Below, one piece after another: positions 1 through 64,000 of a stretch of 64,000 bases of DNA. The stretch is from positions 1-64,000 of the forward strand of contig CALWLW010000009.1 in the NCBI GenBank assembly GCA_944381625.1, given 5' to 3'. Each line of letters begins with the position of its first letter. Position 1 is the first letter of the stretch. The translations under genes were made by a program, and so were the position numbers. Source of the DNA: an uncultured Lachnoclostridium sp. Lineage in GTDB: Bacteria; Bacillota; Clostridia; Lachnospirales; Lachnospiraceae. The notes below the pieces were generated by a model, which saw only the letters and a program-made list of their open reading frames with translations, made no database searches and was not told the DNA's origin.

Positions 1-27
1 ACATCTTTTTTCCTGACGACATGAAAT

Positions 28-70
28 AACCCCTTTCATTAGACTTCTGTTTTGTCTAACAAAAGGGGTT
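28..70 (-). terminator. Nested hairpin at the end of the truncated HTH gene
   Basis: AACCCCTTT pairs with AAAGGGGTT at the outside, and TTAGAC pairs with GTCTAA at the inside. The stop codon of the minus-strand HTH frame lies within the hairpin, so it probably ends that transcript. There is no long U-run directly after the stem on the minus strand, so efficiency is uncertain. Confidence 0.45.
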
Positions 71-268
71 CACTTCAATTTGTAAAAGGGCGGCGCAGGC
101 TCTGATTTTATTTTTAAAATACCATGGCGAGAGTTTTTGGTGATTTTTAGTGATTTTTGGTGACGGCTTAAAGTTGCCACGAGGCAGATCCAGGTCTTTA
201 CATATCCGATTCTTTGAAATCCCCTTTTCTTCGAGCAGTTCTATAATTCTAATATGTATGTACTTCAT
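56..268 (-). CDS. Short Xre-type HTH protein, probably truncated
   Basis: Encodes 70 residues. The first 35 (IELLEEKGISKNRICKDLDL and around) look like the first helices of a Cro/CI-type helix-turn-helix repressor of the kind common in Lachnospiraceae. The remainder does not continue the fold: it is a basic tail encoded partly by short TGATTTTTGG-like repeats at 130-165. A GGGGGTG ribosome binding site precedes the ATG. I read it as the 5' end of a repressor gene whose 3' part was lost by deletion or frameshift. It could still be expressed. Function as a regulator is doubtful without the recognition half of the domain. Confidence 0.5.
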   Translation of the reverse strand: MKYIHIRIIELLEEKGISKNRICKDLDLPRGNFKPSPKITKNHQKLSPWYFKNKIRACAALLQIEVNPFC

Positions 269-326
269 ATATTCACCCCCTGCTATTTATCAATTATTAT
301 AAATTCATCTTGGTGGATTCTAACGG

Positions 327-355
327 TTGCACTTTTTCTTGAGTTGACATATAAT
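327..355 (+). promoter_or_regulatory. Promoter of the antitoxin RNA
   Basis: TTGCAC (327-332), 17-bp spacer, TATAAT (350-355). It points rightward toward the toxin gene on the other strand, with a predicted start near 362. Confidence 0.6.
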
Positions 356-361
356 ATACTT

Positions 362-467
362 AACAAGGGAGCCGGAAGGTGAATGAAGCTCACCCGTCCC
401 GGCGAAAGATAATACTAAGCTATGAAATGGCCGTTCCTAACTTTTGCGAGAGCAGGACGGCTATTTC
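362..467 (+). ncRNA. Predicted antisense antitoxin RNA of a type I toxin-antitoxin locus
   Basis: A transcript from the promoter at 327-355 would run about 105 nt and end at the bidirectional hairpin 424-467, overlapping the last codons and 3' end of the toxin mRNA. It contains GAATGA-N8-CGTCCC (381-400). The same arrangement, GAATGA-N9-CGTCCC, recurs on the same strand at 573-593, inside the toxin leader region. So this RNA can pair with the toxin mRNA both at the terminator and at the 5' leader. This is the geometry of Fst/par-type loci, where direct repeats let the antisense RNA block translation. No open frame of note was seen in the RNA. Expression is inferred, not shown. Confidence 0.55.
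424..467. terminator. Bidirectional terminator shared by toxin and antitoxin
   Basis: GAAAT-GCCGT-CCT on one side pairs with AGG-ACGGC-ATTTC on the other around a loop of about 14 nt. Each strand ends in a short T-rich stretch. The toxin stop codon lies in the stem. Confidence 0.65.
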
Positions 468-544
468 TTATGTGTATAAGTCAGAATGGCGACTATCAAC
501 AGAGCAATGCTCACGATCAAGTTCAGTTCTTCATATGTACTCAT
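461..544 (-). CDS. Holin-like type I toxin, 27 aa
   Basis: The peptide begins MSTYEELNLIVSIALLIVAI and ends LTYTHKK: a polar N-terminus, one transmembrane helix and a basic C-terminus. This matches the putative holin-like toxin family (Hol_Tox; TxpA/BsrG-like type I toxins) of Firmicutes, whose members commonly start MSTYE. The ATG at 544 is preceded by GGAAGGCGGTGATTATT, a strong ribosome binding site. Its own promoter faces left from 614-642 and an antisense RNA converges from the other side. Expected to insert into the cell's own membrane when the antisense RNA is lost. It is below the length usually called by gene finders. Confidence 0.8.
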   Translation of the reverse strand: MSTYEELNLIVSIALLIVAILTYTHKK

Positions 545-613
545 AATAATCACCGCCTTCCGTAAGGTCTCGGAATGAGTGAGAGCACGTCCCCCAGCTC
601 CCTGGGTAAGTAT

Positions 614-642
614 ATTATATTATCAAGGTTCGGACAGTGGAA
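614..642 (-). promoter_or_regulatory. Promoter of the holin-like toxin
   Basis: On the minus strand: TTCCAC (637-642), 17-bp spacer, TATAAT (614-619), then ATACTTA. The predicted start is near 607, giving a leader of about 60 nt before the toxin ATG. The -10 and following bases (TATAATATACTTA, then AGGGAGC) resemble those of the opposing antitoxin promoter. Confidence 0.6.
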
Positions 643-733
643 TGAGGTTTTTTCAATATCTTTCAAAAAAGTGATTCCTTGTATTTCCACCCCTACAGCC
701 TTATAATAATAACAGCAAAAAGGAGAGGTGGAA

Positions 734-1663
734 ATGAAGGAATTATCTTATCTGGTAATCGGGGCCGGAGGCACCGGCGGCAGTATCGCCGCGTTTTTGG
801 GCAGGGCGGGAAAGGACGTGATATTGATCGCCCGGGGCGCCCATGGAAATGCCATTCGGGAAAACGGAATCCGCATGATCTGTCCGTCGGGAATCTGGAA
901 CACCAGGGTGAAAGCGGTGGAAGAGGATGCCTATGAAGGAAAAGCCGATGTGATCTTTGTGTGCGTAAAAGGGTATTCGCTGGAGAGTACCTATGCGTGT
1001 ATCCGCAGGGCGGCTCATGAACATACGGTGGTCATCCCCATATTGAACATCTACGGTACCGGGGAGCGTATGGCAAAGGAACTGCCGGGTATCCGCGTGC
1101 TGAACGGATGTATCTATATTGCGGCGGCGATGGAAGGGCCGGGCGTGATCCGTATGAGCGGGGATATCTTCCGCATTGTATACGGGAGCCTGGACGACAG
1201 TGTATCGGATCCGGTGCTGCTGCAGGTGAAGAAAGATCTTGCAGAGAGCGGGATCACTCCCATTTATACAGAGCAGGTGAGCCGGGATACGTTCCAGAAA
1301 TACGCGTTTGTCTCGCCCATGGCGGCAGCCGGTGCTTATTATGACGCGGCGGCAGGCGATATGAAGCGCGAAGGCTGCGTGAGGGAGCTGTTCATCGCCT
1401 GCGTCCGGGAGATCGACGCGTTGGCGCAGGCCATGGGGATTCCTTTCCCGGTGGATATAGTGGAAGAAGATCTGAAGATCATGGATGGGCTGGCCGACGA
1501 CTGCACGGCGTCCATGCAGAAGGATATGAAGAAAGGCGGAGCTTCCGAAGCGGACGGCCTGCTCAGGGAAGTGGTGCGCATGGGCGAACGTTTTGGAGTA
1601 CCCACACCGAACTACCGCATGGTGGTAGACAAGGTCTGCGGCGGGATGGACGGAGCCTGTTGA
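734..1663 (+). CDS. Ketopantoate reductase family (ApbA/PanE-type) oxidoreductase
   Basis: Family members reduce 2-dehydropantoate to pantoate with NADPH in coenzyme A synthesis, though many paralogs act on other 2-keto acids. The N-terminal Rossmann motif GAGGTGG is visible around residues 8-14, followed by the C-terminal helical domain with a region (TFQKYAFVSPMAAAGAYY) where family members carry the catalytic lysine and helix dipole residues. About 309 residues, normal for the family. The start at 734 is preferred to the GTG at 728 because AGGAGAGG ends just before it. No pan genes are adjacent, so the pantothenate role is unproven. Confidence 0.8.
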   Translation: MKELSYLVIGAGGTGGSIAAFLGRAGKDVILIARGAHGNAIRENGIRMICPSGIWNTRVKAVEEDAYEGKADVIFVCVKGYSLESTYACIRRAAHEHTVVIPILNIYGTGERMAKELPGIRVLNGCIYIAAAMEGPGVIRMSGDIFRIVYGSLDDSVSDPVLLQVKKDLAESGITPIYTEQVSRDTFQKYAFVSPMAAAGAYYDAAAGDMKREGCVRELFIACVREIDALAQAMGIPFPVDIVEEDLKIMDGLADDCTASMQKDMKKGGASEADGLLREVVRMGERFGVPTPNYRMVVDKVCGGMDGAC

Positions 1664-1750
1664 ACTCTACAGGGAATGGCGGGGATCCGCTGAATTTTAC
1701 AAAAAATTTACGAAAACAAGGTTATGGATTTTACATAGGAAGGATATACT

Positions 1751-1909
1751 ATGAAATGTAAGGTACCCAGCACCTGCTTTTTCATATCGGACTTGGATAA
1801 GTCCCCTCCCTTTGATTGGGCTGTCAGAGTTCTGGCAGCCGTTTTTTCTATCAGGATGCGCGATCTTCCCGATAGAAAAAGCTCTTCGGGCGGGAAGGCG
1901 CCGGGTTGA
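1751..1909 (+). other. Short leader frame with internal terminator before pyk
   Basis: A 52-codon frame begins with ATG after AGGAAGG and runs into the terminator hairpin at 1819-1847. It may be a leader peptide of an attenuated pyk transcript or a chance frame. No family resemblance was recognised. Confidence 0.25.
1819..1847 (+). terminator. Intrinsic terminator upstream of pyk
   Basis: GGCTGTCAGA pairs with TCTGGCAGCC with one G-T wobble, followed by G and six Ts. It ends transcription from upstream or attenuates pyk; the pyk ATG is 100 bp downstream. Confidence 0.65.
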
Positions 1910-1947
1910 AATCAGGAGTTTAGTAATCATTCAGGAAAGGATATTGT

Positions 1948-3381
1948 ATGAAGAAAACAAAGATCATCTGTACCATGGGACCCAATGCCGACAACCGGGA
2001 CACGCTGAAGAAACTGGCGATGTACGGCATGGATGTGGCGCGTTTTAATTTTTCCCATGGGGATCATGAGGAGCAGAAAGGGCGTCTGGAACTGCTTAAA
2101 AGCGTGCGGGAAGAGCTGGATCTTCCCATTGCGGCGCTGCTGGATACGAAAGGGCCGGAGATCCGCACGGGACTTCTGAAGGATGGAAAAGTGTCCCTGC
2201 AGGACGGCATGAAATATACGCTGACCACCAGGGAAGTGGAGGCGGATGGAGAGATCTGCCACGTGAACTATGAGGGGCTTCCGGCCTGTGTGAAGGCGGG
2301 GACGCATATCCTGATCGACGACGGCCTGATCGATCTGGCGGTGGAAAGCGTGGAAGGCACGGAGATTCACTGCAAGGTGGTGAGCGGCGGGGAACTGGGC
2401 CAGAAAAAGGGCGTCAACGTACCCAGGACGAAGATCGACCTGCCCGGTCTGACGGAGAAGGATAAGGCGGATATCCGCTTCGGCATTGAGCAGGGATTTG
2501 ATTTTATCGCCGCTTCCTTTGTGCGGAATGCAGAAGTTATCCGCGAGATCCGGAGCATGCTCGAGGAGGCGGGCTCGCATATCCGCATCATAGCCAAGAT
2601 AGAAAATGAAGAGGGAATTGAAAATCTGGATGAGATCATTCAGGAGAGCGACGGCATCATGGTGGCGAGAGGTGACCTGGGTGTGGAGATCCCGCCCCAG
2701 ACCCTTCCCTATATCCAGAAAACCATGATCCATAAATGCAACGAGGCAGGCAAGACGGTGATCGTGGCCACGCAGATGCTGGATTCCATGATCCGCAATC
2801 CGCGGCCCACCAGGGCGGAGGTGACCGACGTGGCCAACGCTGTGTACGAGGGAGCGGACGCGGTCATGCTCTCAGGAGAGACGGCGGCGGGCAAATACCC
2901 GGTGGAGGCTCTGCGGATGATGGCGCAGATCTGCCGGGACGCGGAGGAGCATCTGGACAGTCAGTTTTACCAGAAGCGGACGGTCACCCCGGAGATCCTG
3001 GGAACTGTCTCCAACGCAGTCTGCTATTCCTCTGTCTCCACTGCCCATGACCTGAAAGCCAAGGCGATTGTGGCGCCCAGTATGAGCGGATTTACCACCT
3101 GGAGACTTTCCAAGTGGAGGCCGGATACGCCCATCATCGGTCTGTCGCCGGATGAGCAGGTGGTGCGCCAGATGCAGCTTTACTGGGGCGTGCTTCCGTT
3201 CCAGGCAAAGAGGGCCGAGTCCACGGATATCCTGATCTATTCTTCTCTGGAGCTTCTGAAACAGAAGGGAGTGATCCGGGAGGGAGACCTGGTGGTGGTG
3301 ACGGCAGGCATCATCCGGGATCTGAACACGGTGGAATCCTCCAGACACACCAATATCATGCGCGTGGTGGAGGTGGACTAA
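1948..3381 (+). CDS. pyk: Pyruvate kinase
   Basis: Converts phosphoenolpyruvate and ADP to pyruvate and ATP, the last step of glycolysis. The N-terminus KTKIICTMGP and the substrate loop ALLDTKGPEIRTG are typical. KIENEEGIENLDEI, the GIMVARGDLGVEIP metal-binding segment and MLDSMIRNPRPTRAEVTDVANAV are all present. At 477 residues it matches the E. coli PykF length and lacks the extra C-terminal PEP-utiliser-like domain of Bacillus enzymes. AGGAAAGG precedes the ATG. The stop overlaps by 4 bp with the convergent gene at 3378. Confidence 0.97.
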   Translation: MKKTKIICTMGPNADNRDTLKKLAMYGMDVARFNFSHGDHEEQKGRLELLKSVREELDLPIAALLDTKGPEIRTGLLKDGKVSLQDGMKYTLTTREVEADGEICHVNYEGLPACVKAGTHILIDDGLIDLAVESVEGTEIHCKVVSGGELGQKKGVNVPRTKIDLPGLTEKDKADIRFGIEQGFDFIAASFVRNAEVIREIRSMLEEAGSHIRIIAKIENEEGIENLDEIIQESDGIMVARGDLGVEIPPQTLPYIQKTMIHKCNEAGKTVIVATQMLDSMIRNPRPTRAEVTDVANAVYEGADAVMLSGETAAGKYPVEALRMMAQICRDAEEHLDSQFYQKRTVTPEILGTVSNAVCYSSVSTAHDLKAKAIVAPSMSGFTTWRLSKWRPDTPIIGLSPDEQVVRQMQLYWGVLPFQAKRAESTDILIYSSLELLKQKGVIREGDLVVVTAGIIRDLNTVESSRHTNIMRVVEVD

Positions 3382-4151
3382 GGCTGCGCGGGCAGCAGGC
3401 CCGCGATATGCTCTTCTGTGATAGGAAGATAGTCCATGTTAAAAATCGGAGCATTTCCGTAGGTAGATTCCAGAAAAAGTCCATAATCTGTGTAATCTAC
3501 CCAGGGAGCGTCGCCTGTATCCTGACCGGCTCTGGTAATGCGGTAGACATATCCTGTGCCGCTTGTGTCCACCTGGTCAGGATAGACGTTCCCCAGGCGG
3601 TCTGTTGGGAAAGTCGCTTTTTCCCAGGCTTCAACAAAGGCAATTCTTGTATACACGTCCTGCGTTCTGTCATACTGGAAAACGGCGTACGGCCAGAATG
3701 AGTTTCCGATCCCCTGGTTGTGGGAGGCCTGTATCGTGATATATCCGTTGGTATATATTTCTTCGCCGGGAAACGCCAGAAGTTCCACATGAAAATCCTC
3801 TGATTCAGGCATATACTGCAAAATATAATAGACCATTCCCACCATGGATGCATAGGAATAAGAGATGATCAGTTCTTCCGTCCCGTCCCCGTCTATGTCG
3901 CAGACTGAAAAATGATTATGGGAAAAGTCGCCATCCTTGATGAACGTAACGTCCACAGGCGTACCGTCGGGAAAAACGTGCTCTGAAATCAGAGAGTTCA
4001 GGGCTCGTTGGTATTGTTCCCGGTATAATGCCGTGCGGGCGGAAACTCCGGCTCGGTGGGTCTGCAGGAAGAAATATCCTGCGATAAGGATAAAATGGAG
4101 CGCCGCGGCGGCCAGAACCCAGGCGGCGATTCTGTGTCTGGAGTGCGTCAT
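3378..4151 (-). CDS. Membrane-anchored protein with FG-GAP/VCBS-like calcium-type motif
   Basis: 257 residues. A single N-terminal hydrophobic helix (residues about 8-30) anchors it, with the rest predicted outside. The segment CDIDGDGTEELIISY is the DxDGDGxxE loop seen in FG-GAP/VCBS-type beta-propeller repeats, which often bind calcium. No catalytic motif was recognised. It converges on pyk and overlaps its stop codon by 4 bp. A second, larger protein with the same architecture lies at 52.8-54.6 kb. Both are orphan genes with A+T-richer codon use than their neighbours. Function unknown. Confidence 0.65.
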   Translation of the reverse strand: MTHSRHRIAAWVLAAAALHFILIAGYFFLQTHRAGVSARTALYREQYQRALNSLISEHVFPDGTPVDVTFIKDGDFSHNHFSVCDIDGDGTEELIISYSYASMVGMVYYILQYMPESEDFHVELLAFPGEEIYTNGYITIQASHNQGIGNSFWPYAVFQYDRTQDVYTRIAFVEAWEKATFPTDRLGNVYPDQVDTSGTGYVYRITRAGQDTGDAPWVDYTDYGLFLESTYGNAPIFNMDYLPITEEHIAGLLPAQP

Positions 4152-4265
4152 AATTATGTGTGTCCTGCGGTTATTTTAGAAAGTTCTCTTATCCCATATT
4201 ATATAATGATTTTTTCTGTATGTATACATTTAGTTAAAACGCCAATCAGGGGAAAAAGACAAAAA

Positions 4266-4430
4266 GTTACAGTTCACACGCGCCATTCGCAAAGCCGCGC
4301 TTTCGTGCTTCCCGCTGCTTCGCAGCTCCCTTTGCTCATAACCAGGCGCTCCCTTCGTCCGCTCAGGAGCAGCCATTTGTTCGTGCAAGCACGACATCCG
4401 GCTGATCCTGGCTGACGAGTGAACTGTAAC
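4266..4430. repeat. Structured palindromic element with perfect 12-bp terminal inverted repeats
   Basis: GTTACAGTTCAC at 4266-4277 is matched by its exact reverse complement at 4419-4430. Inside are several small hairpins: AAAGC-CGC-GCTTT, GCTGC-TTC-GCAGC and CGTGC-AA-GCACG. No reading frame looks real. The shape is that of a non-autonomous REP/MITE-like element. It lies in a 540-bp gap between the gene at 3378-4151 and the radical SAM gene. Confidence 0.6.
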
Positions 4431-4432
4431 GA

Positions 4433-4543
4433 CAAAAAAAGGTCTTCACTTTCGTGAAAACCTTGATATTTTCGAGGGAGTGGGGGCTTTTGGGAAAGCC
4501 CCCTAAAGTGTTATGAATGAAATACTGATGTGTTCCTGTTACG
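4433..4543 (-). ncRNA. Candidate small RNA ending in an intrinsic terminator
   Basis: On the minus strand, an extended -10 (TGC-TATTAT, 4550-4558) precedes about 110 nt. This contains a strong hairpin, GGGGGCTTT with AAAGCCCCC (4482-4503), and then a terminator stem of 11 bp with one mismatch (4439-4464) followed by seven Us. There is no convincing open frame. No good -35 was found, so the promoter is weakly supported. It could also be the tail of a longer transcript or part of the neighbouring repeat. Confidence 0.4.
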
Positions 4544-4690
4544 AGTATTATAATAGCAAGTAAATGTGACGAAAGTGTGGCGGCGAGATAAAGGATTTCT
4601 AAAAAAACAAAAGAAATACGAAACAAAAAGGAAAGAAATTTGCAATCGCCGGGAAATGTGCTACAATGTTCGCGGGAACGGAGGAAGCAT

Positions 4691-6337
4691 ATGAAGATAC
4701 TTCTTGCGGCGATAAACGCCAAATATATTCATTCCAATCTGGCCGTGTACAGCCTGAAAGCCGCGGCGCGGCGGTTCGGGAACCAGATAGAAATCGCCGA
4801 ATATACCATCAATCAGCAGTTTGAGGATATCTTCAGCGATATTTACCGAAGGCAGCCGGACGTGGTTGCTTTTTCCTGTTATATCTGGAACCGGATGCTG
4901 GTGGAAGAGCTGGTGGAGGAACTGCCGGACGTGCTTCCGGGCGTCATGCTCTGGGCCGGGGGGCCGGAGGTATCATATGATACGGAGGCTTTCCTGCAAA
5001 AGCATCCCGGACTTGCCGGCGTGATGCGGGGAGAAGGGGAGAAGATCTTCCAGGAACTGGCAGCTTATTATATAGAAGGAACCGGTTCGCTGGAGGACAT
5101 ACCGGGTCTTACGTTCCGGGGGCCGTCCGGGGAGCTTGTGGAGAATCCTCCGGCGGAGCCGCTGGATATGGACGAGCTTCCGTTTCCATATGAAGATCTG
5201 GAACTTTTTTCTCATAAAATTATCTATTATGAGTCCAGCCGGGGATGCCCGTTCCGGTGCAGCTACTGCCTGTCGTCCCTGGACCGGCGCGTCCGTTACC
5301 GGAGCCTGGACATTGTGAAAAAAGAATTAAAAAGATTTCTGGACGCGAACATACCCCAGGTAAAATTTGTGGACCGTACCTTCAACTGCAATGCCGGACG
5401 CACGGCCGAGCTCTGGCGATGGATGATGGAGCAGGACAACGGCGTCACGAATTTTCATTTTGAGATTGCGGCGGATCTGATCACAGAGGAAGAACTGGAA
5501 CTGATGAGCCGTATGCGGCCGGGACTGATCCAGCTGGAGATCGGCGTACAGTCCACGAATCCGGATACCATCCGCGAGATCGACAGGGTGATGGATCTGA
5601 AGCGTCTGACCTCTGTGGTGGGAAGAATCCGGGCATTCGAAAATATACACCAGCACCTGGATCTCATCGCGGGACTTCCCGGGGAAGATCTGGAGAGCTT
5701 CCGCAGGTCCTACGACCAGGTGTACGCCATGAGACCGGAGCAGCTGCAGCTGGGATTTTTGAAAGTGCTACGGGGAACGAAGATGAGCGCATGCGCCGGC
5801 AGTTATGGCATCCGGCGGCGCAAAAACCCGCCCTATGAGGTGTACGCCACCTCGTGGCTCTCTTATGAAGACGTGCTTTTGCTTAAAGGTGTGGAGGAGA
5901 TGACGGAGGTCTATTACAATTCCCATCAGTTTGACCGCACCCTGGAGGAGATTCTCCGCTGGGAATCATCTCCATTTGATTTCTTCCACGGGCTTGCCGT
6001 ATATTATGAAGAACATGGACTGATGGGGATCAGCCACGGCCGCATGGCCCGGTACGAGATCCTGAGACAATATCTGCAGGCCGCCGGACGGCACAGCGCC
6101 GCCATCGACCGGCGCATGGTGTTCGATCTGTACGCCAGGGAGCGTCTGAAGAGCAGGCCGGCGTTCGCGGCGGATCTGGGGCCTTACCGGGATCGCCTCA
6201 AAGAATACGAGAAAATCCATGGACGGCGGGTGCACATTGAGGTGTTTGAGGAAGAGCAGGGGCCGCGGTTTGTGCTGTTCGACTATGACCAGCGCAGCCC
6301 GCTGACAAAAGAAGCCCATACGGAGGTACTGCAATGA
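4691..6337 (+). CDS. B12-binding radical SAM protein (DUF4080 type)
   Basis: 548 residues from the ATG at 4691, which has GGAGGA just upstream; a start at 4640 would lack a ribosome binding site. The N-terminus (MKILLAAINAKYIHSNLAVY) begins a cobalamin-binding-like Rossmann domain. The radical SAM cluster ligands are C186, C190 and C193 in RGCPFRCSYC. The C-terminal part resembles the DUF4080 domain that accompanies such proteins in clostridia. Substrate unknown; these enzymes are often methyltransferase-like. It overlaps nth by 4 bp (ATGA), so the two are translated together. Confidence 0.85.
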   Translation: MKILLAAINAKYIHSNLAVYSLKAAARRFGNQIEIAEYTINQQFEDIFSDIYRRQPDVVAFSCYIWNRMLVEELVEELPDVLPGVMLWAGGPEVSYDTEAFLQKHPGLAGVMRGEGEKIFQELAAYYIEGTGSLEDIPGLTFRGPSGELVENPPAEPLDMDELPFPYEDLELFSHKIIYYESSRGCPFRCSYCLSSLDRRVRYRSLDIVKKELKRFLDANIPQVKFVDRTFNCNAGRTAELWRWMMEQDNGVTNFHFEIAADLITEEELELMSRMRPGLIQLEIGVQSTNPDTIREIDRVMDLKRLTSVVGRIRAFENIHQHLDLIAGLPGEDLESFRRSYDQVYAMRPEQLQLGFLKVLRGTKMSACAGSYGIRRRKNPPYEVYATSWLSYEDVLLLKGVEEMTEVYYNSHQFDRTLEEILRWESSPFDFFHGLAVYYEEHGLMGISHGRMARYEILRQYLQAAGRHSAAIDRRMVFDLYARERLKSRPAFAADLGPYRDRLKEYEKIHGRRVHIEVFEEEQGPRFVLFDYDQRSPLTKEAHTEVLQ

Positions 6338-6960
6338 CGAAAAGGACGGGAGAGATCCTGGCGCTACTGGATCAGGAATACGGGACGGAATATATCTGCT
6401 ACCTGAACTATGAGACGCCGTGGCAGCTTCTGATCGCCACCATGCTCAGCGCCCAGTGTACGGACGCCAGGGTAAACCTGGTGACGGCGGATCTGTTCCG
6501 GAAGTACGACACCCTGGAGAAATTTGCCCGGGCGGATCTAAAAGAGCTGGAGCAGGATATCAAGCCCACGGGATTTTATCATAATAAGGCCAAAAATATC
6601 ATTGCCTGCGCGAAGAAGCTGGTGGAGGACTACGGAGGAGAGGTGCCGAACGATCTGGAGGCGCTCACGTCCCTGGCCGGCGTGGGCCGCAAGACCGCCA
6701 ACGTGATCCGCGGGAATATCTTCCATGAACCCAGCGTGGTGGTGGATACCCATGTGAAACGCATCTCCAGGCGGCTGGGCCTGACCAGAGAGGAAGACCC
6801 GGTAAAAATAGAATTTGACCTGATGAAGAAACTTCCAAAGGATCACTGGATTCTCTGGAATATACATATTATTACATTTGGAAGAAGTATCTGCACGGCA
6901 AGGAGCCCCAAATGCGGGGAATGTTTTCTGCGCGGTTACTGTAAGGAAAAGAAGATATGA
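6334..6960 (+). CDS. nth: Endonuclease III
   Basis: DNA glycosylase/AP lyase that removes oxidised pyrimidines in base excision repair. The helix-hairpin-helix LAGVGRKTANV carries the catalytic lysine K120, and D138 lies in VVVDTHVKR. The C-terminal iron-sulfur ligands are C187, C194, C197 and C203 (C-X6-C-X2-C-X5-C). 208 residues is standard. It overlaps both the radical SAM gene upstream and the exonuclease gene downstream by 4 bp, forming a tight operon. Confidence 0.96.
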   Translation: MTKRTGEILALLDQEYGTEYICYLNYETPWQLLIATMLSAQCTDARVNLVTADLFRKYDTLEKFARADLKELEQDIKPTGFYHNKAKNIIACAKKLVEDYGGEVPNDLEALTSLAGVGRKTANVIRGNIFHEPSVVVDTHVKRISRRLGLTREEDPVKIEFDLMKKLPKDHWILWNIHIITFGRSICTARSPKCGECFLRGYCKEKKI

Positions 6961-7679
6961 AGAACAGATATGTTGCGCTGGATGTGGAGACCACGGGGCT
7001 TGACCCTGCCAGGGACCGGCTCCTGGAGATCGGGGCGGTGAAAGTGGAGAACGGAGCCATCGTGGACAGTTTCCATACGCTGATCAATACCGGGATAGAG
7101 ATCCCCTGGCGGATACAGGAACTGACCGGCATCACGGATGAGATGCAGAAGACGGGCAGGGCGCTGGAGCCGGCCATGGGAGCGTTGGTGTCCTTCTGCG
7201 AGGGTTATCCGATCCTGGGGCATAACGTGCAGTTTGACTACGGTTTTTTAAAACAGGGAGCGGTCAGGTGCGGGCTGAGCTTTGAAAAGGACGGCGCTGA
7301 TACGCTGAAGATCGCCCGGAAGCTTTTGCCCGGCATGCGCTCCCGGACGCTGACGGCCATGTGCACCTATTACCGGGTGGATCCGGGACATTCCCACCGG
7401 GCGCTGGACGACGCCCGCTCCGCCCATGAGATCTTCCTGAGAATGCAGGAGGAATTCCAGGGAGTGGATCCTGGGATCTTTGCGTTTCAGAAGATGATGT
7501 ATTCTGTGAAAAAAGAGTGTCCTATCACGGATTCTCAAAAAGGATACTTGAAGGATCTGATGAAATATCATAGAATAGAAATGAATACCTGCGTGGAAGA
7601 GATGAGCAAAAGCGAAGCTTCCCGCATGATTGACCATATCATTCTGCAGTATGGCAGAATCGGAAGCAGGAAAGGATGA
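6957..7679 (+). CDS. DnaQ-like 3'-5' exonuclease
   Basis: The N-terminal domain is a DEDDh exonuclease: ALDVETTGLD (D9, E11) is motif I, HNVQFDYGFL is motif II, and HRALDDAR is motif III with the catalytic His and Asp. It is related to the epsilon proofreading subunit and to PolC exonuclease domains. The last 70 residues, after a linker, form a helical tail seen in clostridial homologs. Translationally coupled to nth (ATGA overlap), which fits a repair role. Whether it acts with a polymerase is unknown. Confidence 0.85.
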   Translation: MKNRYVALDVETTGLDPARDRLLEIGAVKVENGAIVDSFHTLINTGIEIPWRIQELTGITDEMQKTGRALEPAMGALVSFCEGYPILGHNVQFDYGFLKQGAVRCGLSFEKDGADTLKIARKLLPGMRSRTLTAMCTYYRVDPGHSHRALDDARSAHEIFLRMQEEFQGVDPGIFAFQKMMYSVKKECPITDSQKGYLKDLMKYHRIEMNTCVEEMSKSEASRMIDHIILQYGRIGSRKG

Positions 7680-7686
7680 TACAAAT

Positions 7687-7785
7687 ATGAGATCTAATGA
7701 TAAGAAAAGAAGAGTAGTCGCGGCAGTAATCGTACTGCTGCTGGTGGCGGCCATGATCGTGCCGCTGTTGACTTACGCACTGTAG
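7687..7785 (+). CDS. Small single-pass membrane protein, 32 aa
   Basis: The peptide starts MRSNDKKRRVVAAVIVLLLV and ends in a hydrophobic run, VPLLTYAL. It has a basic head and one transmembrane helix, so an N-in orientation is likely. AGGAAAGGATGA precedes the ATG and the gene sits 7 bp after the exonuclease stop and 18 bp before the VanW gene, inside the operon. The layout recalls other short basic-headed membrane peptides of Firmicutes such as Prli42, but that relation is only by shape. Confidence 0.6.
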   Translation: MRSNDKKRRVVAAVIVLLLVAAMIVPLLTYAL

Positions 7786-7803
7786 GAAGGATGAGGAGAT
7801 ATT

Positions 7804-9243
7804 ATGAAAAGATGGATCCGTAAGATCGCGCTGGGCGTGTGTCTGCTGACGCTGGGCCTGGGGCTGACTGCTTTTGCAGAAGAGGAAGATACGATCCTGA
7901 ACGGAGTTACGATCGGCGACGTGGACGTGTCGGGCATGACGAAGAGCCAGGCCATGGACGCGCTGGCGTCCTATGTGGAGGATGTGAAGGAAGAGACGAT
8001 CACGCTGAAGATCGGAGACAATACCCTGGAAGCGCCTCTGGCGTCCTTTGGACTGACCTGTACCTATGAGGACGCGGTGGAGGAAGCGCTGGGGATCGGG
8101 CGCACCGGACATGTGCTGAAGCGCTACAAGGAGCAGAAGGATCTGCAGCAGGGCGGAAAAGCCTACCCGCTGGAATGGACAGCGGGCGAGACGCAGGTGC
8201 GCGCGTATGTGGAGTCGAACTGTACTCAGTTTGATCAGGAGGCGAAGAACGCTTCACTTACCAGAGAGAACGGAGCTTTCCAGTTTGTGGCCGGGGAAGA
8301 CGGTCTGGTGCTGGACGTGGATGCTTCTGTCCGCGCCATTATGAATTATCTGGACGGCGGCTGGGATGAGGGTGAAGCCGTGGAACTGGCGACAGAGATT
8401 ACAGAGCCGGAGGGCAGCGCGGAGGAACTGCAGTATGTGCAGGATCTTCTGGGAAGCTTTACCACCAGCTTTTCCACATCCGGTTCCAACCGGAGTCTGA
8501 ATGTCAACAGCGGTGCGGAACATATCGACGGGACGGTGCTGTACCCGGGCGAGGAGTTTTCGGCCTATGAGACGGTGGCGCCGTTTACCGCGGAAAATGG
8601 ATACGCCATGGCAGGATCTTATCTGAACGGAGAGACGGTGGACAGTATGGGCGGAGGAATCTGCCAGGTATCCACCACGCTGTACAATGCGGTGCTGAGA
8701 GCGGAGCTGGAAGTGACGGAACGTTCGCCCCATTCCATGACGGTGGCTTATGTGGAGCTGTCTGAGGACGCGGCCATCGCCGGGACTTATAAAGACCTGA
8801 AATTTGTAAACAACACGGACTACCCGATTTACATAGAAGGTTACACCACCTCCGATAAAAAAGTGACGTTCAATATTTATGGAAAAGAGACCAGAGATCC
8901 CAACCGGAAGATCTCTTTTGAGAGTGTGCTGGTGAGCAAGACGGATCCGGCCACCGTACTCACAGAGGACGCGGGCCAGCCGCTGGGCTACAAGAGCGTA
9001 TCGTCGGGCCGCACCGGCTATGTGGCGGAGCTGTATAAGGTGGTAACGGTGAACGGCGTGGAGACGGAACGGACGAAGGTCAACAAGAGTACCTACCGGG
9101 GCGGAAACCGGACAGTGACCTATGGTACCGCCGGGGATCCGGTGCTGTCAGAAAATCTGCGCGCGGCGATTGCCCTGCAGGATGAGGCGCTGGCGGACGC
9201 CAACATCGCGCCGCTGATTCCGGCCCCTGCGCCCGCGCAATAG
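7804..9243 (+). CDS. Secreted VanW family protein
   Basis: 479 residues. A signal peptide ends near residue 25 (LTAFA-EEE). Next comes a peptidoglycan-binding-4-like repeat region (residues about 30-200, NGVTIGDVDVSGMTKSQA). The VanW domain (about 215-370) contains NVNSGAEHIDGTVLYPGEEF and GGGICQVSTTLYNAVLRA. A C-terminal G5-like beta segment follows. Homologs such as B. subtilis YoaR are envelope proteins of unknown biochemistry; VanW itself travels with vancomycin resistance genes, but there is no such cluster here. AGGAGATATT precedes the ATG. Confidence 0.88.
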   Translation: MKRWIRKIALGVCLLTLGLGLTAFAEEEDTILNGVTIGDVDVSGMTKSQAMDALASYVEDVKEETITLKIGDNTLEAPLASFGLTCTYEDAVEEALGIGRTGHVLKRYKEQKDLQQGGKAYPLEWTAGETQVRAYVESNCTQFDQEAKNASLTRENGAFQFVAGEDGLVLDVDASVRAIMNYLDGGWDEGEAVELATEITEPEGSAEELQYVQDLLGSFTTSFSTSGSNRSLNVNSGAEHIDGTVLYPGEEFSAYETVAPFTAENGYAMAGSYLNGETVDSMGGGICQVSTTLYNAVLRAELEVTERSPHSMTVAYVELSEDAAIAGTYKDLKFVNNTDYPIYIEGYTTSDKKVTFNIYGKETRDPNRKISFESVLVSKTDPATVLTEDAGQPLGYKSVSSGRTGYVAELYKVVTVNGVETERTKVNKSTYRGGNRTVTYGTAGDPVLSENLRAAIALQDEALADANIAPLIPAPAPAQ

Positions 9244-9259
9244 TCCGGGAGATGGAGAT

Positions 9260-10246
9260 ATGGAGATTGGAAAGGTGCCGGAAACAGTCCTGAAAAGGGC
9301 CGTTTTCCGGCAGATACGCACCAAGAGAGAAGAAGTGCTGGTGGGAGCTGGCGTGGGGGAAGACTGCGCGGCCCTGCAGCTGGGGCCGGACGAGGTCTTT
9401 GTGCTGTCCACGGACCCGATCACCGGGACGGATAAGAATACGGGAGAGCTGGCGGTGCAGATCACGGCCAATGATCTGGCCAGCGCCGGCGCGGAGCCGG
9501 TGGCGCTGCTTTTGACCGTGCTGCTGCCGGTAACCGCGGATGAAGCCATGATCCGCCAGCTGATGCAGGAGGTGGAAAACGCCTGCGAAAAACTGCATAT
9601 TCAGGTGGTGGGCGGCCATACGGAGGTGACTGCGGTGGTCAACCAGCCGGTGATCTCGGTGACGGGCATCGGGAAAGTGAAGAAAGGATGCCTGGTAACC
9701 ACAGGCGGGGCCCGTGTGGGCGACGACGTGGTGGCTACCAAATGGATTGGGATCGAAGGGACTTCGATCATCGCCAGGGAAAAGGAAGAAGAACTGCGGG
9801 AACGCTTTGCGGCGCCTTTTGTGGAGGAGGCCAAGAACTTCGATCAGCTTCTGTCCGTAGTGCCGGATGCCGCGGCCGCGGTGCGCTCAGGCGTCACCGC
9901 CATGCACGACGTGACGGAGGGCGGCATCTACGGAGCGCTGTGGGAGCTGGCGGAAGCCTCCGGCGTGGGTCTGGAGATCGACCTGAAAGCGATTCCCGTG
10001 CGGCAGGAAACCATAGAGATCTGCGAGCATTTCCGGCTGAATCCTTATCAGCTGATATCCAGCGGATGTATGCTGATGACAGCGCCGGACGGGCGTAAAC
10101 TGGTCCGGGACCTGGAGAGAGAAGGCGTCCGGGCGTCCCTGATTGGCCGCTGTGTGGTAGGGAAGGCGAAAAAGATCCTGAATGGAGAGGATACCGCCTA
10201 TTTGGAGCGGCCGAAGACGGACGAGCTGTATAAGATCTATGAGTAA
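9260..10246 (+). CDS. AIR synthase-related protein (HypE/ThiL-like ATP-binding fold)
   Basis: 328 residues with the PurM-type fold. GVGEDCAAL in the N-terminal half and DPITGTDKNTGELAVQITANDLASAG are the nucleotide- and metal-binding regions shared by PurM, ThiL, SelD and HypE. HDVTEGGIYGALWELAEASG is the conserved C-terminal glycine-rich motif. It lacks the C-terminal cysteine motif of true HypE and there are no hydrogenase genes nearby. It is co-directional with trmL 17 bp downstream. The substrate is unknown. Confidence 0.82.
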   Translation: MEIGKVPETVLKRAVFRQIRTKREEVLVGAGVGEDCAALQLGPDEVFVLSTDPITGTDKNTGELAVQITANDLASAGAEPVALLLTVLLPVTADEAMIRQLMQEVENACEKLHIQVVGGHTEVTAVVNQPVISVTGIGKVKKGCLVTTGGARVGDDVVATKWIGIEGTSIIAREKEEELRERFAAPFVEEAKNFDQLLSVVPDAAAAVRSGVTAMHDVTEGGIYGALWELAEASGVGLEIDLKAIPVRQETIEICEHFRLNPYQLISSGCMLMTAPDGRKLVRDLEREGVRASLIGRCVVGKAKKILNGEDTAYLERPKTDELYKIYE

Positions 10247-10263
10247 GGAAAAGAGGGATGGCC

Positions 10264-10761
10264 ATGGCTTTCAATATTGTGCTGTATGAGCCGGAGATAC
10301 CGGCGAATACCGGGAATATCGGCAGGACCTGCGTGGCGACGGGTACCAGGCTCCACCTGATCGAACCCCTGGGGTTCCGTCTGGGAGAGAAGGAGCTTCG
10401 CCGGGCCGGCATGGATTATTGGAAGGATCTGGATGTGACGACCTATCTGGATTATGAAGATTTTCTGGAGAAGAATCCGGGAGCCAAAATCTATATGGCG
10501 TCCACCAAAGCGCTGAATGTGTACAGCGACGTACAGTATGAACCTGACTGTTACCTCATGTTTGGGAAGGAAAGCGCGGGGATTCCGGAGGAGATCCTGC
10601 ACAGGCATAAAGATACGGCGATCCGGATTCCCATGAATCCGCAGATTCGTTCGCTGAATTTGTCAAATTCCGTGGCGGTCGTCCTGTATGAGGCGCTTCG
10701 CCAGCAGAATTTTGCGCATATGCAGTTGAGAGGAAACCTGACAAAATACGACTGGGATTAG
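10264..10761 (+). CDS. trmL: tRNA (cytidine/uridine(34)-2'-O)-methyltransferase
   Basis: SPOUT-family enzyme methylating the wobble ribose of tRNA-Leu. EPEIPANTGNIGRTC at the N-terminus and the knot region (LMFGKESAGIPEEI, RIPMNPQIRSLNLSNSVAVV) are diagnostic for TrmL. About 165 residues is standard. The second ATG (10264) is preferred because AAGAGGG lies too close to the ATG at 10258. Confidence 0.95.
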   Translation: MAFNIVLYEPEIPANTGNIGRTCVATGTRLHLIEPLGFRLGEKELRRAGMDYWKDLDVTTYLDYEDFLEKNPGAKIYMASTKALNVYSDVQYEPDCYLMFGKESAGIPEEILHRHKDTAIRIPMNPQIRSLNLSNSVAVVLYEALRQQNFAHMQLRGNLTKYDWD

Positions 10762-10772
10762 GGGGGCTTGTT

Positions 10773-12506
10773 ATGGGGAAAAAATTCAGTAATATATGCG
10801 GACGGCTGCTCTGCCTGATACTGACGGGATGCATGCTGGTCTCTTCCTGCGCGGTGCTGGCGGCCAGCAAAGAGACGCAGGACAAGATCGACCAGGTGGA
10901 GAAGGAGAAGAACGAAGCAGAGCAGGAGAAAGCGGAGCAGGAGAAGGAAAAGAGCAGCCTGAACAACGCCAGGTCCGAGATGGAAAATTATCTGAAGAAT
11001 CTGAATCAGGAGGCCAGCAGTCTGAATGAGCAGATCTCGATTTTGACGAAGGATATCGAGACGAAGGAGGCGGAGATAGCCGCGAAGGAAGCGGAGGTGG
11101 CCGCGGCTCAGGAAGAGGTGGAGAAGCAGTACCAGGATATGAAGCAGCGGATCCAGTACATGTATGAGAACGGTGGGAATAATCTGTTTACTTATCTGTC
11201 CGCGGCGCTCACTGGCGGGATCTCCGATATGCTGAATCAGGTGGAATACGCGGAGAATATCAATACATACGACCGTCAGCGTCTGGAAGAGTATAAAGAA
11301 TCCAAGATCTCCCTGGAGGAACAGCAGGCTTCCCTTGCCGACGAGCAGGAGGCGCTGGAGCTTCTGAAAGCGGAGACGGAAGACAAGAAAAAGCAGGTGG
11401 CGGCCAAGCAGGCGGCCACAGGTTCCAAGATCAGCGAGTACAACAGCCTGATCGGCGAGCTGGAGGGTCAGATCAGCAATATGGACGAGCTGATCCAGGA
11501 GAAGACCAGAATCCTCAATGAATTGATTGCCAAAGCGGCGGAGGAAGAGCGTCAGGCCAGGATTCAGGCGGCGCAGAACGCGGCGTCCTCCATGGAAAAT
11601 GTCACGATTATTGCCGGCGACGCCAATATTTCCGGCGGTCACCTCTCCCTGAGCGACTATGAGCTTTTGATGCTAGCTACGATCATTTACTGCGAGGCCG
11701 GGAACCAGAGCTACCAGGGGCAGCTGGCGGTGGGCTATGTGATCATGAACCGGGTGCGAAGCAGCCTGTATCCCAATTCTCTGGAAGCGGTTCTGCGTCA
11801 GTCGAAACAGTTTGAGCCGGTGGGATCGGGACGTTTCGATCTGGTACTGCAGGCGGAACAGGACGACGATATCCCCAACATTGTGACTCAGTCCTGCTGG
11901 AACGCGGCCAGGGAAGTGGTCAACGGAAGCAGCAACGTGGGCGAGTCCCTGTTCTTCCGAACCTGGGCTCCGGTGCCGTCGCTGATCACGAACCTGGAAA
12001 ATGGCGGAGTTCCGTACTGGATTATTCAGGATCATATTTTCTATTATTACTGGACCAGCTACTCCACATCCAAGCCCAGCGAGGAGCCGGAGGATACAGA
12101 AGAGCCAGACGAGCCTGAGGAGCCGGAAGAAGAGGAAGAACCGGAAGAAGAACCGGAAGAGCCTGAGGAGCCGGAGCAGACACCCCAGGAGCCGGAGCAG
12201 ACACCCCAGGAACCTGAACAGACGCAGACTCCTGGACAATCCCAGGAACCGGGCGGTTCAAATGCCGGTCAATCCCAGGAACAAGGAGGAACGAATGCCG
12301 GCCAGTCTCAGGAGCAGAGCGGCTCAAACGCCGGCCAGTCCCAGGGACAGGACAATGAAGGCGCTTCGGGGGCGGGAACATCACAGCCTTCTGGTACAAC
12401 TGGAACTAACGCAGCCGACCCTGCCGCGGGCACTCAGACTCAGCAGGCGGAGCCGGGCGGAGAATCCGGGACTGCGGCTTCCACGGACGGCCAGAGCGGA
12501 GCATAG
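10773..12506 (+). CDS. Secreted SleB-type cell wall hydrolase with N-terminal coiled coil and Pro/Glu/Gln-rich tail
   Basis: 577 residues in three parts. After a signal peptide (residues 1-30), residues about 30-255 form a long coiled coil of KDQIE-like heptads, like the N-termini of NlpC/P60 and EnvC-type envelope proteins. Residues about 290-430 form a Hydrolase_2 (SleB/CwlJ) domain, with the catalytic-type glutamate in IIYCEAGNQSYQGQLAVGYV and VIMNRV. The last 140 residues are low-complexity E/P, then Q/S/G-rich repeats (EPEQTPQ, QSQEQGG). This is a spore-lytic-type domain in a vegetative-looking protein. The tail may span the wall or attach to it. Confidence 0.88.
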   Translation: MGKKFSNICGRLLCLILTGCMLVSSCAVLAASKETQDKIDQVEKEKNEAEQEKAEQEKEKSSLNNARSEMENYLKNLNQEASSLNEQISILTKDIETKEAEIAAKEAEVAAAQEEVEKQYQDMKQRIQYMYENGGNNLFTYLSAALTGGISDMLNQVEYAENINTYDRQRLEEYKESKISLEEQQASLADEQEALELLKAETEDKKKQVAAKQAATGSKISEYNSLIGELEGQISNMDELIQEKTRILNELIAKAAEEERQARIQAAQNAASSMENVTIIAGDANISGGHLSLSDYELLMLATIIYCEAGNQSYQGQLAVGYVIMNRVRSSLYPNSLEAVLRQSKQFEPVGSGRFDLVLQAEQDDDIPNIVTQSCWNAAREVVNGSSNVGESLFFRTWAPVPSLITNLENGGVPYWIIQDHIFYYYWTSYSTSKPSEEPEDTEEPDEPEEPEEEEEPEEEPEEPEEPEQTPQEPEQTPQEPEQTQTPGQSQEPGGSNAGQSQEQGGTNAGQSQEQSGSNAGQSQGQDNEGASGAGTSQPSGTTGTNAADPAAGTQTQQAEPGGESGTAASTDGQSGA

Positions 12507-12727
12507 GCCTGCCGCGGGCATCGGGGTGCCTGATTAAAAAGTAATCGATAAAATATGGTGAGTCTATTCGCCGGCCGGAATCCGTCAGATGTCGTTTTTA
12601 CATGAACAGATGACGGATTCTGAGCGGGCGAATGGCACGCAGGGGGCGGTAAAGCAGCGTCAGATGCGGGAATCCGGAATGCCTGGATGAATAATTACAA
12701 AATAATCGAGAAAAATCGAAAAAACTC

Positions 12728-12756
12728 TTTACAAATGAGAAATGACAGTGTATAAT
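12728..12756 (+). promoter_or_regulatory. Promoter of tRNA-Pro
   Basis: TTTACA (12728-12733), 17-bp spacer, TATAAT (12751-12756); start near 12763, about 30 nt before the mature tRNA. The rest of 12507-12727 shows nothing recognisable. Confidence 0.75.
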
Positions 12757-12792
12757 AAACGAGTTCGCAGTTGAGAACAGAGAATTGAATAA

Positions 12793-12866
12793 CGATGCGT
12801 GGCTCAGCTTGGTAGAGCGCTGCGTTCGGGACGCAGAGGTCGCAGGTTCAAATCCTGTCGCATCGA
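12793..12866 (+). tRNA. tRNA-Pro (anticodon CGG)
   Basis: A 74-nt cloverleaf. The acceptor CGATGCG pairs with CGCATCG, discriminator A. The D arm is GCTC/GAGC. The anticodon stem is CTGCG/CGCAG with loop TTCGGGA, giving anticodon CGG. The T arm is GCAGG-TTCAAAT-CCTGT. CCA is not encoded. It reads CCG codons. Confidence 0.96.
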
Positions 12867-12872
12867 CTAGGA

Positions 12873-12897
12873 ACCCTTGATTTTCAGGGGTTTTTCT
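12873..12897 (+). terminator. Terminator of tRNA-Pro
   Basis: AACCCTTGA and TCAGGGGTT form a hairpin followed by TTTTTC, seven bases after the tRNA 3' end. Confidence 0.7.
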
Positions 12898-13000
12898 CTT
12901 TGTGTTGAAAATCTCATTGATGGGAATATTGCAATCCAAATCCGCATATGCTATAATGCCAATAGGCAAAAAAGATGATACAAGTCCATTGTGGACGACA

Positions 13001-13035
13001 ATGAAAAACCTCGGACGGCCATCCGGGGTTTTTCT
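13001..13035. terminator. Bidirectional terminator downstream of degV
   Basis: AAAAACCTCGGA and TCCGGGGTTTTT pair around CGGCCA. The T-runs on both strands suit a bidirectional terminator, ending the minus-strand DegV gene. Confidence 0.7.
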
Positions 13036-13061
13036 TTTCCCTGTTTTGGAGCGGCAGTCCT

Positions 13062-13937
13062 TTACCCCAGACACCTCACCGCCCCGATCCCCAGCCCGCC
13101 CGGGCCCACGTGGGTTCCGATGCTCATGGACAGGGGGAAGTAGACCAGCTCCAGATCCGGAAATTCTGCCTGAAGGGCTTCTTTGAAATGCTCCAGCCTG
13201 TCGGGATCCATCAGGGTGTTGGCCAGGCCGATCTTTAACTGACCCTGTGCCGCCAGATCGGAAAATCTGGTGTCGATGTCGGATCTCAGCGCCTCCAGCA
13301 TCACATGGAAAGCGGCGGCGGTGCCTCTGGCCTTCGCAAAAGAATCCAGCTTTCCTCCCTGGATGGTGAGAACTGGTTTTACTCTCAGAATAGTGCCCAG
13401 AGCAGCGGCGGCCGCGGTGATACGTCCGCCCTTTTTTAAATATTCCAGCGTATCCACGGCGATGAAGATGGTGGCGTCCATGGCTTCCCGCTCCAGGATC
13501 TCTTTGATCTCGGCGCCGGTGCGTCCCTGCCGGGCCAGTTCCAGGGCGTCCAGGGCGGACTGCGCCTGGGTCACAGAGATCCGGTGATTGTCCACCACGA
13601 AGACTCTGCCCTCGTAGGGCTCGTCCCCAGCCAGCAGAAACGCGGTCTGGCATGTGCCGCTGAGACCGGAGGACATGGGGATAAATACGATTTCATCGTA
13701 AGTAAGAAGCAGTCGGTCCCACATGGCAGTTACCTCTCCGGGAGAGGGCTGGGATGTGGTGATGTCCGATCCGACCGCCTGCCGGCTGTAAAAATCATCA
13801 GGGCTGATGTCAACACCCTCATAATACGTCTCGCCGTCTATGATCACAGGCATGGGCAGAATATGAATCCCGTACGATGCTCCTTCCTCCGGCATGATGC
13901 CGCAGTTGCTGTCTGCCATAATTGCTATTTTCCCCAT
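13062..13937 (-). CDS. DegV family fatty acid-binding protein
   Basis: 291 residues. The start KIAIMADSNCGI, then ILPMPVIIDGETYYEGVDIS and FIPMSSGLSGTCQTA, are the conserved DegV signatures, with the fatty-acid-contacting loop in the last. DegV/FakB-type proteins bind a fatty acid for phosphorylation by FakA, which is not in this window. A GAGGAAATT site precedes the ATG. The promoter is at 14011-14039. Confidence 0.93.
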   Translation of the reverse strand: MGKIAIMADSNCGIMPEEGASYGIHILPMPVIIDGETYYEGVDISPDDFYSRQAVGSDITTSQPSPGEVTAMWDRLLLTYDEIVFIPMSSGLSGTCQTAFLLAGDEPYEGRVFVVDNHRISVTQAQSALDALELARQGRTGAEIKEILEREAMDATIFIAVDTLEYLKKGGRITAAAAALGTILRVKPVLTIQGGKLDSFAKARGTAAAFHVMLEALRSDIDTRFSDLAAQGQLKIGLANTLMDPDRLEHFKEALQAEFPDLELVYFPLSMSIGTHVGPGGLGIGAVRCLG

Positions 13938-13993
13938 AATTTCCTCCGTTCTGCCCGCGCCGTACTTTGCGCGCCCGGCAGTCCATATGCTTT

Positions 13994-14039
13994 CTGTATT
14001 AAATACAGCAATTATAGCAAAAGAATCGGAAAACTACAA
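13994..14039 (-). promoter_or_regulatory. degV promoter with adjacent palindrome
   Basis: On the minus strand: TTGTAG (14034-14039), 17-bp spacer ending TGC, TATAAT (14011-14016). The exact palindrome CTGTATTAAATACAG (13994-14008) follows at the expected start, a possible operator. Confidence 0.6.
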
Positions 14040-14275
14040 TGGGAAACCAGGGAGTTTTGCCGCAGTTCCAGTGCCGGATTCGGCGGAAGCGGCCGGTGTG
14101 ATGCAGGGCCGGTAAACAGACTCTCACGCCCTGCCGCTGCCGGAAAAAGCCGTCAATCATAAACCGTACATTTAAGTAAATACAAATATAGTACAAGTTA
14201 TTTTTAAGTTGAATACAATTTCAAATGAAATGAACAAAAATGTATATTTATATGGACAAAATGGGGCGGATGTAA

Positions 14276-14325
14276 TTGACAAAACGGCCGTCAGAATGTA
14301 TATTGTTACTAAACGGTACACAATA
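14276..14325 (+). promoter_or_regulatory. Sugar-transport promoter with AraR-like operator at the start site
   Basis: TTGACA (14276-14281), 17-bp spacer, TATATT (14299-14304). AAACGGTACACAAT begins at 14311, on the predicted start, so a bound repressor would block initiation. Its GGTAC core resembles the GTAC centre of AraR operators. Confidence 0.65.
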
Positions 14326-14405
14326 TGGAAAAACAAGTTTCGTGAAAATGACAGAAAAAATGTCGAAACCTGAAAACCATATGTGAGTTTTGAATAAGTA
14401 CAACA

Positions 14406-14422
14406 CCGTACAAATAGTACGG
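14406..14422 (+). promoter_or_regulatory. Inverted-repeat operator, likely for AraR
   Basis: CCGTAC-AAATA-GTACGG, a perfect 6-5-6 inverted repeat in the leader of the sugar-binding protein gene. Another CCGTACA lies at 14164. Together with the site at 14311 this fits loop-forming repression by the AraR gene of this locus. B. subtilis AraR sites also centre on GTACGTAC. Confidence 0.6.
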
Positions 14423-14467
14423 ATTGTAAATACAACTTAATATCAATTTAAGGGAGGATTTTCAACA

Positions 14468-15643
14468 ATGAGAAGAAAAGCTTTAAGCGCAATTCTCGCT
14501 GTCGCTATGGTAGCAGCTCTGGTAGTTGGATGCGGAAGCAGCACCACAGAGACCACCGGCGACGCAGCAGCTACCGAAGAAGCCACGGATGACGCAGCAG
14601 CAGACGACGCTGCGGCAGAAGCCGAAAACGAGGCTTTAGCAGCGGCAGAAGGCGGAAGAATCGGCGTGGCAATGCCGACCCAGTCTTCCGAGAGATGGAT
14701 CAACGACGGTGCAAACATGAAGGAAAAACTGGAGGCTCTGGGATACGAAGTAGACCTTCAGTATGCAGAGGATGATCCTCAGGCACAGGTTTCTCAGATT
14801 GAGAACATGATCGCGGCAGGCGCTAACTGCCTGGTTATCGCAGCCGTTGACTCCGGTGCTCTGACCACGGTAGAGGCAGCAGCAAAAGAGGCTGGCATCC
14901 CGATCATCGCTTACGACCGTCTTCTGATGGATACCGACGCAGTTTCTTACTACGCATCCTTCGATAACAAGGGCGTTGGAACCGCTATCGCGAACTACAT
15001 CGTAGAAGCAAAAGATCTGGAAGCTGCAAGAGAAGCTGGCGAGAGCTACACCATCGAGTTCTTCATGGGCTCCCCGGACGACAACAACGCCGTTCTGCTT
15101 CATCAGGGTATTATGGAAGTGCTTCAGCCGTACCTGGACGACGGCACCCTGGATTGCAAGACCGGAAGAACCTCCTTCGAGGATACCTGTATTCTGAGAT
15201 GGTCTCAGGAGACCGCTCAGCAGTGGTGTGAGAACTACCTGACCGGATTCTACGCTGAGGAAGATCTGGACATCGCCTGCACCGCATTCGACGGATTCGC
15301 ATACGGCGTGAAAGCAGCTCTTCAGGGCGCTGGATACACCGCAGAGAACTGGCCGCTGGTAACCGGACAGGATGCAGAGCTGATGGCCTGCAAGAACATC
15401 CTTGACGGAACCCAGACCATGTCTATCTACAAAGACACCCGTCTCCTGGCTGAGAAGTGCATCACCATGGTACAGGCTGTGATGACCGGAACCGAGCCGG
15501 AGATTAACGATACCACAACCTACGACAACAACGTAATTGTTGTTCCGTCCTATCTGTGCACCCCGGTAGCAGTGGATGCAGAAAACCTGCAGGAAGTCAT
15601 TGTTGACGGCGGATACTACGCAGCAGAAGACCTGGGACTGTAA
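14468..15643 (+). CDS. chvE: ChvE-type monosaccharide-binding lipoprotein
   Basis: Extracellular receptor of an ABC importer for pentoses and hexoses. A lipoprotein signal ends in ALVVGC, with the lipidated cysteine at residue 22, followed by an acidic Ala/Thr/Asp linker. The mature part has the type-1 sugar-binding fold of the ChvE/multiple-monosaccharide group: IGVAMPTQSSERWINDG at the start and VTGQDAELMACKNILDGTQ near the end. 391 residues. First gene of the arabinose locus, 3' to a TTGACA-17-TATATT promoter with GTACGG operators. Codon use here is strongly biased, as in highly expressed genes. Confidence 0.93.
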   Translation: MRRKALSAILAVAMVAALVVGCGSSTTETTGDAAATEEATDDAAADDAAAEAENEALAAAEGGRIGVAMPTQSSERWINDGANMKEKLEALGYEVDLQYAEDDPQAQVSQIENMIAAGANCLVIAAVDSGALTTVEAAAKEAGIPIIAYDRLLMDTDAVSYYASFDNKGVGTAIANYIVEAKDLEAAREAGESYTIEFFMGSPDDNNAVLLHQGIMEVLQPYLDDGTLDCKTGRTSFEDTCILRWSQETAQQWCENYLTGFYAEEDLDIACTAFDGFAYGVKAALQGAGYTAENWPLVTGQDAELMACKNILDGTQTMSIYKDTRLLAEKCITMVQAVMTGTEPEINDTTTYDNNVIVVPSYLCTPVAVDAENLQEVIVDGGYYAAEDLGL

Positions 15644-15660
15644 AATTTGGTCTGACAGAG

Positions 15661-15690
15661 GCGGCGGCGAAAGCCGCCGCCTTTTTCAAC
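15661..15690 (+). terminator. Terminator between receptor and ATPase genes
   Basis: GGCGGCGGC-GAAA-GCCGCCGCC followed by TTTTT. It lets the receptor be made in excess over the membrane components, as is common in ABC importer operons. Confidence 0.85.
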
Positions 15691-15716
15691 AAATATAAAG
15701 AAAAGGAGCGAGAGGT

Positions 15717-17267
15717 ATGTCGGAATATATCTTGGAGATGAACCACATAACCAAGGAATTCTCTGGCGTCAAGGCACTGGACGATGTGAATCTGAAGGTG
15801 AAAAAAGGAGAGATCCATGCGTTATGCGGTGAGAACGGCGCCGGGAAATCCACCTTGATGAACGTTCTGTCCGGAGTATATCCTTATGGAACCTACACCG
15901 GAGATATCGTCTATAAGGGCGAGGTTATGAAGTTCCACCACATCAAGGACAGTGAGGCCAAAGGCGTCGTTATCATCCATCAGGAGCTGGCGCTCAGCCC
16001 GTACATGACCGTGGCGGAAAACGTATTCCTGGGCAATGAGCAATGTTCATCCAAAGGAGTGATCGACTGGACGAAGACCCAGGCCAGGGCAAAGGAGATG
16101 CTGGCCAAGGTCGGGCTGGAACATGAGAACGTGAACGTGCCGGTCAACACCCTGGGCGTGGGCAAACAGCAGCTGATCGAGATCGCCAAAGCCATGGCGA
16201 AGAACGTGGACCTGCTGATTCTGGATGAGCCGACGGCGGCGCTGAACGACGAGGAGTCCGCGAAACTTTTGGAGATCATGCTGGATCTGAAGAAACAGGG
16301 CGTGACCATGATCATCATTTCCCATAAGCTGAACGAGATCAGCTATGTGGCGGATTCCATCACCGTGATCCGTGACGGCCACACCATTGAGACGCTGACC
16401 AAGGGTGTGGATGATTTCTCGGAAGACCGTATCATCAAAGGCATGGTAGGCCGTGAGATGACGAACCGTTATCCGGTTCGCGAGGGAGTAACCATTGGAG
16501 ATACCATATTTGAGGTAAAAGACTGGAACGTATATCATCCGGAAGATCCGAACCGTCAGGTGCTGCAGAACATCAACATCAAGGTGCGCGCCGGCGAGGT
16601 GGTCGGACTGGCAGGCCTGATGGGCGCCGGCCGTACAGAGTTCGCCATGAGCGTATTCGGAAAATCCTATGGACAGAAGATCAGCGGAACCGTGAAGATG
16701 AACGGCAAGGAAGTGGATCTGAAGGACGTGCGCACGGCCATTGACAACAAGCTGGCCTACGTGTCCGAGGACCGGAAAGGCAACGGACTGGTGCTGATCG
16801 ACGATATTAAACGGAACATGACAATGGCTGCTCTTCGCAACTTCTTCTCCAAGAACGGAGTGGTGAACTCCAACGAAGAGATTGTAAAGGCAGAAGAATA
16901 TAAGAAACTCATCAACGTGAAGGCGAACTCCATCGACCAGGCGGTCGGTTCCCTGTCCGGCGGTAACCAGCAGAAAGTGGTGCTTGCCAAGTGGATGCTC
17001 ACGCAGCCGGATGTGCTGATTCTGGATGAGCCCACCCGAGGTATCGACGTAGGCGCGAAATACGAGATCTATTGCGTCATCAACGATCTGGCGAAAGCCG
17101 GAAAAGCGGTGATCGTCATCTCCTCTGAGATGCCGGAGATCATCGGTACCTGCGACAGACTGTACATCATCAACGAGGGCCATATTGCAGGCGAACTGAG
17201 CAAGAGCGAGATGACTCAGGAGCGTATTATGGGATGCATTATGGCGGATAACAGGAAAGGTGAGTAA
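15717..17267 (+). CDS. mmsA: Multiple-monosaccharide ABC transporter ATP-binding protein
   Basis: 516 residues with two tandem ATPase domains, as in all pentose/hexose importers of this class (GguA/MmsA, XylG, RbsA). The first Walker A is GENGAGKST near residue 42 and its Walker B is [11 protein letters not shown]. The second domain has the usual degenerate A loop ([12 protein letters not shown]) and an intact signature, LSGGNQQKV, with [25 protein letters not shown] precedes the ATG. The permease gene follows 2 bp after the stop. Confidence 0.94.
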
Positions 17268-17269
17268 TC

Positions 17270-18436
17270 ATGGAAAATAAGAAAGTAGTTAATATTGATA
17301 TGAGACAGTACGGCATGGTACTGGCCCTGATTGCGGTATATGTAATCTTTGCGATCCTGACCGGAGGAAAGAACCTGTCCCCGGCCAATATCAACAACCT
17401 GATCATGCAGAACGGTTATGTGGTGATCCTGGCGGTAGGTATGCTGCTCTGTGTACTGACCGGTAACGTAGACCTGGGCGTCGGCTCCATCGTGGCTACC
17501 TGTGGCGCCGTCATCGGTATCGGTATGGTAGACTATGGCTGGAACATGTGGATCGCGATCATCGCGGCTCTTGTAGTAGGTCTTCTCTGCGGTATGTTCG
17601 CCGGATTCTTCATTGCGAAGCTGGGCATCCCGCCTTTCATCGTAACGCTGGCAACCATGCTGATGGGCCGCGGCCTTACCTACGTGCTTCTGCAGGCGCA
17701 GACCAAGGGACCTCTTCCCACCGACTTTACCTACATAGGCGCAGGTTTCCTGCCCACCATCAAAGTGGGACCGGAAGGCGCTCAGATTGATATGGTATGT
17801 ATCATCGTGGCGGCAGTAGTATCCGTTCTCATCGTTCTGGCAGAACTGAAGAGTATTGCAACGAAGAAAAAATATGGGTTCGCAGGCAACCCGGTGTGGC
17901 AGCTGGTAGTGAAAAATGTAGTCATCATCGGAATCGTATGGTTCTTCTTCTACAAACTGGCCTGCTACAGCGGTATCCCGTTCGTGCTGGTGCTGATGGT
18001 GATCCTGGTGGGTCTGTACCACTTCATCACCACCAAGACCGTGGCAGGGCGTCAGATCTACGCTCTGGGCGGCAACGCGAAAGCGGCAAAACTTTCCGGT
18101 ATCAATACGGAGAAGGTGTTCTTCTGGGTATATACCAACATGGGTATCCTGTGTGCAGTGGCAGGTATCGTCCTTTCCGCACGTAACGCATCCGCTACTC
18201 CGAAGGCCGGCGACCAGTTCGAGATGGACGCGATCGCATCCTGCTACATCGGCGGCGCGGCTACCTCCGGCGGTATCGGTACCATCATCGGAGCAGTCGT
18301 AGGAGCATTCATCATGGGTATCCTGAACAACGGTATGTCCCTGTACGGATTCTCCACCGATATGCAGAAGATCGTAAAAGGCGCCGTGCTTCTGGGCGCA
18401 GTTACCATCGACCTGGTATCCAAGAGAAAGAAATAA
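17270..18436 (+). CDS. mmsB: Multiple-monosaccharide ABC transporter permease
   Basis: 388 residues, about ten hydrophobic helices. The conserved segments GNVDLGVGSIVATCGAVIG and KLGIPPFIVTLATMLMGRGLTYVLL belong to the GguB/MmsB permease group. It pairs with the ATPase encoded just upstream and with the ChvE-type receptor. The gene ends before a stable stem at 18461-18504. Confidence 0.94.
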   Translation: MENKKVVNIDMRQYGMVLALIAVYVIFAILTGGKNLSPANINNLIMQNGYVVILAVGMLLCVLTGNVDLGVGSIVATCGAVIGIGMVDYGWNMWIAIIAALVVGLLCGMFAGFFIAKLGIPPFIVTLATMLMGRGLTYVLLQAQTKGPLPTDFTYIGAGFLPTIKVGPEGAQIDMVCIIVAAVVSVLIVLAELKSIATKKKYGFAGNPVWQLVVKNVVIIGIVWFFFYKLACYSGIPFVLVLMVILVGLYHFITTKTVAGRQIYALGGNAKAAKLSGINTEKVFFWVYTNMGILCAVAGIVLSARNASATPKAGDQFEMDAIASCYIGGAATSGGIGTIIGAVVGAFIMGILNNGMSLYGFSTDMQKIVKGAVLLGAVTIDLVSKRKK

Positions 18437-18460
18437 TTAAATTTGACTGAGTAAAAGGGA

Positions 18461-18504
18461 GGGGGCTGCGCCCAGCTAAATAATTAGCTAGTGCGACAGC
18501 CCCC
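18461..18504 (+). terminator. Strong stem-loop between permease and araR, no U-run
   Basis: GGGGGCTG pairs with CAGCCCCC, and inside AGCTAA pairs with TTAGCT. No T-run follows, and the araR ATG is 11 bp downstream. It may protect the 3' end of the transporter mRNA or limit araR translation rather than terminate. Confidence 0.5.
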
Positions 18505-18515
18505 TGTTGATAGGT

Positions 18516-19601
18516 ATGAAACAGCAAGAGCCCAAATACATCCTGCTGGTAAACTGGATAAAAGAAAAAATAGATTCCAAAGAGCTGCGGCCCGGTTCCA
18601 GGCTCTATTCGGAGAATGAACTGAGCGCCATGTTCGGCCTGAGCCGGCAGACGGTGCGGCGTGCCATCGGCGTCCTGGAAGCGGAAGGGCTGGTAGAGCG
18701 GGTGCGCGGAAGCGGCACCTATGTGGGACGGCGCGCGGGAACGGCCAGGAAACGGACGATGAACATCGCGGTCATCAGTACCTACGTGGACGGTTATATA
18801 TTTCCGCCCATGCTGCAGGGCATCGTACAGACCCTTTCCACAGAAGGCTATATGACGCAGATCACCTTCACCAGGAACCAGATCGACGATGAACGGAAGA
18901 TCCTGGAGGATATCCTGGCGAGGGATCATGTGGACGGCGTGATCGTGGAAGCGGTGAAGTGCGCGCTGCCCAATCCCAACCTGGAATATTACCGGGAGCT
19001 TCAGAGGCGTCAGATCGCTCTGGTGTTTTTCGACTGCAAATATCCGGAGCTGGACGCACCGCTTGTGGCGTTGGACGATGAGAACGTGGCGGAAAAAGCG
19101 GTAAATTATCTGCTGGATATGGGACACCGCAAGATCGGCGGTATCTTCAAAGCGGACGACGGACAGGGCCGTCTCCGGTACTTTGGCTATCTGAACGCGC
19201 TGCTGCAGGCGGGCCTGAGTGTGGACGACCGCAAAGTGCTGTGGATCGACACGGAGGACCAGAAGAATCTGAGAAATATCCGCTCTTCCCTGTTGCGCCG
19301 TCTTATGGACTGTACGGCGGTTTTCTGCTATAATGATCAGGTAGCGTTTGAACTGATCGAGCTTCTTAAGAAGGAAGGGATCCGGGTGCCCGGGCAGCTT
19401 TCTGTGATCAGCATCGACGGAACGGAACTGTCGCTTCTGTGCGAGCCGAAGATCACGTCGATTCCGCATCCCATGGAAGAACTGGGGCGGAAGGCGGCGG
19501 AGTACCTGATGCAGATGATCAGGGAACCGGGGTTCCGGGAAAACTTTTTATACTGTCCGGACGTTCTGGAGCGGGAATCGGTGAAAAAAATAGGAGGCTA
19601 G
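18516..19601 (+). CDS. araR: AraR-type GntR/LacI transcriptional regulator
   Basis: 361 residues. Residues 1-70 form a GntR winged helix (SRLYSENELSAMFGLSRQTVRRAIGVLE...VERVRGSGTYV). The rest is a LacI-type ligand-binding domain (NIAVISTYVDGYIFPPMLQG, VPGQLSVISIDGTELS). This chimera is the AraR architecture: a repressor released by L-arabinose. It sits between transporter and catabolic genes and GTACGG inverted repeats occur at the transporter promoter. The ATG at 18516 is preferred to the TTG at 18507. Confidence 0.88.
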   Translation: MKQQEPKYILLVNWIKEKIDSKELRPGSRLYSENELSAMFGLSRQTVRRAIGVLEAEGLVERVRGSGTYVGRRAGTARKRTMNIAVISTYVDGYIFPPMLQGIVQTLSTEGYMTQITFTRNQIDDERKILEDILARDHVDGVIVEAVKCALPNPNLEYYRELQRRQIALVFFDCKYPELDAPLVALDDENVAEKAVNYLLDMGHRKIGGIFKADDGQGRLRYFGYLNALLQAGLSVDDRKVLWIDTEDQKNLRNIRSSLLRRLMDCTAVFCYNDQVAFELIELLKKEGIRVPGQLSVISIDGTELSLLCEPKITSIPHPMEELGRKAAEYLMQMIREPGFRENFLYCPDVLERESVKKIGG

Positions 19602-19605
19602 AAGG

Positions 19606-19863
19606 ATGGATGGGTCAAAGAAACACACGGCCACAAAGCTTACGCTGATTCTGCGTATTGTGGTGGCGGCATATCTGCTGTATACCGTATGGGAGCTGCG
19701 GGGAGCGCCCGCGGCGCATGTGGGAGGACAGCGCATATTATTTATCGCCGCGATGATCGTATTTACCGTGATTGCGGTCATATTAGGAGGATTCTCCCTG
19801 AAGGCGCTTCTGAAAGGCGAGTATGAACAGCCTGGCGAGGAAGAGCCGGAAGGAAAAGAATAA
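19606..19863 (+). CDS. Small two-helix membrane protein in the arabinose locus
   Basis: 85 residues with two hydrophobic helices (about 11-29 and 45-67) joined by a short polar loop, and an acidic C-terminus (EQPGEEEPEGKE). It starts 4 bp after the araR stop and ends 27 bp before araA, so it is transcribed with them. No family was recognised. It could be a membrane partner of the transporter or merely hitch-hiking. Confidence 0.7.
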   Translation: MDGSKKHTATKLTLILRIVVAAYLLYTVWELRGAPAAHVGGQRILFIAAMIVFTVIAVILGGFSLKALLKGEYEQPGEEEPEGKE

Positions 19864-19890
19864 AAAAATATAAGGAAAGAGGTAGGAGCT

Positions 19891-21378
19891 ATGAAAAATT
19901 ATAAGTTCTGGTTTTGTACCGGATCTCAGGACCTGTATGGAGACGAGTGTCTGAGAAAAGTAGCAGAGCATTCTGCAAAGATCGTGGAAGGCCTGAATGC
20001 CGGCGGAAAGCTGCCGTTTGAGGTGGTGCTGAAACCGACGCTGATCAGCCAGGCGTCCATCCGCCAGACGTTGAACGACGCCAACAACGATCCGGAGTGC
20101 GCGGGCGTAATCACCTGGATGCACACCTTCTCTCCGGCCAAGATGTGGATCATCGGCCTGCAGGAATATAAGAAACCCCTTTGCCATCTGCTGACGCAGT
20201 TTAACGAGGAAATCCCGTATGGCACCATCGACATGGATTTCATGAACGAGAACCAGTCCGCTCACGGCGACCGTGAGTACGGCCACATCGTGAGCCGCAT
20301 GGGCATCGACAGAAAGATCATCTTCGGACATTGGAACAATCCGTCCGTGCAGGAGCGTCTGGGAAGCTGGATGCGCACCGCCATCGGCGTGATGGAGTCC
20401 TCTCATGTACGTGTATGCCGTGTGGGCGATAACATGAACAACGTGGCCGTTACCGAGGGCGACAAGGTAGAAGCACAGATCAAGTTCGGCTGGGAGATCG
20501 ATCATTACAATGTAAACGACCTGGTAGCATATGTGGATGCAGTTCCTCAGGGCGACGTGGACGCGCTGGTAGAAGAGTACTACAGCAAATACCAGATCCT
20601 GCTGGAAGGCAGAGACGAGGCAGAGTTCCGCAGACATGTGGCGGTTCAGGCACAGATCGAGATCGGCGCTGAGAAATTCCTGAAAGACGGCGACTATCAC
20701 GCAATCGTAACCCACTTCGGCATGCTGGGCGGCCTGAAGCAGCTTCCGGGTCTGGCGATCCAGAGACTGATGGAGAAAGGCTACGGCTTCGGTGCTGAAG
20801 GCGACTGGAAGACCGCAGCTATGGTGCGCCTGATGAAGATCATGACCGAGGGCGTGAAAGACGCGAAAGGTACTTCCTTCATGGAAGACTATACATACAA
20901 CCTGGTAGCCGGCAAAGAAGGCATCCTGCAGGCTCACATGCTGGAAGTGTGCCCGACCATCGCGGAAGGCCCCATCTCCATCAAGGTTCAGCCGCTGTCC
21001 ATGGGCAACAGAGAAGATCCGGCCCGTCTGGTATTCACCTCCAAGACCGGCCCGGCTGTGGCCACCTCTCTGGTGGATCTTGGAAACCGTTTCCGCCTGA
21101 TCATCAACGCAGTGGACTGCAAGAAGGTGGAAAAAGAGATGCCGAAGCTCCCGGTAGCTACCGCGTTCTGGACCCCGCAGCCCAGCCTGGAAGTTGGCAC
21201 CGAGGCATGGATCCTGGCAGGCGGAGCTCATCACACCGCATTCTCCTACGATCTGTCCGTAGAGCAGATGGTAGACTGGGCGGCAGCCATGGGCATCGAG
21301 AGCGTCGTGATCGACAACAACACAACCATCCGCGACTTCAAGAACGAGCTGAGATGGAACGCGGTTGCTTACAGATAA
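19891..21378 (+). CDS. araA: L-arabinose isomerase
   Basis: Converts L-arabinose to L-ribulose, manganese-dependent. FWFCTGSQDLYG at the N-terminus, VITWMHTFSPAKMWI and the C-terminal LAGGAHHTAFSY are typical; the metal-site glutamates and histidines lie in GAEGDWKTAAMVR, SFMEDYTYN and the final AHHT segment. 495 residues against 500 in E. coli AraA. GGAAAGAGGTAGGAG precedes the ATG. No ribulokinase gene is present. Confidence 0.97.
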   Translation: MKNYKFWFCTGSQDLYGDECLRKVAEHSAKIVEGLNAGGKLPFEVVLKPTLISQASIRQTLNDANNDPECAGVITWMHTFSPAKMWIIGLQEYKKPLCHLLTQFNEEIPYGTIDMDFMNENQSAHGDREYGHIVSRMGIDRKIIFGHWNNPSVQERLGSWMRTAIGVMESSHVRVCRVGDNMNNVAVTEGDKVEAQIKFGWEIDHYNVNDLVAYVDAVPQGDVDALVEEYYSKYQILLEGRDEAEFRRHVAVQAQIEIGAEKFLKDGDYHAIVTHFGMLGGLKQLPGLAIQRLMEKGYGFGAEGDWKTAAMVRLMKIMTEGVKDAKGTSFMEDYTYNLVAGKEGILQAHMLEVCPTIAEGPISIKVQPLSMGNREDPARLVFTSKTGPAVATSLVDLGNRFRLIINAVDCKKVEKEMPKLPVATAFWTPQPSLEVGTEAWILAGGAHHTAFSYDLSVEQMVDWAAAMGIESVVIDNNTTIRDFKNELRWNAVAYR

Positions 21379-21397
21379 GTAACAGGGAGGCAGATTG

Positions 21398-22099
21398 ATG
21401 CTGGAAGAATTAAAACAGAAAGTATTTGAAGCCAATATGCTTCTGCCCAAATACGGGCTGGTCACGTTCACCTGGGGCAATGTGAGCGGCATCGACCGCG
21501 AGAGCGGGCTGTTCGTCATCAAACCCAGCGGTGTGGACTATGAGACCATGACGGCGGACGATATGGTGGTTATGGACCTGGAAGGGAACCGTGTGGAAGG
21601 GCATTACAAACCCTCTTCCGACACGCCCACTCATCTGGAGATCTACAAAGCGTTCCCGGAAGTGGGAGGCGTGGTGCATACGCACTCTTCCTACGCCACA
21701 AGCTGGGCGCAGGCAGGCCGGAGCATCCCGTGCTACGGAACGACCCACGCGGACTATATGTACGGGGAGATCCCCTGCGTCCGCTGCCTGACCAAAGAAG
21801 AGATCGACGGAGCCTATGAGGAGAATACAGGGCACCTGATCGTGGATTCCTTCAACGCGATGGGCAAAGACCCCATGGCGGTTCCGGCGGTGCTGTGCAA
21901 GAACCACGGCCCGTTCGCATGGGGTAAAGATCCCCATGAAGCCGTGCACAACGCGGTGGTACTGGAGGAAGTGGCGAAGATGGCTTACCGTGCGGAGACC
22001 ATCAATCCCAGAATCCAGCCGGCCCCGCAGGAGCTGCAGGATAAGCATTATTTCCGTAAACACGGAGCGAACGCTTATTACGGGCAGGATACCAAATAA
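21398..22099 (+). CDS. araD: L-ribulose-5-phosphate 4-epimerase
   Basis: Converts L-ribulose 5-phosphate to D-xylulose 5-phosphate by retro-aldol chemistry. The class II aldolase fold is clear: [19 protein letters not shown], and zinc ligands in [15 protein letters not shown] (HxH) plus a later histidine in KNHGPFAWG. 234 residues, normal. The ATG at 21398 is favoured over the TTG one codon upstream. It lies 20 bp after araA, followed by a strong terminator. Confidence 0.95.
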
Positions 22100-22119
22100 A
22101 ATAGTTCTGTGAGATACAG

Positions 22120-22157
22120 GCCAGGCCGCAGGGGAAATTCCCTGCGGCCTGGCTGCG
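22120..22157 (+). terminator. Terminator of the arabinose operon
   Basis: CCAGGCCGCAGGG pairs with CCCTGCGGCCTGG around GAAATT, followed by CTGCGTTTT. This closes the operon after araD. Confidence 0.8.
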
Positions 22158-22301
22158 TTTTATGGGGCGGCAGTTTCTTTTGTGGGTCGGAGAGACCCGG
22201 CTGCTATAGCCCATGTGTTGAGGGAAATAAACTCCTCTTGAAAAACAGCTGTAAGTATCATTTTTCTTCGCTTCATGGTATAATGTTCACGTAGTCAATG
22301 A

Positions 22302-22425
22302 GCAGTGCGTCAGACGGTAGGAACCGTCGCTTCACGCTTGCATGGAAGCGACGATTCCTGCTGGATGACATAGGGCGAAGCCCGTGAGCGAGACGGAGCC
22401 GAAGCGGAGTCGAGCGCTGCACTGC
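22302..22425. repeat. Palindromic repeat-like element upstream of the BRO-type gene
   Basis: Terminal GCAGTGC (22302-22308) and GCACTGC (22419-22425) enclose GGAACCGTCGCTTC with GAAGCGACGATTCC and a small GGGC-GAA-GCCC hairpin. No open frame is convincing. G+C differs sharply from the flanking A+T-rich DNA. It fills most of the 400-bp gap between araD and the next gene. Confidence 0.5.
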
Positions 22426-22505
22426 GGACATGGTACAAGATAACTGTAAAAATTTCAGAGAACTTCCTGTGACAAACTGGAATTGCCCGGAAAGGAGCAG
22501 AGCAA

Positions 22506-23387
22506 ATGAACAACGATGAATTACAGCTTTTTGAAGATAAAAAAATCAGGACGGCATGGGATGAGGAAAAGGAAGAGTGGTATTTTTCTGTTGTTGATGT
22601 GGTTGCGGTACTGACCGACAGCGTAAACCCTACTGATTATTTGAAAAAATTGCGGAAACGCGATGAACAGCTTGGCGCGTACCTGGGGACAAATTGTCCC
22701 CAGGTAGCCATGCGGACAACGACAGGTAAACTTCGAAAAACGCTTGCCGCCACCACAGAACAGCTCTTTCGGATTATTCAGTCCATCCCCTCTCCGAAAG
22801 CGGAGCCGTTTAAGCTGTGGCTTGCAGAAGTGGGGCGGGAGCGTATAGAAGAAACCATAGACCCTGAACTTACCATAGACAGGGCTCTTGAGACGTACTT
22901 GAGAAAAGGTTATTCCCGCGAATGGATTAACCAGCGCCTGCAGGCAATCCAGGTGCGTAAAGAACTGACCGACGAATGGCAGGACAGAGGCGTGCAGAAG
23001 GGCGTTGAATACGCGATACTTACCGATGAGATCACCCGTGCATGGTCGGGAATGACGACACGGCAGTACAAAAAATTAAAGGGCCTGAAAAAAGAAAATC
23101 TGCGGGACAATATGACGACGACGGAACTCGTTCTGAACATGCTTGCGGAAACTTCCACAACGGATATTTCCAAAGAAACAAAGCCGGAAACTTTTGAGGA
23201 GAACATACAGGCGGCCCGGCAGGGCGGTGAGGTCGCCGGAATTGCGCGGCAGGCCTTAGAGCAGCGGACGGGGAAAATGGTCATTACGTCCCGGAACGCG
23301 GCGCAGTTAAATGCGGTTGTAACGGGTATGATTGAGGGGGTGGTAAACGTGAAGGATGAGAAAGAAACGGAGGAAAACAAGGGATAG
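22506..23387 (+). CDS. BRO/DinD-like protein (Bro-N domain)
   Basis: 293 residues. The N-terminal segment (KKIRTAWDEEKEEWYFSVVDVVAVLTDSVNPTDYLKKLRKR) is the Bro-N/phage antirepressor-like DNA-binding domain. The following region (EPFKLWLAEVGRERIEETIDPELTIDRAL) is typical of stand-alone clostridial relatives, similar to DinD. There are no phage genes around it. Its lower G+C and less biased codons compared with araD and lysC suggest transfer. A GGAAAGGAG site precedes the ATG. Role unknown; antirepressor or DNA-damage function is inferred from the family only. Confidence 0.82.
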   Translation: MNNDELQLFEDKKIRTAWDEEKEEWYFSVVDVVAVLTDSVNPTDYLKKLRKRDEQLGAYLGTNCPQVAMRTTTGKLRKTLAATTEQLFRIIQSIPSPKAEPFKLWLAEVGRERIEETIDPELTIDRALETYLRKGYSREWINQRLQAIQVRKELTDEWQDRGVQKGVEYAILTDEITRAWSGMTTRQYKKLKGLKKENLRDNMTTTELVLNMLAETSTTDISKETKPETFEENIQAARQGGEVAGIARQALEQRTGKMVITSRNAAQLNAVVTGMIEGVVNVKDEKETEENKG

Positions 23388-23575
23388 AAAGCGGAACAAA
23401 GGGGCTGAATTGCCTGTATTTCTGCAACTTTCCCCTTGTCGAGAAAAAAACTGTTGTCTTCTTGGAATATTCCCGATATAATCATTAATGATTTATTTAT
23501 GAATGGAAAACTGCGGGCTGATGATCCGTGTGGTAAAAACAGATGTCCGCCAGAAAAGAACGAGGAGATGGAAGA

Positions 23576-24895
23576 ATGAAAAAAGTGGTGAAATTCGGAG
23601 GAAGTTCCCTGGCCAGCGCGGAGCAGTTCCGCAAAGTGGGAGATATCATCCGCGCGGATGAGGACAGACGTTATGTGGTGCCGTCCGCGCCGGGCAAACG
23701 CTTCTCCAAGGATATAAAAGTGACGGATATGCTGTACCAGTGCTATTATTCCGCGGCCAACGGCGAAGACTTTGAAGGGATGCTGCGGCAGATCCAGTCC
23801 CGGTACAATGAGATCATCGGCGGGCTGAACCTGAAGCTTTCCCTGGAGGATGAATTCAAGGTCATCGCGGAGAACTTTGCGAAAAAGGCAGGCAGCGATT
23901 ACGCGGCGTCCAGAGGGGAGTACCTGAACGGCCGGATCATGGCCGCATACCTGGACTACCCGTTCATCGACGCGGCGGAGGTGATCTGCTTCGACGAACA
24001 GGGCGAATTTGACGCGGACAAGACAGATCAGGTGCTGTCCGCGCGCCTGGAGGAGATGCCTACGGCGGTGATCCCCGGATTTTACGGGGCTCTTCCCGAC
24101 GGCCGTATCAAGACCTTTTCCAGAGGCGGTTCCGATATCACCGGCTCCATCGTGGCGAAAGCGGCGGGCGCGGATCTGTACGAAAACTGGACGGATGTGT
24201 CCGGATTCCTGATCACGGACCCCAGGATCATCAAAGACCCGGCGGTGATCAGCGTTATCACCTATCGGGAACTGCGGGAACTTTCCTATATGGGAGCGAC
24301 CGTACTGCATGAGGACGCCATCTTCCCGGTGCGCAAGGCGGGCATCCCCATCAACATCCGCAACACCAACCGTCCTGAGGACAAGGGGACGATGATCGTG
24401 GCCAGCACCTGCCACCGCCCGGATTATACCATCACCGGCATCGCGGGCAAGAAAGGCTTCGTGACGGTCAACATAGAGAAAGACATGATGAACTCCGAGA
24501 TCGGCTTCGGCCGCAAGGTGCTGGAGGTCTTCGAACAGTACGGCATCTCCTTTGAGCATATGCCGTCGGGTATCGATACCATGAGCGTGGTCGTTCACCA
24601 GGATGAGTTTGAGGAGTACGAGCAGAATGTGCTGGCGGGCATCCAGAGGGCGGTACAGCCGGATTACATGGAAGTAGAAGGCGATCTGGCGCTGGTGGCC
24701 ATCGTGGGACGGGCCATGAGAGCCAACCGCGGGACAGCGGGGAGGATCTTCTCCGCGCTGGCTCATGCGAATGTGAACGTGAAGATGATCGACCAGGGTT
24801 CCAGCGAGTGGAACATCATCGTGGGCGTGAAAAACGATGATTTTGAGCGGGCTATCCGCGCCATCTACGACATTTTCGTGACGACGCAGTTATAA
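23576..24895 (+). CDS. lysC: Aspartate kinase
   Basis: Phosphorylates aspartate, the entry to lysine, threonine and methionine synthesis. KVVKFGGSSLAS is the ATP-binding N-terminal motif, and FSRGGSDITGSIVAKA belongs to the catalytic core. Two C-terminal ACT domains follow (VTVNIEKDMMNSEIGFGRKVLEVFE and ALVAIVGRAMRANRGTAGRIF). 439 residues from the ATG at 23576, chosen for the GAGGAGATGGA upstream. Monofunctional, with no attached homoserine dehydrogenase. The gene stands alone; no lysine riboswitch was seen. Confidence 0.93.
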   Translation: MKKVVKFGGSSLASAEQFRKVGDIIRADEDRRYVVPSAPGKRFSKDIKVTDMLYQCYYSAANGEDFEGMLRQIQSRYNEIIGGLNLKLSLEDEFKVIAENFAKKAGSDYAASRGEYLNGRIMAAYLDYPFIDAAEVICFDEQGEFDADKTDQVLSARLEEMPTAVIPGFYGALPDGRIKTFSRGGSDITGSIVAKAAGADLYENWTDVSGFLITDPRIIKDPAVISVITYRELRELSYMGATVLHEDAIFPVRKAGIPINIRNTNRPEDKGTMIVASTCHRPDYTITGIAGKKGFVTVNIEKDMMNSEIGFGRKVLEVFEQYGISFEHMPSGIDTMSVVVHQDEFEEYEQNVLAGIQRAVQPDYMEVEGDLALVAIVGRAMRANRGTAGRIFSALAHANVNVKMIDQGSSEWNIIVGVKNDDFERAIRAIYDIFVTTQL

Positions 24896-25086
24896 TGCCT
24901 GGCAGAAAAGACCGCAGATAAAAGAAATATAGTGAAAAGACGCAGGAAAAGGGCTTCGTAGGACAGACTGACATGGCACGGGGCCCTTTCCCCATGCCCC
25001 CGCACCTCTGATCTTAAAGAATCCTTAAAATTTTATGAAATTCCACTATCCGGGGAAAATATGTGCTACAATGTGCAAAAATGTAT

Positions 25087-25182
25087 AACAGTTCAGCCAT
25101 GCAGAATTTGACGGCCAATCACGCCTCAAGTCAGCCGATATTGTAAAACACGTCAAATTATGAACTGTATGGCTGAACCGTT
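25087..25182. repeat. Double inverted-repeat element before the alpha/beta hydrolase
   Basis: Outer arms AACAGTTCAGCCAT (25087-25100) and ATGGCTGAACCGTT (25169-25182) match at 13 of 14 positions; inner arms AATTTGACG and CGTCAAATT match perfectly. Total about 96 bp, no frame. It lies just before the hydrolase's ribosome binding site, so it would be in that mRNA's leader if the extended -10 (TGC-TACAAT) near 25065-25075 is used. The rest of 24896-25086 shows nothing clear. Confidence 0.55.
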
Positions 25183-25211
25183 GTAAAAATATGTATAGAA
25201 GGTGAGTCACA

Positions 25212-26147
25212 ATGGTTACACGGGAAGAATTTTACGTGGACTCCGTGGATGGCATCCATATGATACATGGTTATCGTTGGTACGATCCTGAGGTGGAATA
25301 CAAAGGCGTCCTGCAGCTGGTGCATGGCATGCTGGAATATATTGAACGTTATAATGAACTGGCGGAATACATGGCATCCGCCGGATATTTTGTGGTGGGG
25401 CACGACCATCTGGGCCACGGGGACTCGGTGAAGTCTCCGGAAGAGCTGGGATACGTGGGAAAACAGGGCGCGGTGCTCTGGCTCAGGGATATCGGGCAGA
25501 TCCGCCGGATGGCGGTTTCCTACGCCCCCAAAGTCCCCTACATTATGCTGGGACACAGCATGGGCTCTTTTTTGGTGCGCAGATATCTGATCTATCACGG
25601 GAAGAAAGTGGACGGCGCGATCCTCATGGGGACTGGCCAGCAGCCCATGCCGGCAGTCAAGGCGGGTCTGGCGCTTACCTATCTGGGTATGCTGAGATCC
25701 GGCAAGAGAGGGAAGAGCCGGCTTCTGGACAATCTGACCTGCAGCGGTTTCGCAAAGCTGTATCCGGACAACGCCCGTACCGGGAGTTGGATGAGCCGCG
25801 ATCCCCAGGTGATGATGGATGTGGTGAACGATAAGAAGATGAATTTCCACTTTTCCCTGAATGCGTTTGAAGCGCTTCTCAGGACGGTGGAAGAGGTGAT
25901 AGACCCCAGGCGGGCGGCCAGGATGCCAAGGGATCTGCCGATTCTGATCCTGTCCGGCGACGCCGACCCGGTGGGAGAGAACGGCAAAGGCGTCCGGCGG
26001 TTTGAAAAGATGCTGAAAAAGATCGGCATGAGAAAAGTAACCTGCAAGCTTTATCCGGACAACCGGCATGAGCTGATTAACGACCTGGATAAACAGGAGG
26101 TATTCCAGGATATCCGAAAGTGGTGCGACACGATTCGGAGAAGATGA
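25212..26147 (+). CDS. Alpha/beta hydrolase of the monoacylglycerol lipase/S33 type
   Basis: 311 residues. The nucleophile serine S116 sits in LGHSMGS. HDHLGHGDS around residue 64 is the oxyanion region seen in monoglyceride lipases. The acid is in ILILSGDADPVG and the catalytic histidine in YPDNRHELIND. No signal peptide, so cytoplasmic. AAGGTGAG precedes the ATG. It overlaps nothing but is followed 14 bp later by the DUF1002 gene. The likely substrate is a lipid or ester; unproven. Confidence 0.88.
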   Translation: MVTREEFYVDSVDGIHMIHGYRWYDPEVEYKGVLQLVHGMLEYIERYNELAEYMASAGYFVVGHDHLGHGDSVKSPEELGYVGKQGAVLWLRDIGQIRRMAVSYAPKVPYIMLGHSMGSFLVRRYLIYHGKKVDGAILMGTGQQPMPAVKAGLALTYLGMLRSGKRGKSRLLDNLTCSGFAKLYPDNARTGSWMSRDPQVMMDVVNDKKMNFHFSLNAFEALLRTVEEVIDPRRAARMPRDLPILILSGDADPVGENGKGVRRFEKMLKKIGMRKVTCKLYPDNRHELINDLDKQEVFQDIRKWCDTIRRR

Positions 26148-26161
26148 AGGAGGAACGTATT

Positions 26162-27046
26162 ATGAAGAAATGGCTTTCCATATGCTGCCTGATTGCCGGG
26201 CTGTTTGCGGCGGGCGGCATAAAGGCTGACGCGGCCCAGCCGCCGGTGCTGGCGCTGGGGGCGGATCTGACGGAAGACCAGAAGACGATTGTGTTCTCAG
26301 AGATGGGGATAACGGCGGAACAGGCGGCGTCCTATCAGACAGTTTATATTACCAATGATATGGAGCATCAGTACCTGGACGAAGCTCTGGGTGCGTCCGT
26401 GGTGGGGACCAGGTCCCTGTCCTCGGTGCTTCTGATCCCCCAGGAGGACGGGAGCGGCCTGAGCGTAGAGACACATAATATCAGTTACTGTACCATATCC
26501 ATGTACCGAAACGCGCTGCTGACCGCGGGCGTGGAAGACGCGAAAGTGATCGTGGCGGCGCCCAGCTCCATCAGCGGTACGGCGGCTCTTATCGGAGCGG
26601 TGAAAGCCTATGAGGCGTACAGCGGCGAGGCCGTGGCGGATGAGGCGCTGGCAGTGGCCACCGACGAGCTGGTGCTGACCGGAGAACTGGCGGATCAGCT
26701 GGGGAATCTGGATGCGGAACAGGTGTCAGATATGATTGCCTACCTGAAGCAGCAGATCGCGGAGCGGGGACTGGATGACCCGGAGGAGCTGGAGACCCTG
26801 GTGCGGCAGGTGGCCGTGGAGATGGGTGTGGAGCTGACGGACCAGCAGGTGTCAGAGATTGTGGATCTGCTTTTGAAGCTGGGGAACCTGGATATCGACG
26901 CCAATCAGCTGATTTCCCAGGCGAAAGAGCTTTACAGCCGGCTGGAATCCATGGGGATTGAACTGGACGGAGAGAAGGTGGGAAACTTTATTACCCGCTT
27001 CGTATCCTCCATATGGGATCTGATCCAGAGTTTCCTGAAACAGTAA
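26162..27046 (+). CDS. Secreted DUF1002 protein
   Basis: 294 residues from the ATG at 26162, which has AAGGAGGAA upstream. A signal peptide ends near residue 24 (KADA-AQPP). The body begins LALGADLTEDQKTIVFSEMGI, as in DUF1002 proteins of Firmicutes, which have no known activity. The C-terminal 100 residues are helical and acidic. Likely expressed with the hydrolase gene upstream. Confidence 0.8.
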   Translation: MKKWLSICCLIAGLFAAGGIKADAAQPPVLALGADLTEDQKTIVFSEMGITAEQAASYQTVYITNDMEHQYLDEALGASVVGTRSLSSVLLIPQEDGSGLSVETHNISYCTISMYRNALLTAGVEDAKVIVAAPSSISGTAALIGAVKAYEAYSGEAVADEALAVATDELVLTGELADQLGNLDAEQVSDMIAYLKQQIAERGLDDPEELETLVRQVAVEMGVELTDQQVSEIVDLLLKLGNLDIDANQLISQAKELYSRLESMGIELDGEKVGNFITRFVSSIWDLIQSFLKQ

Positions 27047-27048
27047 AA

Positions 27049-27071
27049 GAGGAGGACTTCAGTCCTCCTCA
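27049..27071 (-). terminator. Terminator of the 89-aa hypothetical gene
   Basis: GAGGAGGAC-TTCA-GTCCTCCTC. On the minus strand it is followed by TTTT, and it includes the stop of the minus-strand gene. It also sits just after the DUF1002 stop on the plus strand. Confidence 0.6.
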
Positions 27072-27325
27072 ATCACCTGAAATTCCAGAAAATCAAAATC
27101 CACATCGTCCACGAAGCTGTCCGGACGGAAGCGCGTCCGGGCATGTCTCTGGAATTCGCGGATGTTGGAGTCCAGCCAGATCGGCCTGCTTAAATCAAAC
27201 GCATAACAGATTTCGTCCAGAGCCCGGAACACCTTGTGGGTCCTGGTATCGGACCGGCTGTCGCAGACGGTCATATCTTTCAGCATGCGGTTATCTTTAA
27301 ATATCTTTCCCCATACACGGAACAT
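27059..27325 (-). CDS. Conserved hypothetical protein, 88 aa
   Basis: Soluble, charged protein. The composition (RVWGKIFKDNRMLKDMTV at the start, FDLSRPIWLDSNIREFQRH in the middle) looks like a real folded domain and codon use fits the neighbours. AGGAGGATGG precedes two ATGs; the second (27325) has better spacing. No family was recognised. It is convergent with the DUF1002 gene. Confidence 0.65.
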   Translation of the reverse strand: MFRVWGKIFKDNRMLKDMTVCDSRSDTRTHKVFRALDEICYAFDLSRPIWLDSNIREFQRHARTRFRPDSFVDDVDFDFLEFQVIEED

Positions 27326-27418
27326 CATCCATCCTCCTGCCGCAAAGTCGTTGTGATCTGCTTTTCAGTATAAGGGCTGGCGCGGGGAAAGTAAAGAAGG
27401 AAGTCAAAGGAGAATCAC

Positions 27419-28252
27419 ATGGAGCGCTATCGGGAGATCGAAAGAAGCATCATAAAAAAATACCGGAAAGAGATCTGGAGGCCCTTTGTGCTGGGCGTCC
27501 AGAAGTATGACATGATACAGGAAGGGGACCGGATCGCGGTCTGCATATCGGGGGGCAAGGATTCCATGCTTCTGGCGAAGCTTCTGCAGGAGCTGGAGCG
27601 CCACGGGAAATTCCATTTCGGCCTGAAGTTTCTGGTGATGGATCCGGGCTACCACCCGGCCAACCGCAGGCGCATTGAGGAGAACGCGAAGCTTCTGAAC
27701 ATCCCCATAGAGATCTTTGAATCGGATATCTTCAATGTGGTGGTGGATATCAAGGAGAATCCCTGCTATCTGTGCGCGCGTATGCGAAGGGGCTTTCTGT
27801 ACGCCCACGCCCGGGAGCTGGGATGCAACAAGATCGCGCTGGGACACCATTTTGACGACGTGATCGAGACGATTCTCATGGGAATGCTGTACGGAGGACA
27901 GATGCAGACCATGATGCCCAAACTGCACAGCACGAATTTTGAGGGGATGGAATTGATCCGTCCCATGTACCTGGTACATGAGGAGGCGGTGGTGGACTGG
28001 GCCAGGTACCACGACCTGCATTTTCTCCAGTGCGCCTGCCGGTTTACGGAAGCCTACGAAGTGGACGGCAACGGAGCCAACAACTCCAAGCGCCAGGAGA
28101 TGAAGGAGCTGATCGCCCGGTTCCGCAGGATCAGCCCCGTGATTGAGAAGAACATCTTCCGCAGTGTGGAGAATGTAAACCTGGATACCATCATCAGCTA
28201 TAAAAAAGGAAAAGAGATCCATCATTTCCTGGATGATTATGAAAATAGATAA
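27419..28252 (+). CDS. TtcA-like PP-loop ATPase (tRNA 2-thiolation type)
   Basis: 277 residues. The PP-loop SGGKDS is at 44-49. C116 and C119 in NPCYLCARMRRG, with a later CAC, match the cysteines that hold the iron-sulfur cluster in TtcA, which thiolates C32 of tRNAs. LGHHFDDVIETIL is the second conserved motif. Clostridial homologs differ enough from E. coli TtcA that the target nucleotide is not certain. Confidence 0.85.
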   Translation: MERYREIERSIIKKYRKEIWRPFVLGVQKYDMIQEGDRIAVCISGGKDSMLLAKLLQELERHGKFHFGLKFLVMDPGYHPANRRRIEENAKLLNIPIEIFESDIFNVVVDIKENPCYLCARMRRGFLYAHARELGCNKIALGHHFDDVIETILMGMLYGGQMQTMMPKLHSTNFEGMELIRPMYLVHEEAVVDWARYHDLHFLQCACRFTEAYEVDGNGANNSKRQEMKELIARFRRISPVIEKNIFRSVENVNLDTIISYKKGKEIHHFLDDYENR

Positions 28253-28333
28253 GGATGGCTTATAAATGCATAAAATGACTGTGAAAAATATATAGATTAT
28301 GCAGAAAAAATGACATTTTATGTATATCTTTTA

Positions 28334-28342
28334 TGATATAAT
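28334..28342 (+). promoter_or_regulatory. Extended -10 upstream of the alarmone synthetase
   Basis: TGA-TATAAT preceded by an A+T-rich stretch with no good -35. The leader to the ATG is about 90 nt. Confidence 0.45.
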
Positions 28343-28436
28343 ATATATGTATGTGCGTGTGAAAGCCGGACTGCGGGACATAACCAGGCAGGGGGCCGCG
28401 CGATGAGAAGTTCTGTACAGGGGAGTTAATGCAGAA

Positions 28437-29090
28437 ATGGCAGTGGAGATGAGTATACAGGAATATATCAGAAAAAGACCGGAGAAGGACAGCTTCCAGA
28501 CCGCGATGTTCATCTATGAATCCGCGTTGATCCAGATGAAGAGCCGGCTGGAGATCCTGGATAATGAACTCAGCCATGTATATTCTTATAATCCGATCGA
28601 ATATATCAGGACGAGGCTGAAGACGCCGGAGAGCATTACGAAAAAGCTCCGCAAAAACGGGCATAATATCAGTATCGACGATATGGTGGAATATGTCCAT
28701 GATATTGCGGGGCTGAGGATCACCTGCTCGTTCTATTCGGAGATCTATTTTCTTGCGGACATGATCGCCAAGCAGGACAACCTGAAGGTGGTGAGCATTA
28801 AGGATTATATCAGCCATCCCAAGGAGAGCGGGTATAAGAGCTACCACATGATCCTCTGCATCCAGGTGGCGCTGGCGGACGCGGTGGTACCCACCAATGT
28901 GGAACTGCAGATCCGCACCATGGCCATGGATTTCTGGGCCAGCCTGGAACACAAGATCTATTACAAATATGAGGGAAACGCTCCGGATTATTTCTCCAGG
29001 GAACTGAAGGAGTGCGCGTCCATCATCTCCAAGCTGGACGGGAAGATGATGTCGTTGAACGAAGCCATGAAGAAAATCGACGGCGGCTGA
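28437..29090 (+). CDS. Small alarmone synthetase (GTP pyrophosphokinase, RelQ/YjbM type)
   Basis: 217 residues, a stand-alone RelA/SpoT synthetase domain without hydrolase or TGS/ACT parts. Conserved pieces are HVYSYNPIEYIRTRLK, DIAGLRITCSFYSEIYFLADM and PKESGYKSYHMIL, with VELQIRTMAMDFWASLEHK. It makes (p)ppGpp from GTP or GDP and ATP. The ribosome binding site is weak (GGGGAG 12 nt upstream), so the start may be the ATG four codons later. Confidence 0.92.
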   Translation: MAVEMSIQEYIRKRPEKDSFQTAMFIYESALIQMKSRLEILDNELSHVYSYNPIEYIRTRLKTPESITKKLRKNGHNISIDDMVEYVHDIAGLRITCSFYSEIYFLADMIAKQDNLKVVSIKDYISHPKESGYKSYHMILCIQVALADAVVPTNVELQIRTMAMDFWASLEHKIYYKYEGNAPDYFSRELKECASIISKLDGKMMSLNEAMKKIDGG

Positions 29091-29190
29091 CAGGAGACAG
29101 GCGGCCGCCGGGCAAGAAATACCCCGGAAAATGGATGCCGGGAAAATGCAAAGTCCCCTAGCATACAGATTCCGGGGGAAAATGAGGAGT

Positions 29191-29220
29191 GCCCCGGTAA
29201 TACGGATACCGGGGCTATTA
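29191..29220 (+). terminator. Terminator after the alarmone synthetase
   Basis: GCCCCGGTA and TACCGGGGC pair perfectly around ATACGGA, followed by TATTAT. Between it and the gene are three short CCGGG-AAAATG-like repeats. Confidence 0.65.
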
Positions 29221-29408
29221 TGAAAAAATCTGTCAAGTTGTCGGTTTTAACGGGTTCTCTTCTGAACTGTTTATATTGTAGCATCCAGATATGGATAAAA
29301 TATGAACAAACTTTGAAGAGATCGTGAAAATTCACAAAGAAGTGCAGAGAAACCAAAGAGAAGATATTAAAAATCAATAAAAAAAGGAGCGCTGATGCAG
29401 GGAGATAG

Positions 29409-29437
29409 TTGTCAATGCGCACAGGAAGTGCTAAAAT
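29409..29437 (+). promoter_or_regulatory. Promoter of the pyrophosphatase gene
   Basis: TTGTCA (29409-29414), 17-bp spacer ending TGC, TAAAAT (29432-29437). Confidence 0.65.
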
Positions 29438-29466
29438 AGTGCCAGAAATATAGGGAGGAAACACAA

Positions 29467-31116
29467 ATGGCAGCAGGAGAGAAGGCGCCGATCTATATTA
29501 TCGGCCATAAGAATCCGGACACGGATTCCATATGTTCCGCCATTGCTTACGCAGAACTGAAAAACCGTCTGTACAAAAAAGGATACAGCGCGGCCAGAGC
29601 GGGCCAGATCAACCAGGAAACGCAGTATGTGCTGAACTTTTTCCAGGTACCGGCTCCTCAGTACGTGGCGGATGTGATGACGGACGTGCGTGATATCGAT
29701 ATCCGCAAGACGGAGGGGGTATCCGGGCAGATTTCCCTGAAGAAGGCATGGAATATGATGCGCGCGCTGGGGGTGACCACGCTTCCCATCACGGAGGATC
29801 ATAAGCTGAAAGGCCTGATCACGGTGGGCGATATTGCCAACGCCTACATGAACGTATATGACAACAGTATTCTGTCTACGGCGAAGACCCCGTACAAAAA
29901 TATTCTGGAAGCGCTGGACGCCACCATGCTGCTGGGGGATGAGGACGCTTTTTATGAGAAGGGAGAGGTGGTAATCGCTGCCGCCAACCCGGACGTGATG
30001 GAGGAATATATTCACGAAGGGGACATGGTGATCCTGGGGAACCGGTACGAATCCCAGCTGTGCGCCATCGAGATGAACGCGGCCTGCATCATCGTATGTA
30101 TGGACGCGAAGGTATCCAAGACGATCCGCAAGCTGGCCCAGGAAAATCACTGCAGCATCATCGTGACGCCCCACGACACGTTCACAGTGGCGCGTATGAT
30201 CAATCAGAGTATGCCCATCTCCCATTTTATGAGATGCGAGGGGCTGACCACATTCAAGCTGACGGAGAAGACGGAGGATATCAAAGGGATCATGGGACAG
30301 AAGCGCTACCGCGAGTTCCCGATCCTGGATCTGGAGGACAACTATATCGGCATGATCTCCAGAAGAAACCTTTTAAATCTGCGCAAAAAGCAGGTAATCC
30401 TGGTGGATCACAACGAGGCCAGCCAGACCGTGGACGGTATCGACCACGCGGAAGTGCTGGAGATCATCGACCATCACCGCATCGGCACGCTGGAGACGGT
30501 GGAACCGGTGTTTTTCCGCAACCAGCCGGTGGGCTGCACCGCCACAATCATCTACCAGATGTACCATGAGAACGGCGTGGAGATCCCCAAGAAGATCGCG
30601 GGTCTTCTGATGGCGGCCATCATATCGGATACGCTGATGTTCCGGTCGCCCACCTGTACGAAGGTGGACCAGAAGGCGGCGGAGGATCTTTCCGCTATCT
30701 GCGGCGTGGAGATCGAGGAGTTTGCCATCGATATGTTCAGCGCCGGCAGCAACATGAGTTCCCGGACGGCGAAAGAGATCTTCCGGCAGGACCAGAAGAA
30801 GTTCGAAGTGAACGAGTACAATTTTATTGTATCTCAGATCAACAGCATGAATACCATCGAGCTTCAGGAGATCAAAGCCAAGATGATGCCATATCTGGAG
30901 GAGGAATTCGAGAACCTGGGCGTGGACATGTGTTTTGTCATGCTGACCAATATTGTAAAAGAGGATACGGAGCTGCTCTGCTTCGGAGACCGGGCGCGGG
31001 AAGTGATCCGGGAGGCGTTCCAGCTTCCGGACGATATGCAGGAGATTATCCTGAAGGGCCTGGTGTCCAGAAAGAAACAGCTGATTCCCAGCATTGTGAC
31101 CGTACTGCAGCAGTAG
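29467..31116 (+). CDS. CBS-domain manganese-dependent inorganic pyrophosphatase
   Basis: Hydrolyses pyrophosphate. A family II (DHH) enzyme: IIGHKNPDTDSICSAIAY (H14, D18, D20) and EIIDHHRIGT hold the metal ligands, and ISDTLMFRSPTC follows. Between the first and second DHH motifs, residues about 65-300 carry two CBS domains with a DRTGG-like segment between them. In this subclass they bind adenine nucleotides (AMP/ADP inhibit; ATP or Ap4A activate). 549 residues is the expected length. AGGGAGG precedes the ATG. Confidence 0.94.
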   Translation: MAAGEKAPIYIIGHKNPDTDSICSAIAYAELKNRLYKKGYSAARAGQINQETQYVLNFFQVPAPQYVADVMTDVRDIDIRKTEGVSGQISLKKAWNMMRALGVTTLPITEDHKLKGLITVGDIANAYMNVYDNSILSTAKTPYKNILEALDATMLLGDEDAFYEKGEVVIAAANPDVMEEYIHEGDMVILGNRYESQLCAIEMNAACIIVCMDAKVSKTIRKLAQENHCSIIVTPHDTFTVARMINQSMPISHFMRCEGLTTFKLTEKTEDIKGIMGQKRYREFPILDLEDNYIGMISRRNLLNLRKKQVILVDHNEASQTVDGIDHAEVLEIIDHHRIGTLETVEPVFFRNQPVGCTATIIYQMYHENGVEIPKKIAGLLMAAIISDTLMFRSPTCTKVDQKAAEDLSAICGVEIEEFAIDMFSAGSNMSSRTAKEIFRQDQKKFEVNEYNFIVSQINSMNTIELQEIKAKMMPYLEEEFENLGVDMCFVMLTNIVKEDTELLCFGDRAREVIREAFQLPDDMQEIILKGLVSRKKQLIPSIVTVLQQ

Positions 31117-31142
31117 GGAGTCAGGGCGGATATAAGAGAGCC

Positions 31143-31184
31143 GGGGCGGACGTGCGTTTGGCGCGTGTCCGCCCTGTTTTTATG
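31143..31184 (+). terminator. Terminator of the pyrophosphatase gene
   Basis: GGGCGGAC pairs with GTCCGCCC around a 15-nt loop, followed by TGTTTTTA. Confidence 0.7.
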
Positions 31185-31276
31185 CCTGGAAACAGGAACG
31201 CTGAGGGTTTGCCGGGGCTTACATCTGATATTGATGATAATATTTATCTATAAGCGATGGATATTTTTTCAAAAGT

Positions 31277-31338
31277 TAGTTGACATTAACGTATAATGCC
31301 TCTATAATACAGGATATAAATGATAGTCGTTTTCATTT
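31277..31338 (+). promoter_or_regulatory. feo promoter with Fur-like box
   Basis: TTGACA (31280-31285), 17-bp spacer, TATAAT (31303-31308). Downstream, AAATGATAGTC-GTTTTCATTT (31318-31338) resembles a Fur box (TGATAAT-N-ATTATCA) at 11 of 14 positions. TTAG-TTGACA-TTAA (31277-31290) overlaps the -35 and is a near match to the TTAG-N6-CTAA motif found elsewhere in iron genes here. Confidence 0.7.
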
Positions 31339-31362
31339 ATGCTGAAAACAGGAGGGAGCATG

Positions 31363-31575
31363 ATGGCATTATCACTGATGAGTATCGGAGAGTCACGGAC
31401 TGTGGTAAAAGTCCGGGGAAAAGATGAGGTGGTCAGGCATCTTCAGGATATTGGGTTCGCGCCGGGATCTGAAGTCCAGGTGCTGGGTGAGACTGCCGCA
31501 GGCATGATTCTCCTGGTAAAAGGCGCCCGTATTGCGCTGGACCGGAGCCTGGCCAATAAGATCATGGTAGCGTAG
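31363..31575 (+). CDS. feoA: FeoA family protein (first copy)
   Basis: Small SH3-like cytoplasmic protein thought to support the FeoB iron transporter. The segment LSLMSIGESRTVVKVRGKDEVVRHLQDIGFAPGSEVQVLG is typical FeoA. About 70 residues. GGAGGG lies 6 bp before the ATG at 31363; the ATG at 31360 is too close. It is the first gene of a Fur-box promoter operon and is followed by a second, diverged FeoA. Confidence 0.92.
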   Translation: MALSLMSIGESRTVVKVRGKDEVVRHLQDIGFAPGSEVQVLGETAAGMILLVKGARIALDRSLANKIMVA

Positions 31576-31600
31576 CGCGCGGGATGGGAAGGAGAATGAG

Positions 31601-31822
31601 ATGCAGACTTTGAAAGAAGTACCGGTTGGAAAGAGCGTATCGGTGGTGAAACTCCACGGCGAAGGCGCGATAAAGCGCAGGATCATGGACATGGGGATCA
31701 CGAAGGGGACGGAAGTGTATGTCCGCAAAGTAGCTCCGCTGGGGGATCCGGTGGAAGTGACAGTGCGTGGTTATGAGCTGTCTCTGAGAAAAGAAGACGC
31801 CAGGATGATCGAGGTACAGTAA
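31601..31822 (+). CDS. FeoA family protein (second copy)
   Basis: 73 residues. VPVGKSVSVVKLHGEGAIKRRIMDMGITKGTEVYVRKVAPLGDP is the FeoA fold, and the C-terminus RGYELSLRKEDARMIEV is the part missing in the first copy's shorter form. Paired FeoA genes before feoB are common in Clostridia. AGGAGAATGAG precedes the ATG. A terminator and a second hairpin separate it from feoB. Confidence 0.92.
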   Translation: MQTLKEVPVGKSVSVVKLHGEGAIKRRIMDMGITKGTEVYVRKVAPLGDPVEVTVRGYELSLRKEDARMIEVQ

Positions 31823-31833
31823 GAAGTATTTGG

Positions 31834-31862
31834 AAAGCCGCGGAAGGCGGCTTATTTTTAGC
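31834..31862 (+). terminator. Internal terminator between feoA and feoB
   Basis: AAGCCGC-GGAAG-GCGGCTT followed by ATTTTTA. It would make FeoA more abundant than FeoB. Confidence 0.7.
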
Positions 31863-31868
31863 AGCATG

Positions 31869-31888
31869 GGTTAGAAAATGCTAACCCC
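31869..31888 (+). promoter_or_regulatory. GGGTTAG-N6-CTAACCC element before feoB
   Basis: A perfect 7-bp inverted repeat directly before the feoB ribosome binding site. Its core TTAG-N6-CTAA is the same as the tandem sites at 51169-51196. It is either a DNA operator or an RNA hairpin controlling feoB. Confidence 0.5.
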
Positions 31889-31900
31889 GAGGAGGAGAAG

Positions 31901-34054
31901 ATGTCAGTGAAAATCGCACTTGCCGGCAATCCAAACTGCGGCAAAACCACATTATTTAATGCGTTGACCGGAGCCAATCAGTTCGTAGGAAACTGGCCGG
32001 GCGTTACGGTGGAGAAGAAGGAAGGAAAACTGAAAGGACACTCAGATGTGACGATCATGGACCTTCCCGGGATCTATTCCCTTTCCCCTTATACCCTGGA
32101 GGAAGTGGTGGCCAGGAACTATCTGATCGCGGACCGTCCGGACGCGATCCTGAACATTGTGGACGGCACCAACCTGGAGCGCAACCTTTATCTGACCACG
32201 CAGCTGATGGAACTGGGGATCCCGGTTGTCATGGCAGTCAACATGATGGACGTGGTGAAAAAAGAAGGGGATCAGATCCATATTGATAAGCTGAGCAGGG
32301 AACTGGGCTGCAAGGTGGTGGAGATCTCCGCTCTGAAGGGAACGGGAGTCAAGGAAGCCGCGGAGGCCGCGGTACAGGCCGCGTCTTCAGGAGCTGCCCA
32401 GACCATCGTACATACTTTTGATAAAAAGGTGGAAGACGCCCTGGACGCCATCGAAGGAATGCTGGGATCAGAAGTCTCCGAGGAGCAGAAGCGTTTCTTT
32501 GCCATCAAGCTTTTCGAGCGGGACGACAAGATCGGCGACCAGCTTCGGCAGGCGCCGAATGTGGAACAGATCATCGCGGATCTGGAAAAAGAGCTGGATG
32601 ATGACTCCGAGAGTATTATTACCAACGAGCGTTATAATTTTATTGCGTCCATCATTGGAAAGTGCTATAAAAAAGCGAGAAGGGGAGAACTGTCCACTTC
32701 GGATAAGATCGACCGCATCGTGACCAACCGGATTCTGGCGCTGCCCATCTTTGCAGTGATCATGTGGGTGGTGTATTATGTATCCGTAACCTCTGTGGGA
32801 ACCATTGTCACCGACTGGACCAACGACGTGCTGTTCGGAGAGATCATTCCTCCGGCCATTGAGAGCCTGCTGGTGAGCATGAACTGCGCGGACTGGCTCC
32901 AGGGCCTGATCCTGGACGGTATCGTGGGCGGCGTGGGAGCAGTCCTGGGCTTTGTGCCGCAGATGCTGGTGCTGTTCCTGTTCCTGGCATTCCTGGAAGG
33001 CTGCGGATATATGGCGCGTATCGCGTTCATCATGGACCGTATTTTCCGTAAATTCGGTCTGTCCGGCAAATCCTTCATTCCCATGCTGATCGGTTCCGGC
33101 TGCGGTGTACCGGGTGTGATGGCTTCCAGAACTATCGAGAACGACCGTGACCGCAAGATGACGATCATGACGACCACGTTTGTGCCCTGCGGAGCGAAGC
33201 TCCCGATCATCGCGCTGATTGCGGGCGCGCTGTTCGACGGAGCGTCCTGGGTAGCGCCCAGCGCGTATTTCGTGGGAATTGCGGCGATTATCTGCTCCGG
33301 TATTATTCTGAAGAAAACGAAGCTGTTTGCCGGAGATCCGGCTCCGTTCGTCATGGAGCTTCCGGCATATCACCTGCCTACGGTTGGCAGCGTACTGAGG
33401 AGTATGTGGGAGAGAGGCTGGTCCTTCATTAAGAAGGCCGGCACAATCATCCTTCTGTCCACCATCGTACTGTGGTTCCTGCAGGGTTATGGCTGGGGAC
33501 CGGACGGTTTCGGAGCTGTGGAACTGGAAGACAGCATCCTGGCGTCCATCGGAAACGCCGTTGCATGGATCTTTACTCCGCTGGGATGGACCCAGGGCGG
33601 CGAAGGCTGGAAGATGGCTGTGGCAGCCGTAACCGGTCTGATCGCGAAAGAGAACGTGGTAGCTACGTTCGGTGTGCTGTTCGGTTTTGCTGAGGTAGCG
33701 GAAGACGGCGCTGAGATCTGGGGCAGCCTGGCGGCCTGCATGACGACTGTGGCGGCATACAGCTTCCTGGTATTCAACCTGCTGTGCGCGCCGTGCTTCG
33801 CGGCCATGGGCGCGATCAAGAGAGAGATGAACAATACCAAATGGTTCCTGATCGCCATCGGCTATCAGTGCGGCCTGGCATATCTGGTCTCTCTGTGTAT
33901 CTACCAGATCGGAACCTGGATCACCACCGGAACATTCGGCATCGGCGTGATCGTAGCGCTGGCTGTAATCGCGGCATTTATCTGGCTGCTGGTGCGTCCG
34001 TATAAACAGGACGGCAAATTGAAAGTGAATCTGAAAGGAATGGCGAAGGCTTAA
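31901..34054 (+). CDS. feoB: Ferrous iron transporter B
   Basis: 717-residue inner-membrane Fe(II) importer. The cytosolic G domain has ALAGNPNCGKTTLFNALTG (P-loop, residues 7-25), the switch segment NWPGVTVEKKEG, DLPGIYSLSPYT, and VMAVNMMD (G4). The GDI helical domain follows, then a membrane part with two Gate regions, the first containing GSGCGVPGVMASRTIE and FVPCGAKLPIIAL. GAGGAGGAGAAG precedes the ATG. Confidence 0.97.
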   Translation: MSVKIALAGNPNCGKTTLFNALTGANQFVGNWPGVTVEKKEGKLKGHSDVTIMDLPGIYSLSPYTLEEVVARNYLIADRPDAILNIVDGTNLERNLYLTTQLMELGIPVVMAVNMMDVVKKEGDQIHIDKLSRELGCKVVEISALKGTGVKEAAEAAVQAASSGAAQTIVHTFDKKVEDALDAIEGMLGSEVSEEQKRFFAIKLFERDDKIGDQLRQAPNVEQIIADLEKELDDDSESIITNERYNFIASIIGKCYKKARRGELSTSDKIDRIVTNRILALPIFAVIMWVVYYVSVTSVGTIVTDWTNDVLFGEIIPPAIESLLVSMNCADWLQGLILDGIVGGVGAVLGFVPQMLVLFLFLAFLEGCGYMARIAFIMDRIFRKFGLSGKSFIPMLIGSGCGVPGVMASRTIENDRDRKMTIMTTTFVPCGAKLPIIALIAGALFDGASWVAPSAYFVGIAAIICSGIILKKTKLFAGDPAPFVMELPAYHLPTVGSVLRSMWERGWSFIKKAGTIILLSTIVLWFLQGYGWGPDGFGAVELEDSILASIGNAVAWIFTPLGWTQGGEGWKMAVAAVTGLIAKENVVATFGVLFGFAEVAEDGAEIWGSLAACMTTVAAYSFLVFNLLCAPCFAAMGAIKREMNNTKWFLIAIGYQCGLAYLVSLCIYQIGTWITTGTFGIGVIVALAVIAAFIWLLVRPYKQDGKLKVNLKGMAKA

Positions 34055-34191
34055 TGGGAACCTTGATCGTTGGAATCGTTGTTTTGGCAATTGTGGCTGC
34101 TGCGGTCCGCAGTATCTGGAAAGATAAAAAGTCCGGAAACCCCTGCGCAGGGTGCAGCGGAGGGTGTTCAGGATGCAGGACGAAAGAGTAG
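34054..34191 (+). CDS. FeoB-associated Cys-rich membrane protein
   Basis: 45 residues: one N-terminal transmembrane helix (LIVGIVVLAIVAAAV), a basic stretch, then a cysteine cluster CAGCSGGCSGC. It belongs to the small family that follows feoB in Firmicutes. Its ATG overlaps the feoB stop by one base (TAATG), so the two are translationally coupled. It may play the part of FeoC or bind iron at the cytosolic face. Confidence 0.88.
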   Translation: MGTLIVGIVVLAIVAAAVRSIWKDKKSGNPCAGCSGGCSGCRTKE

Positions 34192-34595
34192 CAGGCAGAG
34201 AGCAGGAGAAAAAACAGATTCTGGACCTGTTTCGTGAAAAAGGAATGCGGGTTACCAGGCAGCGGGAGCTGATTCTCGATATTGTACTGGAGAATGAGTG
34301 CAGCTGCTGCAAGGAGATCTATTACCGGGCGGCGAAGAAGGATAAAAATATCGGGATTGCCACCGTCTACCGCATGGTAAATGCGCTCAGTGAACTGGGG
34401 CTTTTCCGGCAGAATCTGCCTTACTGCCTGACGGGCAGGGATTCCTGCGAATCAGGAAACGGCTGTAAGATATTCCTGAAAGACCAGAACGTGGTGGAAT
34501 TGAACTTTGAAGAGTGGCGGAAGGTGCTGCTTCGGGCGCTGGAGGAAAAGGGATATTCCGATCATGTGGAGATCGATCACATCATATTGAAATAA
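34173..34595 (+). CDS. Fur family transcriptional regulator
   Basis: 140 residues from the ATG at 34173, which has GGAGGG 8 bp upstream and overlaps the Cys-rich gene in another frame. The winged helix (FREKGMRVTRQRELILDIVL, IGIATVYRMVNALSELGLF) is typical Fur/PerR. The C-terminal part is short and lacks the usual His-rich metal site and paired CxxC motifs; CSCC in the helix and single cysteines around CLTGRDSCESGNGC remain. It likely controls the feo operon. Confidence 0.82.
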   Translation: MQDERVAGREQEKKQILDLFREKGMRVTRQRELILDIVLENECSCCKEIYYRAAKKDKNIGIATVYRMVNALSELGLFRQNLPYCLTGRDSCESGNGCKIFLKDQNVVELNFEEWRKVLLRALEEKGYSDHVEIDHIILK

Positions 34596-34599
34596 AACG

Positions 34600-34637
34600 A
34601 GAAACGGGGTATGCCGCATAGGAATGCCCCGTTCCTT
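34600..34637 (+). terminator. Terminator of the feo operon
   Basis: AACGGGG pairs with CCCCGTT, with a partly paired loop, followed by CCTTGTTTTG. Confidence 0.6.
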
Positions 34638-34721
34638 GTTTTGTGGGGAAGAATGTGGTATATTGGCAGTCGCATTTAATGTGAAAGACTATATTTAACA
34701 CGAGAACAGGAGGGATGGATA

Positions 34722-36065
34722 GTGAAGGAAGGAGTCCGGCTGACGGAAGGCCCCATTGGGAAGCAGCTTTTCTGGTTCGCGCTGCCCTTATTTGGAGGCA
34801 GCCTGATCCAGCAGCTCTATAATACGGTGGATCTGATCTTTGTGGGACAGCTTTTGGGATCGGAGGCGTCGGCAGCTGTGGGATCCGGCGGGCTTCTGGT
34901 GACGTTTATCCTTGGCCTGTTTACCGGCCTTGGCGTGGGCGTGGGAATCGCGGCCGGTCGGGCGTACGGCGGGGAGGAAGAGGAGGAACTGCACCGGATT
35001 GTACATACGGCAGAAGGCATTACGGTTCTGGGCGGCGTGGTATTTACCATTGTGGGCTGGATTTTGACACCCTGGTTTCTCCGTATGCTGAATACGCCGG
35101 AAGACATCCTGGAGATGTCCATAGTTTATCTGAGGATCTATTTCCTGAGCCTTCTGTTTATTATTGCATATAACATCAATTCGGGCATTTTAAGGGCGCT
35201 GGGCGATTCCAGGAGGCCCATGCTGTATCAGCTTGCGGGAGGGATTGCCAACGTCTTCGGCGACTGGTTCTTCCTGTATGTGCTGAAGATGGGCGTGGAA
35301 GGCGCGGCGCTGGCAACCATGCTGTCCCAGGCAATAGCCGCCATTGTGACCACCGCCCATCTGTGCAGGATGAAAGGGGCGGGACGTCTGATGCTTTCCA
35401 GAATCCGCATCTATCCCAGGACCTGCAGGCAGATCCTGGCGGTGGGCATCCCTTCCGCAGTGCAGTCCATGGTGATGACCTTTTCCAACCTGATCGTCCA
35501 GTCCCGGATCAATATCCTGGGTGTGGAGAGCATTGCGGCGTTTACGGTCTATTTTAAGGTGGAAAATCTGGTCTATCTTCCAATTCTGTCCTTCGGGCAG
35601 GCCAACGCGTCCTTTGCCAGCCAGAATATGGGTGCCGGACTCCTTGGACGGGTGAAAAAAGGGACCTGGGTCTCCATCGCCATGGGGATCGCGGTTACGG
35701 TGGCAATCAGCGCGTCGGTACTGCTGAACGCGGAATTCGTGTTCGGATGGTTCAGCACAGAAGAGGCGGTGATCCATCTGGGAGCGCAGATTGTGGCGGT
35801 CACGTTCCCGTTTTATTTCCTGTACGTGTTTCTGGAGGTCTTTGCCGGCACGATCCGCGGGGCGGGGCACGCCCTGGAGACCATGCTGATCGTGGTATTC
35901 AATCTGGTTGTAGTCAGACTGGGCGTGCTGGAAGCAGTCATGCGGATCTGGAGGAGCGTTCAGGGTGTGGCGCTGATCTATCCGGTCACATGGGCGGCCA
36001 CATCGCTGTGCCTGTTTCTTTACTATAAAAAAGGCAGATGGTGTTCCCGCCAAAAAAACGTATAA
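34722..36065 (+). CDS. MATE family efflux transporter
   Basis: 447 residues and about twelve transmembrane helices. The N-terminal GPIGKQLFWFALPLFGGSLIQQLYNTVDLIFVG is typical of the DinF/NorM group. Exports drugs or metabolites by cation antiport; the substrate is unknown. GTG start at 34722 with AGGAGGG upstream. Ends with a basic tail. The gene stands alone. Confidence 0.9.
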   Translation: MKEGVRLTEGPIGKQLFWFALPLFGGSLIQQLYNTVDLIFVGQLLGSEASAAVGSGGLLVTFILGLFTGLGVGVGIAAGRAYGGEEEEELHRIVHTAEGITVLGGVVFTIVGWILTPWFLRMLNTPEDILEMSIVYLRIYFLSLLFIIAYNINSGILRALGDSRRPMLYQLAGGIANVFGDWFFLYVLKMGVEGAALATMLSQAIAAIVTTAHLCRMKGAGRLMLSRIRIYPRTCRQILAVGIPSAVQSMVMTFSNLIVQSRINILGVESIAAFTVYFKVENLVYLPILSFGQANASFASQNMGAGLLGRVKKGTWVSIAMGIAVTVAISASVLLNAEFVFGWFSTEEAVIHLGAQIVAVTFPFYFLYVFLEVFAGTIRGAGHALETMLIVVFNLVVVRLGVLEAVMRIWRSVQGVALIYPVTWAATSLCLFLYYKKGRWCSRQKNV

Positions 36066-36146
36066 CCCCCTTCCCTGTACAAAGGTATGCAAGGACCTCT
36101 CCATGTGGAGGTATGCCAAATTGGAAGTGGAAAACTTTCTGGAAGA

Positions 36147-36375
36147 AACGTATACTGGAAATGTGTTTATAAAAGGAAATACTGTATTTCATGGAGGATG
36201 GTTCCGCCGCAGGCGGATGAAAAGGGAAACCGGTGAAAGTCCGGTACGATCCCGTCACTGTGATAGGGAGCCGGCGGCAGAAAGGCCACTGGGGCAGAAA
36301 GGCTCCGGGAAGGCGCCGCAGGCTGTGAGTTTAAGTCAGGAGACCTGCCAGACTTCCGGTGAGAAAACTCATACG
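36147..36375 (+). promoter_or_regulatory. Cobalamin (B12) riboswitch
   Basis: The B12 box AAGTCAGGAGACCTGCC is at 36333-36349. Upstream, AAAAGGGAA, then CCGGTGAAAGTCCGG, GATCCCGTCACTGTGATAGGGAG and GGCCACTGGGGC follow in the order of the adenosylcobalamin class I aptamer, and GCCGCAGGCTGTGAG precedes the box. The core spans about 36199-36349; outer P1 strands are approximate. A terminator at 36539-36565 and then an ABC importer operon follow, so cobalamin binding should lower expression of that operon. Confidence 0.93.
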
Positions 36376-36538
36376 GTGTATATGAGGACCGCATACGAAA
36401 GATACTGGTATTCTGATGAACGGAACGCAGTTCTGCCCTGCCGTGGGAGACAGATGTTTCCATGCCTGCATCGCTGCCGGTTTCATGCCCTGCATGTTTA
36501 TAAGGGGGCATTGGCCTTTTATATGTTGTTGACATTGG

Positions 36539-36565
36539 AGCCTGTGAGTCACAGGCTTATTTTTA
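36539..36565 (+). terminator. Terminator of the riboswitch leader
   Basis: AGCCTGTG-AGT-CACAGGCT followed by TATTTTTAT, 57 bp before the first gene of the operon. This is the probable expression platform of the B12 riboswitch or the end of the attenuated leader. Confidence 0.8.
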
Positions 36566-36621
36566 TGCAGATCTTTTTATAGGTGCAGAAAATTTATAAT
36601 ATGCAAAGGAAGGGATTGACT

Positions 36622-38241
36622 ATGAAAAAGACATGGAAGAGAACGCTGTCTGTGGGTATCACGGCAGCATTGGCGGCAGGTATGCTGGCAGGCTGCGGCG
36701 GTTCCGCGGATACGGCAGGCTCCGCGGGTACCTCGGGTACGCAGAGCGGTGCAGGCGCAGACGGGGAGAAGGTGCTGACCTTCGGATGCCAGAACTACGG
36801 CGACGGACTGGTGGACCCCACGAACCAGACGAACGCGGCCTGGAACCTCATGCGTTACGGCGTGGGCGAGGCGCTGTTCAAATTCAACGACAATATGGAA
36901 GTAGAGCCTTGGCTGGCAGAATCCTATGAGGTGACCGACGATCACCTGACCTGGACCATCAAGCTGAGGGATGATGTGAAATTTTCCGATGGCTGTGAGA
37001 TGACGGCCACGAAGGTAAAGGAATCCCTGGACCGTCTGAAAGTGGAAGGCCCCAAAGGCTCTTCGGGCCCGGAGAAATTCCTGGAATATGAAGCGGAGAT
37101 CACCGCGGACGACGCGGCCAACACCATTACCATCCAGACTGTGACCGCGTACCCGAACCTGCCGGGCAACCTGGCTTATCCGGTTATGGCGATTGTGGAC
37201 GTGGCGGATACCACCGACTGGAACAACGGCGTCATCGGTACCGGTCCCTATGTGATCGAGACTTTCACGGACCAGGTGGGGTATACGCTTGTGGCTAATG
37301 AAAATTATCGGGAAGAGGTTCCCTACGACCGGGTGGAGCTGCTGTACATGAGCGACGCCAGCGCGAAGGCCATGGCGCTTAAGAACGGCCAGGTGGACCT
37401 GGTGGAGAACATCACCAATGTAAGCGACATTCAGGAACTGCAGAACGATGAGAACTTCACCGTGGATATCGCCAGCGGCGTGCGCTGCGGCTTCTCATGG
37501 ATCAACTTTAACGGCGTGCTTGGCAACGATGCCCTGCGCCAGGCAGTGATCATGGGCATCGACGATGAAGCCATCTGTGCTTCCAACCTGATCGGCGGCC
37601 TGTATACGCCGGGATATTCCGTGCTGCCCTCCAACCTGGAGTACGGCTATGATACGCTGGAGAATCCGTTCGCCTTTGATGTGGAAGCGGCCACGAAGCT
37701 GCTGGACGACGCCGGCATCGTGGATACCGACGGCAACGGCATCCGGGAACTGGACGGACAGGACATCGTTCTGGATTATGTATATTATGACAACCGCCTG
37801 CTGAAAGAGTTCGCTCAGGCTCATCATCAGTATCTGACCGCCATCGGCATCGAAGTCAATGAGCGGGAGGGAAGCTCCGACGACCAGTGGAGCAGCCTGG
37901 TGGCCGGCGACTACGACTTTAACGCGAATAACTGGACGACCGTAGGAAACGGCGATCCTACCGAGTATATGGCCAACTGGTGCAGCACCTCTTCCGCAAA
38001 CTATTGCGGTTATGTGAACGAAGAGTATGATAAGCTTTACGCGCAGCTGGTGACGGAGACAGATCCAGATACCCGTACGGAGATCATCACCCGCCTGCAG
38101 CAGATCCTCATCGACGACGCGGCAGTACTGGTGGACGGCTACTACAACAGCTCCATGATCTATTCCAGGAACGTGGGCTACGCGCATATCCATACGGCAG
38201 ACTATTACTGGCTGAGCACGGAGATTGTCCCGGCCGAGTAA
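36622..38241 (+). CDS. ABC importer receptor lipoprotein, NikA/OppA type (SBP_bac_5)
   Basis: 539 residues. Lipoprotein signal with cleavage at MLAGC, cysteine 25, then a Gly/Ser/Ala linker. The mature protein has the family-5 fold (YGVGEALFKFNDNMEVEPWLAESYEV; LTWTIKLRDDVKFSDG; GTGPYVIETF). This family binds peptides, nickel or metal-opine complexes. It is the first gene behind a B12 riboswitch. The ATG at 36622 follows GGAAGGG. The substrate cannot be read from the sequence. Confidence 0.92.
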   Translation: MKKTWKRTLSVGITAALAAGMLAGCGGSADTAGSAGTSGTQSGAGADGEKVLTFGCQNYGDGLVDPTNQTNAAWNLMRYGVGEALFKFNDNMEVEPWLAESYEVTDDHLTWTIKLRDDVKFSDGCEMTATKVKESLDRLKVEGPKGSSGPEKFLEYEAEITADDAANTITIQTVTAYPNLPGNLAYPVMAIVDVADTTDWNNGVIGTGPYVIETFTDQVGYTLVANENYREEVPYDRVELLYMSDASAKAMALKNGQVDLVENITNVSDIQELQNDENFTVDIASGVRCGFSWINFNGVLGNDALRQAVIMGIDDEAICASNLIGGLYTPGYSVLPSNLEYGYDTLENPFAFDVEAATKLLDDAGIVDTDGNGIRELDGQDIVLDYVYYDNRLLKEFAQAHHQYLTAIGIEVNEREGSSDDQWSSLVAGDYDFNANNWTTVGNGDPTEYMANWCSTSSANYCGYVNEEYDKLYAQLVTETDPDTRTEIITRLQQILIDDAAVLVDGYYNSSMIYSRNVGYAHIHTADYYWLSTEIVPAE

Positions 38242-38266
38242 GCTGGCAGGTAAGGGGAGTGATAGT

Positions 38267-39205
38267 GTGACAAAGAAACAACTTATTTCCAGGCTGCTGC
38301 AGATTGTAGTGGTATTGATCGGGATCAGCTTTCTGACCTTTCTGCTGACCTATTTATCGCCGGGCGATCCGGTGCGGACCATGCTGAGCGCCACCGGTGT
38401 GATGCCCAGTGAAGAGCTGGTACAGTCCATCCGCGACCAGATGGGGCTGAACGATCCGTTCTTCACCCAGTACTTCCGGTGGCTGGGGAACTGCCTGCAC
38501 GGGGATTTCGGAAATTCCTATTCCTTCAGCAAACCTGTGGTGACGCTTCTGGCGGCCCGGCTGTGGCCCACCCTGAAGCTGACCATCTTCTCCATGGTTC
38601 TGATGCTGCTTGTATCCGTGCCTCTTGGCATGTGTTCGGCAGTGTATAAGAACTCCTGGGTGGACAACCTGGTGAGGGGCGTTACGTTCCTGGGCATCTC
38701 CATGCCGAACTTCTGGGTGGGACTTTTGCTGATGCTGGTGTTCTGTGTACAGGTCAACTGGCTTCCGGTTATCTGCTCCGGAGGGGATTTTAAGAGTATG
38801 ATCCTGCCCTCCGTGACGCTGGCCATCGCCATGTCGTCCAAGTATACGAGGCAGGTACGTACGGCGGTGCTGGAGGAACTGAGCCAGGATTACGTGACAG
38901 GCGCCAGGGCGAGAGGCGTGCCGGAGTGGAAGATTCTCTGGCTGAATGTATTTCCCAACTCCCTCCTGCCCCTGATCACCATGCTGGGCCTTTCCGCAGG
39001 CTCCCTGCTGGGCGGTACTTCCGTGGTGGAAGTGATCTTTTCCTATCCCGGCCTGGGAAACCTGGCGGTGTCGGCGATCACTTCCTGCGATTATAACCTG
39101 ATTCAGGGATATGTACTGTGGATCGCGCTGATTTACATGGCGATCAACCTGATTGTGGATATATCTTATAATTTCGTGGATCCGCGGATGAGAGTGAAGA
39201 GGTGA
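38267..39205 (+). CDS. ABC importer permease, DppB/NikB type
   Basis: 312 residues and six helices. The N-terminal ISFLTFLLTYLSPGDPVRTML and the EAA-type coupling loop (DYVTGARARGVPEWKILWLNVF) are typical. GTG start at 38267, with AAGGGGAGTG upstream. Stop 5 bp before the next permease. Second subunit of the B12-regulated importer. Confidence 0.92.
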   Translation: MTKKQLISRLLQIVVVLIGISFLTFLLTYLSPGDPVRTMLSATGVMPSEELVQSIRDQMGLNDPFFTQYFRWLGNCLHGDFGNSYSFSKPVVTLLAARLWPTLKLTIFSMVLMLLVSVPLGMCSAVYKNSWVDNLVRGVTFLGISMPNFWVGLLLMLVFCVQVNWLPVICSGGDFKSMILPSVTLAIAMSSKYTRQVRTAVLEELSQDYVTGARARGVPEWKILWLNVFPNSLLPLITMLGLSAGSLLGGTSVVEVIFSYPGLGNLAVSAITSCDYNLIQGYVLWIALIYMAINLIVDISYNFVDPRMRVKR

Positions 39206-39210
39206 GACAG

Positions 39211-40131
39211 ATGAAAAAGGAAAATTTCTTTATTAAAAGTCTCATATCCCGCAAAAATCGGGATATGAGACCCTCGCGGCAGTCGCCAAATGGACATGCA
39301 AGCATGTCCGCTTGGCTCGTTGCCCGCGGGAATAAGACCTTCACGATCTTTGGGATCCTTGCGATTCTGATTGTTCTGACGGCTGTCTTCGCCCCGGTAA
39401 TTACCGGGGGAGTCAGCCCCACAGAAGGGGAACTGATGAACGCGATTCAGCCGCCGGGACCGGGACACATTTTTGGAACGGATAAACTGGGCAGGGATAT
39501 CTTTACCCGTGTTATTTATGGAGCCAGAATTTCACTGACGGCCGCCTTTGCGGTGGTGATCCTGATCTTTGTAATCGGTACGTTTCTGGGGATCCTAGCC
39601 GGATATTTCGGCGGCGTCGTGGATACGGTGATCATGCGTATCGCAGATATGCTGATCTCTTTCCCGGGCCTGGTACTGGCCCTGGCTGTGGCAGGTATCA
39701 TGGGAGCCAGCATCCGCAACGCGGTCATTGCCATCGCTGTGGTGAGCTGGACAAAATACGCCCGTCTGGCCCGAAGCCTGGTGCTGAAGATCCGCCACCG
39801 GGATTTTGTGGCGGCGGCCATCGTAAGCGGCTCCAAAACACCCTATATACTGTTCCGCTACATGCTGCCTAATGCCCTGCCCACGCTGGTGATCACGGCG
39901 GCGACGGATATCGGAAGCATGATGCTGGAGCTGGCGTCCCTGTCTTTCCTGGGCTTCGGCGCCAAAGCGCCGGCCGCGGAGTGGGGCCTGATGCTGAATG
40001 AAGGGCGGGCTTATATGCAGGCCGCTCCCTGGCTGATGGTATTCCCCGGCCTGGCAATTTTCATCACGGTGGTGGTCTTCAATATGCTGGGCGACAGTCT
40101 CCGGGATATTCTGGATCCGAGAGACGAGTAG
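39211..40131 (+). CDS. ABC importer permease, DppC/NikC type, with an in-frame repeat in its N-tail
   Basis: 306 residues. The membrane part is ordinary DppC (FGTDKLGRDIFTRVIYGARIS; EAA loop RDFVAAAIVSGSKTPYILFRYML). The cytosolic N-tail is unusually long. Residues about 10-45 (LISRKNRDMRPSRQSPNGHA and on) are encoded by perfect DNA hairpins at 39239-39271 and 39292-39309, so the tail appears to contain an inserted palindromic element kept in frame. ATG at 39211 after AGAGGTGAG. Confidence 0.9.
   Translation: MKKENFFIKSLISRKNRDMRPSRQSPNGHASMSAWLVARGNKTFTIFGILAILIVLTAVFAPVITGGVSPTEGELMNAIQPPGPGHIFGTDKLGRDIFTRVIYGARISLTAAFAVVILIFVIGTFLGILAGYFGGVVDTVIMRIADMLISFPGLVLALAVAGIMGASIRNAVIAIAVVSWTKYARLARSLVLKIRHRDFVAAAIVSGSKTPYILFRYMLPNALPTLVITAATDIGSMMLELASLSFLGFGAKAPAAEWGLMLNEGRAYMQAAPWLMVFPGLAIFITVVVFNMLGDSLRDILDPRDE
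39239..39330. repeat. Palindromic element inserted inside a permease gene
   Basis: GTCTCATATCCCG and CGGGATATGAGAC pair perfectly over 13 bp around CAAAAAT (39239-39271). GGACATGC-AA-GCATGTCC is a second perfect hairpin (39292-39309) with CCAA/TTGG flanks. The length keeps the permease frame open. It is similar in idea to Rickettsia palindromic elements. Confidence 0.6.
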
Positions 40132-40146
40132 GAGGTGCGTGAAGAG

Positions 40147-40935
40147 ATGGCAATGCTTGAATTAAAAGATGTTACAATTTCTTATAAAAACGTACCTGCC
40201 GTACAGAATGTGAACCTGAGCCTGGAGGAAGGAGAGATATGCAGTATCGTGGGAGAGAGCGGAAGCGGCAAGACCACGGTGATCCGCGCAGTCCTAGGTC
40301 TTCTGGCGGGCGGCGGAAAAGTGACGAAAGGCGATATCCTTTTTGACGGGGAGACGCTCCTCACCAGGTCGGGAGAGGAATGGCGGAAGCTGAGAGGTAC
40401 GAAGATCTCCATGATCTTCCAGGATTCCGGGGCCATGATGAACCCCACCAGGAAGATCGGAGACTGTTTCGTGGAATATATCAGAACCCACGAAAATATC
40501 AGTAAAAAAGACGCCTGGGAAAAAGGCGTCAAAATGCTGGAGAACATGCGTCTTCCCAACGGAGACAATGTGATGCGGAGTTATCCGTTCCAGCTGTCCG
40601 GCGGTATGCGCCAGAGGGTGGGTATCGCCATGGGCATGACCTATCAGCCGAAGCTTCTGCTGGCGGACGAGCCCACCAGCGCCCTGGATGTGACGACTCA
40701 GGCTCAGATTATCCGTCAGTTCATGGAACTGCGGGAGGAGTATGGAACCAGTATCATTATGGTGACGCACAATCTGGGCGTGGCCGCGTATATGTCCGAC
40801 TATATAGTAGTCATGAAGGACGGTATCATAGAGGATGAAGGCACAAGGGACTATATTCTGAAAGGAACCAGGAAGGAGTATACGAAGACGCTTCTTGACG
40901 CGGTTCCATCCCTGGGAGGTGTGCGTTATGTTTGA
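40147..40935 (+). CDS. ABC importer ATPase, DppD/NikD type
   Basis: 262 residues. Walker A GESGSGKTT, signature LSGGMRQRV, Walker B LLLADEPTSALD, and H-loop VTHNLG are all intact. AGGAGGTG lies 8 bp before the ATG at 40147. It overlaps the partner ATPase gene by 8 bp. It ends without the C-terminal oligopeptide/dipeptide zinc-cluster domain that its partner has. Confidence 0.92.
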   Translation: MAMLELKDVTISYKNVPAVQNVNLSLEEGEICSIVGESGSGKTTVIRAVLGLLAGGGKVTKGDILFDGETLLTRSGEEWRKLRGTKISMIFQDSGAMMNPTRKIGDCFVEYIRTHENISKKDAWEKGVKMLENMRLPNGDNVMRSYPFQLSGGMRQRVGIAMGMTYQPKLLLADEPTSALDVTTQAQIIRQFMELREEYGTSIIMVTHNLGVAAYMSDYIVVMKDGIIEDEGTRDYILKGTRKEYTKTLLDAVPSLGGVRYV

Positions 40936-41887
40936 TGAAAAAGACGTGATCCTGGAGGCGAAACATATCACGCGGAAATTTCCGGCCTCCGGTGGACGCA
41001 CGCTGACTGCCTGCAGTGATGTGAGTTTGAAATTATATAAGGGCAAGACCCTGGGGCTGGTGGGAGAGTCCGGCTGTGGGAAGAGCACCTTTATGCGCTT
41101 CCTGGTATCTCTGGATACGCCCACGGAGGGAGAGATCTTCTTCCATGGGAAAAATATTACACAGCTGAAAGGCGAGGAACTGCGCCAGAACCGTCAGTAT
41201 ATCCAGATGGTGTTCCAGGATCCTTCGGCGTCTTTTAACCCGAAGATGAAGATCCGGGATATTATCTGCGAACCGCTGATGAATTTTAAGCGGATCAAAG
41301 CCAGTGAAAAAGACGCGGTGGCGCGTAAGTTCCTGGAGATGGTGGATCTGCCGGGCGAATTCGCAGACCGGTATCCCCACAATATGTCCGGCGGACAGCG
41401 GCAGCGTGTGGCCATCGCCCGTGCCATCGCGCTGGAGCCGGAGATCATCGTCATGGACGAGGCCACCTGCGCGCTGGACGTGTCGGTACAGAAGACGATC
41501 ATCGAGCTGGTGGTGGGCCTGCAGAAACAGAAAAATATTTCCATCGGGTTCATCGCCCATGACCTGGGACTGATCCAGTCCTTTGCCCATCAGATCGCGG
41601 TGATGTATCTGGGAACGATTGTGGAAGTGCTGCCCGGCGAGGAGATCAGCACCAGTGCCATGCATCCCTATACCCAGGCGCTGCTGGGCGCGGTGTTCGA
41701 TCTGAACATGGATTTCTCCAAAAAGATTGAGAGCATTGAGAGCGAAGCGCCCAGTCCGCTGGACGTACCGCCCGGCTGTCCGTTCCAGAACCGCTGCGAC
41801 CGGTGCATGGAAATCTGCAGGGAAAAACGGCCGGCGCTCATAGATGTGGCAAAAGGGCATCAGGTGGCCTGCCACTTGTATACCTAA
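40928..41887 (+). CDS. ABC importer ATPase, DppF/NikE type
   Basis: 319 residues. Walker A GESGCGKST, signature MSGGQRQRV, Walker B IIVMDEATCALD. The C-terminal PGCPFQNRCDRCMEICREKRPAL carries the cysteine pattern typical of peptide-transporter ATPases, which can hold an iron-sulfur cluster. The start at 40928 overlaps the stop of the first ATPase gene and follows GGGAGGTG. Confidence 0.92.
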   Translation: MFDEKDVILEAKHITRKFPASGGRTLTACSDVSLKLYKGKTLGLVGESGCGKSTFMRFLVSLDTPTEGEIFFHGKNITQLKGEELRQNRQYIQMVFQDPSASFNPKMKIRDIICEPLMNFKRIKASEKDAVARKFLEMVDLPGEFADRYPHNMSGGQRQRVAIARAIALEPEIIVMDEATCALDVSVQKTIIELVVGLQKQKNISIGFIAHDLGLIQSFAHQIAVMYLGTIVEVLPGEEISTSAMHPYTQALLGAVFDLNMDFSKKIESIESEAPSPLDVPPGCPFQNRCDRCMEICREKRPALIDVAKGHQVACHLYT

Positions 41888-41902
41888 AAGGAGAAGCATA
41901 AA

Positions 41903-42865
41903 GTGAAAACGAATTTAGTATTGGATCATCTTACGGCGAAGCCGGGAGAAAAAATTTCCGGATATATGAAAATCATCAACACGGAGCTGGAGATTCCGGT
42001 CACCCTGATCTGCGGCACCCAAGAGGGTCCTGCTGTTCTTGTGACGGGAGGCATCCACAACGCGGAATATGTGGGGATCCAGGCGGCCATGGAACTGTGC
42101 GCGGAATTGGACCCGTCGAAGCTGTGCGGGGATGTGATCATCTTTCCGCTGGTGAACCGTTCCGGTTTTGAACACCGGACCATGAGCATGGTCTATGAGG
42201 ACGGGAAGAATATCAACCGCGAATTTCCGGGGAATCCGGAAGGGACGACGACGGAGCGGATCTGCCATACCTTTGTGGAAAAGATCTTCCCCAGGGTGGA
42301 TTACTATATGGACCTGCACTGCGGCGACGGATATGAAGCGCTGTACCCTCATGTGTATACACTGGGAGCAGCCGCCCCCGACGTGAACCGCGCGTCCGAC
42401 GCCATGGCAAGGGCTGTGAACATGGATTTCCGGTATCCGTCCAAAAACGCCTCAGGAGGCGCCTACAACCATGCGGGAAGTATGGGTGTGCCGGGGATTC
42501 TTCTGGAGCGAGGATCAAGATCTCTGTGGAGCCGGGAAGAGGTGGAGGCGGACAAGGAAGACGTCCGCAACGTGCTTCGGTATCTGCATGTGCTGGAAGG
42601 CGAGGCAAAAGTATACGACGGCGTCCAGAGGGAGCTGCGGGACGGGTATTTTCTGGAAGCGGATGATACCGGCCTGTGGTATCCATGTTATCAGGTGGGC
42701 GACCGTTTTGAAAAGGGCGCTCTTCTTGGAACCATAAAAGATTATATGGGCAATGTGGTGAAAGAATACTATGCCCAGGTGAGCGGGATACTGCTCATAC
42801 AGACGATCAGCCTGAACGTCCTGAAGGGCGGTGCAATGCTCTCTTATTGTGAATTAAAAGATTAG
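41903..42865 (+). CDS. AstE/AspA family zinc hydrolase (succinylglutamate desuccinylase/aspartoacylase type)
   Basis: 320 residues, M14-like fold. The zinc ligands are H52 and E55 in GGIHNAEY and H139 in DLHCGDG; NREFPG (105-110) is the family substrate motif, and the C-terminus has the beta-rich cap (GDRFEKGALLGTIKDYMGN). Family members remove acyl groups from amino acids. The GTG start at 41903 follows AAAAGGAGAAG. It lies 16 bp after the ATPase gene, so its substrate is probably what the transporter brings in. The predicted protein has no signal peptide and is cytoplasmic. Confidence 0.88.
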   Translation: MKTNLVLDHLTAKPGEKISGYMKIINTELEIPVTLICGTQEGPAVLVTGGIHNAEYVGIQAAMELCAELDPSKLCGDVIIFPLVNRSGFEHRTMSMVYEDGKNINREFPGNPEGTTTERICHTFVEKIFPRVDYYMDLHCGDGYEALYPHVYTLGAAAPDVNRASDAMARAVNMDFRYPSKNASGGAYNHAGSMGVPGILLERGSRSLWSREEVEADKEDVRNVLRYLHVLEGEAKVYDGVQRELRDGYFLEADDTGLWYPCYQVGDRFEKGALLGTIKDYMGNVVKEYYAQVSGILLIQTISLNVLKGGAMLSYCELKD

Positions 42866-42888
42866 AGGGGTCGAAAGGAAGGATGAGG

Positions 42889-44091
42889 ATGAGACATATA
42901 TGGGTATGGCTCTCTGCTCTTCTGGTCTCCGCGGCCCTGACGGGCTGCGGAGGCGTCTCCCAAAAAGAGACCGAAGCAGCGCAGGAAGACCAGACACATA
43001 AAATCGGCGTGCTGGTATACAATCTGGCGGACGGGGAAGTGATGTCGTTCCGCAGTTATCTGGAAAATTATATCATGGAGTGTTTCCCTGATGTGGAGTT
43101 CTACTATTCAGACAGTGTTTCAGACGAGGAAGGGATTCAAGAATTCCTGGCTCTGGCTCGTGAGAACGGGGTAGAAGGGATCATGTCTTTCCTGTCCTAT
43201 GATCTGGAGGAAGAAGTCGCCGCGTGTGAAGAATATGAGATGTACTATCTCATGGCGTCGGGAACGGTGGCGGAGGACGCGTTCCATGCCGTGGAGGACA
43301 GCCCCCGTTTTCTGGGTGTGGTAGGCCCCGGTACGGATGTGGAATACCAGGCGGGAAAAGAGATGGCAGAATACTTCATGGAAGAAACAGCCGGAGATTC
43401 CTATCTGATTTACAGCGGCGGAGCGGCGCAGGGCAATGAGATGCACCGGATCCGTACACAGGCGATTCTGGAGACGCTGGAAGAGGGGTACGGCGTGACC
43501 TTTGATACGCCGGCCGAAGAACTGGCATTGACGGAGGAACCTGTAAAATTGCAGTCAGGCAGCCTGGAAGTAGGCATTTATCCGGGATTTGTCCGTCTGG
43601 ACGGAGTGCGCGAGGGCGCGGCGAAGGAGCTGGACAGCGGCGCTTACGACAGCGCCATGGCAGTGCTCCCGGTAGGCCCTCTGGTGGAGGAAGCAAGGGG
43701 TTCCAACATCCCGCTGGGAACCGTGGATGCGTATACAGAAGGGAACCAGACCCTGTTCAACAGCGGTGACCTGAACTATGTAACCGGAAAATACAGTTCG
43801 ATCATCGGGCCGTCCTTTGCGGTCATGTATAATGCGGTCAAAGGCTATGCGGAGGATTTCCGTCAGGATGGGAAAGCGTTTCAGATCCAGCAGGGCTTCT
43901 GGAGCTCTTCCAGCGCCGAGGACTATGGAGAAAAGTACAGCCTGGCCTCGGCGATTTATGTAAATGCCTATAATTTTGAGGATCTGCAGCATGTGTGCAG
44001 GGATTATAACCCGGACGCCACGCTGGACGACCTGATTGCACTGGTTTCGGCGTATACATATGAGGACGCCCTTGCCAGAAGAGGAGAGTAG
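42889..44091 (+). CDS. Periplasmic-binding-protein-like lipoprotein, type 1 fold
   Basis: 400 residues. Lipoprotein signal (WLSALLVSAALTGC, cysteine 20). HKIGVLVYNLADGEVMSFRSYLENY is the first strand-helix of a LacI/ribose-binding type fold; an acidic, Ser/Tyr-rich body follows. The substrate is unknown. It has no permease of its own here and may act as a second receptor for the importer or as a sensor. ATG at 42889 preferred over 42883 because of spacing to GAAAGGAAGG. The stop is followed immediately by the P-ATPase remnant, in the same frame. Confidence 0.78.
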   Translation: MRHIWVWLSALLVSAALTGCGGVSQKETEAAQEDQTHKIGVLVYNLADGEVMSFRSYLENYIMECFPDVEFYYSDSVSDEEGIQEFLALARENGVEGIMSFLSYDLEEEVAACEEYEMYYLMASGTVAEDAFHAVEDSPRFLGVVGPGTDVEYQAGKEMAEYFMEETAGDSYLIYSGGAAQGNEMHRIRTQAILETLEEGYGVTFDTPAEELALTEEPVKLQSGSLEVGIYPGFVRLDGVREGAAKELDSGAYDSAMAVLPVGPLVEEARGSNIPLGTVDAYTEGNQTLFNSGDLNYVTGKYSSIIGPSFAVMYNAVKGYAEDFRQDGKAFQIQQGFWSSSSAEDYGEKYSLASAIYVNAYNFEDLQHVCRDYNPDATLDDLIALVSAYTYEDALARRGE

Positions 44092-44094
44092 GGC

Positions 44095-45600
44095 GAAGGG
44101 AAAAAGGCTCTGATCTCCATTTTCGTAGGAGCGGCTCTTTTCATTGTAGGAGAAGTGATGGAGCACATGGGCGCTCCGCTTCCGGCTCTGCTGGTGATCC
44201 TGACCGTAGCATACCTGATCCTGGGCGGAAAGGTGCTGCTGGCGGCAGCGAAGAATATTTCCAAAGGCCAGGTATTTGATGAAAACTTCCTGATGAGTAT
44301 TGCGACGCTGGGAGCGTTCGCCATCCAGGAATACCCCGAAGCGGTGGGCGTTATGCTGTTCTACCGGATGCGTCAATACCTCCGGCCAGCTGACGATCCG
44401 TGCGGAAAAGGTACTGGAAGAGTCCATGGTTACCCGAATCCTGGATTCCGTGGAAAATGCGGCGGCCAACAAGCCGGCGATTGATAAATTCATCACCCGT
44501 TTCGCAAGAGTCTACACGCCGGCCGTGGTTGTGGCGGCGATTGTGGTCGCGGTTGTCCTTCCGTTCATCCTGCCCAACTGGCATTTCTTCGTATCGGAGG
44601 GCTATACGGGTGCGGAGACCGTGCTTCATGGAGCGACGGGAACCGCATCTGTACTGACGGCGCTGACTTTCCTGGTTATCAGCTGCCCGTGTGCGCTGGT
44701 ACTCAGCGTGCCGCTGGCGTTCTTCTCGGGCATCGGAGCCGCTTCCAAGAAGAATATTCTCTTCAAGGGCGGCAACGTGATCGAGATGCTGTCCGGCATC
44801 AAAGCTGTGAACTGTCCTCCACCCATCCCATCGGCGTCAGCGTGGTGGCGGCAGAAGAGAAAGGTCTGGATGTGGAGCGTCCGTCCAGGGTGGAAGAGAT
44901 CGCCGGACATGGTATCCGTGCGACGGTATCCGCCGGAACGGTTCTGTGCGGCAACCGGAAGCTGATGGATGCCAGCCAGATCGACATGAGCGGATATAAG
45001 AACGATACCTTCGGCACCGAGGTGCTGGTGGCACTGAACGGCAAATTTGCCGGTCATGTGGTGATCTCCGATACCATCAAGGAAGACGCGGCTCCGTCTA
45101 TTGCCAGGACGAAGAAGCTGGGTATTGTGACCGCGATGCTTACAGGCGACGCGGAAGAGAGCGCCAGGAACGTGGCGGCCCAGACCGGGATCGACGAAGT
45201 CCACGCGAAACTGCTTCCCCAGGATAAGCTGTCCGAGCTGCAGAAGATCCGCCAGGCTCACGGAAGCGTAATGTTCGTGGGCGATGGTATCAACGACGCG
45301 CCGGTTCTGGCCGGAGCGGATGTGGGCGCGGCCATGGGAAGCGGAGCGGACGCGGCCATCGAGGCGGCCGACGTGGTATTTATGACGTCGGAGATGTCCG
45401 CGATCCCCCAGGCCATCGACATCGCCAGAGCGACGAAGCGGATCTCCTGGCAGAATGTGTACTTTGCCCTGATCATCAAATTCGTGGTCATGATCGTGGG
45501 TCTGTTCGGCTTTGCCAACATGTGGGTGGCGGTGTTCGCGGATACAGGAGTATCCCTGCTCTGCCTGCTGAACTCTGTGCGGATTTTGAGAAGGAAATAA
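44095..45600 (+). pseudogene. Decayed Zn/Cd-type P-ATPase (ZntA/CadA-like)
   Basis: Three pieces in different frames make one damaged exporter. Piece 1 (44095-44370, KKALISIFVGAALFIVGE...EYPEAVGVMLFYR) is the first helices, with no start and no metal-binding domain. Piece 2 (44377-44815, SGQLTIRAEKVLEESMVTRI...ISCPCALVLSVPLAFFSGIG...GGNVIEML) has the CPC motif. Piece 3 (44815-45600, STHPIGVSVVAAEE...MLTGDAEES...VGDGINDAPVL) is the end of the catalytic domain. Two deletions removed the actuator domain and the DKTGT phosphorylation site, so it cannot pump. The remaining codons are little changed, so the damage looks recent. Confidence 0.92.
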
Positions 45601-45631
45601 CTGACAAGATCATAGAAATATCCACGGGCGG

Positions 45632-45660
45632 CGCCCGGCTTCTTCGGAGGCCGGGCGTCT
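45632..45660 (+). terminator. Hairpin after the P-ATPase remnant
   Basis: GCCCGGC pairs with GCCGGGC around TTCTTCGGAG, followed by GTCTGCCTG. Weak U-run. Confidence 0.4.
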
Positions 45661-45748
45661 GCCTGTCTGCTATTTGAATATTGTAAAATCACAAAAAAGG
45701 TAATAGAATAAATAAAAACAGGGATTTATGCTGAGGAGAGATAATACG

Positions 45749-46153
45749 ATGAATTTGACCAAACGGGAACAGGATATCATGAATATTTTATGGATGGCGG
45801 ATCAGTCCTTGACGGCTTCACAGATTGCAAAGAGCAAGGAAGAATTGTCGATCAATACCGTGCAGGCCAGTCTGAAGAAATTGATGTCGAAAGGTTTGAT
45901 AAAAGTAGATCAGGTGGTGTACAGCGGCACAGTGCTTTGCAGGTCCTACACGCCATGCGTGTCTCTGGCAGAATTTGAAGCTGAACGGCTGGCGCGCAGT
46001 TTCAGCCAGTCAAAAAATAAAATGTCCGTTTCCTGTTTTGTTTCGGCTTTTCTGGACAGGGAGAAAGACAGCAAAAGCGCGCTCGCGGAGATTGAGGAAC
46101 TGGAAAATCTGTTGAAGAAAAGGAAAATGGAACTCAAGGAAAAAGAGGAATAG
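45749..46153 (+). CDS. BlaI/MecI/CopY family repressor
   Basis: 134 residues. Winged helix at the N-terminus (LTKREQDIMNILWMADQSLTASQIAKS; SINTVQASLKKLMSKGLIKVDQVV) and a helical dimer domain with a charged end (ENLLKKRKMELKEKEE). In this family, cleavage by a BlaR1-type protease relieves repression. The protease gene follows 20 bp on. Start at 45749 (GAGGAGA 8 bp upstream) rather than 45728. G+C is lower than the flanking metal genes. Confidence 0.88.
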   Translation: MNLTKREQDIMNILWMADQSLTASQIAKSKEELSINTVQASLKKLMSKGLIKVDQVVYSGTVLCRSYTPCVSLAEFEAERLARSFSQSKNKMSVSCFVSAFLDREKDSKSALAEIEELENLLKKRKMELKEKEE

Positions 46154-46173
46154 TCCTGGAAAGGAATACGGCC

Positions 46174-47286
46174 ATGAGATTTTCTTTATCAACAGTTCTG
46201 AATACGACGATTATTCTGGGAAGCAGCTCATGCTTTCTCATATTGCTCCTGAGATCAAAATGGCACAGGAAAATACCGGTAAAAGTGATTCTGATGGTTT
46301 GCCTTGCCATCATGTTCCGGTTTTTAATGCCATTTGAATTTCCATTTACAATTACTGTCGGTATTACCAAAGTCTGGCCCCATATATATTTGTTTTTCAG
46401 GCGTACTGTGTTTGAGAGTTCTGATGTAACCATTTATCTGTACCAGGGATTGTTTGCCATTTGGGCAGCGGGCAGTGTTTTTCTCCTGCTGAGGCTGTAT
46501 CTGAAAAGCATTCGTTTTAAGAAAACTGTTTTGTCATTGCCGGATGCGGAGAATCCTCTTGTCATTTCTGCTTTGGATGAAGTAAACCAGCGGTATAAAC
46601 ACCCCCGTCCTGTACGGATTGCCGTCTCCAGCGATATCAATACGGCGCCGTACATCACGGGGATTTTAAGCCCCACGGTCGTTCTTCCGGATATAGAGTG
46701 GAACAGTCAGGAGCTGTCTTTTGTGCTGGGACACGAGCTGACACATTATTATAATCACCATTTACATATTAAACTTGTATGTGAAGTCATTACCCTGTTG
46801 TATTTTTGGAATCCCTTTGTGTATCTGCTGAAAAAGCAGATTTTCAGGCTTCTGGAGCTGGAAACAGATTCTCTGTTTACCGCGTCCATGAATGAGGAGA
46901 AACGGCTTGCGTACGCGGAATGTATGCTGAGTATGTCCCGCCTGCAATATTTATCTCCAGGATTAGGAACTGCATTTGCCACTCATGGCGAATCAAATTT
47001 GCACCAGCGTATTCAGATGCTGCTGGAAGACGGAAAAAATAAGAAAAAATTTCCGGCCTTTTTACTTTCTGCATTTGCACTGCTGGTGTTTCTGTTGAAT
47101 TTTGTGTTCGTTTTTGAGTCGTCGTATACGCCGCCGGATATCCAGGCAACCACCATAACTTTGAATGAAAAAAATGCATACTTGATTCACAGGGGAGACG
47201 AGTATGACGTATATTATGAAGGGGAGTATCTCATATCGGTCCCTGAAATTTTTGATGAATCTATTCCAGTGTATGAGGAGGAATAG
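46174..47286 (+). CDS. BlaR1/MecR1-type M56 membrane protease without sensor domain
   Basis: 370 residues. Several N-terminal helices, then the M56 zinc protease site HELTHYYNHH (near residue 187) with a later glutamate-rich helix (LELETDSLFTASM). After the last helix (residues about 290-310) only about 60 extracytoplasmic residues remain, far shorter than the penicillin-binding sensor of BlaR1. So the trigger is not a beta-lactam bound in the usual way. It forms a pair with the upstream BlaI-like gene. No target gene such as a beta-lactamase is nearby. Confidence 0.85.
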   Translation: MRFSLSTVLNTTIILGSSSCFLILLLRSKWHRKIPVKVILMVCLAIMFRFLMPFEFPFTITVGITKVWPHIYLFFRRTVFESSDVTIYLYQGLFAIWAAGSVFLLLRLYLKSIRFKKTVLSLPDAENPLVISALDEVNQRYKHPRPVRIAVSSDINTAPYITGILSPTVVLPDIEWNSQELSFVLGHELTHYYNHHLHIKLVCEVITLLYFWNPFVYLLKKQIFRLLELETDSLFTASMNEEKRLAYAECMLSMSRLQYLSPGLGTAFATHGESNLHQRIQMLLEDGKNKKKFPAFLLSAFALLVFLLNFVFVFESSYTPPDIQATTITLNEKNAYLIHRGDEYDVYYEGEYLISVPEIFDESIPVYEEE

Positions 47287-47307
47287 ATTGCAGGAAAGTT
47301 TGCCCGT

Positions 47308-47886
47308 TCACAGGATCGGCTCAATCACCGCCCGGAAATACCGGTCCAGCTCTTCGGGCGTCTGTTTCATACGTCCCCGGATCCACCACAGTACCATCTC
47401 CACGAAACTGCCGGAGATATGGTTGACCAGGAAGTCCTGGGGGACAGCCGCGCCGGTCTTCCGGTCCCGGTTGACAAACAGCTCCTGGATCAGCTCATTA
47501 AGGCTGTCTTTGAAATACCGGAGAAAGATTTCGCTGCTCTCGCAGGAGAGCAGGCCCAGGATATTGTGGTCGTTTTCCTGAAGATGCTGGAGCAGGTGGC
47601 AGAAGACGGATGCGGGCGCTTTCCGGTCTGAATACAGCCCGTGGGTGTGGGTGCAGTCCATGGCGCTTCCCACAATATGTCCGAAGAGTTCTTCACACAG
47701 CGCCTTTAACAGATCGTCCTTTGTCCCAAAATGGGCGTAGAAAGTGGCGCGGCCCACATCGGCGGCGTCGATGATCTCCTGCACGGTGATCCTGCCGTAG
47801 CTTTTCTCTGCCAGAAGCCCGGTAAAGGCCCGGAATATGGCCGCTCTTGTCTTTTGCTGCCGTCTATCCATAGATTTTCCCTCCAT
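47308..47886 (-). CDS. TetR family repressor
   Basis: 192 residues. The HTH (GRITVQEIIDAADVGRATFYAHFGTKDDLLKAL) is at residues 24-56; the C-terminal domain is helical (FVEMVLWWIRGRMKQTPEEL). It is divergent from the metal P-ATPase with a shared region of 180 bp, which has the operator-like GAACA-GAT-TGTTC at 47970-47982. It probably represses the pump and itself. Confidence 0.87.
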   Translation of the reverse strand: MEGKSMDRRQQKTRAAIFRAFTGLLAEKSYGRITVQEIIDAADVGRATFYAHFGTKDDLLKALCEELFGHIVGSAMDCTHTHGLYSDRKAPASVFCHLLQHLQENDHNILGLLSCESSEIFLRYFKDSLNELIQELFVNRDRKTGAAVPQDFLVNHISGSFVEMVLWWIRGRMKQTPEELDRYFRAVIEPIL

Positions 47887-47935
47887 ACAATTTCATCAGA
47901 ATGTTCCATAAGAGACATACCCGCGGAATCATCCG

Positions 47936-47982
47936 TTGTAATTTGCCGTCCGTTTGCTACAATAATAGTGAACAGATTGTTC
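47936..47982 (+). promoter_or_regulatory. P-ATPase promoter with TetR-type operator
   Basis: TTGTAA (about 47936), 16-bp spacer, TACAAT (47958-47963), then the inverted repeat GAACA-N3-TGTTC (47970-47982) at the predicted start site. Confidence 0.6.
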
Positions 47983-48065
47983 GTTATTATATTAATTGTA
48001 CGGTAACTGCGGACGGATGTCAAGGACGCGGGAGGCCGGAGCGTATGCGGAGGGGAGAGAGCGCG

Positions 48066-50024
48066 ATGGTGAAAAAATGCAGTGATTTTCTGGCAGGAGT
48101 CCCGATGACGGTGGTATCCGGCCTGTTTCTTCTGGTGGATCTGGGTCCCCATCTCATAGAAGAATTCGGAGGCGAGGCGGCGCATCTTGGCTTCCTTCCC
48201 TTTGACCCGGCGTGGGTAACGATCCTGATCAGCGGTATCCCGCTGCTCTATCTGGCCATCTGGCGGGTGATTCACAATCCCGGCATCAGCAAGATCTCGT
48301 CTGCGCTTCTGATCTGTATTGCCATGTTTGCGGCCATCGGGATCGGAGACCTGTTCGCCGCCGGAGAGGTGGTATTTATCATGGCGGTGGGGGCGATTCT
48401 GGAAGACGCTACCACAGACCGGGCGAAAAAGGGCCTGAAAACGCTCATCAGCCTTGCGCCGGCCATGGGCCGCCGGGTGAAGGCCGACGGCGGGGAAGGC
48501 GGAGACACGGACGGCATGGGCGGCGCGAGAGACGGACATGCGGCATACGGCAGCGAAGAACTGGTACCTGCTGAAGAGATCCGTCGGGGAGACATCCTGC
48601 GGGTTCTGCCCGGCGAGGCCATTCCTGTGGACGGGAGGATCATAGAGGGCGAGACCTCCGTAGACCAGTCGGTCATAACTGGAGAATCCCTCCCTGTGGA
48701 TAAAGGCGTGGGAGACGAAGTGTTCTGCGGCACCATCAACCGTTTTGGCTCCGTCCTGATATCAGCGACGAAAGTGGGCGAAGACAGCTCTCTGCAAAAG
48801 CTGATCCGCATGGTGCAGGAAGCGGAACATAAACAGGCGCCCATGCAGCGCATGGCGGACAGATGCGCCAGCTGGCTGGTGCCCCTGGTGCTTCTGATCG
48901 CGGTGGGAGCCTATTGGGGAACGGGAAATATCGTCACGGCGGTGACCGTGCTGGTGGTGTTCTGCCCCTGCGCGCTGGTGCTGGCCACACCCACCGCGAT
49001 CATGGCGGCCATCGGGCAGGCGACGAAGCACGGTGTCATCATCAAATCCGGCGAGGCTCTGGAACGGATGGGCAAGGTGGATACCATCGCGTTTGACAAG
49101 ACAGGGACGCTGACCTGTGGCCGTCTGGATGTGAGTGATATCCTTTCTTTCGATCCGTCTGTCAGCGAGGAAGAACTGCTGTCCCTGGCGGCTTCGGCAG
49201 AGGCGAACAGTGAACATCCGCTGGGAAAGGCAGTGACGGATTATGCGAGGGCAAAAGGCGTGCCGGTGGAAGCGTCGTCGGAATTCCGGATGGTTCCGGG
49301 CAGGGGCATCTGCGCGGAGGTGAAGGACCGGAAGCTGTTCTGCGGCAGCGTAAAGTTCCTGGAGGAAAACGGGATTCCGTTGGACCGCGTCTCCTGGCCT
49401 GCGCTGGAGGAACTGCGGGGTCAGGGGAAAGCGCTGATTCTTGTGGCGGATCAGGAAGGATGCATGGGCGCGGCCGCTCTGTCCGACGTACTGCGGCCGG
49501 AAGCCGGAGCCATGGTCTCCCGTCTGACAGATCTGCACACCTCTGTGGTTCTGCTCACCGGCGATAATCAGAAAGCCGCGGATTATTTTGCGCGGCAGGC
49601 GGGAATCAGGGAAGTGCGGGCGGAGCTGCTGCCGGAGGAAAAAGTACGAAGTATCGAGGAACTGCAGGCGGGCAGCCGTGAGGTCTGCATGATCGGAGAC
49701 GGGGTCAACGACGCCCCGGCGCTGAAGACCGCTTTCGTCAGCGTGGCCATGGGCGGCATGGGAAGCGATATCGCCGTGGAAGCGGCGGACGTGGCTCTGA
49801 TGGGAGACGATCTTTCCAAAATCCCATATCTGAAACGGCTGTCCAACGAGACCGTGAGGACGATCAAATTAAGCATTACCCTGTCCATGTGCATCAACGC
49901 GGCGGCGGTCACCCTTTCCCTTATGGGAATCCTGACTCCCACCACCGGAGCGCTGGTACATAACGTGGGGTCCTGCCTGGTGGTGCTGCTGGCGGCCCTG
50001 CTGTACGACAGGAAGATTGAGTGA
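48066..50024 (+). CDS. Heavy-metal-translocating P-type ATPase
   Basis: 652 residues. Membrane site CPC (300-302), phosphorylation site DKTGTLT (D344), actuator loop ETSVDQSVITGESLPVDK, HP motif SEHPLG and hinge MIGDGVNDAPAL are all present. The N-terminus has no HMA metal-binding domain. An odd Gly/Asp-rich insert (residues about 141-168, GGEGGDTDGMGGARDG) lies before the actuator motif. Metal unknown; the CPC site suits Cu, Zn, Cd or Co. Start at 48066 with GGAGGGGAGAG upstream. It is intact and TetR-controlled, while the paralog at 44.1-45.6 kb is dead. Confidence 0.9.
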   Translation: MVKKCSDFLAGVPMTVVSGLFLLVDLGPHLIEEFGGEAAHLGFLPFDPAWVTILISGIPLLYLAIWRVIHNPGISKISSALLICIAMFAAIGIGDLFAAGEVVFIMAVGAILEDATTDRAKKGLKTLISLAPAMGRRVKADGGEGGDTDGMGGARDGHAAYGSEELVPAEEIRRGDILRVLPGEAIPVDGRIIEGETSVDQSVITGESLPVDKGVGDEVFCGTINRFGSVLISATKVGEDSSLQKLIRMVQEAEHKQAPMQRMADRCASWLVPLVLLIAVGAYWGTGNIVTAVTVLVVFCPCALVLATPTAIMAAIGQATKHGVIIKSGEALERMGKVDTIAFDKTGTLTCGRLDVSDILSFDPSVSEEELLSLAASAEANSEHPLGKAVTDYARAKGVPVEASSEFRMVPGRGICAEVKDRKLFCGSVKFLEENGIPLDRVSWPALEELRGQGKALILVADQEGCMGAAALSDVLRPEAGAMVSRLTDLHTSVVLLTGDNQKAADYFARQAGIREVRAELLPEEKVRSIEELQAGSREVCMIGDGVNDAPALKTAFVSVAMGGMGSDIAVEAADVALMGDDLSKIPYLKRLSNETVRTIKLSITLSMCINAAAVTLSLMGILTPTTGALVHNVGSCLVVLLAALLYDRKIE

Positions 50025-50038
50025 CGCACAGACGGCTG

Positions 50039-50079
50039 TCAAGAGGCATGATATGCGAAAATGGAATACCATGCCTCTT
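50039..50079 (+). terminator. Hairpin after the P-ATPase gene
   Basis: CAAGAGGCATG and CATGCCTCTTG form an 11-bp perfect stem, but no U-run follows on the plus strand. Confidence 0.45.
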
Positions 50080-50144
50080 GCCGCGCCGCGGCGTTAATGT
50101 TACAGTATAAGCGTAATCGAGGCGTCAGACAAGGAAAATGAGAT

Positions 50145-51059
50145 ATGGATTTAAAACAGCTGCAGTATTTTGTGGTCAGTGTGGACAGCGGCAGTTTCAA
50201 GAAAACGGCGGAGCTTCTGTACACGACCCAGCCCCATGTGAGCAAGATCATCAAGTCGCTGGAGACAGAGCTCCAGACGGAACTTCTGGTTCGCAAAGCC
50301 CGCGGGGTGGAGGCGACGGAAATCGGGAAAAAAGTATATGAGCATGCCTGCCGGATCTTGGTGGAATCCGGGCAGATCTACACAGCCGGAGACCGGCAGC
50401 CGGCGCGTATGCTGCGGGTGGCGGCCAATCCCAGCGACCGGCTGGCACGGATTTTCCGCAGATTTTATATAGAGGAAAAGGATCTGGATGCCCAGTATCT
50501 GGAATGTGATCTGGAAGGGATCTTCCAGGCGCTGCACCGCCATACGGCGGAGGTGGGATTTGCCTATGTGGATCAGACGCAGAAGACGGCGTTCCAGCAG
50601 ACGCTGGAGTATAAGCGGCTGGAATTCACTGAACTGGGTGTGACTGGCCCCAGGCTGTTTGTGGGCCCGGAGCATCCGCTGTACGGGGCGCCGGAGGTAT
50701 CCGGCCGAGAACTCCGGGATCTGAGATATATCGGGAACGAGAACGACCAGGACATCCTGAGTATCCAACTGATACCGGAGAACGAGGACTACCGGTACTA
50801 TAAGAGAAAAGGGACAGTTCTGGAGACCAGCAGCCGGGAACTTATGGTGGGGCTTTTGCTGGAAACGGATCTGTGCCATATAGGGTATGGATTCTCTCCG
50901 GATGCTTCTCTCCAGGAAAAGATATGCAGTATACCGATTAAGGGAGCCAAGGACAGTATTTTTTACGGATATATCAATCGGAAAAGGGACGGGCTCTCTG
51001 ACGAGGCCCGGAAATTTGTGCGGTATGTGAAGCGGGAGCTGAGCTCTCAATATGATTGA
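50145..51059 (+). CDS. LysR family transcriptional regulator
   Basis: 304 residues. N-terminal HTH (LQYFVVSVDSGSFKKTAELLYTTQPHVSKIIKSLE) and a periplasmic-binding-like effector domain. It stands alone between the P-ATPase and the DUF3793 operon and no obvious divergent target exists. The ligand is unknown. Confidence 0.88.
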   Translation: MDLKQLQYFVVSVDSGSFKKTAELLYTTQPHVSKIIKSLETELQTELLVRKARGVEATEIGKKVYEHACRILVESGQIYTAGDRQPARMLRVAANPSDRLARIFRRFYIEEKDLDAQYLECDLEGIFQALHRHTAEVGFAYVDQTQKTAFQQTLEYKRLEFTELGVTGPRLFVGPEHPLYGAPEVSGRELRDLRYIGNENDQDILSIQLIPENEDYRYYKRKGTVLETSSRELMVGLLLETDLCHIGYGFSPDASLQEKICSIPIKGAKDSIFYGYINRKRDGLSDEARKFVRYVKRELSSQYD

Positions 51060-51136
51060 CGGGAAGAGAGAATCAGGCTCCTGAATATGGACGGGTGAAA
51101 ACCGCCGTTGTTGAACAATTTTTTCATCAGCGGCGG

Positions 51137-51196
51137 TTGCTTTTTTCCTACCTTTTTGGTATGATTAGTTAGCAACAACTAATTAGATATAACTAA
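51137..51196 (+). promoter_or_regulatory. Iron-type promoter with tandem TTAG-N6-CTAA operators
   Basis: TTGCTT (51137-51142), 17-bp spacer, TATGAT (51160-51165). Two abutting 14-bp sites follow: TTAG-CAACAA-CTAA (51169-51182) and TTAG-ATATAA-CTAA (51183-51196). They cover the predicted start, so repression is likely. The motif recalls DtxR/IdeR operators (TTAGGTTAGCCTAACCTAA). Confidence 0.65.
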
Positions 51197-51212
51197 CCAA
51201 AAGGAAAGAGAT

Positions 51213-51779
51213 ATGGAAATGGACAGAAAAATATGGGAGACGGTGGCGAATCAATGCGCGCCTGTCCTGATGGACGTGAAGCCTTCCAATCTGTTGATCC
51301 TGACCAGAGCGGAAGAGGAACGGTATCTTGGGATGGACGGAATCCCCGGGATATCCAGTCTGCGCCTCCACTCCGGAGCCGGAAAAAGCACCTGGCTCTT
51401 ATACCGGAAGGACCGGATGGAGGCGGTACTGATCTGGCCCCAGGTACAGGCGTTCCTGGCGCAGTATGGATACGATGCGCAAAGGGAGGCTGTGGACCGG
51501 CTGCTGGAACGCATGGCCGCAAGATACGCGCGGTACAGAGAAAAGCAGGACGGATTTCCCCATGAACTGGGGATATTTCTGGGATATCCGCTGGGGGATG
51601 TGGAAGGATTCATCCGGCATCAGGGGAAGAATTATCTGTGCGCGGGCTACTGGAAGGTGTATCAGGATGAACGCCGGGCCCGGGAAACTTTCCAGCTCTA
51701 CCGGACGGTGAGGGACGCGGTGCAGAACATGCTGTCGGCGGGCGGGAGCCTGTACGAGATCTGCAGCTTCGCCAACTAA
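51213..51779 (+). CDS. DUF3793 protein
   Basis: 188 residues, no signal peptide, cytoplasmic. FPHELGIFLGYPLGDVEGFIRHQGKNYLCAGYWKVY is the family hallmark. In Clostridia such genes are found with flavodoxin and iron uptake genes; the function is unknown. First gene of the operon behind tandem TTAG-N6-CTAA sites. AAGGAAAGAG precedes the ATG. Confidence 0.85.
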   Translation: MEMDRKIWETVANQCAPVLMDVKPSNLLILTRAEEERYLGMDGIPGISSLRLHSGAGKSTWLLYRKDRMEAVLIWPQVQAFLAQYGYDAQREAVDRLLERMAARYARYREKQDGFPHELGIFLGYPLGDVEGFIRHQGKNYLCAGYWKVYQDERRARETFQLYRTVRDAVQNMLSAGGSLYEICSFAN

Positions 51780-51800
51780 AACAACAGGAGGAGATTTCAA

Positions 51801-52232
51801 ATGGGAGAAATTATTATTGCATACTGGAGCGGTTCAGGAAATACGGAGGCCATGGCGTCCATGGTGGCAAAGGGAGTGGAGGCAGCGGGGAAGACCGCGA
51901 AAGTGGTATCCATCGACGACTTCCAGGCGTCGGAGCTGAAGGATCAGGCAGTGTTTGCGCTGGGATGCCCGGCCATGGGGGACGAGGTGCTGGAAGAGAC
52001 CATTGTGGAGCCGTTCGTGGCTGAGGTGGAAAAATTCGCTTCCGGCAAGAAGATCGGGCTGTTCGGTTCTTATGGATGGGGCGACGGCGAATGGATGCGG
52101 AACTGGGTGGACCAGATGAAGAACGCGGGCGCGGAAGTGCTGGGCGGGGAGGATGCGATCTGCGTGGAGGCTCCGGACGGCGAAGCAGAAGAAAAATGCA
52201 TGCAGCTTGGCAGAGAGCTGGCATCCAGTTAG
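51801..52232 (+). CDS. Flavodoxin
   Basis: 143 residues, FMN-binding electron carrier used instead of ferredoxin, often when iron is short. The phosphate loop WSGSGNTE is at the N-terminus (residues 9-16), and GSYGWGDGEWM gives the aromatic FMN contact. AGGAGGAGATTT precedes the ATG. The tandem operator upstream of the operon fits iron control. Confidence 0.93.
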   Translation: MGEIIIAYWSGSGNTEAMASMVAKGVEAAGKTAKVVSIDDFQASELKDQAVFALGCPAMGDEVLEETIVEPFVAEVEKFASGKKIGLFGSYGWGDGEWMRNWVDQMKNAGAEVLGGEDAICVEAPDGEAEEKCMQLGRELASS

Positions 52233-52245
52233 GAGGTGTCCGTCC

Positions 52246-52527
52246 ATGAGTGTTGTCATTATCGGAGGACACGACCGCATGGTCTGCCAGTATATGAAGA
52301 TCTGCAAGAACTATAAGTGTAAAGCGAAAGTGTTTACCCAGATGCCGGCCAGCCTGAACAAACAGGTGGGTACGCCGGACATGTTCATCCTCTTCACAAA
52401 TACGGTGTCTCATAAAATGGTGAAATGCGCAGTGGACGAAGCGAAAAAGAAAAATATCCGCGTGGTCCGCTGCCACACCAGCAGCAGCGCGGCGCTGGAG
52501 AATATTTTAAAAGAGCATACAGCATGA
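52246..52527 (+). CDS. DUF2325 protein
   Basis: 93 residues. SVVIIGGHDRMVCQYMKICK at the start, followed by VFTQMP and VRCHTSS, match the DUF2325 family of small NAD/nucleotide-fold-like proteins. Start at 52246 with AGGAGGTG upstream. It lies 13 bp after the flavodoxin gene, in the same operon. Function unknown; iron-related by context. Confidence 0.85.
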   Translation: MSVVIIGGHDRMVCQYMKICKNYKCKAKVFTQMPASLNKQVGTPDMFILFTNTVSHKMVKCAVDEAKKKNIRVVRCHTSSSAALENILKEHTA

Positions 52528-52560
52528 TATGTCAGGATTGTATCCAAACGATACAAAATG

Positions 52561-52592
52561 AAGACCCCGGGGGTGCCTCTCCGGGGTCTTTT
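52561..52592. terminator. Bidirectional terminator
   Basis: AAGACCCCGG pairs with CCGGGGTCTT around GGGTGCCTCT, with TTTTT on the plus side. It ends the flavodoxin operon and probably the mop remnant. Confidence 0.75.
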
Positions 52593-52603
52593 TCAGGTCA
52601 GGA

Positions 52604-52810
52604 TTACTCGTCGATCCCTACCATCACGGAAGTTGCTTTCACGATGGCATAGGCCTCTTTGCCCACCTCCAGCTTCAGTTCCTTGATGGCGTTCATGGAA
52701 ATGGTGGAGGAGACGATATTGCCGCCTCCGATATCGATCTGAACGATGCCGTTGACCGCTCCTTCGGTGATGCTGACAACAGTTCCCTTGAACTGGTTGC
52801 GTGCGCTGCT
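52604..52810 (-). pseudogene. Molybdopterin-binding (Mop/TOBE) protein, 5'-truncated
   Basis: The frame reads SSARNQFKGTVVSITEGAVN through IQIDIGGGNIVSSTISM and ends VKATSVMVGIDE, matching the 68-70-residue Mop proteins that bind molybdate or tungstate. It has no start: the codon before the first matched residues is the stop codon of the 608-aa gene next door. No in-frame ATG, GTG or TTG lies before the middle of the domain. So the upstream gene appears to have replaced the mop promoter and start. No molybdenum enzymes or modABC genes occur in the window. Confidence 0.85.
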
Positions 52811-54604
52811 TTAATGAGCATTAACAGCTGTTATTTTTAAGCCCAGGGGATTCAATTCGGAGTCCAAAAGATCCGCAATCCATATCTCCCCTGTTGCTCC
52901 CATCATGATTCCCGACCAGTTACAGAACATTCTATTGCAGTTCTCGTTTTCAAGCCCGGCAAAAAAGTCCTCGCTCAGACTCTGCGCAAAATCAGAAGAC
53001 GCTTCTAAAAATTCCTCTTTGTCCGCATAAGTGATATCCGAAATGGTAATCGGATAAGAAATCTCATCCGCGATCGACGCCCAGTCATGTGTCAGAAAAC
53101 ACTCTCTTATATATCTTGCGTATGCTTCCACCTCACTTGCGGGGATGTCCGTAGCGACACGGTAATAATCTTCCCCGGCCGGAAGCTCGGATTCTTCCGG
53201 CTGTTCCGGCATGCTTAATTCTCCCTCTTTTCCTTCCTGATAATTTACTTCCAGCCGTATATACACATCCAGATAGCAAAGGCCTACTTGATCTTCATAG
53301 GTAATTGCAGGATTACACACCATGTATATCTTCCCCTCTTCAAAAAGAAACGTGCTGTTACCAGAAAAATAGACGCCTCTAAACGTATCCCGGATCGGAT
53401 TGCCCTCGCTGTCACAGGAAGTCCTTATGAATTCTTTTCCTGTTTCACGGTCAAAGATCCGTACCTGCATCTGTTCTTCATCAAATTCCCAGCCTAAAAG
53501 AGCGCTGCATTTATTTTCCACTCTGTCATTGATCATGCTGTCCAAAGGAAATACATCTGTCCAGACCGCTTCGCCGTTGTCTTTCTTTTCGATCACCAGC
53601 AGGCCCACTGCGGGAAACGAGCCGGCCCCATATGGATAAGAAAAGGCTGTTTCGATCTGACCGTCGCCGTCATAGTCTGCCTGCGCCATTTCGCCGCTCC
53701 CGTAAGAGGTGTGCCAGGACGGGACGTCCAGTTCATAGGATTTTCCATCTACTCTTAACAGCATGTCCTGATAAGTGACCTCGGGCTCTGTCCCATAAAC
53801 GGCCACAGTATGATCCGGGCTTTCCGCGATCAGGTCAAGCTGTTCGGCCTGTCCCAGCATAAAATAGGGTTCTTTATCCTGGCAGTGTATCTTGAATTTG
53901 GCATAAAAGGGAAGCCAGGCTTCAGATGTTTCCGCTTGAAGGCATATGGCAGCAGTCAGATACAGCCCGCCCTGTTCTATAGTAATCTGCGAAGGGGAAA
54001 GACGTATCCCGTTTGGCGTCCCTTCTTCATATTCAAATGCATATCCGGAATAGATCCCGCTTCGGATCTCCTGGCCGCTGTCTATCCATATGATGGAATA
54101 AGCCTCCTTTTCCAGATCCAGCTCCGTCTCCACATAATCGGCAAAATTGTTTTGTGCATCCACTGCCGGATCATACCTTTTCCAATAGGCTTTTCCCTTA
54201 TGGTTCCAAAAAACATATAACCGGTTCTGTGTTTCTTCTGCCTGATTATCGTAGAACCGGACAATGAGAATTTCTTCCAAAACCCCGTCGCCGTCACAGT
54301 CCAGGGACTCCGCCCAAAGTTGTCCAGAATCCAACGGGAAATTATCATCCAGGAAATAGACCCGGTCCTTCCAGGAAACGACGAGCTGCTGTGTCTCAGA
54401 GCCGTTTGGGTATCCCAGGACCTGAAAGCCGCTGCCGTCATGCTCCAGAAGAAGCGCGCCTCCTTCAGGCGGATCGGCCGCTTTGCCCCATTCCTCGCTG
54501 GAAACCCTCGGCCTGTTCCACAGATACCAGCAGCAGATGAACAGCGCTGTAAGCAATAACAAAAGCACAACGATTTTTACCTGTTTTTTCTTCATCTTTT
54601 TCAA
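52811..54604 (-). CDS. Large membrane-anchored protein with FG-GAP-like repeats
   Basis: About 597 residues. One N-terminal helix (KIVVLLLLLTALFICCWYLW), then a long extracellular part. CDGDGVLEEILIVRFYDN and YDGDGQIETAFSYP are DxDGDGxxE loops, as in VCBS/FG-GAP propellers; the last third (SEVEAYARYIRECFLTHDWASIADEISYP) resembles a NTF2-like helix. The TTG at 54604 is favoured because GGGGG lies 6 bp before it; an ATG at 54637 lacks a site. Low G+C and orphan. It looks like a newer version of the gene at 3378-4151. Function unknown. Confidence 0.75.
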   Translation of the reverse strand: MKKMKKKQVKIVVLLLLLTALFICCWYLWNRPRVSSEEWGKAADPPEGGALLLEHDGSGFQVLGYPNGSETQQLVVSWKDRVYFLDDNFPLDSGQLWAESLDCDGDGVLEEILIVRFYDNQAEETQNRLYVFWNHKGKAYWKRYDPAVDAQNNFADYVETELDLEKEAYSIIWIDSGQEIRSGIYSGYAFEYEEGTPNGIRLSPSQITIEQGGLYLTAAICLQAETSEAWLPFYAKFKIHCQDKEPYFMLGQAEQLDLIAESPDHTVAVYGTEPEVTYQDMLLRVDGKSYELDVPSWHTSYGSGEMAQADYDGDGQIETAFSYPYGAGSFPAVGLLVIEKKDNGEAVWTDVFPLDSMINDRVENKCSALLGWEFDEEQMQVRIFDRETGKEFIRTSCDSEGNPIRDTFRGVYFSGNSTFLFEEGKIYMVCNPAITYEDQVGLCYLDVYIRLEVNYQEGKEGELSMPEQPEESELPAGEDYYRVATDIPASEVEAYARYIRECFLTHDWASIADEISYPITISDITYADKEEFLEASSDFAQSLSEDFFAGLENENCNRMFCNWSGIMMGATGEIWIADLLDSELNPLGLKITAVNAH

Positions 54605-54808
54605 TCTTAGCCCCCTGCCTGAACTCCTGATAACCATTTGAGTTTACACCATCATAACACATGGCGCATGACAGAGATATAGAAATATGGACAGATGCGG
54701 CGGTTAAAAAGAGTAAATAGAAAGGGAAAAGTATGATATAATGAGCGCATCGCGCGAATTATATCATCGCGCATACGGATAAAAAGACCAGCATAAGGAG
54801 GAAACACA

Positions 54809-55402
54809 ATGGCAAAACAGTACTGGAGACCAGGCAATATGCTCTACCCGGTTCCGGCGGTGATGGTGAGCTGCCGTCGCCCGGGGGAGAAGCCCAATAT
54901 CATCACCGTGGCCTGGGCAGGGACGGTCTGTTCCTCCCCGGCCATGGTATCCATCTCGGTCAGGAAGGAACGGTATTCCTATGATATATTGAAGGAAACA
55001 GGAGAATTTGTCATCAATCTGGTGACGAAGGAGCTGACGCGGGCGGCGGATTACTGCGGTGTGCGTTCCGGACGGGATGTGGACAAGTTCCGGGAAATGA
55101 AACTGACGGAGCTGCCGTCGAAAGAGATCGCCGCGCCGGGGATCGCGGAGAGCCCGGTGAGCCTGGAGTGCCGGGTAAAAGAGGTAATCCCGCTGGGCAG
55201 CCACGACCTGTTTCTGGCCGAGGTGGTGAACGTCACTGTGGAGGACCGGTACATGGATGAGAACGGGAAATTCCACCTGAACCGCGCGGGGCTGGTGGCT
55301 TACTCCCACGGGGAATATTATCAGCTGGGAGAAAAAGTGGGTACGTTCGGATACTCCGTCCGGAAAAAACCGGCGGCGGGCAAAGGAAGAAAGAGGAGAT
55401 AG
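54809..55402 (+). CDS. Flavin reductase family (FMN-binding) protein
   Basis: 197 residues. A split-barrel FMN fold, with YPVPAVMVSCRRPGEKPNIITVAWAGTVCSSPAMVSISV as the conserved core and a later YCGVRSGRDVDKF. Members reduce flavins with NAD(P)H or act as standalone oxidoreductases. The C-terminus is basic (KKPAAGKGRKRR). AAGGAGGAAAC precedes the ATG; the regulator gene follows 4 bp after. Confidence 0.85.
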   Translation: MAKQYWRPGNMLYPVPAVMVSCRRPGEKPNIITVAWAGTVCSSPAMVSISVRKERYSYDILKETGEFVINLVTKELTRAADYCGVRSGRDVDKFREMKLTELPSKEIAAPGIAESPVSLECRVKEVIPLGSHDLFLAEVVNVTVEDRYMDENGKFHLNRAGLVAYSHGEYYQLGEKVGTFGYSVRKKPAAGKGRKRR

Positions 55403-55406
55403 CCGG

Positions 55407-56093
55407 ATGATGGAGCAAAAGGGGGAACTGTATTACGCGGAAGACGATCCCGTGATCGCGCAGGCGGTCAGAGAATATCTGGGGGATCGGGGATACGCGG
55501 TGGCGGTGTTCACGGAAGCGGAAGGGCTGAGGCAGGCGCTGAAGGCCCGGCGGCCGGATCTGCTGCTGATGGACTGGAATCTGCCGGATGGCCGGGGCGA
55601 TCTTCTGTGCCGGCAGGCCAGGAACCAGTACCCGGATCTGCCGGTGATCTTCCTGACTGTCCGGGGAGACCTGAACGATATGGTCGCCGGTTTCCGAAGC
55701 GGGGCGGACGATTATGTGGCAAAGCCTTTTGACCTGGAAGTGCTTCACGCCAGGATACAGGCGCTTCTGCGAAGGGCAGTGCGGCAGGAAGAAGGCGTGG
55801 TTCTGCGCTGCGGCGGCATCAGGCTGGATCAGGAGAAGATGCGGGTATTCTGCGGGGAGCAGGAAGCCGCTTTAAGCCGTCCGGAATATGAGATCCTGCT
55901 GCTGTTGATGAAGAACAAGGGGCGCACCGTCACCCGGGGGCAGCTTCTGGAGCAGGTGTGGGACAGCGGTGGTAATTATGTGAATGACAATACGCTGACC
56001 GTGACCATGAAACGGTTGAGAGAGAAGCTGGGACGCCCTGCCTGCCTGAAGACGGTGCGCAGCTTTGGATATCGGATGGAGGATACCTTATGA
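55407..56093 (+). CDS. OmpR-type response regulator
   Basis: 228 residues. Receiver domain with acidic pocket AEDDP, phosphorylated D56 in LLMDWNLPDG, and lysine in DDYVAKPFDLEVL; then a winged-helix DNA-binding domain (LLLLMKNKGRTVTRGQLLEQVWD). It overlaps the kinase gene by 4 bp. It likely drives the downstream ABC transporter genes. Confidence 0.94.
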   Translation: MMEQKGELYYAEDDPVIAQAVREYLGDRGYAVAVFTEAEGLRQALKARRPDLLLMDWNLPDGRGDLLCRQARNQYPDLPVIFLTVRGDLNDMVAGFRSGADDYVAKPFDLEVLHARIQALLRRAVRQEEGVVLRCGGIRLDQEKMRVFCGEQEAALSRPEYEILLLLMKNKGRTVTRGQLLEQVWDSGGNYVNDNTLTVTMKRLREKLGRPACLKTVRSFGYRMEDTL

Positions 56094-57304
56094 TGGGAAG
56101 GAGATACCGCACCCTGCGCATGCTGCTGCCCCTCTGTGTCTGCGCGGCAGCGCTCCTGGCTGTGATTTTGGTATGGAGACAGCAGTATGAGCAGGCGGCA
56201 TATCTGCACATGTCCGCGTTCTGCCGCACATACCTGGAAAAGAATCCTGAGGCCGAAGGGGAACTGCTGGCCGCGCTGAAGGAATACCCGGAATATCTGC
56301 GGCGGGAAGCGGCAGGCTCCATGAGCGGGTATGGAGATGAAGCTGACGGCTTCCTGAGCAGATACGGTTATGGGCCGGAGGATTTCCGGGCCGTACCCGG
56401 AAGCGTGACGGCCGGAGTGTGCATCGCCGCGGCCGCCTGTATCCTGGCGGCCTGTCTGTTTCCCCGGCGGCGGGACGCCGCATATTCAAAAAAACGGATC
56501 GGGGAACTGACCGGCTATCTGGAGAGGGTCAATACAGGTGCGGAAGGAACGCTCCTGGAAGCGGGGGAGGACGCGTTCGCCCATCTGCAGGATGAGATCT
56601 ACAAGACGGTGACGGGATTATACGCAGTCCGGGACGGGGCGGTGGCGGCCAGAGAAAATTACGCGGGATACCTGGCGGATATTGCCCATCAGCTGAAGAC
56701 ACCGGTGACGGCGGCGCTTTTGTCCCTTCAGCTTCTGGAGGAACGTGTGCCGGAAGTGGACGGGGAAGATGTGCGGCGGCAGCTCGTGAGGCTGAACGAT
56801 CTGGAGGAGGCGCTGCTTACGCTCTCCAGAATCGACGCAGGCGTCCTGGAATTCGAGCATGCTCCGGTGGACCTTTATACGGCGCTCTGTCTGGCTTCGG
56901 AAAACCTGCAGGAGCTGCTGGATAAAAAGGGCGTCCGGACGGATATCCGGGAGCAGGGCGGCGTGATCATCTGCGGGGACATGGAGTGGACCATGGAGGC
57001 GCTGATGAATCTCATGAAAAACTGCATGGAGCATTCTCCGGCAGGCGGGACGGTCCAGTGCAGCTATGGGGAGAATCCTCTGTACGCGTGGATCCGCATC
57101 TGCGACGACGGGCCGGGGTTCGCGCCGGAAGAGCTTCCCCGCCTGTTTGACCGGTTCTATCGGGGGGAGAATGCAAGACTGCCGGGCGCAGGGCTGGGCC
57201 TGGCGATTGCCCATGGGATCATCGAACGGCAGAACGGCAGGCTTACGGCCCGCAACCGGCCGGAGGGAGGCGCGTGCTTTGAGATCCGGTTCTACAGTCA
57301 CTGA
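56090..57304 (+). CDS. Sensor histidine kinase
   Basis: 404 residues. Two transmembrane helices (about 9-27 and 104-123) bracket an 80-residue extracellular loop. The phosphorylated H200 is in ADIAHQLKTPVTAALL. The ATP-binding domain shows NLMKNCMEHSPAG (N box), DDGPGFAPEELPRLFDRFYRG (G1/F box) and GAGLGLAIAHGII (G2). Partner of the response regulator upstream. Confidence 0.93.
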   Translation: MMGRRYRTLRMLLPLCVCAAALLAVILVWRQQYEQAAYLHMSAFCRTYLEKNPEAEGELLAALKEYPEYLRREAAGSMSGYGDEADGFLSRYGYGPEDFRAVPGSVTAGVCIAAAACILAACLFPRRRDAAYSKKRIGELTGYLERVNTGAEGTLLEAGEDAFAHLQDEIYKTVTGLYAVRDGAVAARENYAGYLADIAHQLKTPVTAALLSLQLLEERVPEVDGEDVRRQLVRLNDLEEALLTLSRIDAGVLEFEHAPVDLYTALCLASENLQELLDKKGVRTDIREQGGVIICGDMEWTMEALMNLMKNCMEHSPAGGTVQCSYGENPLYAWIRICDDGPGFAPEELPRLFDRFYRGENARLPGAGLGLAIAHGIIERQNGRLTARNRPEGGACFEIRFYSH

Positions 57305-57353
57305 GCTGTCACTTTCGCCTGCTATACTGGTGTCAGGAAAGGAGTGACGGTTT

Positions 57354-58034
57354 ATGGAAATATTGCGATGTGAAGGCGTCAGGAAGATCTACGGCGCCGG
57401 GGCGAACCAGGTAACGGCGCTGGACGGGATCAGCCTGTCCGTGAAAAAAGGCGAATTTGTGGCGGTGGTGGGAACTTCCGGCTCCGGCAAATCCACGCTG
57501 CTTCATATCCTGGGGAGCGTGGACCGGCCCACAGAAGGAAAGGTGCTGGTGGACGGCGGGGATATCACCGGATTTAAGCCGGCTGAGGCCGCTCTGTTCC
57601 GCCGCAGGAAGGTGGGGCTGGTCTATCAGTTTTTTAATCTGATTCCCACCCTGACGGTGAGGAAAAATATACTGCTGCCATTGGCCCTGGATAAACGGAA
57701 GCCGGATGAGGAATATTTTGATCAGGTGATCAGTACGATGAAGCTTGCGGACCGGCTGGAGTTTCTGCCCTCCCAGCTTTCCGGCGGGCAGCAGCAGCGC
57801 GCGGCCATCGCCAGGGCATTGATGTACCGACCGGCTCTTTTGCTGGCGGACGAGCCCACGGGAAACCTGGACCGGAAGAATTCAGAGGAGATCGTGGACT
57901 TCTTAAAATTGTCCAACCGCCGATGGAACCAGACGGTGATCCTGGTTACCCATGATGAAAAGACGGCGCTGGAAGCCGACCGGATTCTGACGCTGGAAGA
58001 CGGGCGCATCGTCAGCGACCAGAAGCGGAGGTGA
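57354..58034 (+). CDS. ABC transporter ATP-binding protein, BceA/MacB type
   Basis: 226 residues. Walker A GTSGSGKST, signature LSGGQQQRA, Walker B LLLADEPTGNLD. It follows the kinase gene by 49 bp and its FtsX-type permease partner starts 4 bp after its stop. Such pairs export or detoxify cell-wall-acting peptides or signal their presence. Confidence 0.93.
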   Translation: MEILRCEGVRKIYGAGANQVTALDGISLSVKKGEFVAVVGTSGSGKSTLLHILGSVDRPTEGKVLVDGGDITGFKPAEAALFRRRKVGLVYQFFNLIPTLTVRKNILLPLALDKRKPDEEYFDQVISTMKLADRLEFLPSQLSGGQQQRAAIARALMYRPALLLADEPTGNLDRKNSEEIVDFLKLSNRRWNQTVILVTHDEKTALEADRILTLEDGRIVSDQKRR

Positions 58035-58038
58035 GGCC

Positions 58039-60327
58039 ATGTGGAAGGAATATTCCCGGGATGATCTGATGCGGAGCCGTGGTTCCGGCCGGTCTGTGAT
58101 CACAGCGGTTTTTATTTCCGCGCTGCTGCTGTCGCTTTTGTGCAGCGTGCTTTATAATGCCTGGAATTATGATGTGGTGAGAGTCCGGACAGAGGACGGG
58201 GATTATCACGCCCGGCTATGGGGGGATCTGGATGAGGAGGATCTGGAGATTATACAGGGCTATGCCAATGTGGAGGCTGCCTGGTTCGGGGAGGAAGCGT
58301 CCAGAGACGGCAGGACAGCTGTGGAGATCCGTCTGAAAGATGTGTCCTCCGCATACGAAGATATTCCCAGGATCGTTTCTCTGGCAGGGCTGGAGGCCGG
58401 AAGCGCAGAGTACCATGAGGAGCTTCTGAATCTGTACCTGACGGTTAATCCTGACCGGCCCGATGCGATGGACGTCTATGCGTTTTTGGGGATTTTCGCG
58501 GCGGCGGCGCTGTGCGCCTGCATTTCTCTGATCCTGGTCATCCATCATTCCTTCGGGGTATTTATGGATGAGAAGATCCCGCAGCTGGGCGTTCTGGCCA
58601 GCGTGGGTGCCGCGCCGGGACAGATCCGGGCTGTACTGATGCAGGAGGCGGCTGCCTTAAGCGTGCTGCCGTCGGTTCTGGGAAGCCTGCTGGGCCTTGG
58701 AGCCGGAGCCGGGATGATGGCGTGGATCGATCTGGTGAGGGATCGGGCGGTGGAGGACGCTGTGGACGTTGCGTTTGCCTGCCATCCGCTGGTCTTTGCC
58801 GCCGCGCTTCTGTGCACGGCGGTTACAGTGGGGATCTCCGCATGGATTCCGGCCAGGAAGCTTGGCAGGATCAGTCCCATGGAGGCCGTGAGGGGAGTGC
58901 AGGACGTGCCTGCATCTTTGCCGGGTGCGGCTGCGGGAAGAAAGAAAAGGCGGAATCCCCGTCTGCTGCGTCTGCTGTTTGGCGTGGAGGGGGAACTGGC
59001 GGGAAATGCCCTGCGGGCCAGAAAGAAGCGTCTGCGCATGGCGTCGTTCTCCTTTGTGCTCTCTTTCCTGGGATTTGGATTCATGCTGTGCTTTTTCCGT
59101 ATCAGCAGTCTGAGCGTACAGATATCATATTTTGACGGGATCGCGGACCAATGGGATGTAATGGTTACTGTGAAGGACACGGATATTGGGGACTTTGGCG
59201 GAACCGACAGGATACAGGGCCTTTCCGGCGTGAGGGACGCGGCCGTCTACCAGACCGCTCGGGCAAAACGCTTCGTGACGGAGGAAGAACTGAGCGCTGA
59301 GTTCCTGGCAGCCGGAGGCTTTGAGGGAGCGTCGGAGGCTTATGTGACAGCCGGGGACGGCGGCTGGATGGTCAATGCGCCGGTCTGGATTCTGGATGAC
59401 GCGAGCTTTCTGCAGTACTGCTGGCAGACAGGCGCGGCCCAGGACCTTTCCGGCGCGGTGGTGCTGAATCAGGTGCGCGACAGCGCCGATCCCAACTTCC
59501 GGATAAGGAATTCCCTTCCTTATCTAAAAGAAGAACGAGAGATGATCTGTCTGCAGAGTGCCGGAAGCGGGGAAGTCACGATACCGGTGACGGGATACGC
59601 GCAGGAGCCTCCGGTGCTGCCGGCAGATTACCAGGACCTGGACTATTATGAGATGGTGCATATCCTGCCGGTGTCTCTGTGGGAACAGATCGGGGATCAG
59701 GTGGGCGGAGCAGAAGAAGACGTGCATATCCGCATTTTTGCTGGGGAAGAAAAAACAGGAGCCTATGCGCCGGCAGAGAGCGGTGGAGAAATGTCACCGG
59801 AAAATCTGGAAACACTGGAGGCGTTGGAGGAGGCGGCTGTACAGGAACTGGCAGGAAGTTACGAACTGGAGACCAATAACAGGATTCGGGAGGAAGAAGC
59901 CAGCGACCGGGCATATGGGGGGCTGACGACCATAGTGGGCGGCTTCTGCGTTCTGCTGGCGGTGATCGGCATCGGAGACGTATTTTCCAACACTTTGGGT
60001 TTCGCGCGCCAGAGAAGGAGGGAGGTGGCCCGTTACCTGTCCGTGGGGATGACGCCCCGGGGCGTCTGGAAGATGTTCTGGGTGGAGGCGCTGGTGCTGG
60101 CCGGCCGTCCCGTGATCATTTCCCTGCCGGTGCTGGTGTTTTCTTCCTGGCTGTTTATGCGGGCGGCTTACCTTGATCCTGTCCTGCTCCTGCGGAACGC
60201 GCCGGTTCTGCCTCTGCTGGCGTTTGCGCTGGCAGACTTCCTGTTCGTTGGGCTGGCATATTATATAGGAGGAAAGAAGGTTCTCCGTATCAATCTGTCG
60301 GACGCGCTTCGGGACGGAACGTTCTGA
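58039..60327 (+). CDS. FtsX-family ABC transporter permease
   Basis: 762 residues. The N-terminal helix and large extracellular part (residues about 45-150), a first three-helix FtsX block (residues about 150-290, with GVLASVGAAPGQIRAVLMQEAAALSVLPS), a second helix near 340 followed by a long extracellular domain (360-620), then the final three helices (VARYLSVGMTPRGVWKMFWVEALVLAG). Two FtsX blocks fit the MacB/BceB-like type. Together with the two-component system it forms an envelope-stress module. Confidence 0.88.
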   Translation: MWKEYSRDDLMRSRGSGRSVITAVFISALLLSLLCSVLYNAWNYDVVRVRTEDGDYHARLWGDLDEEDLEIIQGYANVEAAWFGEEASRDGRTAVEIRLKDVSSAYEDIPRIVSLAGLEAGSAEYHEELLNLYLTVNPDRPDAMDVYAFLGIFAAAALCACISLILVIHHSFGVFMDEKIPQLGVLASVGAAPGQIRAVLMQEAAALSVLPSVLGSLLGLGAGAGMMAWIDLVRDRAVEDAVDVAFACHPLVFAAALLCTAVTVGISAWIPARKLGRISPMEAVRGVQDVPASLPGAAAGRKKRRNPRLLRLLFGVEGELAGNALRARKKRLRMASFSFVLSFLGFGFMLCFFRISSLSVQISYFDGIADQWDVMVTVKDTDIGDFGGTDRIQGLSGVRDAAVYQTARAKRFVTEEELSAEFLAAGGFEGASEAYVTAGDGGWMVNAPVWILDDASFLQYCWQTGAAQDLSGAVVLNQVRDSADPNFRIRNSLPYLKEEREMICLQSAGSGEVTIPVTGYAQEPPVLPADYQDLDYYEMVHILPVSLWEQIGDQVGGAEEDVHIRIFAGEEKTGAYAPAESGGEMSPENLETLEALEEAAVQELAGSYELETNNRIREEEASDRAYGGLTTIVGGFCVLLAVIGIGDVFSNTLGFARQRRREVARYLSVGMTPRGVWKMFWVEALVLAGRPVIISLPVLVFSSWLFMRAAYLDPVLLLRNAPVLPLLAFALADFLFVGLAYYIGGKKVLRINLSDALRDGTF

Positions 60328-60393
60328 GATGTTTTTTTGCCACCATCAGCCGCATGGCTGAATAGTTTAAACAATATTTCCGGGAAGGGTATT

Positions 60394-60446
60394 GACAAAC
60401 GCATCCTTCCCGGATATACTTTAGCCGAAATAGTTTGATATTCAAA
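60394..60446 (+). promoter_or_regulatory. fabH promoter with FabT-like operator
   Basis: TTGACA (about 60394-60399), 17-bp spacer, TATACT (about 60417-60422), then TTTGA-TAT-TCAAA (60434-60446) just past the start. The operator fits the FabT site TTTGATTATCAAA. Confidence 0.75.
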
Positions 60447-60508
60447 GTAAATGAGATTGGGGAACGGATCTGGCCCATGTCCGGCAGATCCGGTGAACGG
60501 AGAGAAAG

Positions 60509-61480
60509 ATGAACACGAAGATTATTGGAACCGGCTATGATCTGCCGGCATTTGCAGCGGACAATAATTATCTGGCGACGCTGGTGGATACCAGCGATGA
60601 ATGGATTGTGGAGCGCACGGGCATCCGTACCAGGCATCTGGCAAAAGAAGAGACGACCACGTCCATGGCCGTGAACGCGTCCAGGCAGGCTCTTGAGAGG
60701 GCCGGAATGCAGGCGGAGGACGTGGAACTCCTGATCGTTGCTACGATCTCAGGAGATACGGAGACGCCCAGCACTGCCTGCCGGGTACAGGCGGAGATCG
60801 GGGCGAACCGGGCGGTTGCCTTCGATATCAATGCGGCGTGCTCCGGATTTCTGTACGGCATGCACGTGGCGGAAGCGTTCATCCGCAGCGGGATCTACCG
60901 GAACGCTCTGGTGATCGGTGCGGAGACATTATCCAAGCTTATTGACTGGACGGACCGCAGCACCTGCGTCCTGTTCGGGGACGGGGCCGGAGCCGCAGTC
61001 CTGGCGGCAACTGAAGAAACAGGGATTATCTCCCAGTCCATCGGAAGCAACGGAGAGAAATGGGAGGTGCTGGAGTGCCAGGGCCGTCCTAACGGAAATC
61101 CTCTGTGTGAGAAGGGCCAGGAACTCAAGTATATGACCATGAACGGCCAGGAGGTTTTCAAATTTGCGGTAAAGACCGTGCCATTGTGCGTGGAGGACGC
61201 TGTTGAAAAGGCCGGCATAGGACTGGATGAAGTGAAATATTTCCTGCTGCACCAGGCAAACAAACGGATTATCCAGAGCGTGGCAAAGCGTCTGGGACAG
61301 CCGGAGGAGAAATTCCCCATGAATCTGGACCAGTGCGGCAACACCTCCGCCGCGAGCCTTCCGATCCTTCTGGCGCAGATGGACGAGCAGGGACTTCTGC
61401 AGAAAGGGGACAGACTGGTGCTGTCCGGATTCGGCGCCGGGCTGACCTGGGGGGCATGCCTGCTGGAATGGCAGAAATAG
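60509..61480 (+). CDS. fabH: Beta-ketoacyl-ACP synthase III
   Basis: Condenses acetyl- or branched acyl-CoA with malonyl-ACP to start fatty acid synthesis. 323 residues. Active-site C111 in FDINAACSGFLYGM, His in LLHQANKRI, and Asn in CGNTSAASLP. GGAGAGAAAG precedes the ATG. First gene of the fab cluster, with a FabT-like site at its promoter. Confidence 0.96.
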   Translation: MNTKIIGTGYDLPAFAADNNYLATLVDTSDEWIVERTGIRTRHLAKEETTTSMAVNASRQALERAGMQAEDVELLIVATISGDTETPSTACRVQAEIGANRAVAFDINAACSGFLYGMHVAEAFIRSGIYRNALVIGAETLSKLIDWTDRSTCVLFGDGAGAAVLAATEETGIISQSIGSNGEKWEVLECQGRPNGNPLCEKGQELKYMTMNGQEVFKFAVKTVPLCVEDAVEKAGIGLDEVKYFLLHQANKRIIQSVAKRLGQPEEKFPMNLDQCGNTSAASLPILLAQMDEQGLLQKGDRLVLSGFGAGLTWGACLLEWQK

Positions 61481-61502
61481 GCAGAAAAGATTGACAAAAG
61501 CA

Positions 61503-61543
61503 TTGACAAACGGCATGTTTACACATATACTTTGAGTGTCAAA
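61503..61543 (+). promoter_or_regulatory. acpP promoter with FabT-like operator
   Basis: TTGACA (61503-61508), 17-bp spacer, TATACT (61526-61531), overlapping TTTGA-GTG-TCAAA (61531-61543). A second TTGACA lies 12 bp upstream. Confidence 0.75.
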
Positions 61544-61586
61544 ATAAAGGGAAACCGATTAAAAAAGAGTTTTAAGGAGAGCGAAC

Positions 61587-61820
61587 ATGTTAGAAAAAAT
61601 CAAAGAGATGGTAGCAGAGCAGTTAAACGTTGACGCAGCGGAGATCACCGAGGCAACTTCTTTCAAGGATGACCTGGGAGCAGATTCCCTGGACCTTTTC
61701 GAGCTGGTGATGGCTCTTGAGGAAGAGTATGAAATCGAGATTCCGTCTGAGGAGCTGGAGAAAATCACTACAGTTGGAGCGGTAGCTGACTATCTGAAGT
61801 CCAAAGGTGTAGAAGAATAA
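61587..61820 (+). CDS. acpP: Acyl carrier protein
   Basis: 77 residues, acidic. The phosphopantetheine site is S34 in [18 protein letters not shown]. Carries the growing chain between Fab enzymes. AAGGAGAGCG precedes the ATG. It has its own promoter, which fits the need for much ACP. Confidence 0.97.
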
Positions 61821-61836
61821 GAAAGCAGGTTATAAG

Positions 61837-62763
61837 ATGAAGACAAGGGTAACAGAACTTTTAGGCATAGAAAAGCCGATCATTCAGGGCGGCATGGCCT
61901 GGGTGGCAGAATCCCACCTGGCGGCGGCTGTCTCGGAGGCGGGCGGTTTCGGAATCATCGGAGCTGCGAATGCACCGGCTGATGTGGTAAGGAACTATAT
62001 CCGCGAGGCAAAGCAGATGACGGATAAGCCGTTTGGTGTAAACATCATGCTGATGAGCCCCTATGCGGACGATATCGCAAAGGTAGTGGTGGAGGAAGGC
62101 GTTGCGGCGGTGACCACCGGCGCGGGCAATCCGGAGAAGTACATGGAGCAGTGGAAAGCCGCAGGTATTAAGGTGATCCCGGTAGTCGCTTCTGTTGCAC
62201 TTGCAAAACGTATGGAGCGGTGCGGCGCCGACGCAGTCGTAGCAGAGGGTACGGAGTCCGGCGGACATATCGGACAGGCGACGACCATGACCCTGGTGCC
62301 CCAGGTGGTGGACGCGGTGAAGATTCCCGTGATCGCGGCCGGAGGCGTGGGCGACGGCAGAGGATTCGCGGCGGCTATGATGCTGGGCGCGGAGGCCGTA
62401 CAGATGGGTACCCGTTTCTGCGTATCCAACGAATGTACCGTTCATGACAAATACAAAGAACGTATCCTGAAAGCAAAAGATATTGATTCAGAGGTAACCG
62501 GAAGAAGCCATGGGCATCCGGTGCGCGGTCTGAGAAATAAGATGACCCGCGAGTACCTGAAGATGGAATCCGAAGGAGCGACCTTCGAAGAGCTGGAGAC
62601 CCTCACGCTGGGCGGCCTGCGCCGCGCGGTAGTGGAAGGAGACACCGACAACGGTTCGGTGCTGGCCGGCCAGATTGCAGGTATGATCAACAAACGCCAG
62701 AGCTGTAAAGAGATCATTGACGAAGTTATGGATCAGGCGGAAACTCTTTTAAAATTGAAATAA
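61837..62763 (+). CDS. fabK: Enoyl-ACP reductase II (FMN-dependent)
   Basis: 308 residues. Reduces enoyl-ACP with NAD(P)H and FMN; replaces FabI and is insensitive to triclosan. The start PIIQGGMAWVAESHLAAAVSEAGGFGIIGA, then GAGNPEKYM, AEGTESGGHIG and IAAGGVGDGRGFAAAMMLGA, are FabK hallmarks. 16 bp after acpP. Confidence 0.95.
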   Translation: MKTRVTELLGIEKPIIQGGMAWVAESHLAAAVSEAGGFGIIGAANAPADVVRNYIREAKQMTDKPFGVNIMLMSPYADDIAKVVVEEGVAAVTTGAGNPEKYMEQWKAAGIKVIPVVASVALAKRMERCGADAVVAEGTESGGHIGQATTMTLVPQVVDAVKIPVIAAGGVGDGRGFAAAMMLGAEAVQMGTRFCVSNECTVHDKYKERILKAKDIDSEVTGRSHGHPVRGLRNKMTREYLKMESEGATFEELETLTLGGLRRAVVEGDTDNGSVLAGQIAGMINKRQSCKEIIDEVMDQAETLLKLK

Positions 62764-62775
62764 ACAGGACTGATG

Positions 62776-62812
62776 AAGGCTGCCGGAACATTGAGTGCCG
62801 CAGCCTTTATTG
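62776..62812 (+). terminator. Weak terminator between fabK and fabD
   Basis: AAGGCTGC pairs with GCAGCCTT around a 17-nt loop, followed by TATT. It probably leaks. Confidence 0.45.
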
Positions 62813-62823
62813 GAAATAAAAAC

Positions 62824-62836
62824 TTTGATTATCAAA
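62824..62836 (+). promoter_or_regulatory. FabT-like operator before fabD
   Basis: TTTGATTATCAAA, an exact palindrome and the FabT consensus, 18 bp before the fabD ATG. No good promoter was seen here, so it may act as a roadblock to transcription from upstream. Confidence 0.75.
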
Positions 62837-62853
62837 ATTTATGAGGTGAAGGT

Positions 62854-63789
62854 ATGAGCAGGACTGCTTTTGTATTTCCCGGCCAGGGGGCACAGTACGT
62901 CGGCATGGGAAAGGATTTTTACGAAGCGTTTCCGGTCTGCAGGGAAGTATTTGACACTGCATCGGAAGCGGTCGGGCTGGATATCGCGAAGCTCTGCTTC
63001 GAGGAGAATGACCGGCTGGATCAGACGGAATATACACAGATCTGCATGCTGACGGTGGAAGCGGCCATCCTGAAAGCAGTGGAAGAACAGGGGATCCGTT
63101 CAGACGTGAACGCGGGCCTGAGTCTGGGCGAGTACGGCGCGCTGGCGGCGTCCGGCGTTATGGATCTTGCGGACGCGTTCAAGGTGGTGCGTCAGAGAGG
63201 GATTCTCATGCAGAATGCGGTTCCCACCGGGGGAGCCATGGCGGCGGTGCTTGCCATGGACGCAGGGAAGATCGAAGAGATCTGCGAACAGACGGAAGGA
63301 ATCGTATCCATTGCCAATTATAACTGTCCGGGACAGATTGTGATCACCGGAGAGGAAGCGGCGGTGGACGCGGCCTGCGAAGCGCTGAAAGCAGCAGGAG
63401 CCAAGAGAACGGTGAAGCTGAATGTGAGCGGGCCGTTCCATTCCCGGATGCTTGCGGAAGCGGGAGAAAAGCTGGGAGACGTGCTGAAAGATGTGAAGTT
63501 GAATGATTTTACTGTGCCCTATGTCACCAATGTGACGGCGGACTACGTGAGAAGCACAGAGGAAGTCAAAGACCTCCTGTGCAGGCAGGTGGCTTCCAGC
63601 GTGTGCTGGCAGCAGTCTGTGGAGCGTATGATTGCGGACGGTACGGATGTATTTATAGAGATCGGGCCGGGCAAGACCCTGTCCGGGTTCATGAGGAAAA
63701 TTAACCGAAACGTGACCATGATGAATATCGACAAGCTGGAAGATTTCGAGAAGGTCATGACGGCCCTGAAAGGAGAGGGAGCATGTTAG
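62854..63789 (+). CDS. fabD: Malonyl-CoA:ACP transacylase
   Basis: 311 residues. Active-site S90 in [28 protein letters not shown] at the N-terminus and [17 protein letters not shown] near the end are conserved. GAGGTGAAGG precedes the ATG. The stop overlaps the fabG start. Confidence 0.96.
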
Positions 63790-64000
63790 AAGGAAAGGTA
63801 GCGTTGGTTACCGGAGCGGCAAAGGGTATCGGACGCGCCATCGCGCTGGCGCTGGCGGCGGAGAAAGCGACGGTAGTGGTAAATTACAACGGTTCTAAAG
63901 AGCGGGCAGAGCAGGTCGTGGAAGAGATCAAAGCGCTGGGCGCGGACGGCATGGCATATCAGTGCAATGTGGCGGACACGGCAGCCGCGGCGGATATGAT
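63783..64000 (+). CDS. fabG: 3-oxoacyl-ACP reductase (partial, runs off the window)
   Basis: The start reads [20 protein letters not shown], the SDR cofactor motif TGxxxGIG, and continues into [19 protein letters not shown]. It overlaps fabD by 7 bp. The catalytic YxxxK lies outside the window. Identification as FabG rests on this start and on position. Confidence 0.9.

Follow-up and report, generated by a model that had tools for sequence, protein, structure and literature searches.

We identified a riboswitch-headed gene set in the window (the whole 64,000-nucleotide stretch of DNA that was analysed) that is probably an adenosylcobalamin-repressed cobalt-acquisition operon, importing chelated cobalt and equipped with accessory genes. 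The cobalt-importer part taken by itself is the more secure element of this reading and is likely correct. We infer that the hydrolase, a second binding lipoprotein (LP7), a MATE exporter and a metal ATPase are accessories that handle the cargo. A preliminary description of the locus had proposed import of a cobalt complex or a corrinoid fragment; the cobalt half of that proposal is favoured here and the corrinoid half disfavoured, because nearly all tested carriers appear to make corrinoids de novo. The features of the locus, all on the forward strand, are as follows.

34722..36065, + strand: MATE exporter, immediately 5′ of the riboswitch (Pfam MatE)
36128..36156, + strand: possible promoter, TGGAAA-17-TATACT (weak, consensus match only)
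36182..36366, + strand: cobalamin riboswitch aptamer RF00174 (116.6 bits, E 1.5e-28)
36538..36558, + strand: terminator-like hairpin followed by a T-run, likely expression platform (terminator-site search)
36622..38241, + strand: NikA-type family-5 solute-binding lipoprotein (SBP_bac_5, 239.9 bits)
38225..39205, + strand: NikB-type permease (NCBIfam Opp2B, 399.7 against a cut-off of 350)
39202..40131, + strand: NikC-type permease (NCBIfam Opp2C, 321.8 against a cut-off of 300)
40135..40935, + strand: NikD-type ATPase (ABC_tran)
40895..41887, + strand: NikE-type ATPase (ABC_tran and oligo_HPY)
41903..42865, + strand: AstE/AspA-type zinc hydrolase (PF24827, 87.1 against 25 bits)
42883..44091, + strand: LP7, type-1-fold binding lipoprotein (AlphaFold model and fold matches)
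about 44101..45597, + strand: decayed P1B metal ATPase, directly 3′ of LP7 (tblastn with the ATPase of locus L074)

Riboswitch and importer genes

The B12 aptamer noted in the preliminary description is a strong match to RF00174, scoring far above the gathering score of 31.5 bits and covering the full length of the model (1-189). The terminator placed downstream of it corresponds to the terminator-like hairpin and T-run at 36538-36558. Across both strands of 36000-36640, 4 terminator-like sites were observed against 0.5 expected, and hairpins of this kind were found in 59 of 64 related leaders, compared with 47 of 192 shuffled sequences and 20 of 62 genic controls. The hairpin is likely a platform able to terminate transcription, and B12 control of the operon, as proposed earlier, is supported as a prediction from sequence by the aptamer and platform together. 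Promoter-like sites were not above chance (1, at 36128-36156, against 0.7 expected).

Pfam families scoring over cut-off in the operon were SBP_bac_5, BPD_transp_1 (twice), ABC_tran (twice) and AstE_AspA_cat. The small gaps described between the genes were borne out as overlaps or distances of at most about 25 bp, given an estimated true NikB start probably near 38267; the ATG start of NikE lies near 40928. Lipoboxes read from the translations are LAGC and LTGC in the two lipoproteins. Both permeases score above nickel-transporter cut-offs, in agreement with the nickel-class importer suggested previously. The receptor falls below the nickel equivalog cut-offs (Opp5A_nikA, 196.2 against 600; TIGR02294, 143.7 against 393) and below that for CntA (95.3 against 800). 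In a fold search its top matches by E-value were mostly nickel-binding proteins; TM-scores fail to split nickel from peptide receptors (Clostridioides difficile AppA, 0.85; CtaP, 0.83). The family-5 matches include chains named heme-binding protein A, although the title of one of them, 3m8u, reads glutathione-binding instead.

Conservation across relatives

We collected 80 NikA loci by protein similarity alone, and in 66 of them NikA is preceded by a riboswitch within its gene chain (62 were called by script and 4, L079, L107, L113 and L116, judged by eye). All 16 of these riboswitches that were rechecked pass Rfam. Seven of the 14 loci without one begin at a contig end, and no riboswitch was accepted despite upstream sequence at L066, L074, L076, L098, L110, L114 and L117; in the 200-genome family sample, 2 of 8 NikA carriers have none. 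The five aptamers behind riboswitch model R1 include those of L021 and L023, whose DNA is identical to that of L099 and L128 in the set of 80; these two therefore match it by construction. Two further loci, L074 and L126, are also present in the family sample, as G058 and G136, and the NikA alignment (A5) comprised 42 of the 80 loci together with the window. The earlier idea thus survived a check for homologous operons without the riboswitch, and conservation of the operon among relatives was confirmed: the leader of aptamer and hairpin and the gene order are conserved across Clostridia, and the riboswitch-headed gene set occurs in many gut bacteria. Carriers include Blautia schinkii (L088), Oliverpabstia intestinalis (L089) and Hominisplanchenecus faecis (L099).

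Accessory genes

The 80-locus counts include incomplete contigs, and those given for accessory genes are therefore lower bounds. The hydrolase carries its zinc ligands H52, E55 and H139 exactly where they had been assigned, and the His-Glu-His triad is kept in the rows from operon relatives that span it, except in one frameshifted fragment. No signal peptide is visible by eye. Among solved structures, its nearest relatives are DoeB and proteins annotated as AstE/AspA; DoeB is also the sole NCBIfam model matched, below its equivalog cut-off (106.2 against 402.7). N-acyl amino acids are substrates of AstE-type enzymes. Since the gene is in the chain at 28 of 80 loci, as a lower bound, it is not obligatory for the importer operon. 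AstE also stands beside Nik-like importers outside B12-riboswitch operons: Nik-like genes accompany 13 of the best 18 AstE places (of 50 listed) in genomes other than the window's, and no riboswitch lies within the stretch read at any of them. We dropped the view that AstE defines the system, since the gene is common beside riboswitch-free Nik-like operons and missing from most B12 chains. Likewise dropped was the idea that the B12-linked AstE proteins arose only once: the tree forces 5 changes on B12-linked branches, and these proteins appear to fall into several clades (in this tree the L106 row lies outside the operon chain, L062 and L074 are one locus under two labels, and the L093 fragments were left out). 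At L048, a sister set of AstE, methyltransferase and NikABCDE genes is flanked by cobI and HemD-type genes on one side and the gene for a HemC-CbiK cobalt chelatase on the other, a setting that does fit cobalt for AstE-Nik sets. Because of this cluster we slightly raised our estimate for a hydrolase step, which stays somewhat short of an even chance.

LP7 represents more system-specific novelty than AstE. No Pfam or NCBIfam family matched it over cut-off (Peripla_BP_4, 14.7 against 35.1), and its AlphaFold (AF2) model, with a mean pLDDT of 91, matches type-1 sugar-binding proteins of the galactose/ribose-binding kind (TM about 0.7 on the target, probability 1.00), so that the type-1 binding fold attributed to the second lipoprotein holds by predicted-structure match. 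A DUF3798-type assignment was dropped, there being no such Pfam match. The operon holds no permease of LP7's own. LP7 is in the chain at 44 or more of the 80 NikA loci, and relatives above 40% identity were found in 4 of 200 family-sample genomes, all 4 of them NikA carriers; that is, in 4 of 8 carriers against 0 of 192 other genomes. LP7 has a B12 riboswitch to itself at L088 and L091, a pair counted as one case since they share 96-98% identity. Its relatives outside a B12 context belong to sugar-type ABC sets and share pocket-like residues with it, a finding that says nothing for cobalt. The LP7 alignment (A4) held 39 of 45 sequences including the window's, leaving out L095, L097, L113, L137, L138 and L141. 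The operon adds a B12-linked family of binding lipoproteins that has no Pfam or NCBIfam name.

Both the upstream MATE gene and the P1B ATPase remnant were absent from the preliminary description. The remnant consists of three pieces in two frames with middle parts missing. Across the 80 loci, a P1B ATPase is in the chain at 11 or more, the two tested being of the heavy-metal/cadmium class, and a MATE gene at no fewer than 28. The window's MATE groups 100/100 with the operon MATEs of L106 and L109. A single dedicated family of operon MATEs was dropped as a candidate, the tree needing 11 label changes against a shuffled mean of 13.4 (two rows that carry the label "far" in it duplicate genes of operon rows). 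A shared neighbour family occurs at 10 of 80 loci, with one tested member passing a metalloregulator model. When unassigned neighbours were clustered, only one ArsR-type and one LysR-type cluster appeared in 4 or more of the 80 loci, and no recurrent chelator biosynthesis gene was seen.

These distributions bear on a simpler explanation, namely a plain NikABCDE importer for cobalt or nickel with AstE, LP7 and MATE as unrelated passengers. Every accessory is missing from many loci, AstE comes from several clades, and the labels in the MATE tree are scattered, all as this explanation expects. However, LP7 tracks NikA across genomes and is in one case under a B12 riboswitch of its own, and the recurrence of AstE of several clades beside Nik-type importers looks like shared function; we consider unrelated passengers unlikely, though the best placed of the alternatives.

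Corrinoid synthesis in carriers

In the family sample, cobI scored over cut-off in all 8 NikA carriers compared with 90 of 200 genomes overall (Fisher p 0.0014, uncorrected for kinship). We looked for cobI and CbiM in the genomes of 50 of the 80 loci, and cobI was over cut-off in 46; judged by this gene, nearly all tested carriers are predicted to be de novo corrinoid producers. One operon, a riboswitch-NikABCDE-MATE set at L087 (Pseudoflavonifractor sp. MSJ-30), sits in a genome where neither cobI nor cbiD gave any match; at L072 and L112, whose genomes are MAGs and perhaps incomplete, cobI did not reach the cut-off and cbiD was likewise missing. CbiM, the importer looked for, was not over cut-off in 27 of the 46 cobI-positive carriers, many of whose genomes are incomplete, and the operon may for this reason be how many gut B12 producers obtain cobalt. 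The window's own genome has both CbiM (TIGR00123, 277.8 against 184.15) and CbiO (TIGR01166, 235.8 against 211.8), on a contig with no RF00174 match; the host may therefore have another cobalt route besides the operon.

Uptake of corrinoids or corrin fragments, with the hydrolase and LP7 processing or capturing them, would suit the L087 genome and the receptor matches named heme-binding protein A, and B12 riboswitches also control corrinoid uptake, as described for a BtuCDF-like operon of C. difficile (PMC11477304). Against it stand de novo synthesis in most tested carriers, the nickel class of the permeases, and the recurrent metal exporter and metal-sensor genes, which corrinoid import would make superfluous; we regard such uptake as improbable, more so than passengers around a plain importer. 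Least probable of all is a B12 bypass, in which low B12 would trigger import of peptides or N-acyl amino acids for hydrolysis by AstE, sparing B12-dependent methionine synthase: the known substrates of AstE-type enzymes, the frequent binding of peptides by family-5 receptors whose kinds TM-scores do not separate, and L087 speak for it, but nickel-class permeases, P1B ATPase and ArsR-type neighbours, mostly corrinoid-producing carriers, the lack of AstE in most chains and the L048 set inside a corrin-cobalt chelatase cluster all speak against it.

Proposed function

Under the preferred reading, chelated-cobalt acquisition, low B12 would keep the terminator from forming and NikABCDE would be made. 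NikA would capture Co(II) complexed with a small organic chelator, much as nickel NikA and CntA capture metal chelates, and NikBCDE would import the complex. A cytosolic AstE-type zinc hydrolase might then cleave an amide of the chelator and free cobalt for the corrin ring. LP7, tethered at the surface, could capture or deliver the chelate or its ligand, a role that we put forward only tentatively. In relatives, the MATE protein would export the ligand or what is left of it; the P1B ATPase with its ArsR sensor would remove co-imported zinc-like metal. A broader reading, similarly speculative, is a widespread cobaltophore import-and-cleave system of gut Clostridia, induced by B12 starvation, with a receptor pair of NikA and the sugar-fold LP7, an importer, a zinc amidohydrolase that would release cobalt by destroying the chelator in the cytoplasm, and often a ligand exporter and a pump with its sensor for mistakenly imported zinc; if true, it would be, according to our literature searches, the first known system dedicated to cobalt that parallels siderophore import with hydrolytic release. 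The operon offers a concrete, testable case for two questions, namely the form in which gut bacteria acquire cobalt and the existence of cobalt chelators.

Comparison with known systems

Searches of the open-licence PMC literature found no description of the full accessory set, and the preliminary statement that no characterised system is known stands for the set as a whole. It does not hold for the core: B12-riboswitch NikABCDE systems of Clostridium tetani and D. hafniense had been predicted to carry cobalt (PMC2667541), and CbtJKL, an ABC cobalt importer behind a B12 riboswitch, had already been characterised (PMC7689651). The importer core is thus known in kind, and the accessory set is undescribed as far as these searches reach.

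The window's enzyme resembles DoeB, AstE and AspA amidohydrolases in its PF24827 domain and zinc triad, but differs from DoeB in scoring below the equivalog cut-off. The NikABCDE systems of Escherichia coli and Staphylococcus aureus likewise combine a family-5 receptor with two permeases and two ATPases and are among the best receptor fold matches; unlike them, the window operon has a B12 riboswitch and a receptor below the NikA equivalog cut-offs. The Cnt staphylopine system also uses a family-5 receptor for metal chelates, including cobalt, and its structure 5yhe is among the fold matches, whereas the window operon misses the CntA cut-off, has a hydrolase, and shows no recurrent chelator biosynthesis genes among the clustered neighbours. 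CbtJKL of Sinorhizobium meliloti, with knock-out support, is similarly a canonical ABC importer under an adenosylcobalamin riboswitch, but its receptor is BtuF-like rather than family 5, and the available part of the report mentions no hydrolase or second receptor (PMC7689651). Also close by description are the C. tetani and D. hafniense systems, whose account, in its available part, leaves hydrolase, binding lipoprotein, MATE and ATPase unmentioned and which share with the window operon a NikABCDE-type importer behind a B12 riboswitch, with cobalt as the predicted substrate (PMC2667541).

Riboswitch and importer genes of the window operon

The operon at 36147-44091 of the window is a real, conserved B12-riboswitch metal-importer operon. 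Its elements bear out the aptamer, the downstream terminator and the close packing of importer, hydrolase and second lipoprotein genes claimed in the preliminary description:

36182-36366: cobalamin aptamer, full-length (RF00174, 116.6 bits)
36538-36558: terminator-like hairpin within the leader after the aptamer
Behind the leader: seven co-oriented genes that overlap or nearly touch, encoding a NikA-type family-5 binding lipoprotein, two permeases, two ATPases, an AstE/AspA-type hydrolase (AstE) and a type-1-fold binding lipoprotein (LP7)

Both permeases score above the NCBIfam cut-offs for the nickel permeases Opp2B and Opp2C, while the NikA receptor reaches no NCBIfam equivalog cut-off. The best structure matches of the NikA model (pLDDT 89) by E-value are mostly nickel receptors, from S. 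aureus, Brucella, B. halodurans and E. coli; by TM-score, peptide receptors come about equally close. The nickel or cobalt carried by NikA and CntA is in chelated form (PDB titles and general knowledge).

Conservation of the riboswitch

For comparison, 80 loci were taken from 213 stretches encoding a relative, using a NikA-alignment search that was blind to the riboswitch. Record titles place most of them in Lachnospiraceae or elsewhere in Clostridia and trace many to gut or rumen samples; two are Coriobacteria-type records. Using a covariance model built from five aptamers together with gene maps, a riboswitch was assigned to the NikA gene chain by script at 62 of the 80 loci, and four further loci (L079, L107, L113 and L116, by eye) have a riboswitch heading another gene that leads into the operon, which in L107 (8625-9859) and L116 (5925-7157) encodes a LysR-type regulator. 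The possibility that homologous operons consistently lack the riboswitch, raised earlier as a check, is thus not borne out. Among the other 14 loci, seven start at a contig end and seven have upstream sequence with no riboswitch. An Rfam recheck of 17 mainly low-scoring loci confirmed 16, the seventeenth being L098, where the only trace was weak (17.3 bits) and was rejected. As controls, the stretches read around 18 AstE-selected loci (L046-L063) and 10 loci of distant LP7 relatives (L024-L033) held no riboswitch. Terminator-like hairpins occurred in 59 of 64 leaders, compared with 47 of 192 after shuffling and 20 of 62 genic stretches; counting only hairpins of -12 kcal/mol or lower, the numbers were 47, 12 and 10, respectively. 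In a sample of 200 genomes of the family, six of the eight NikA carriers have a riboswitch before NikA (the window, L021, L023, L148, L150 and L151), and G026 (L149) and G058 (L062) have none there.

Accessory genes

Four accessory genes recur in the 80 chains: LP7 in at least 44, AstE and MATE in at least 28 each, and a P1B ATPase in at least 11. A riboswitch accompanies 39 of the 44 LP7 loci (37 by script, 2 by eye) and 20 of the 28 AstE loci (18 by script, 2 by eye). Both P1B ATPases tested pass heavy-metal and cadmium-family models, and one neighbour family, common to 10 of the 80 loci, has a tested protein that passes an ArsR-type metalloregulator model. The MATE gene directly before the window riboswitch groups 100/100 with those of two related operons in a tree. 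Directly behind LP7 lies a P1B metal ATPase (44101-45597) decayed into three pieces, with frame changes and without the parts that correspond to residues 105-190 and 334-368 in the L074 ATPase. In several relatives, the ATPase frame at this position is still open. Upstream of the window MATE gene are a FeoB iron importer and a Fur-family regulator (31901-34595).

LP7 matches no Pfam or NCBIfam family above cut-off; its model (pLDDT 91) shows a type-1 binding-protein fold that is closest to galactose-binding proteins and also matches ribose-binding proteins. At more than 40% identity it occurs in four genomes of the 200-genome family sample (which includes the window's genome), all among the eight NikA carriers (Fisher p 1e-6, kinship ignored), although in G136 it lies on a different contig from NikA and has no riboswitch. 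Two Blautia loci (L088 and L091, 96-98% identical and counted as one case) give LP7 a separate riboswitch ahead of that of NikABCDE. In the LP7 tree, a long supported branch splits NikA-linked rows from seven sugar-ABC relatives, several adjoined by an RbsA-like ATPase and permeases (by eye); the G136 copy and L110 have uncertain positions in it. Since M187, H188, R191, D282 and Q337 are common to both groups, a predicted binding cleft seems to be kept.

The nearest solved relatives of the window AstE are structures annotated as AstE/AspA, together with DoeB, and the zinc triad is kept in all aligned rows spanning it except one frameshifted fragment. AstE proteins of B12 operons form several clades, interspersed with those of other Nik-like operons. 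Among the best 18 of 50 AstE places outside the window's genome, 13 adjoin Nik-like importer genes by our own reading, with no riboswitch in the stretch. At two such loci, AstE is fused to class I SAM-dependent methyltransferase domains (L049 8901-11423, L050 9080-10798; no riboswitch in the stretch read); free methyltransferases are neighbours in L047 and L048, and LysR regulators in L051 and L053. In L048 (1565-17962), AstE, two methyltransferases and a NikABCDE set lie within a corrin gene cluster, after cobI and a tetrapyrrole methylase-HemD fusion and directly before a HemC-CbiK cobalt chelatase fusion, with a riboswitch about 2.3 kb before the stretch. Our inference is a role for AstE in handling organic cargo that enters through a broader, so far uncharacterised group of Nik-like importers. 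Some of these at least would be linked to cobalt, and the B12-riboswitch set would form one branch of the group. The place of the L048 set in a corrin and cobalt-chelatase cluster adds slightly to the case for release of the cargo by the hydrolase, a step that is still somewhat doubtful.

Predicted cargo

The importer carriers tested are mostly corrinoid producers, as judged by cobI, which is above cut-off in all eight family-sample carriers versus 90 of 200 genomes overall (p 0.0014, kinship ignored). Of 50 genomes tested among the carriers from GTDB loci, 46 have it above cut-off. CbiM is above cut-off in six of the eight (67 of 200 overall) and in 22 of the 50; 27 of the 46 carriers with cobI have no CbiM above cut-off. 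Of the four carriers without cobI above cut-off, the L067 genome has cbiD and the other three have none: the L112 genome has a truncated cobI fragment, the L072 genome weaker methyltransferase matches, and the L087 genome, a genuine exception, no cobI match at all. Taken together, the cobI and CbiM co-occurrence and the riboswitch data favor chelated cobalt as the predicted cargo over corrinoids or peptides. Of the earlier proposal of a cobalt complex or corrinoid fragment, the cobalt part is favored and the corrinoid part is less likely.

Three B12 riboswitches were found in the genome of the window: that of this operon, a second ahead of cobI and other corrin genes, and a third that no visible gene follows. 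The third (C15:58750-58940; L004 12751-12941, minus strand; 97.2 bits) has no ORF of at least 100 aa behind it on its strand and faces a convergent gene for a response regulator, judged by eye to be kdpE-like, across a terminator-like stretch; it may be an orphan or a source of noncoding or antisense RNA. The same contig carries a 1308-aa open frame (L004 2-3925, minus strand) that we take, from its start by eye, to resemble a Cas9-type protein. CbiM and CbiO are encoded on another contig, without a riboswitch. On contig C21 (L145 4629-6290, minus strand), a single frame near CbiM encodes a CbiO-type cobalt ATPase (TIGR01166, 235.8/211.8) fused to a CbiK-like cobaltochelatase, which at 278 bits falls short of the cut-off of 400; RF00174 has no match on this contig.

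Comparison with known systems

A B12 riboswitch was predicted ahead of NikABCDE in both C. tetani and D. hafniense, with two Co-type NikABCDE systems counted in Clostridia (PMC2667541); the cobalt importer CbtJKL, also of the ABC type, is controlled by an adenosylcobalamin riboswitch (PMC7689651); and the three cobalamin riboswitches of C. difficile precede cob/cbi genes, cbiMNQO and a BtuCDF-like operon (PMC11477304). Nothing on a B12-riboswitch NikABCDE with the accessory set was found in the portion seen of PMC8123684, and titles and abstract openings of open-licence PMC papers yielded no B12-controlled importer with such a hydrolase or lipoprotein. The core of NikABCDE and B12 riboswitch is one predicted before, and the accessory set is new as far as the literature found extends.
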